The translations under genes and the position numbers were made by a program. Under the pieces are notes generated by a model that searched no databases, was not told the DNA's origin, and saw only the letters and a list, made by a program, of their open reading frames with translations. This document shows positions 1 to 18,581 of a stretch of DNA of 18,581 nt, in pieces. This stretch comes from Gallionellaceae bacterium UBA5126. Lineage in GTDB: Bacteria > Pseudomonadota > Gammaproteobacteria > Burkholderiales > Gallionellaceae. The stretch lies in contig DHYQ01000111.1 of the NCBI GenBank assembly GCA_002414205.1, positions 4,664 to 23,244 of the forward strand, given 5' to 3'. Numbering within the stretch: position 1 is the stretch's first letter; every line of letters begins with the position of its first letter.

Positions 1-281
1 AACGCGCCCTTGTTGGCGGCCTCCATGATGCCGGGGCCACCGCCGGAAATCACCGCAAAACCGGCATCGGACAGCAGGCGGGCGATTTCTTCCGCCAGTT
101 GGTAATAGCGATGACCGGATTTGGTACGGGCACTACCGAAGATGCTGACGGCGGGATGGATGTGGCTCAGGCGCTCTGTGGCCGTGACAAATTCTGACAT
201 AATGCCGAACACACGCCAGGCTTCCTTGGAACTCCAGCCTTCCGGCACCACGGGAATCGGCAGTTTTGATGCCTTGTTCAT
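1..281 (-). CDS. LOG-family (TIGR00730-type) Rossmann-fold protein, N-terminal part
   Basis: This is the first 93 codons of a minus-strand gene that runs off the left edge. It starts at ATG 281 and reads MNKASKLPIPVVPEGW and so on. The stretch SIFGSART followed by SGGGPGIMEAANKGA is typical of the LOG/lysine-decarboxylase-like family (TIGR00730). Many members are cytokinin-riboside-monophosphate phosphoribohydrolases, which cleave nucleotide 5'-monophosphates. The PGGxGTxxE active-site motif expected further on lies outside the window, so activity cannot be judged. The gene diverges from polA with only 23 bases between the starts, so their promoters must overlap or lie inside the genes. The family call is firm; the exact substrate is not known. 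Confidence 0.85.
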   Translation of the reverse strand, partial: MNKASKLPIPVVPEGWSSKEAWRVFGIMSEFVTATERLSHIHPAVSIFGSARTKSGHRYYQLAEEIARLLSDAGFAVISGGGPGIMEAANKGA

Positions 282-304
282 ATCCCTTACCCCCTTGAAA
301 TGAA

Positions 305-3028
305 ATGAAAAAATTATTGTTGGTGGATGGTTCTTCGTTTTTGTATCGCGCTTACCACGCCCTGCCCGACATGCGCAATCCGCAGGGCGAGCCGACTGGC
401 GCGGTGTACGGGATTTTCAACATGCTGCGCAAGCTGCGGCAGGACTACCCGGCGGATTATAGCCTGTGCGTCTTTGATGCCAAGGGAAAAACCTTCCGCG
501 ACGACTGGTACCCGGATTACAAGGCCAATCGCCCGTCCATGCCGGAGGATTTGGCGCAGCAAATCGAGCCGATCAACCAGTTGATTGCCGCCGCCGGTTG
601 GCATGTGCTGGCCCTGCCCGGCGTGGAGGCGGATGACGTAATCGGCACGCTGGCGCAACAGGCCGCCGCTGCCGGGGTGGAAACGCTGATTGCCACCGGC
701 GACAAGGACTTGGCGCAACTGGTCAACGCCCATGTGACGCTAATCAACACCATGAACAACGAAGTGCTGGACGAGGCGGGCGTAGTGCAAAAATTCGGCG
801 TGCCGCCCAATCGCATCATCGACTTTTTGACCCTGACCGGCGACACGGTGGACAACATTCCCGGCGTGGATAAAGTCGGCCCCAAGACCGCCGCCAAGTG
901 GCTGGCGCAGTATGACAATCTGGACGCGCTGCTGGCGCAGGCCGCCGACGTGGGCGGCAAGGTGGGCGAAAACCTGCGCACCGCGCTGGAATGGCTGCCG
1001 TTGTCGCGCCGCTTGGTGACGATTAAATGCGACGTGGAACTGCCTTGCCGCCACGATGAATTGACGGCTCCGCCGCAAGATGTCGGCCAGTTGCGCTACT
1101 GGTTCGAGCGGCTGAATTTCCGCACCTGGCTGCGTGAGCTGAATGCCGCCGAACCCGTGCCCGCCGCCCATCCCTTGCAAGACGATTTGTTTGCTGCGCC
1201 CGCTACCCCGGCCATCATCGAAACCGCGCATTACGACTGCATCAGCAGCGAGGCGCAACTGGCGCACTGGCTGGAGAAGCTACACGCCACCGAGTTGGTC
1301 GCGCTGGATACCGAAACCGACGGGCTAGATCACCTGCAAGCGCGGCTGGTGGGCATTTCCTTCGCCGTCGCCCCCGGCGAGGCGGCCTATTTGCCGCTGG
1401 CGCACCGCTACACCGGCGTGCCGCCGCAACTGGATTTTGCCGCCACGCTCGCCACGCTGAAGCCTTGGCTGGAAAGCCCGCTGCACCGCAAGCTGGGGCA
1501 GAACCTCAAGTTCGACGCCCACATTTTTGCCAATCACGGCATCACCTTGGGCGGCATTGCCGAGGACACGCTGCTGCAATCCTATGTGCTGGAAAGTCAC
1601 CAGTTGCACAACATGGACAGCCTGGCCAAGCGCCATTTGCAGCACACCACCATCGCCTACAGCGACGTGGTGGGCAAGGGGGTCAAGCAAATCGGCTTCG
1701 AGCAGGTGGATTTGGAAACCGCCACGCGCTACGCCGCCGAAGATGCCGACATCACCCTGCGCCTGCACCAGCACTTCGCGCCGCAACTGGCCGCTGCGCC
1801 CGGCATGGAGCACGTCTATCGCGCCATCGAATTGCCGGTGCAGCGCGTGCTGTGGGTGATGGAGCGCAACGGCGTGCTGCTGGACTGCCCGCGTCTGCAA
1901 CAACAAGGGCGCGAACTCGGCACCCGGCTGCATGCGCTGGAACAACAGGCGACCGAGCTGGCCGGGCAACCCTTCAACCTGAATTCGCCCAAGCAACTGG
2001 GCGAAATCCTGTTCGGCAAACTCGGCCTGCCGGTGGTGAAAAAAACCCCCAGCGGCGCGCCCTCCACCGACGAAGAAGTGTTGCAGGAGCTGGCGCTGGA
2101 CTACCCGCTGCCCAAGTTGCTGCTGGAGCACCGCAGCTTGGCCAAGCTGAAATCCACCTACACCGACAAACTGCCGCAGATGCTCAACCCAACCACCAGA
2201 CGGGTGCACACCAACTACGCCCAGGCCGTCGCCGTGACGGGGCGGCTGGCCTCCAGCGACCCCAATCTGCAAAACATCCCGGTGCGCACCGGCGAAGGCC
2301 GCCGCATCCGCGAAGCCTTTATCGCCCCGCCCGGCAGCGTGCTGGTCTCCGCCGACTATTCGCAAATCGAATTACGCATCATGGCCCACCTCTCCGGTGA
2401 CGCCGGGCTGCTACGCGCTTTCGCCCAGGGCGAAGACGTACACCGCGCCACGGCGGCGGAAATTTTCATGCTGGCGCTGGATGAAGTCGGCCCGGAACAA
2501 CGCCGCTACGCCAAGGCCATTAACTTCGGCCTGATTTACGGCATGTCCGCCTTCGGCCTGGCGCGGCAACTCGGCATCGAACGCAGCGCCGCCCAAGCCT
2601 ACATCGAGCGCTACTTCGCCCGCTACCCCGGCGTGGCCGACTACATGGAACGCACCCGCCGCCAGGCCAAGGCACAAGGCTACGTCGAAACCGTGTTTGG
2701 CCGCCGCCTGTGGCTGCCGGACATCACCGCCAGCAACGGCACCCGCCGCCAGGCCGCCGAGCGCGCCGCCATCAACGCCCCCATGCAAGGCACCGCCGCC
2801 GACCTGATCAAACTGGCCATGATCGCCGTACAAAACTGGCTGGAAACCGAGCAAATGCAAACCCGCCTCATCATGCAAGTCCACGACGAACTGGTGCTGG
2901 AAGTCCCCAGCGCCGAACTCGCCAGCGTGCAACAACACCTGCCGCAACTCATGGCCAACGTCGCCCACCTGCGCGTCCCGCTACTGGTGGAAATGGGCAA
3001 CGGGGAAAATTGGGAGGCGGCGCATTAG
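305..3028 (+). CDS. polA: DNA polymerase I
   Basis: Full-length (907 aa) DNA polymerase I, which fills gaps, removes Okazaki primers and repairs DNA in the cytoplasm. The start MKKLLLVDGSSFLYRAYHAL is the usual N-terminus of the 5'-3' exonuclease (about residues 1-290). The proofreading domain (about 320-500) keeps all three exo motifs: D335-T-E337, N400-x3-D404 and Y476-x3-D480, so it should be active, unlike Taq-type enzymes. The polymerase domain has motif A (D684-YSQIE), motif B (R733 to the K737-x3-NFGLIYG block) and motif C (H860-D-E). The ATG at 305 is chosen because the ATG at 300 meets a stop after two codons. The gene is monocistronic here; the AT-rich block behind it has its own leader. 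Confidence 0.98.
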   Translation: MKKLLLVDGSSFLYRAYHALPDMRNPQGEPTGAVYGIFNMLRKLRQDYPADYSLCVFDAKGKTFRDDWYPDYKANRPSMPEDLAQQIEPINQLIAAAGWHVLALPGVEADDVIGTLAQQAAAAGVETLIATGDKDLAQLVNAHVTLINTMNNEVLDEAGVVQKFGVPPNRIIDFLTLTGDTVDNIPGVDKVGPKTAAKWLAQYDNLDALLAQAADVGGKVGENLRTALEWLPLSRRLVTIKCDVELPCRHDELTAPPQDVGQLRYWFERLNFRTWLRELNAAEPVPAAHPLQDDLFAAPATPAIIETAHYDCISSEAQLAHWLEKLHATELVALDTETDGLDHLQARLVGISFAVAPGEAAYLPLAHRYTGVPPQLDFAATLATLKPWLESPLHRKLGQNLKFDAHIFANHGITLGGIAEDTLLQSYVLESHQLHNMDSLAKRHLQHTTIAYSDVVGKGVKQIGFEQVDLETATRYAAEDADITLRLHQHFAPQLAAAPGMEHVYRAIELPVQRVLWVMERNGVLLDCPRLQQQGRELGTRLHALEQQATELAGQPFNLNSPKQLGEILFGKLGLPVVKKTPSGAPSTDEEVLQELALDYPLPKLLLEHRSLAKLKSTYTDKLPQMLNPTTRRVHTNYAQAVAVTGRLASSDPNLQNIPVRTGEGRRIREAFIAPPGSVLVSADYSQIELRIMAHLSGDAGLLRAFAQGEDVHRATAAEIFMLALDEVGPEQRRYAKAINFGLIYGMSAFGLARQLGIERSAAQAYIERYFARYPGVADYMERTRRQAKAQGYVETVFGRRLWLPDITASNGTRRQAAERAAINAPMQGTAADLIKLAMIAVQNWLETEQMQTRLIMQVHDELVLEVPSAELASVQQHLPQLMANVAHLRVPLLVEMGNGENWEAAH

Positions 3029-3037
3029 GGGGTGTAA

Positions 3038-3065
3038 TTGTAGTTTCATACGCCCGTTTTATATT
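3038..3065 (+). promoter_or_regulatory. Candidate promoter of the nuclease-HerA pair
   Basis: The 58 bases between polA and the nuclease gene contain TTGTAG (3038-3043), a 16-base spacer and TATATT (3060-3065). The -10 matches consensus at five of six positions, the -35 at only three. No other candidate is visible in the gap. The call is an inference from spacing and position, about 21 bases upstream of the start codon. Confidence 0.3.
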
Positions 3066-3086
3066 GCATCGAACCGTTAAAACAAA

Positions 3087-4301
3087 ATGGCTACCAGAAG
3101 CGCAACTGACACTATCAAAGGATATTTCTATCAATTTGACTTATCAATTTTGGAGCTGCTGAAATTGAGTAGCGAGAATGATTCTGTCCAAATTGAATGT
3201 ATTGAAGATATTGACGTACACACGGCATCCGACTCCACCGCAATTCAATGCAAATACTACGAACACACTGAATACAATCATTCGCTCATCAAAGATGCGG
3301 TTCGGTACATGCTTACCCATTTTAGTGCAGTCAAAGCGGGTAAAAAACCAAGTGTCAATTACCGAATTTATGGACATTACAAATCTGGGCACGACAAGCT
3401 AAAAACCATAGATGTCGAATACTTGAAAACACATTTTTTGACCTACACCAAGGACAAGGTTGAGCATCGTTACCACGAAGAGCTAAACCTAAACAACGAA
3501 GATTTAGAAGAATTTTTGGCCGCTTTAACAATCAACATCCACGCCGTTGAATTTCAGCCACAATTCCAACAAGTTAATCAACAATTGATGACTACATTCA
3601 GTTGCAGCCGTTTTGAAGCGGAGTATTTTTACTACAACAATGCACTGCGGATCATCAAAGAGTTGGCAATTCACCGCGACCCAACCAAGCGCGCCATCAC
3701 AAAGAAAGATTTTCTGACCAGAATCAATACCAAAACGGTTTTATTTAATGAGTGGTTTGTTCAGAAAAGGGGTAGGCTGGCACACCTTAAAGCAATTCGG
3801 GCTGAGTACTTCACTCACACGAATGTTCCACCGTTTGAACGCTTTTTCCTTGTTGAAATTAACCAGACGACATATAGCCGCAGCACCCTAAAAGACTTGG
3901 TGCATGAGATTTCAAGAAAATACTCGAAGTTATCAAAACGAGGAACGGACTCGTTTTGCCCATACTTGTTTATTCATGGAATCCAAGACCATGAGCTAAT
4001 TGACCTCAAATCTGAACTATGGAAAGAAGACTTTTGGGTGATAGATGGTTATGATTTTCAGGGTGCAAAATTCAATCCAACTTCGATTACTCGGCAGGCA
4101 ACGCATCACAACCATATCAAAATTAAATTCCTAAACTCCTTATCGGAACTGGAGTCAACGATCAATTCAGTTTCGGCAAAGACCAGAGAAATCTATCAGT
4201 TTCATCTTGGAACGGACGGGTACTGCGATTTTGCAGACCCATCTGTGAAGCATGTAAAAATTCAAGTGGCGCAGCTATCGGACATTAAGGAGATCATCTG
4301 A
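3087..4301 (+). CDS. Cap4/DUF4297-like dsDNA endonuclease (defence effector)
   Basis: A 404-residue protein with an N-terminal PD-(D/E)XK-type nuclease signature: GYFYQFDLSILELL (12-25), then IECIEDIDV with E40/D41/D43, then IQCKYY with Q54-x-K56. This order (short aromatic helix, E-D-x-D, Q-x-K) fits the DUF4297/Cap4 nuclease family, whose members cut double-stranded DNA. The remaining 300 residues are not recognisable and probably sense the trigger or bind the partner. The HerA-like ATPase gene starts 3 bases after its stop, so the two are surely one operon. Codons are AT-rich, unlike polA upstream, which suggests acquisition by transfer. The family call rests on the motif pattern and the HerA partner. 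Another effector class with the same fold remains possible. Confidence 0.72.
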   Translation: MATRSATDTIKGYFYQFDLSILELLKLSSENDSVQIECIEDIDVHTASDSTAIQCKYYEHTEYNHSLIKDAVRYMLTHFSAVKAGKKPSVNYRIYGHYKSGHDKLKTIDVEYLKTHFLTYTKDKVEHRYHEELNLNNEDLEEFLAALTINIHAVEFQPQFQQVNQQLMTTFSCSRFEAEYFYYNNALRIIKELAIHRDPTKRAITKKDFLTRINTKTVLFNEWFVQKRGRLAHLKAIRAEYFTHTNVPPFERFFLVEINQTTYSRSTLKDLVHEISRKYSKLSKRGTDSFCPYLFIHGIQDHELIDLKSELWKEDFWVIDGYDFQGAKFNPTSITRQATHHNHIKIKFLNSLSELESTINSVSAKTREIYQFHLGTDGYCDFADPSVKHVKIQVAQLSDIKEII

Positions 4302-4304
4302 ACT

Positions 4305-6074
4305 ATGACAAACGAACCAATCAATGCGGAAGTGATTGCCGTCTTTCCAGACAAAGTAAAAATCATTGTTGATGACCTGCAAAATTTCAAATTGGCAGAA
4401 GAGTCTTTGAAAGTTGGCTCGTATCTAAGAATTGCCGACAATGAAAATTCCGTACTCATTGCGGTGATTGAAAATTTCCAAATTGCGGTCAGTGAGAAAG
4501 GACGGGATTATGTGATTGAGGCTTTCCCGTTAGGCATTTTAAAAAATGGGGAATTTGAGCGAGGCGGTGACTCCCTTGCGATTCCACCCAAAAAAGCTGA
4601 ACCTGCCACAATCGACGACATCAAGAAAATTTACGCCGACTTTTCTGAATTATCGGAGCGTTTTTGCTTTGCCACACTAGCAACAAATGCAGAGGTTGAA
4701 GTGCCTGTAAATGGGAACAAATTTTTCAACAAACACATTGCCGTGGTTGGCTCAACAGGGTCGGGAAAATCACATACCGTGGCAAAAATTATCCAAAACG
4801 CAGTGGCTGGAAAAAATGGCGATTTCGCACTCAACAATTCCCATGTGATTATTTTTGACATTCATGCCGAATACAAGTCTGCCTTCCCTAAAGCCAATTT
4901 TATTGACGTGTCAAATCTCGCTTTGCCGTATTGGTTGCTTAACAGCGAGGAACTGGAAGAAATTTTGCTGGATACAGGCGAAAGGGATAATTACAACCAG
5001 TCTTCTGTATTTAGAAAATTAGTCACTGAAAACAAGAAGCAACATAATCCGACAGTCGCCAAAGTTTTCTATGATTCGCCGTTGTTTTTTGACCTTGAGG
5101 AAGTAAAAAATGCACTCTATAACCTAAAGTCTGAAACAAAAAATGCCAAAAATTCAGATCGCTATATGATCATTGATGAGTCTTATTCGATTAAAGAGTT
5201 ATCAACAACGCCAGAATCAGGATTGTTATTGAGCGAGGCAGAAAAAATTGATCGGTATTTTAAGCAAGAGCTTCAGTTTCACCCAACCAAAAACCAAAAC
5301 ATTACCAAGGGAGATTATGCAGACGGCACGTTAGATAAGTTTTATGCTCGCTTTGAAGAAAAAATGAATCAAGACCGCTTGTCATTTCTCTTTGGGGATG
5401 CAGCAAAAAGCAACACCTTCGAGAAAGTATTGCAAAATTTATTGGGATACAAGCCCGATAACAATTCAAATGTATCCGTCATTGACTTAAGCGGTGTCCC
5501 GTTTGAAGTTCTCAGTATCACGGTCTCGCTTATTTCGCGTTTGGTTTTTGAGTATGGCTATTTTTATAAACGATTACGCTGTAGCCAAAATCCAGACGAG
5601 AAAACCAACAACGATGTGCCAATACTATTGGTTTATGAAGAGGCGCATAAATATGTGCCCAATAGTGAACTTACCAAATATCGCTCTTCCAAAAAATCAA
5701 TTGAAAGAATCGCCAAGGAAGGGCGTAAATACGGAGTGACGCTACTACTAGCGAGCCAACGCCCATCCGAAATTTCAGAAACCATCTTTTCTCAATGCAG
5801 TAATTTTGTTGCCATGCGATTGACCAATCCCGTTGATCAGGGGTATGTGAAAAAACTCTTGCCTGATTCGCTCGGTTCGTTAATCGACAAAATGACCTCT
5901 CTTAAACAGGGAGAGGCGTTGCTCGTTGGTGAATCAATTGTATTACCGTCAATTGTCAAAATTGACCTGTGCGAGGATAAACCATCATCAAACGACATCC
6001 CATACTGGGAGTTGTGGCAAGAAAAATGGAAAGATTTGGATATTGAGGCAATTAAGGCGGAATGGCATAAGTAA
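4305..6074 (+). CDS. HerA-type DNA translocase/helicase ATPase (defence partner)
   Basis: A 589-residue HerA/FtsK-superfamily ATPase (DUF87 type). Residues 1-100 form a beta-rich N-terminal domain like the HAS-barrel. Walker A is GSTGSGKSH (149-157, K155). Walker B is ILLVYEEAH (440-448, with E445/E446). After it come GRKYGVTLLLASQRPSEIS and NFVAMRLTNPVDQGYVKKLL, typical of HerA sensor and arginine-finger regions. HerA proteins form hexameric rings that move on double-stranded DNA; with a DUF4297 nuclease they assemble into an anti-phage complex. The start at 4305 has an AAGGAG ribosome site at 4287-4292 inside the upstream gene, and the 3-base gap suggests coupled expression. Base composition is AT-rich like its partner's. 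Confidence 0.9.
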   Translation: MTNEPINAEVIAVFPDKVKIIVDDLQNFKLAEESLKVGSYLRIADNENSVLIAVIENFQIAVSEKGRDYVIEAFPLGILKNGEFERGGDSLAIPPKKAEPATIDDIKKIYADFSELSERFCFATLATNAEVEVPVNGNKFFNKHIAVVGSTGSGKSHTVAKIIQNAVAGKNGDFALNNSHVIIFDIHAEYKSAFPKANFIDVSNLALPYWLLNSEELEEILLDTGERDNYNQSSVFRKLVTENKKQHNPTVAKVFYDSPLFFDLEEVKNALYNLKSETKNAKNSDRYMIIDESYSIKELSTTPESGLLLSEAEKIDRYFKQELQFHPTKNQNITKGDYADGTLDKFYARFEEKMNQDRLSFLFGDAAKSNTFEKVLQNLLGYKPDNNSNVSVIDLSGVPFEVLSITVSLISRLVFEYGYFYKRLRCSQNPDEKTNNDVPILLVYEEAHKYVPNSELTKYRSSKKSIERIAKEGRKYGVTLLLASQRPSEISETIFSQCSNFVAMRLTNPVDQGYVKKLLPDSLGSLIDKMTSLKQGEALLVGESIVLPSIVKIDLCEDKPSSNDIPYWELWQEKWKDLDIEAIKAEWHK

Positions 6075-6135
6075 CCAGTACCGCCTAGAAAATTGCTTTT
6101 TAACCTAATTGGTTGCCCCAACGAGAGCCGCAGCC

Positions 6136-6157
6136 CCGATTAGCGCAGCGCAATCGG
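6136..6157. repeat. REP-like palindrome, copy 1
   Basis: CCGATT (6136-6141) and AATCGG (6152-6157) form a perfect inverted repeat around AGCGCAGCGC. A related palindrome, with CCCGAcTA and TAATCGGG arms and a GC-rich AGC/GCG centre, occurs at 6643-6668 on the far side of the GNAT pseudogene. Such CCCGATTA...TAATCGGG units are common dispersed REP-like elements in proteobacterial intergenic DNA. The stretch 6075-6209 holds nothing else that I recognise. Confidence 0.5.
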
Positions 6158-6209
6158 CCATTTCCGCCAACCACATCGCTCCGTCCCACTGCCACGACCA
6201 AGCAAAAAA

Positions 6210-6617
6210 ATGAATGTCATTTATATATTAAGCGAAAAGCACATCGAGCAACTGCATGCGCTGTATCAAGCCGAATGGTGGACTTGCGGTCGCTCGCTTG
6301 AGCAGACCCGGCAAGGTGTTGCTGGCTCGTAGATTTGCATCGGCATCACGTCAGAGCATGATGACCTGATTGGCTTTGTACGCGTCTTGACCGACTTCAC
6401 ATTCAAGGCGCTGATTTTTGATGTGATTGTCACGCCAAGCCGGAGGAGACAGGGCCTAGGCAATCAACTTATCGCGCTGGTCAAAAATCACGAGTGTTTA
6501 GCCTCGGTGAAGCACTTCGAGCTGTATTGTTTGCCGGAGAGGGTGCCGTTTTATGCGCAACTGGGCTTTTCCACCCAAGTTGGGGAAATCAGGTTGATGC
6601 GGCTGGTGAATCCGTAA
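6210..6617 (+). pseudogene. GNAT-family N-acetyltransferase interrupted by an in-frame TAG
   Basis: From ATG 6210 the frame reads MNVIYILSEKHIEQLHALYQ, AEWWTCGRSLEQTRQGVAGS, then TAG at 6330-6332. It continues in the same frame, without a shift, as ICIGITSEHDDLIGFVRVLT, then FKALIFDVIVTPSRRRQGLG (acetyl-CoA-binding motif A, R/Q-x-x-G-x-G/A type) and FELYCLPERVPFYAQLGF to the stop at 6617. Both halves together (135 codons plus stop) match the usual layout and length of small GNAT acetyltransferases. So a single nonsense codon, not a frameshift, breaks the gene. An internal restart at ATG 6387 would give 76 residues holding motif A but lacking the N-terminal helices. No sign of suppression is visible. 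Confidence 0.8.
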
Positions 6618-6642
6618 ATCGGATTTACCCGCAGGGCCGTAG

Positions 6643-6668
6643 GCCCGACTAGCAGCGCGTAATCGGGC
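6643..6668. repeat. REP-like palindrome, copy 2, possible bidirectional terminator
   Basis: GCCCGACTA (6643-6651) pairs with TAATCGGGC (6660-6668) with one mismatch around GCAGCGCG. Just before it are two more small inverted repeats: GTAAATC-G-GATTTAC over the pseudogene stop, and GGGCC-GTA-GGCCC. The block lies between two converging genes (GNAT plus strand, Bfd-like minus strand), so it may also stop transcription from both sides, although no U-tract is seen. Confidence 0.45.
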
Positions 6669-6712
6669 GTTACCGGCACTCCCCGTCCTGCCGGGCTACC
6701 GCTCAACCCCGC

Positions 6713-6928
6713 CTACGCTGCCTCCGACAACGCTTTCAAATAATCCGCAATATCCCATTCGCAGCCGCCGCAGCCGCTAAGTGCGCCCGTCCAGCGGGAG
6801 ATCGCGGATAAGTCTTTGCCTTGGGCGTGCAGGTCGCGGATGCACTGGCGGCGGGTGCCGCTGCAATGGCACATCACGTCGTTGTCGCGATCGCTGGCGG
6901 CAGGGTTTGGCGGCAGTTCAGCAATCAT
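6713..6928 (-). CDS. Bfd-like [2Fe-2S]-binding protein
   Basis: A 71-residue protein with the bacterioferritin-associated-ferredoxin ligand pattern: C20-x-C22 (MCHCSGT) and, 30 residues later, C53-x2-C56 (SGCGGCEWDI). Bfd-like domains carry one [2Fe-2S] cluster and pass electrons, or act as regulatory domains fused to larger enzymes. Here the domain stands alone. Its start overlaps the last 11 bases of gloB on the same strand, so the two are translationally coupled. An internal start at M19 (6874) would give a protein beginning right at the first cysteines, as many Bfd proteins do, so the true N-terminus is uncertain. Its electron partner is not evident here. Confidence 0.8.
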   Translation of the reverse strand: MIAELPPNPAASDRDNDVMCHCSGTRRQCIRDLHAQGKDLSAISRWTGALSGCGGCEWDIADYLKALSEAA

Positions 6929-7679
6929 TGCGCCACTCCCGCAGGGCAGTGAAGACGCTCAGGGCGTCGCTGGTCAGCAAACCGCGCTGGCGGCGCAGGG
7001 TGGCGATGATTTGCGGCTGATCGCAGCGCAAAAACGGGTTCGTAGCTTTTTCCAGCGCGAGGGTACAGGGCAAGGTGGGGCGGTCATCACGGGCACATTG
7101 TTGCGCGTCGGCGATGCGGGCGGTGATGCCGGCATTGTCCGGCTCGCAGCGCGCCGCGAAGGGCAAATTGAGCAGGGTGTATTCGTGCGCCGGATAGAGC
7201 AGCGTCTCGTCCGGCAGCGCCGCCAGGCGTTGCAGCGAGGTGTGCAGCGCGGCCACACTGCCCTCGAAATTGCGCCCGCAACCCGCGCCAAACAGTACGT
7301 CGCCACAGAACACATGTTGCCCGTCCAGCACGTAGGCTACGTGGTCATTCAAATGACCCGGCACCGCGAACACGACGATTTCATGCTGCAACAGGCTGAA
7401 GTGCGCCCCCTCGCCCACCGCCTCGGTGATATGTGGATTCTCGGCATGCGGCTGACCATATACCGGCACGTTGTATAATTCGCGCAGCCGGGCGATGCCG
7501 CCGATATGGTCGTAATGACGGTGCGTACACAGGATGGCAACCAGACGCAGGCCGTGCTGGTTCAAAAAATCCCGCACCGGGCCGGCTTCACCGGGATCGA
7601 CCGCCACAGCAACGCGGTCATCATGCAAGATCCAGATATAGTTGTCCCGCAGCGCGGGCACAGGAGTGATGTTCAACAT
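6918..7679 (-). CDS. gloB: Hydroxyacylglutathione hydrolase (glyoxalase II)
   Basis: A 253-residue metallo-beta-lactamase-fold enzyme that hydrolyses S-D-lactoylglutathione to lactate and glutathione, the second step of methylglyoxal detoxification. The metal-binding motif is T-H53-R-H55-Y-D57-H58-IGG. Further ligand regions are VPGHLNDHVAY, FCGDVLFGAGCGRNFEG and YPAHEYTL. The C-terminal NPFLRCDQPQI is typical of the glutathione-binding end of GloB. I choose ATG 7679 (MLNITPVPALRDNY), the family's usual N-terminus, over a TTG three codons upstream. The gene diverges from the methyltransferase-like gene with only 14 bases between starts, and is followed by the overlapping Bfd-like gene. Confidence 0.95.
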   Translation of the reverse strand: MLNITPVPALRDNYIWILHDDRVAVAVDPGEAGPVRDFLNQHGLRLVAILCTHRHYDHIGGIARLRELYNVPVYGQPHAENPHITEAVGEGAHFSLLQHEIVVFAVPGHLNDHVAYVLDGQHVFCGDVLFGAGCGRNFEGSVAALHTSLQRLAALPDETLLYPAHEYTLLNLPFAARCEPDNAGITARIADAQQCARDDRPTLPCTLALEKATNPFLRCDQPQIIATLRRQRGLLTSDALSVFTALREWRNDC

Positions 7680-7693
7680 GGCGAGCAAGGAAA

Positions 7694-8425
7694 ATGGCGA
7701 TGGCGGATTGTAACGGAATTGCCGACAGTTTGAGTGACTGGCTGCACACGGCGCAGGGGCGCTATGTCTTAACGCGGGAGCAAGCCTATTTCGACCACAC
7801 GCTCAGCCAGATTTTCGGCTTCAACGCCCTGCAAATCGGCCTGCCGCAGCAGGATTTTTTGCGCAACAGCCGCATGTCGCACCACTTTTTTGGTGCACCC
7901 ACAGCCCCTGCCGCTGTACGCATGCAGGCCGAAGAGTTGCCCTTTGCCTGCACCAGCCTGGATTTGGTCGTCCTGCCGCATGTACTGGAATTCAGCGACC
8001 AGCCGCATCAGGTCTTGCGCGAAATCAGCCGGGTGTTAATTGCCGAAGGGCACCTGGTGATTAGCGGCTTCAACCCGTACAGCCTGTGGGGCCTGCACCG
8101 CAAACTACGCCGCCCACAAGGTTATCCCTGGTGCGGCAACTTTATCGCCCTGACCCGGCTCAAGGACTGGCTATCGCTGCTGGGCTTTGAAGTGGTCGGC
8201 GGACGTTTCGCCGCCTACGCCCCGCCGGTGCAAACCAGCCACTGGCTGGAGCAGCGCTTCGCCTTTATGGAAGCCGCCGGAGATCGCTGGTGGGCCATTA
8301 GCGGCGGCGTGTATATGCTGCACGCCATCAAGCGCGTACCCGGCATGCACCTGATTAAACCGGTATGGCACGAAGCCCCGCGCAGCCGCCTGCTGCCCAC
8401 CGTCAATAAAATTGGCGAACCATGA
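7694..8425 (+). CDS. Class I SAM-dependent methyltransferase-like protein
   Basis: A 243-residue protein of the methyltransferase-11 type. The core runs from FGFNALQIGLPQQDFL (degenerate motif I) through EELPFACTSLDLVVLPHVLEF (acidic residue and motif post-I/II region) to VLREISRVLIAEGHLVISGF (motif III). This set, and its divergent position next to gloB, is recurrent in beta- and gammaproteobacteria. Motif I lacks the usual GxGxG, so SAM binding may be altered or lost. Substrate is unknown. The C-terminal third (WGLHRKLRRPQGYPW, FVVGG-like turn, YMLHAIKRVPGMHLIKP) is family-specific. ATG 7700 is an alternative start. Confidence 0.8.
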   Translation: MAMADCNGIADSLSDWLHTAQGRYVLTREQAYFDHTLSQIFGFNALQIGLPQQDFLRNSRMSHHFFGAPTAPAAVRMQAEELPFACTSLDLVVLPHVLEFSDQPHQVLREISRVLIAEGHLVISGFNPYSLWGLHRKLRRPQGYPWCGNFIALTRLKDWLSLLGFEVVGGRFAAYAPPVQTSHWLEQRFAFMEAAGDRWWAISGGVYMLHAIKRVPGMHLIKPVWHEAPRSRLLPTVNKIGEP

Positions 8426-8457
8426 CAGCATAAAACGTGCCGAAAACACAAAAAAGT

Positions 8458-8486
8458 TTGCAAAATTTCCAGAATTCGATTATTGT
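8458..8486 (+). promoter_or_regulatory. Promoter of tRNA-Ser
   Basis: TTGCAA (8458-8463), a 17-base spacer and TATTGT (8481-8486) lie 13 bases before the mature tRNA. They are followed by a GC-only stretch (GCGCGCCC) at the expected start site. A GC-rich discriminator is the known hallmark of stringently controlled stable-RNA promoters. Confidence 0.65.
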
Positions 8487-8499
8487 GCGCGCCCTTAAC

Positions 8500-8590
8500 G
8501 GAGAGGTGGATGAGTGGTTTAAGTCGCACGCCTGGAAAGCGTGTTCAGGGTAATACCCTGACGGGGGTTCGAATCCCCCCTTCTCCGCCA
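8500..8590 (+). tRNA. tRNA-Ser (anticodon GGA)
   Basis: A complete 91-base class II tRNA. The acceptor stem is GGAGAGG (8500-8506) with CTTCTCC (8580-8586), including one G-U pair. Discriminator G and an encoded CCA follow at 8587-8590. The anticodon stem is CACGC (8527-8531) with GCGTG (8539-8543), and the loop gives anticodon GGA at 8534-8536, reading UCC and UCU. The long variable arm CAGGGT-AAT-ACCCTG confirms serine. The T arm is GGGGG-TTCGAAT-CCCCC. Its 3' end appears to be the integration site of the element to the right. Confidence 0.97.
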
Positions 8591-8593
8591 GAT
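8568..8593 (+). other. Proposed attL in the 3' end of tRNA-Ser
   Basis: The T loop to CCA end of the tRNA (TTCGA, 3 bases, CCCCCTTC, TCCG, CCAGAT) has a degraded counterpart at 16544-16565 (TTCGA, 3 bases, CCCCCTTC, CCAGAT). P4-type integrases typically recombine in tRNA 3' ends, and the integrase gene begins 183 bases further on. The exact crossover cannot be read. Confidence 0.5.
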
Positions 8594-8601
8594 AACTGTT
8601 T

Positions 8602-8686
8602 TAAGCGTTCCTAGTAATTCCAGCAAACCCGCACCGAATAACGGTTAGCGGGTTTTTTGTTGCCTAAGCGTTCCTAGTAATTCCAG
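8602..8686 (+). repeat. 22-bp direct repeat pair around the tRNA terminator
   Basis: A 22-base sequence beginning TAAGCGTTCCTAGTAA and ending TTCCAG occurs twice without mismatch, at 8602-8623 and 8665-8686, a period of 63 bases. The hairpin terminator lies between the copies. I found no third copy at the right end of the element. Confidence 0.85.
8625..8658 (+). terminator. Rho-independent terminator after tRNA-Ser
   Basis: AAACCCGC (8625-8632) pairs with GCGGGTTT (8648-8655), with an inner ACCG/CGGT helix, and runs into a T-tract to 8658. It ends the tRNA transcript and lies inside the proposed element. Confidence 0.8.
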
Positions 8687-8704
8687 TGGAAGCCGGAAAT
8701 AAAA

Positions 8705-8723
8705 GGGGGTATATTCGGGGGTA
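8705..8723 (+). promoter_or_regulatory. Paired GGGGGTA sites, left end (likely integrase arm sites)
   Basis: GGGGGTA occurs at 8705-8711 and 8717-8723, about one helical turn apart, just upstream of the integrase start. The same doublet, in the same orientation, lies at 16472-16489 near the right end. Short repeats near both ends are what arm-type integrase binding sites look like; they could also control int transcription. The assignment is an inference. Confidence 0.5.
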
Positions 8724-8775
8724 TGCGTCAATTCGATAAATTAATACCCCTCAATATAGCTACGAGAAGAACGCC

Positions 8776-10017
8776 ATGCCCCTGACTGATCTGGACGTAA
8801 AAAACGCCACCCCAAAAGAAAAACTCCACAAGCTGGCAGACGGCCACGGCCTGAATTTGTGGGTTTTCCCTAATGCTTCCAAGTATTGGCGCTTGAAGTA
8901 TCGCCATGCCGGGAAGGAAAAAACCCTTGCCTTGGGTGTGTACCCTGAAATAAGCCTGAAGGAAGCCCGGAAGCTGGCAGGGGAGGCGCGCAAGCAACTG
9001 GCCGTTGGGATAGACCCCAGCGCCGCCAGACAAGCCGCCAAGCGCGTGGAGCGCGTGGAAAGAATCAACCCCTTTGCCACGATTGCCCGCGAGTATCACG
9101 CCACGAAATCCCCCGAATGGACAGCCGGGCACGCCAAGCAATGGCTGGTCAACATGGAACGCCATGCCTTCCCGTTGATTGGGGATTGCGGCATTGCTGA
9201 CATTGAACCCATGCAGGTGCTGAAAGTGTTGCGCAACATGGAAGCCAAAGGCACGTTTGAAACCCGCGACCGCCTGAACCAGACCATAGGGGCCGTGTTT
9301 AAATACGCCATTGCCACCGGGCGGGCCAGATACAACCCGGCGGCGGATATTCGCACCGCACTGGCCACCGCCCCCAAGGCGCAAAACTTCGCCTGTATCC
9401 CCCATGAGGAACTGCCCGAATTCCTGCACCAGTTGAACCGCTACCACGAACGGGGGCACACCTCCCTGATTGCCATGACTGCACTGCGCTTGCTGATGCT
9501 GACGGCCACCCGTACCAGTGAAGTGCGCTTTGCCAAGTGGCAGGACTTTGACCTGGACAAAGGCTATTGGACGATTCCCGAAGAGCAGCAAGGGCGCAAG
9601 GGTAAGCAAGGCAAGCGCAAAGCCCACACCGTCCCGCTATCGCGTCAAGCCGTGGCCTTGCTGCGCGCATTGCATCCCCTGACCGGACACCGTGAGCAGG
9701 TATTCCCAAACCGCAACGACCCCACCAGAGTGATTACCGAAAACACCGTTTTGAAAATCATTGAGGGTATGGGCTACAAAGGCAGGATGACCGGCCACGG
9801 GTTTAGAAGTCTGGCCCGCTCCATGCTGGCCGAAATGGGCTACCGGCGCGAGGTACTGGAAGCCATGCTTTCGCACGCCATTGAAAACACCACCGAAGCC
9901 GCCTATGTGCGCACCACCTACCTGAAAGAACGCTGCGACATTATGCAGGTGTGGGCGGATCATCTGGATGCGGTAGCGGCTGGCAACATCATCCCGTTGC
10001 GACGTGAGGCGGCCTAG
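8776..10017 (+). CDS. int: P4-type tyrosine integrase
   Basis: A 413-residue site-specific recombinase of the phage P4/CP4-57 type, which inserts and excises the element. The N-terminus (MPLTDLDVKNATPKEKLHKL, then ADGHGLNLWVFPNASKYWRL and TLALGVYPEISLKEAR) is the arm-binding DUF4102 domain, residues about 1-90. A core-binding SAM-like domain follows (about 95-190). The catalytic domain has all expected residues: R246 (TATRTSEV), K282 (KAHTVPLS), H341-G-F-R344, H367 (LSHAIENT) and the nucleophile Y377 (AAYVR). Length and motifs are normal, so it should be active. It sits next to its tRNA target in the usual orientation, transcribed away from the tRNA. Two GGGGGTA sites lie upstream and may let it repress itself. 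Confidence 0.97.
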   Translation: MPLTDLDVKNATPKEKLHKLADGHGLNLWVFPNASKYWRLKYRHAGKEKTLALGVYPEISLKEARKLAGEARKQLAVGIDPSAARQAAKRVERVERINPFATIAREYHATKSPEWTAGHAKQWLVNMERHAFPLIGDCGIADIEPMQVLKVLRNMEAKGTFETRDRLNQTIGAVFKYAIATGRARYNPAADIRTALATAPKAQNFACIPHEELPEFLHQLNRYHERGHTSLIAMTALRLLMLTATRTSEVRFAKWQDFDLDKGYWTIPEEQQGRKGKQGKRKAHTVPLSRQAVALLRALHPLTGHREQVFPNRNDPTRVITENTVLKIIEGMGYKGRMTGHGFRSLARSMLAEMGYRREVLEAMLSHAIENTTEAAYVRTTYLKERCDIMQVWADHLDAVAAGNIIPLRREAA

Positions 10018-10036
10018 TTTGGAGTGCTGGAATTTT

Positions 10037-10054
10037 CCCCCAAAAGGGGTTTTT
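10037..10054 (+). terminator. Rho-independent terminator after int
   Basis: CCCCC (10037-10041), loop AAAA, GGGG (10046-10049), then TTTTT to 10054. It begins 19 bases after the integrase stop and separates int from the iteron region. Confidence 0.75.
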
Positions 10055-10062
10055 CGCACCTT

Positions 10063-10138
10063 TCCGCTACCCCCTAAAAATCCGCTACATCCGCTACAAA
10101 GTGCGAATTTTCAGCCGTTCATATCAAATCATATCAAA
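10063..10138 (+). repeat. Short direct repeats beside the left iteron block
   Basis: TCCGCTAC occurs three times (10063-10070, 10081-10088, 10090-10097). It is followed by a perfect AT-rich tandem 10-mer, TCATATCAAA (10119-10128 and 10129-10138). The TCCGCTAC cluster lies between TTCGCAC (10053-10059) and GTGCGAA (10101-10107), an inverted pair. Iteron-like repeats next to AT-rich 10-mers and the GTGGGACA block are the layout of a replication origin with an unwinding region. Confidence 0.6.
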
Positions 10139-10141
10139 AAA

Positions 10142-10237
10142 CGGTGGGACAGGTGGGACACGTGGGACAGCCTTTATCCATAAGGGTTTGCAGTGTCCCA
10201 CCAGCATAAAAACAAGGTGGGACACGGTGGGACAAAC
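10142..10237 (+). repeat. 96-bp iteron block, left copy (candidate origin)
   Basis: The block holds GTGGGACA five times in direct orientation and once inverted (TGTCCCAC near 10194). It has a central CCTTTATCCATAAGG-like palindrome. The reverse complement of 14635-14730 matches it over all 96 bases with seven differences and no gaps. The two copies flank the replication operon in inverted orientation. Origin function is an inference from iterons plus the adjacent primase and helicase genes, in analogy with the type I iterons of phage P4 ori and crr. Confidence 0.7.
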
Positions 10238-10245
10238 TGAGTTAT

Positions 10246-10533
10246 TCAGCCCTTCCAGCCTTCAAAATCAGCGCAATCAATACCCAACGCCGCCGCCTTG
10301 CGCACAAAGTCCGCCTGACTGGCGGGAGGTTGCCCGCGCAGGTATTTTTTGTGTTCCCGCTGTAGCCATTGCATAAGCAGGGCGTATTTGCGGATAGTCT
10401 CCCTGAAGGCATTGCGCGATGATCTGGCCTTGCCTTCGGGTGTGCGTGGCCCGGTGCTTTGTTGCCATGGTTTCCAGCGGCGAATGGCCGCCGCTTGCTT
10501 CGCCCGTCTTTCGTCTGTCCAACCGTTTGCCAT
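10246..10533 (-). CDS. Small conserved protein with TGPRTPEGKARSSRNA motif, function unknown
   Basis: A 95-residue basic protein on the minus strand starting MANGWTDERRAKQAAAIRRW. ATG 10533 is chosen because AAAGG lies just upstream; longer starts at 10548 or 10638 lack one and add unconserved residues. The segment STGPRTPEGKARSSRNAF (about residues 26-43) is a motif I know from many small phage and plasmid proteins without known function (usually followed by KHG or RHG; here FRE). The rest is helical and charged, with no metal site or membrane segment. It is the only minus-strand gene of the element and diverges from the AlpA operon. Its 3' end abuts the left iteron block. It may bind DNA, but I see no recognisable fold. 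Confidence 0.75.
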   Translation of the reverse strand: MANGWTDERRAKQAAAIRRWKPWQQSTGPRTPEGKARSSRNAFRETIRKYALLMQWLQREHKKYLRGQPPASQADFVRKAAALGIDCADFEGWKG

Positions 10534-10588
10534 GTTGTTGCCTTTCATTAGTTCGTTTGTTGTTTTTTTGCCACGCCATTGCATTTTA

Positions 10589-10607
10589 GTGCGCGGAAAT
10601 TGCGCAC
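10589..10607. promoter_or_regulatory. Palindrome GTGCGC-N7-GCGCAC upstream of the minus-strand gene
   Basis: GTGCGC (10589-10594) and GCGCAC (10602-10607) are perfect inverted halves around GGAAATT, 56 bases before the 10533 start. The GCGC...AAATT...GCGC pattern resembles the operator-like palindrome at 10807-10826, so one regulator might bind both. Between 10608 and 10769 I see only AT-rich leader DNA with T-runs and scattered GCGC halves. Confidence 0.4.
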
Positions 10608-10769
10608 CATTGGTCAGATTTCCCCCCAAAAGGCACACATAAAGCGCAGCATCATTATGATTATAAGGAGTTTTTTATTTGCGCGCCCGGTCAGATAATG
10701 CGCAGTTTTTCACCTGTTTTTTTTGCATTGGACGCTGTTTTTTTCTGTTGCGACTTTTACTAGTATCTG

Positions 10770-10797
10770 TTGACACGCAAAGTAGTTCTGGTATAAT
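10770..10797 (+). promoter_or_regulatory. Perfect-consensus sigma70 promoter of the AlpA-replication operon
   Basis: TTGACA (10770-10775), 16-base spacer, TATAAT (10792-10797). Both hexamers match consensus fully, which is rare. The start site should fall near 10804, giving a leader of about 100 bases before alpA. Without repression it should be very strong. Confidence 0.9.
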
Positions 10798-10806
10798 GAA
10801 AAGTTT

Positions 10807-10826
10807 AGCGCAAAAAAATTTGCGCT
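10807..10826. promoter_or_regulatory. 20-bp perfect palindrome over the transcription start (candidate operator)
   Basis: AGCGCAAA (10807-10814), AAAA, TTTGCGCT (10819-10826). It covers roughly +3 to +22 of the strong promoter, where a bound repressor would block initiation. It could also form a stable hairpin at the 5' end of the transcript. AlpA or a host or helper-phage repressor are possible binders. Confidence 0.65.
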
Positions 10827-10905
10827 ACCTGTGTTTGTTCGCCTAAAATTCCTTTTGGTGCTGGGGGAATCCTCCTTCCCGGTCATTTCATAAGGAAAAC
10901 GCTAA

Positions 10906-11235
10906 ATGCTCAAAGAACAACAAAACGCGCCCGCGCTTGTCCCATTCTCCCCAGTATCGCCCCCACGCCTGATCCGCCGCCCTGAAGTTGAACACCTCAC
11001 TGGATTGACACGTAGTGGGATTTACGAACGCATGGCACGATCTGGCTTCCCAAAACCCGTAGAGCTGGGGGCGAATTCTTGCGCATGGGTGGAATCTGAG
11101 GTTAACCAATGGATTGCCGAACGGATTGCAGCGGGACGGCGGGACGTTGGGGGCAATTCGCCTACCCTGGACAACGGGCAGAAACGGCGCGGAAGGCCGC
11201 CCAAAGGGGGAAAGACTGGGGAGGGCGCGCAATGA
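10906..11235 (+). CDS. AlpA-family phage transcriptional regulator
   Basis: A 109-residue protein whose residues 21-75 (RLIRRPEVEHLTGLTRSGIY, ERMARSGFPKPVELGANSCA, WVESEVNQWIAERI) form the AlpA winged-helix domain. AlpA and P4 Vis proteins activate or repress satellite promoters and can act as excision factors for P4-type integrases. The C-terminal tail has KRRGRPPKGG (93-102), which contains an AT-hook core (RGRP), uncommon in this family. A ribosome site AAGGA (10892-10896) lies 9 bases before the ATG; a TCCTT at about 10873 could pair with it. The stop overlaps the next start (ATGA 11232-11235). It is first in the operon, so it probably controls its own promoter or that of int. Confidence 0.93.
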   Translation: MLKEQQNAPALVPFSPVSPPRLIRRPEVEHLTGLTRSGIYERMARSGFPKPVELGANSCAWVESEVNQWIAERIAAGRRDVGGNSPTLDNGQKRRGRPPKGGKTGEGAQ

Positions 11236-11585
11236 TGACGCTTTACTACCAGCTACGTTTTGCGCTACAGTTCGGACAGGTGCTTAGAAAACACCTCAAA
11301 CAGCGGAATCCGCACCCGACAGCCCAGCGGTTTTTTTACGTCCATGGTTTCTCCTATGGGCGGGATGTGGCAAGCAATACAAGACCCGCAAGGGGAATCC
11401 TGCCAGCCTTCTGTTTGAGGTTTTCTAACGTCCCGCCCGCCCGCGTAGAAACGGGTAAAACTCAAACAGGAGTCGCAACCATGCGTAAAAATCACGCCCG
11501 TGCTTTGGCACGTCTAGCCCTTTCCCGCGTTTCCATCATCCGCGCCCGTGTTGTCGCATCCAGCCGCAAAGGGGGGCGGCAATGA
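11232..11585 (+). CDS. Small basic ORF overlapping the leader RNA; Icd/Kil-like position
   Basis: 117 residues from MMTLYYQLRFALQFGQVLRK. It overlaps alpA by ATGA at its start and the CHC2 gene by ATGA at its end. Much of it lies across the folded RNA at 11358-11438, so codon content may be dictated by RNA structure. A second, better start is ATG 11481 with AGGAG 8 bases upstream, giving a 34-residue very basic peptide (MRKNHARALARLALSRVSII...). That start is the one the antisense segment would mask. In P1 and P4, small cell-killing ORFs (icd, kil) sit in this position behind C4/CI RNA; sequence similarity to them is not evident to me. The frame is probably translated, but which start is used, and the function, are unknown. 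Confidence 0.5.
   Translation: MMTLYYQLRFALQFGQVLRKHLKQRNPHPTAQRFFYVHGFSYGRDVASNTRPARGILPAFCLRFSNVPPARVETGKTQTGVATMRKNHARALARLALSRVSIIRARVVASSRKGGRQ
11284..11303 (+). promoter_or_regulatory. Upstream pairing site A of the leader RNA
   Basis: TTAGAAAACACCTCAAACAG is complementary to segment B (11411-11428) along 18 paired bases with a 2-base bulge. It sits about 55 bases before the folded RNA and 28 bases before a T7 tract. Confidence 0.6.
11310..11337 (+). terminator. Weak candidate attenuator between site A and the folded RNA
   Basis: CCGC (11310-11313) can pair with GCGG (11327-11330), which runs directly into seven T residues. The stem is only four pairs with a 13-base loop, so alone it is poor. 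An alternative pairing, GCGG-AAT-CCGC, competes with it, and pairing of site A could shift the balance. Confidence 0.3.
11358..11438 (+). ncRNA. C4-like antisense regulatory RNA (candidate)
   Basis: GGGCGGGATGT (11358-11368) pairs with ACGTCCCGCCC (11428-11438) in an 11-pair helix with one G-U. It encloses a domain of about 59 bases with an inner GGCA (11369-11372)/TGCC (11401-11404) stem. The single-stranded arm 11411-11428 (segment B) complements both an upstream site A (11284-11303) and a downstream site C (11456-11472) that contains the AGGAG of ATG 11481. The size, closing helix and double complementarity match C4 of P1/P7 and CI RNA of P4, which are processed from the leader of the operon they silence. 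It would lower expression of the small ORF and the coupled primase and helicase genes. The family assignment is by hand folding only. Confidence 0.6.
11456..11472 (+). promoter_or_regulatory. Downstream pairing site C covering a Shine-Dalgarno
   Basis: The core AAAACTCAAACAG (11457-11469) pairs with segment B with one bulged G. It runs directly into AGGAG (11468-11472), 8 bases before ATG 11481. Pairing would cover the start of the ribosome site. Confidence 0.6.
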
Positions 11586-11956
11586 GCAGCGCCTATTACG
11601 TTGCCCAGCAAGTCAACAAAGCCCGACAAGCCCAAGCCGTGCGCAACGCCCAGCACGCCCAAGCCCAACGGCAAACGCAATCCCGCTTTGATCGTTCCCG
11701 CTTGCCTAACCCGGTGGAATACTACGCCGCCCAAGGCATCGCCCTTAAAGGCCAGGGCCAATGGCGTAATGCCCTTTGTCCCTTCCACGAAGACAGCAAA
11801 CCCAGCCTACGCGTGCGCATTGAAAACGGCGCATTCTGCTGTATGGCGTGCGGGGCCAAGGGCGGCGACGTGCTGGCCTTCCATATCAAACGCCACGGCC
11901 TGAGCTTCAAAGCGGCGGCGATTGCCCTTGGTGCGTGGAAAGGCGGTTCACGATGA
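11582..11956 (+). CDS. CHC2 zinc-finger protein (primase zinc-binding domain)
   Basis: A 124-residue protein with a CHC2 zinc finger: C66-P-F-H69 (NALCPFHEDSKPSLRV) and C87-x2-C90 (CCMACGAKGGDV), ending in LAFHIKRHGLSFKAAAIAL. In DnaG-type primases this domain reads the template and starts primers. Here the catalytic Toprim part is absent from this protein and appears to be supplied by the 809-residue protein two genes downstream. The first 40 residues are glutamine- and alanine-rich, probably a helical linker. It overlaps both neighbours by ATGA, so its translation depends on the regulated small ORF before it. It belongs to the element's replication machinery. Confidence 0.92.
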   Translation: MSSAYYVAQQVNKARQAQAVRNAQHAQAQRQTQSRFDRSRLPNPVEYYAAQGIALKGQGQWRNALCPFHEDSKPSLRVRIENGAFCCMACGAKGGDVLAFHIKRHGLSFKAAAIALGAWKGGSR

Positions 11957-12165
11957 AGCAGCCCATTAAATTACTACCCTGCCCCTTTTGCGGGCGTGCG
12001 GTGGAAGTCATGGCAGACGATAACGGCGGCTCACGCAACCATCCGCACCCGGTTTACTGGATTGAATGCCGCACGTTCATTTGCGACGGCCTAAAGACCG
12101 GCAAATTCACCAGCCAAAGCGACCTTGCCGAATACTGGAATAACCGCGCAGGGGGTACGCAATGA
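11953..12165 (+). CDS. Lar-like zinc-ribbon protein
   Basis: 70 residues beginning MKQPIKLLPCPFCGRAVEVM. The N-terminal LPCPFCG and the C-terminal LAEYWNNRAG are the conserved ends of Lar/restriction-alleviation-type small proteins, named for the Rac prophage protein that dampens type I restriction. The second metal pair is unusual: after C10-x2-C13 come only WIECRTFICDG, two cysteines four residues apart rather than CxxC. Zinc binding by a complete ribbon is therefore uncertain. ATGA overlaps link it to the CHC2 gene before and the helicase gene after. Protection of the element from host restriction is a reasonable guess; a helper role in replication is equally possible. Confidence 0.75.
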   Translation: MKQPIKLLPCPFCGRAVEVMADDNGGSRNHPHPVYWIECRTFICDGLKTGKFTSQSDLAEYWNNRAGGTQ

Positions 12166-14591
12166 CCCAGCCCACCCTTGAGCAAGTGAAGCACTACGCG
12201 GCGCAGCTTGCCCGCTATGCCACGATTGCCAGCGTAGATAGCAAAGCCCTGCACACCTACAAAACCCCCGAAGGTGAACCGCTTTACTGGCGCATCCGCC
12301 TGAAGTGCAGCCGCAACGGTGATAAGTTCATCCGCCCCTTTATGTGGAACGGCACGGCCTTTGAAAACAAGGAACCACCCGCCCCACCGGAAGGCAAACC
12401 GCTGTACGGTTTGGAGCGGCTGACTACACACCCCGAAGCCGTGGTGATTATCACGGAAGGCGAAATAGCGGCGGACGCATTGAACCGGCTGTTTAGCCAA
12501 TTGGACATTTGGGAGAAACCCAACTTTGTGGCCCTGACCAGCGGCGGCGCACAAAGTGCGAAGGCGGCGGACTGGCAACCACTGGCCGGGCGGACTGTTT
12601 ACGTTTTCCCAGATAATGACGATCCGGGGGCGCAGTATGGCCTGGACGTGGTGCAAGCCTTGCAAGGGATTGCCCATAGCGCGGCGGTGCTGGATATTGC
12701 TCCGTTGAACCTGCCCCCCAAGGGTGACGCGGTGGAATGGTTGCAGGACGGTGGAACGCTGGGCGGCCTGATGGAACGGATGAGCGCCGCCGATAATGTG
12801 GCCACACCTGACAACACGCAACCCGCCCCAGTTCCTGCACCCAACACATCCGACAGCATCGCCACACCTACCCCACCCGGCGACGGTGAAGCGTCGTTTT
12901 GCGAGTACGGCAGCGGGCGTTTCGAGCTGGCCGCGCATGGTGTGTCCTACATTGGCACAGACAAGGACGGCAACGAAGCCGCGCCGCGCTGGCTTTGTTC
13001 GCCCTTGCGTGTGGTAGCCATGACACGGGACGCCAAAAGCGGCGAATGGGGGCGGCTGCTGGAATGGTTTGATGAAGACAATGTGCGGCATCAATGGGCT
13101 ATGCCCATGGAGCTACTGCAAGGCGACGGCGGCGACGTGCGGCGCGAACTGGCCCGGCTGGGGCTGTCTATTGCCCCCAGCAAGGCGGCGCGTGATTTGC
13201 TGGCCTCTTATGTGCAAGTGTGGCCGGTAGATTCGCGGGCGCGGTGTGTGGAGCGTCTGGGCTGGCATGGGGCGGTGTATGTCACCCCGGATGAATCCAT
13301 CGGGCAGGATGATGAAATAGTCGTTTTCCAGAATGCGCACGCAATCGAGCCAGCCTTTGCGGTATCGGGCACGGCGGCACAATGGCGCGATTCTGTGGCA
13401 GCACTGGCGGCGGGTAATTCGCGGCTGGTGTTTGCCCTGTCCGTGGCCTTCGCCGGGGCGCTGGCTGACGTGGTGGGCGAAGATTCGGGCGGCTTTCATT
13501 TGCGCGGCGGTTCATCATCCGGCAAAAGCACGGCACTGAAGGCGGCGGCCTCCGTGTGGGGCGACCCGGCCACTTATCCCCGGCTATGGCGGGCAACTGC
13601 CAACGGTTTGGAAGGGCTGGCCTCATTGCATAACGACGGGCTGCTGATTCTGGATGAACTGAGCCAGATAGACCCAAGGGAAGCGGGCGAAGCGGCCTAC
13701 CTGCTGGCAAATGGTCAAGGCAAGGCGCGTGCATCCCGTAGCGGTACGGCCCGGCAATCGGCGCGCTGGCGGCTGCTGTTTTTGTCTGCGGGTGAAGAAT
13801 CCCTAACCGCCCTCATGGCGCGAGTAGGCAAGAAAGCCAACGCCGGGCAGGAAATCCGCCTTGCTGACGTTGAAGCCGACGCGGGGGCGGGCATGGGGGC
13901 ATTCGAGGTGCTGCACCATCAACCCAGCCCGGCGGCGCTGGCCTTGGCCGTCAAGGATGCAGCAACCCGCTATCACGGCGCGGTGGGTGTGCAATGGCTG
14001 CGCCGGATCGTGGCAGACCGCACCACACTGGCGGATTCTACCGAGGCACGCATCCAGCAATTCGTGGCGGAATGTGTCCCCGCAAATGCGGCGGGGCAGG
14101 TGTTGCGTGTGGCAAGGCGTTTTGCCTTGGTTGCGGTAGCTGGGGAGCTGGCGACGCGCTACGGCCTGACCGGCTGGCCGGAAGGTGAAGCCCGGACAGC
14201 GGCGAAAAAATGCTTTACCGCATGGCTGGAAGCCTTCGGGGGGTGTGGCAACCGCGAAGAGCGCGCCATTCTGGAGCAAGTGCGGGCGTTCTTCGAGGCG
14301 CACGGGGCCAGCCGTTTTGAGGATATGAACGCCAAAGAGCAACGTATCCCGAACCGGGCGGGCGTTATCCGCCATACGGCGGACGGCACGCCGGAATATC
14401 TGGTTTTCCCCGAAGCCTTCAAGCGCGAAGTCTGCCAAGGCTTTGACCAAAAGGCCGCAACACAGGCACTAATGAGCGCCGGATGGATAACCCCCGGCAA
14501 TGATGGGAAAGCATCGCAAAAGCCGCGCATCGCTGGCATGGGGCCGACCCGTTGCTATGTCTTTAACGGGAAAATGTGGGCGGGAGAATAG
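12162..14591 (+). CDS. Toprim-DUF927 primase/helicase of the element
   Basis: An 809-residue replication protein. Residues about 90-195 form a Toprim domain: E99-G-E101 (IITEGEIAADAL) and D151-N-D153-D154-PGAQYG, the metal-binding residues of primases. A proline- and threonine-rich linker follows (about 210-235). The DUF927 region runs from about 245 to 560 with Walker A G449-GSSSGKST457 (K455) and Walker B LLILD498-E499-LSQID. The C-terminal part (SAGEESLTALMARVGKKANA, then helical to the WITPGNDGKASQKPRIAG end) is typical of the family. It should unwind DNA and, with the CHC2 protein, make primers at the element's origin. It lies between the two inverted iteron blocks, the second starting within 50 bases of its stop. 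Last gene of the ATGA chain. Confidence 0.93.
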   Translation: MTQPTLEQVKHYAAQLARYATIASVDSKALHTYKTPEGEPLYWRIRLKCSRNGDKFIRPFMWNGTAFENKEPPAPPEGKPLYGLERLTTHPEAVVIITEGEIAADALNRLFSQLDIWEKPNFVALTSGGAQSAKAADWQPLAGRTVYVFPDNDDPGAQYGLDVVQALQGIAHSAAVLDIAPLNLPPKGDAVEWLQDGGTLGGLMERMSAADNVATPDNTQPAPVPAPNTSDSIATPTPPGDGEASFCEYGSGRFELAAHGVSYIGTDKDGNEAAPRWLCSPLRVVAMTRDAKSGEWGRLLEWFDEDNVRHQWAMPMELLQGDGGDVRRELARLGLSIAPSKAARDLLASYVQVWPVDSRARCVERLGWHGAVYVTPDESIGQDDEIVVFQNAHAIEPAFAVSGTAAQWRDSVAALAAGNSRLVFALSVAFAGALADVVGEDSGGFHLRGGSSSGKSTALKAAASVWGDPATYPRLWRATANGLEGLASLHNDGLLILDELSQIDPREAGEAAYLLANGQGKARASRSGTARQSARWRLLFLSAGEESLTALMARVGKKANAGQEIRLADVEADAGAGMGAFEVLHHQPSPAALALAVKDAATRYHGAVGVQWLRRIVADRTTLADSTEARIQQFVAECVPANAAGQVLRVARRFALVAVAGELATRYGLTGWPEGEARTAAKKCFTAWLEAFGGCGNREERAILEQVRAFFEAHGASRFEDMNAKEQRIPNRAGVIRHTADGTPEYLVFPEAFKREVCQGFDQKAATQALMSAGWITPGNDGKASQKPRIAGMGPTRCYVFNGKMWAGE

Positions 14592-14612
14592 CGAATCAGA
14601 CGGGGGCGGGCG

Positions 14613-14656
14613 GTTTGTCCCACCGTGTCCCCCCGTTTGTCCCACCGTGTCCCACC
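14613..14656 (-). repeat. Tandem 22-bp iteron pair at the right block
   Basis: A 22-base unit starting GTTTGTCCCACCGTGTCCC occurs at 14613-14634 and again at 14635-14656 with one mismatch near the end. It adds further inverted GTGGGACA sites outside the 96-bp repeat; the left block has no such extension. Confidence 0.75.
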
Positions 14657-14730
14657 CTGTTTTTATGGCGGTGGGACACTGCAAAGCCTTATGGATAAAG
14701 GCTGTCCCACCTGCCCCACTTGTCCCACCG
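14635..14730 (-). repeat. 96-bp iteron block, right copy (crr-like)
   Basis: This is the reverse-complement partner of 10142-10237, 89 of 96 bases identical and ungapped by hand alignment. It contains TGTCCCAC iterons and the same TTATGGATAA centre, and lies just after the helicase gene. The differences fall mostly between or at the edges of iterons, which suggests the iterons themselves are kept by selection. Confidence 0.7.
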
Positions 14731-14794
14731 AAAAAAGCAATGAAGCGCACAGAAAGGAGGTGCAGCAATCAAAACACACAGCACAAACAAAAGC

Positions 14795-14828
14795 GCCTGT
14801 ACGGAACGCGCCAACGTCCCGAACAGGC
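14795..14828 (+). other. Interrupted hairpin in the leader of the membrane-protein gene
   Basis: GCCTGT (14795-14800) pairs with ACAGGC (14823-14828). After an A-A mismatch, CGG pairs with CCG, and CG pairs with CG around CGCCAA. It ends 30 bases before ATG 14859 and has no T-tract, so it is more likely a leader structure than a terminator. Confidence 0.4.
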
Positions 14829-14858
14829 TAACCATAAATTCACATTCAGAGGTCAATC

Positions 14859-16163
14859 ATGGCTGACAACATTTTAGCAGCATCGGGGGCTATCGCGTCC
14901 CCCGCCCTTCACCCTTCCGCCCTGTCATTCGATTGGCGGGCCGTGGCGTCAGTCGCGCTTATCGCGGCACTTGCCATGCTCATTATTGCGTGGAAGCGCA
15001 AAGGCAACGACCAAAACGCCCATGCGTGGATTTACTACATTGGCGCGGTGTTGGGCTTGTGTGGTGGGGCGATGGGCATTTATTACGGGCTGTACAAGTC
15101 CGAGGGCTTGACCAGTGCAATCGTGGGCGCGTCTTTCGTGGTTATGGCCCTCTATCGGGCGGTGGGCATGGATACCGCCGTACACCAAGCCAAACAAGGG
15201 CAATACGGCGCGGCGGGAATCGGCGCGGTGTTGTTGTTGCTTTGCTGGCTGATTGTCTATGCGGGCGGATCGTTTGAAGGCCAAGCGGATGGCGCGGCCA
15301 AGCTACAGGATGCGGCGGCAACCTCGCCGGAGGTGCGCACCTTGGATGCTCAAATAACCTTGGCAGCCGCGAACGTGGCGAAGCTGGGGCAATTTGCCGA
15401 CGCATCCGCCGCGAACGAATCAAGCCGGAAACTGGCCGACATTAACGCCCGTCTGGAATCCGCCCGCAAAGAGTTGGCAAACTGCCCGCCCGCTATCGTC
15501 ACCCGTTGCGTGAATCCAAAATCCGAAGCCGTCCACGCCTTGGAAGCGGCGGCGCTTGCGGCGGGTGCGTACACAGTGGGGGCGGGTGATTTACAAGCCG
15601 CCCGCACCGTATTGGCAGACTTGGAAAGCAAACGCGCTGCGATGATTAAAGGCGGTGCGGTATCCGTTGGGAAGGTGGGCAAAGATGCTGAGTTTGTCGC
15701 ATGGGCAACCGGTAAACCCGTAGAGGAAGCCAGCCGTATTCTTTGGATGGTGATTGTAGGGGTGCTGGATGTTGCCTCTACCCTTGCGCACCTGTACGCC
15801 GCCCTATCCCGCCCGCGTGAGGATTACATCATCGGGCAATGCGTGAATCAGGTTGACGTGTTGCTGCGCAATGGCTTTACACAGGCTGAAGTGTTCCACA
15901 TGCTGGGCAATCGCGGCACAGTCCCGCAACTTACGGCAGTGGAGGACAGGGACGACGTAAAAAAGCAAATTGAACCGGTTGCCATGCGCCCCTTGGAACC
16001 GGTGGACTTGCGCCCAGCGGAACCGGTAGCCATGCAAACCGGCGACACTTGCCCCGATTGTGGCGATACGTTTGCAAAGACGCATCATAAGCAAGTTTAT
16101 TGCCCGGCTTGCCAAGTCAAACGGCGGACATTGAAAAACGGCATGCACGCTAAACCGGCCTAA
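14859..16163 (+). CDS. Five-TM membrane protein with C-terminal zinc ribbon, function unknown
   Basis: 434 residues. Four membrane segments lie near the N-terminus (about 28-45, 57-79, 84-103, 117-136) and a fifth at about 294-316. Residues 143-280 form an alanine-rich helical, probably coiled-coil, region with one cysteine pair (NCPP...TRCVN) that could be a disulfide if outside the membrane. After the last TM come a linker with an 8-residue repeat (EPVAMRPL, EPVDLRPA, EPVAMQTG; 372-395) and a zinc ribbon, C398-x2-C401 and C415-x2-C418. I do not recognise the family. It is a cargo gene behind the right iteron block and not part of the ATGA chain; a weak AGAGG precedes the ATG. Superinfection exclusion or signalling are only guesses. 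Confidence 0.85.
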   Translation: MADNILAASGAIASPALHPSALSFDWRAVASVALIAALAMLIIAWKRKGNDQNAHAWIYYIGAVLGLCGGAMGIYYGLYKSEGLTSAIVGASFVVMALYRAVGMDTAVHQAKQGQYGAAGIGAVLLLLCWLIVYAGGSFEGQADGAAKLQDAAATSPEVRTLDAQITLAAANVAKLGQFADASAANESSRKLADINARLESARKELANCPPAIVTRCVNPKSEAVHALEAAALAAGAYTVGAGDLQAARTVLADLESKRAAMIKGGAVSVGKVGKDAEFVAWATGKPVEEASRILWMVIVGVLDVASTLAHLYAALSRPREDYIIGQCVNQVDVLLRNGFTQAEVFHMLGNRGTVPQLTAVEDRDDVKKQIEPVAMRPLEPVDLRPAEPVAMQTGDTCPDCGDTFAKTHHKQVYCPACQVKRRTLKNGMHAKPA

Positions 16164-16174
16164 TCAGCCCTTCT

Positions 16175-16199
16175 TACCCCCATAAAACCTATGGGGGTA
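16175..16199. repeat. Perfect hairpin TACCCCCATA/TATGGGGGTA, copy 1
   Basis: Ten-base arms at 16175-16184 and 16190-16199 around AAACC, between the membrane-protein gene and the small peptide gene. No T-tract follows. The arm contains the GGGGGTA word of the element ends. Confidence 0.8.
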
Positions 16200-16226
16200 G
16201 TGATAACCAAAAATGCGAGGCGCAAA

Positions 16227-16334
16227 ATGGACAAGATTCTAAAAACTGTGGAAACCGTTGCCGTGATTTTTGCGGGTACTGCGATTGCAATAACCGCTAT
16301 GTGCTTAATCACCTTCCTGATTATCACCAGATAA
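16227..16334 (+). CDS. 35-residue single-TM peptide
   Basis: ATG 16227 to TAA 16334 encodes MDKILKTVETVAVIFAGTAI then AITAMCLITFLIITR. Residues 11-33 are one hydrophobic helix behind a short charged N-terminus with lysines. GCGAGG 7 bases upstream is a usable ribosome site. Two nearly identical TACCCCCATA hairpins lie just before and just after the gene. Size and shape fit small membrane peptides such as holin-like, toxin-like or modulator peptides, but no family is recognisable. It may work with the larger membrane protein upstream. Coding status rests on the ribosome site and the clean TM segment. Confidence 0.55.
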   Translation: MDKILKTVETVAVIFAGTAIAITAMCLITFLIITR

Positions 16335-16342
16335 CCAGCCCC

Positions 16343-16369
16343 CTACCCCCATAGATTTTATGGGGGTAG
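16343..16369. repeat. Perfect hairpin CTACCCCCATA/TATGGGGGTAG, copy 2
   Basis: Eleven-base arms at 16343-16353 and 16359-16369 around GATTT, 8 bases after the peptide's stop. It shares its arm sequence with the hairpin at 16175-16199 but has a different loop, so the arms, not the loop, appear to matter. Confidence 0.8.
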
Positions 16370-16393
16370 AGATACCCCACCAAATGACCATGC

Positions 16394-16418
16394 CCCCCGG
16401 CAAACGCTGGGGGTTTTT
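16394..16418 (+). terminator. Rho-independent terminator closing the element's right-hand genes
   Basis: CCCCCGGC (16394-16401) pairs with GCTGGGGG (16406-16413), with one G-U, around AAAC, and is followed by TTTTT (16414-16418). From here to 16665 there is no gene, only the GGGGGTA sites, the proposed attR and another terminator. Confidence 0.8.
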
Positions 16419-16448
16419 CGTCCTTGTCGGCTACAATACGCCATGGCT

Positions 16449-16489
16449 TACCCCCTAGCATCGCGGGATGCGGGGGTATATTGGGGGTA
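16449..16489 (+). promoter_or_regulatory. Right-end palindrome and paired GGGGGTA sites (likely integrase arm sites)
   Basis: TACCCCC (16449-16455) and GCATC (16458-16462) pair with GATGC (16467-16471) and GGGGGTA (16472-16478), a 12-pair inverted repeat with a TA bulge. A second GGGGGTA lies at 16483-16489, one helical turn on. The doublet has the same orientation as at 8705-8723. It sits about 55 bases inside the proposed attR. Confidence 0.5.
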
Positions 16490-16543
16490 TATTAAAAATC
16501 GAAAAATAAAAAATCCTTATTTAACTAGGATTTAGTGCTATTT

Positions 16544-16565
16544 TTCGACCGCCCCCTTCCCAGAT
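16544..16565 (+). other. Proposed attR, degraded copy of the tRNA-Ser 3' end
   Basis: TTCGA (16544-16548), three bases, CCCCCTTC (16552-16559), CCAGAT (16560-16565). Against the tRNA this is 19 matching bases, three mismatches and a 4-base deletion (TCCG). The order and spacing agree, but the match is too short and imperfect to exclude chance. Confidence 0.4.
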
Positions 16566-16572
16566 TCATCAC

Positions 16573-16623
16573 GATTGGCGTGCCAATCCTGAAATAAAGA
16601 GCCCGCCCAGTGCGGGCATTTTT
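16573..16623 (+). terminator. Palindrome and Rho-independent terminator outside the element
   Basis: GATTGGC-GT-GCCAATC (16573-16588) is a perfect palindrome. It is followed by GCCCGC (16601-16606), loop CCAGT, GCGGGC (16612-16617) and ATTTTTA. If the element were removed, this would be the first terminator after tRNA-Ser, so it may be the tRNA's original one. Confidence 0.7.
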
Positions 16624-16665
16624 ATTGGCGAAACGTACTCGCAATTGAACGAGTTTCCTGTCTTT

Positions 16666-17208
16666 ATGCCCCGATACTTTGGCGCGCACATTTGCCGCTT
16701 CGTGTTTTTTTACGCGATCCTGATACTGTACTGGCTCCCTGCGTGCGCTGTCGCGGCGGACACTACCCGCTTCCCGGATGGCGCCAACGCAGCTATCGCG
16801 CCCAATCAGGCGCTACGCCTCTACAGCGTCGATCATGAAGATGCGGAACCCAATCACACGCTCTTACTCACCGTCAGCGCAACGCAGGCCACGGAAAAAG
16901 TGCTGGATTTTGACCGCTATGTCGAGGTCGCCTGGTCACCCAATTCGCAGGCATTTTTTGTCACGGATTACGCCGGCAGCGATCAGGCCAATTGCTTCGT
17001 TTTTAAATTTCCACCGTTAAGCCGGATGGACGTGACTCCGCGCCTATTGCAGCTCAGCCCGGAAAAAAACCTGTTTAAAAATCATCACTTGTATATCAAG
17101 TGCACACGCTGGAAAGATGCCCGCCATGTCGAAGTGGATGTGTCTGGTTATGGCGACCAGCATCCCCGGGGATTTAAACGGCATTACATACTGGAGATTG
17201 CGCCCTAG
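16666..17208 (+). CDS. Exported protein of unknown function
   Basis: 180 residues from ATG 16666 (MPRYFGAHICRFVFFYAILI). A basic start, a hydrophobic helix and a likely signal-peptidase I site at AVA-AD (about residues 29-31) predict export. No lipobox is present at the cleavage site. The mature part is beta-rich (VEVAWSPNSQAFFVTDYAGS is like a WD/TolB-type beta repeat) but too short for a propeller. A TTG seven codons upstream (16645) is possible but has no ribosome site. It converges with the binding-protein gene, 50 bases away. It uses GC-rich chromosomal codons and lies outside the element. Not recognised as a named family. Confidence 0.7.
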   Translation: MPRYFGAHICRFVFFYAILILYWLPACAVAADTTRFPDGANAAIAPNQALRLYSVDHEDAEPNHTLLLTVSATQATEKVLDFDRYVEVAWSPNSQAFFVTDYAGSDQANCFVFKFPPLSRMDVTPRLLQLSPEKNLFKNHHLYIKCTRWKDARHVEVDVSGYGDQHPRGFKRHYILEIAP

Positions 17209-17258
17209 GCAAATCGGTACATTCCGCCGCCGCCGACCGCGCCAGGTCAGCAACCTCC

Positions 17259-18581
17259 TCAACGCAAGCGATGCCATCCCCCCCAAACCAGTCCGCCCAG
17301 CAATCCCGCCAGCAAGACCAGCCCCCAACCCAGCGGCGCAGGCTGATTCCAGGCCCGGCGGTCAGCAGCGCGCTGTTGTGGGTCGATGCGCCAGTATTTC
17401 AGGTTGTTGTTGGCCATGACGTTGGGTTTGAGGTTGTGCAGCCAGCGGTGGTGCAGCACGAATTTTTTGGGGTGATAGCCCCATAGCCAGGGGCCGTCGT
17501 GTTGCACGATGGACACCATTTGGTCGATCAGTGCCTGCCGTTCGGCACCGTTGTCCATGTTTTTCATCTGCTCGAACAGCCGGTCGTATTCGGCGTTGCG
17601 GTAGTTGGCGGCATTTTCCCCGCTGTTGGCCACCTTGCCTTGCGGGCCGTGCAGCAGAAAGAGGAAATTTTCCGGGTCGGGGTAATCGGCATTCCAGCCG
17701 TAGTAGAAAAACTGCACGTCGCCCTTGCGCACCTTATCCTGAAAGCGGTTGTAGTCGGTGCTGCGCAGCATGAGCTGAATGTGCAGTTTGTCGAATTGCT
17801 TGCGCAGCCAGTCAAAACGCGACTTGTCGCCCGCGCCATTGGCCGTGGTGTCGAGGTTAATCACCAGCGGCTGGCCGGTTTTGCTATCCACCCCACCGGG
17901 GTAACCGGCTTCGGCCAGCAGGCGCTGCGCTTCGGCAATCGGCTTGCGCTTGGGCGCACCATTTACCCAGTCATATACCTCGTGGTTCAAGCCCGCCTCG
18001 CCGTCGCGGTAGCCAAAAATCCCCGGCGGCAACGGTGACTGCGCCACGATGCCGCGCCCGTTGGCGAAAATCGACACAAATTCCTCAAAATCCAGCGCAA
18101 TGGCAATCGCCAGCCGCAGCTTGCGCGCCCGCTTGCTGTCGCCGCCCACCACGTTGTCCTGCGCATTGAAGCCAGCGTAGAACGTTGACGTTTCCACCGC
18201 CGTCAGTAGCTTGATGCCCTGCGCCTGCATGCTGTCCGACACCTGCGCTTCGCCGCCAACATTCACCTTCACGGCCTGATCGAAGCTGTCCGAGCTCAAG
18301 CCAGAGGTGTCGTAATAACCCTGCAAAAACTTGTTCCAGTACGGAATGGTTTCCTTTTCCAGCGAAAACACCACTTTGTCGATGAGCGGCAGCGGTTTGC
18401 CCGCATCGGCCAGCAGCCCGGCGGCGGCATCGCCCGCTTCGCCTTCCGCCGGGTAGCGCTCCTGCTGGTAATACGGATTGCGGCTCAACACCATGCGCTG
18501 ATTGGGATTGTTTTCCGACAAATAATACGGCCCGCTGCCGATCGGCCACCAGTCCAAGGTCAAATTGCGCTCACGCATACC
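17259..18581 (-). CDS. Family-5 ABC transporter substrate-binding protein, C-terminal part
   Basis: About 440 C-terminal residues of an oligopeptide/dipeptide-type (SBP_bac_5) binding protein; the frame is open at the right edge, so the start and signal peptide are missing. Typical pieces are PIGSGPYYL, NKFLQGYYDTSGLSSD, RKLRLAIAIALDFEEF, RLLAEAGYPGG and YGWNADYPDPENFLFLLHGP. Such proteins deliver peptides or other solutes to an inner-membrane ABC permease. The unusual part is the C-terminus: after NNNLKYWRIDPQQRAADRRA comes a hydrophobic segment, GWGLVLLAGLLGGLVWGGW, ending HRLR. This is a likely membrane anchor with its basic tail inside, rather than a free periplasmic end. The permease genes would lie beyond the right edge. 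Confidence 0.93.
   Translation of the reverse strand, partial: GMRERNLTLDWWPIGSGPYYLSENNPNQRMVLSRNPYYQQERYPAEGEAGDAAAGLLADAGKPLPLIDKVVFSLEKETIPYWNKFLQGYYDTSGLSSDSFDQAVKVNVGGEAQVSDSMQAQGIKLLTAVETSTFYAGFNAQDNVVGGDSKRARKLRLAIAIALDFEEFVSIFANGRGIVAQSPLPPGIFGYRDGEAGLNHEVYDWVNGAPKRKPIAEAQRLLAEAGYPGGVDSKTGQPLVINLDTTANGAGDKSRFDWLRKQFDKLHIQLMLRSTDYNRFQDKVRKGDVQFFYYGWNADYPDPENFLFLLHGPQGKVANSGENAANYRNAEYDRLFEQMKNMDNGAERQALIDQMVSIVQHDGPWLWGYHPKKFVLHHRWLHNLKPNVMANNNLKYWRIDPQQRAADRRAWNQPAPLGWGLVLLAGLLGGLVWGGWHRLR

Follow-up and report, generated by a model that had tools for sequence, protein, structure and literature searches.

An sRNA-Xcc1-family RNA with two flanking complementary sites precedes a primase operon: a candidate self-silencing module built like C4 of P1 and CI of P4

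Introduction

Leader-derived antisense RNAs with two targets are a known kind of regulator. The C4 antisense RNA of phage P1 acts in trans, and C4 is also present in phage P7. In the annotation of P1 the order of features is a1, b1, C4, a2, b2, icd and ant1. CI of P4 is a processed antisense RNA, and IsrK of Salmonella (Gifsy-1) is described as structurally homologous to P4 seqA, with the processed RNA STnc1160 and the small ORF orf45, coupled to anrP, behind it (PMC4825925). The product of anrP is presumably an antirepressor.

In the literature consulted, the RNA family sRNA-Xcc1 is presented as virulence-linked or is left unassigned. Its founding member, from X. campestris, gives a Northern band of ~100 nt, and the ends mapped by RACE lie 88 nt apart (PMC2996969). 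Later papers cite control of sRNA-Xcc1 by HrpG/HrpX in X. campestris, place it in integron cassettes that carry symE, use it in plant-target prediction, and cite work in which both bacterial and plant targets are predicted (PMC12444791, PMC12189769). Members in Xylella were detected by RNA-seq (PMC12189769), a member in EHEC has abundant RNA-seq reads and little coverage by ribosomes (PMC5331693), and a strain with 15 copies led to the proposal, on that ground, of a role in virulence (PMC8780938). Within the available portions of the literature naming the family, we found neither a description of flanking targets nor an account of sRNA-Xcc1 as a two-target antisense RNA; co-mentions of 'Xcc1' with 'phage' or 'prophage' exist in that literature, and none was found with 'antirepressor'.

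The copy described here precedes a primase gene. It lies in an 18,581-nucleotide stretch of DNA from Gallionellaceae bacterium UBA5126, the whole of which is referred to as the window; the tRNA gene, the genes from the integrase to DUF927, and the promoter, leader and RNA features described below are on the plus strand. Judged from its sequence, the region 11284–11472 is very probably a self-silencing module that is built like C4 of P1 and CI of P4, uses an RNA of the sRNA-Xcc1 family, and gates the primase operon that follows.

Results and discussion

The element and its genes

The window contains an integrative element adjoining a tRNA-Ser (GGA) gene (8500–8590, identified by tRNA search), which is the putative integration site. 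The gene for a tyrosine integrase with an arm-binding domain (8776–10017; Pfam PF13356, PF22022 and PF00589) starts ~185 nt 3' of the tRNA gene. Between the two is a perfect 22-nt direct repeat (8602–8623 and 8665–8686), whose copies are possibly integrase arm sites. Neither a right-hand attachment repeat nor a second att copy was found in the window, and the right end of the element is therefore unplaced. A two-gene DUF4297-HerA anti-phage system (3087–6074; NCBIfam NF042945, 555 bits, and NF042944, 996 bits; PADLOC DUF4297 and HerA) is located between polA and this element.

The integrase gene is followed by a gene for an AlpA-type excisionase/regulator (10906–11235; PF05930, E 2e-18). Upstream of alpA there is a sigma-70 promoter sequence, TTGACA-16-TATAAT (10770–10797), in which 12 of 12 consensus bases are present; a scan at a looser threshold gave one promoter in 1 kb, with 0.6 expected in shuffles. 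This is the probable promoter of the leader transcript. The leader itself, between alpA and a 34-aa ORF (11481–11585), is 245 nt long. The ORF is placed as icd is in P1, belongs to no family in Pfam or PHROGs, and overlaps the next gene by the ATGA at 11582–11585, the coupling that the initial annotation had described. That next gene encodes a CHC2 zinc-finger primase-type protein (11582–11956; PF01807, E 4.9e-14), and is followed by genes for a Lar-like small protein (11953–12165; PF14354, E 2.4e-9) and a DUF927 replicative helicase/primase (12162–14591; PF06048, E 2.5e-98; phrog_1139 DNA primase, E 4.5e-113). For a 434-aa protein encoded 3' of the DUF927 gene (14859–16163), searches at E up to 0.001 gave no match in any of Pfam, PHROGs, NCBIfam and PADLOC.

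Family assignment of the RNA

The RNA in the leader matches the Rfam model of sRNA-Xcc1 (RF02221) at 11359–11445 over the full model (positions 1–87 of 87) with 70.8 bits (E 2.2e-11), the gathering (curated) score being 53. The structure of the model, a 9-pair closing stem with two hairpins, is present in the window copy. The initial annotation had expected a C4-like RNA, to be sought with the C4 model (RF01695), and had counted the lack of a hit among the grounds for giving up that reading. The C4 model indeed finds nothing in the window at E up to 5, and the match to RF02221 explains why. By model score the RNA is thus a member of sRNA-Xcc1 and not of C4, and C4 membership is rejected on this basis. 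The isrK (RF01394) and int-alpA (RF02996) models do not match the window either.

Known C4-type RNAs show the reverse pattern. RF01695 scores P1 C4 at 68.8 bits and P4 CI at 74.9 bits, with RF02221 listed for neither. RF02221 scores above its curated score in 16 of 16 other sRNA-Xcc1 loci checked, and none of these 16 is matched by the C4, isrK or c4-a1b1 models at curated scores. In Rfam, C4 and c4-a1b1 share the clan CL00128, and RF02221 has no clan. In a phylum-wide model search of 398 genomes, with at most 10 candidates scored in each, RF02221 was found in 58 (40 of them above its curated score) and C4 in 62 (60 above). In this sample sRNA-Xcc1 is nearly as common as C4. It is seen in phage contigs as well as in many bacterial genomes, often before antirepressor genes.

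One copy of RF02221 was found in the genome to which the window belongs. The same genome also has a C4 RNA (RF01695, 68.5 bits; G000:C93:22299-22382), which indicates that C4 and sRNA-Xcc1 modules coexist in one host. Among three loci from the same genus, L242 and L243 score above the curated score and L244 (46.7 bits) below it. L244 (1501–1627, minus strand) is a relative of sRNA-Xcc1 in which the tip of the domain-I hairpin is larger by ~40 nt.

Structure of the RNA and its two flanking targets

The body of the RNA (11358–11438, from the RF02221 match and the predicted fold) is a three-way junction. Its closing helix consists of 11 contiguous pairs (11358–11368 with 11428–11438), as had been read from the letters alone, and the fold bears this helix out. 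The 84-nt RNA 11357–11440 has a predicted energy of -34.2 kcal/mol, compared with -26.3 ± 3.2 for shuffled sequences (z = -2.48), and 1 of 200 shuffles is as stable. Domain I contains a motif, AATACAAGACCCGCAAGGGGAA (11376–11397), that is conserved in the comparison of loci. The segment proposed to pair with the flanking targets, here called B (11411–11428), is divided between two structural contexts: the half that pairs with the right target lies in the loop of hairpin 2, and the half that pairs with the left target in the junction strand.

The left target, A (11284–11303), corresponds in position to a1-b1 of P1 and seqA of P4. Two pieces of the RNA, CTGTTTGAGGT and GTTTTCTAA, match 11293–11303 and 11284–11292, respectively; they overlap by 2 in the RNA and give a chained score of 18, and none of 1000 dinucleotide shuffles of the flank scores as high. 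The complementarity between 11411–11428 and this site, already part of the initial annotation, is therewith upheld. The left half of A is located in the loop of a small predicted hairpin (11278–11296), and hairpins like it are readable in many related leaders.

The right target, C (11446–11469), corresponds to a2-b2 of P1 and seqC of P4. CTGTTTGAG pairs with 11461–11469 and TTTCTA with 11446–11451 (TAGAAA), for a chained score of 15 that is reached by 1 of 1000 shuffles. This target had been placed at 11456–11472. Its pairing with B holds, but its extent needed correction: the site is split over 11446–11469, and the left half, TAGAAA, had been missed. An alternative register for the left half uses AAAA at 11457–11460 together with 11461–11469, with one bulged G. 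The site ends within the AGGAG (11468–11472) that precedes the ATG at 11481, in agreement with the contact originally described, and the distance from the end of C to this ATG is 11 nt.

With both strands counted, the window contains CTCAAACAG without mismatch at exactly three places: A, C and, as the complement, B. When B segments from 165 other loci are tried on the window, none reaches 18 on A and one reaches 15 on C, among the matches listed. As positive controls, P1 and P4 were scored in the same way, giving 14 for A and 15 for C in P1, and 15 for A and 16 for C in P4; in both phages C ends 10 nt before the ATG. The window displays two features of a C4-type arrangement, bipartite complementarity both up- and downstream of the RNA and a site C beside the ribosome-binding site of a small overlapping ORF.

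Co-variation of the pairing segment with its targets

Two sets of loci were compared. The first consists of loci with the exact domain-I motif, from viral contigs and species genomes, plus the window copy. It includes at least 203 distinct cores, of which 196 have 220 nt downstream; these form 166 clusters, 163 with enough upstream sequence. The B segment of each locus was compared with 250 nt upstream and 150 nt downstream of its own RNA, with the B segments of other loci as the control. Downstream energies from RNAduplex separate own from swapped segments poorly (-25.1 versus -21.9 ± 5.5), and chained exact matches were used as the score instead. Since this score was designed after inspection of loci in the first set, the second, model-found set is the cleaner test.

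Own segments of the first set match their flanks far more often than swapped ones. Among the matches listed, A scores at least 13 in 138 of 163 loci with the own segment and in 347 of 3244 swapped comparisons, and at least 16 in 55 of 163 and 15 of 3244, respectively. For C, a score of at least 13 is obtained in 101 of 166 loci compared with 152 of 3302 swaps, again among the matches listed. The same tendency holds against close relatives. The own B exceeds the mean of the five nearest relatives in 149 of 163 loci upstream (12 worse; p 6e-25) and in 139 of 166 downstream (18 worse; p 8e-23), and it exceeds even the best of the five in 104 of 163 upstream and 86 of 166 downstream, with the reverse seen in 30 of 163 and 39 of 166 (all among the matches listed). 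Because the own segment outperforms both swapped segments and those of the nearest relatives, B, A and C change together. B itself is highly variable, with 129 distinct 9-mers of the pairing segment in 166 loci among the matches listed.

The clearest single illustration of this is the same-genus locus L242. Its leader follows that of the window almost line for line, but all three pairing segments differ and their complementarity is kept: the RNA has CTTTGTGAG, with CCCACAAAG upstream and CTCACAAAGGAG downstream, where the window has CTGTTTGAG, CTCAAACAG and CTCAAACAGGAG, respectively.

The model-found set consists of 29 loci besides that of the window and was not selected by the motif, although the search motif is present in 7 of these loci and 4 (L307, L308, L317 and L321) share an RNA core with the first set. 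Here B was taken as 40 nt cut from the end of the RNA, and the downstream stretch begins 8 nt inside the match. A scores at least 14 in 25 of 29 loci with the own segment versus 46 of 812 swaps, and C at least 13 in 15 of 29 versus 39 of 812. The 22 loci that are free of the motif give 18 of 22 versus 27 of 616 for A and 10 of 22 versus 29 of 616 for C, at the same thresholds.

Covariation within the RNA

Covariation in the helices was assessed with a hand-set structure on 31 rows (the 29 model-found RNAs, the window and L242). Changes on both sides of a pair occur in 48 cells, compared with 19.7 in shuffles, and affect 13 of 19 pairs, compared with 8.1 in shuffles. When the partner is slid by one column, the covariation score falls from 0.277 to 0.129 or 0.095. 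The closing helix, 87.4% paired, and hairpin 2, at 83.9%, account for the covariation, and alignment is poor in the outer part of hairpin 1 (64.5%). A direct test of the stem in the first set gives at least 8 pairs in 87 of 165 loci with the own strand versus 314 of 1637 with swapped strands, a modest effect among the matches listed. On a MAFFT alignment of 74 leaders, RNAalifold detected no covariation and only 3 pairs, all of them invariant; misalignment of the 5' arm is the probable reason.

The invariance of domain I in the first set follows from the use of the motif as the search pattern. In the model-found set a core resembling ATACAA...GGGAA is largely kept, with a variable tip. The RNA match varies in length between 83 and 93 nt among relatives.

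The initial annotation had looked to homologues for compensatory changes in the helix and in the three pairing segments, and both kinds are present. Its functional analogy with C4 and CI is supported by the co-variation of B with its targets (166 and 29 loci, among the matches listed), and further by terminators after A, start codons after C, and the same layout in P1 and P4.

Downstream genes and subgroups

Among the 97 listed loci in which C scores at least 13, the chosen ORF starts 5–13 nt after C in 65; of the rest, 13 start before the end of C, 2 at 0–4 nt, 1 at 14–25 nt and 16 further away. When only ATGs at distances from -4 to 25 nt are counted (69 of the 97 loci, among the matches listed), the median is 9 nt, with quartiles of 8–10.

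ORFs were picked after the RNA in 165 loci; 152 have at least 60 aa, and 150 were scanned after omission of one duplicate and one pick apparently out of frame. Some other picks also look out of frame (e.g. L216, L218 and L227), so the family counts are lower bounds. Pfam domains, which are not mutually exclusive, include Bro-N in at least 34 of the 150 listed ORFs, P22_AR_C in at least 18, Rha in at least 13, KilA-N in at least 12, AntA in at least 11, and P22_AR_N and ORF6N in at least 8 each. The PHROG 'anti-repressor Ant' (phrog_245) is found in at least 50 of 150, a count of this one family and so a lower bound for antirepressors. SymE is found in at least 1 of 150. XAC0095 is found in at least 25 of 150 overall; genes of this family follow the RNA in loci of Xanthomonas, Rhodanobacter, Lysobacter and Luteimonas (e.g. 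L185, L190 and L198).

A CHC2 primase follows the RNA in 1 of the 150 ORFs scanned, that of the window itself, among the matches listed. Conversely, no sRNA-Xcc1 was found in 10 regions around CHC2 homologues. Four of these 10 regions (L290, L294, L295 and L299) have the int-alpA RNA (RF02996), possibly a third RNA module with the same role. One such element (L255/L299) also has a C4 RNA on the same strand, ~1.2 kb upstream of its CHC2 gene. This single case suggests that the RNA module is exchangeable between elements of this type.

The arrangement with two targets is not universal. In Lysobacterales, a grouping assigned by hand, A is present in 31 of 32 loci and C in 4 of 32, among the matches listed; copies linked to XAC0095 in this group are perhaps an A-only form of the module. 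Four cassette-like loci were scored (L102, L121, L017 and L084), with A in none and C in one. In both groups the mode of action may be limited to termination, or may be a different one. The four belong to an sRNA-Xcc1-like subgroup in which B is nearly conserved and the RNA sequence is followed by an apparent integron attachment site (L102, L112, L121, L002, L005, L016, L017, L038, L054, L067, L068, L084, L085 and L087).

Proposed mechanism and alternative readings

The arrangement suggests the following course of events. Transcription from the promoter before alpA would pass through target A, the terminator and the RNA in turn, and the RNA would be released from the leader as in the founding member of the family. 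The loop of hairpin 2 and the junction strand would then pair with A on new transcripts and favour a stop at the T-tract, and pairing with C would occlude the ribosome-binding site in front of the 34-aa ORF, thereby blocking the coupled CHC2, Lar and DUF927 genes. With the RNA present, the integrated element would not replicate; AlpA, encoded upstream of A, would escape. The outcome would be an integrated element immune both to its own replication and to a second copy.

Termination is, as modelled, the weakest of these steps in silico. The window has a terminator-like sequence (CCGC...GCGG followed by T7; 11310–11337), read directly from the letters, and the T7 tract noted in the initial annotation is present at 11331–11337. 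A and C are present, and the T7-tailed hairpin between A and the RNA is a candidate for the terminator that P4 has there, but it is weak in this copy: it has 4 pairs, and its predicted occupancy is 0.001 with A free and 0.007 with A blocked. The minimum-energy fold of the leader contains a competing hairpin, GCGG-AAT-CCGC (11303–11313), a possible antiterminator. Elsewhere the terminator is more evident. Among the matches listed, 107 of the 136 loci that score at least 13 for A have an intrinsic terminator no more than 60 nt downstream of it, versus 13 of 680 shuffled regions; a stricter count (92 of 161 versus 27 of 805 shuffles, among the matches listed) points in the same direction. Blocking A in silico raises the mean occupancy of the terminator from 0.55 to 0.69 in these 107 listed loci, with an increase of more than 0.1 in 38 and a decrease of more than 0.1 in 16.

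Since the occupancy in the window stays below 0.01 even with A blocked, the block of translation at C may dominate here. A stronger version of this view would have the RNA act only on the ribosome-binding site at C, with A and the T-tract as evolutionary remnants in this copy. The four-pair hairpin, with almost no predicted occupancy whether A is free or blocked, and the intact C would agree with control of translation alone. However, A is a better match than C (18 versus 15), and the 3' part of A together with the terminator (11297–11344) shows 89.8% identity, over 48 query bases, with the stretch of the Haemophilus phage Aaphi23 leader that precedes the phage's own sRNA-Xcc1 and ant gene. 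This identity suggests selection, and a purely translational function seems rather unlikely.

A second alternative is a switch confined to the leader, in which B pairs with either A or C of the same transcript and no free RNA acts in trans. A is at most 75 nt before the RNA and C within ~30 nt after it on one transcript, and all of the evidence from complementarity would fit intramolecular pairing equally well. Against this, C4 of P1 acts in trans. In addition, Northern blotting and RACE show the founding member of the family to be a discrete RNA of 88 nt (PMC2996969), members from EHEC (PMC5331693) and Xylella (PMC12189769) are seen in RNA-seq, and processing also yields the antisense RNA CI of P4 (PMC4825925), in which the layout is the same. 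An exclusively cis-acting device is therefore considered improbable.

It is much harder to reconcile the data with a third view, in which sRNA-Xcc1 regulates virulence genes of the host or genes of plants in trans and the flanking complementarity is secondary. The control by HrpG/HrpX and the bacterial and plant targets predicted in cited work speak for this (PMC12444791, PMC12189769). However, the pairing segment is highly variable and, among the matches listed, fits its own flanks better than the segments of the nearest relatives do, the opposite of what would be expected if the targets were conserved host genes. The occurrence of the family in phage contigs and bacterial genomes, often before antirepressor genes, also argues against a primary role in virulence, which we consider very improbable.

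Finally, that the region is the coding sequence of a longer protein, in a 158-codon frame (11109–11585) that crosses the RNA in the reading frame of the 34-aa ORF and is open in both the window and L242, is hardly credible, as the downstream frame is closed in 83 of 129 loci among the matches listed, the RNA match varies between 83 and 93 nt, the helices covary and an ATG led by a Shine–Dalgarno sequence follows C. There is a modest excess of loci whose downstream frame is open to the 5' end of the RNA (46 of 129, versus 27 and 25 for the other frames, among the matches listed), which counts in favour of coding.

Implications for the sRNA-Xcc1 family

Self-silencing through two flanking targets, with the RNA acting on both, remains the preferred reading of the window. 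Extended to the family, the best reading is that sRNA-Xcc1 is a silencer of the C4/CI type with a different first domain, and the comparison of loci suggests that many of its members are immunity switches of phages and similar elements. A variable segment that differs from one element to the next would confer on each an immunity specificity of its own, and this is likely to be the general role of sRNA-Xcc1.

A bolder proposal, which we advance tentatively and would not yet back over its alternatives, is that sRNA-Xcc1 constitutes a second RNA architecture for superinfection immunity, a fixed scaffold whose hypervariable specificity segment co-evolves with two self targets. Newcomers of the same specificity would be silenced by resident copies, and copies in chromosomes, in integron cassettes or without an ORF would be captured immunity cassettes rather than regulators of virulence.

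These readings offer a candidate, testable function for an RNA family that was described in 2010 and is now part of Rfam and of genome annotation. One genome paper treats sRNA-Xcc1 as a possible virulence factor (PMC8780938), and another paper predicts plant targets (PMC12189769). If the proposed function is correct, many of the annotated sRNA-Xcc1 copies point to prophages and other mobile elements, the specificity of immunity can be read straight from the sequence of the variable segment, and target prediction should begin with the flanking 250 nt. Control of the P1/P4 type (target, terminator, RNA, target) would then be a general module in which the RNA part has been exchanged, and which appears to guard replication genes in an AlpA-DUF927 element.

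Comparison with known systems

The window shares with other sRNA-Xcc1 copies the full-length match, the three-way junction and the domain-I motif. Where the family has been presented as virulence-linked or unassigned, the copy in the window precedes a primase gene. Target A and a terminator are readable, too, in the leader of a symE-linked copy from X. hortorum (L124).

IsrK/STnc1160 resembles the window in its seqA-type leader, which is followed by an RNA and a small coupled ORF, although the isrK model (RF01394) does not match. The int-alpA RNA (RF02996) belongs to a different family from the RNA of the window, though it occurs near CHC2 homologues.

C4 of P1 has the same overall architecture, consisting of a closing helix and two hairpins, with the parts that pair with the targets in the loop of hairpin 2 and the junction strand. 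Its bipartite targets likewise lie on either side, and a small ORF (icd) overlaps ant1, the gene behind it. In sequence, too, the leader of P1 (GCGG...CCGC...GCGGTATTTTT) looks like that of the window (GCGGAATCCGC...GCGGTTTTTTT). However, domain I of C4 is a different, longer hairpin with an AATACAA...GGGGAA motif. The gene controlled by C4, ant, is of the antirepressor type that is found after many copies of sRNA-Xcc1.

CI of P4 silences a primase-carrying replication operon in an integrating element with an excisionase/regulator, a terminator follows seqA, and seqC overlaps the ribosome-binding site (mechanism: PMC4825925). A 65-aa ORF follows seqC in P4. CI differs in being an RNA of the C4 family (74.9 bits), and the primase of P4 is of the alpha type, whereas the window has CHC2 and DUF927 proteins. 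The position of the RNA is like that in P4, preceding the CHC2 and DUF927 genes with the integrase gene and tRNA-Ser upstream.
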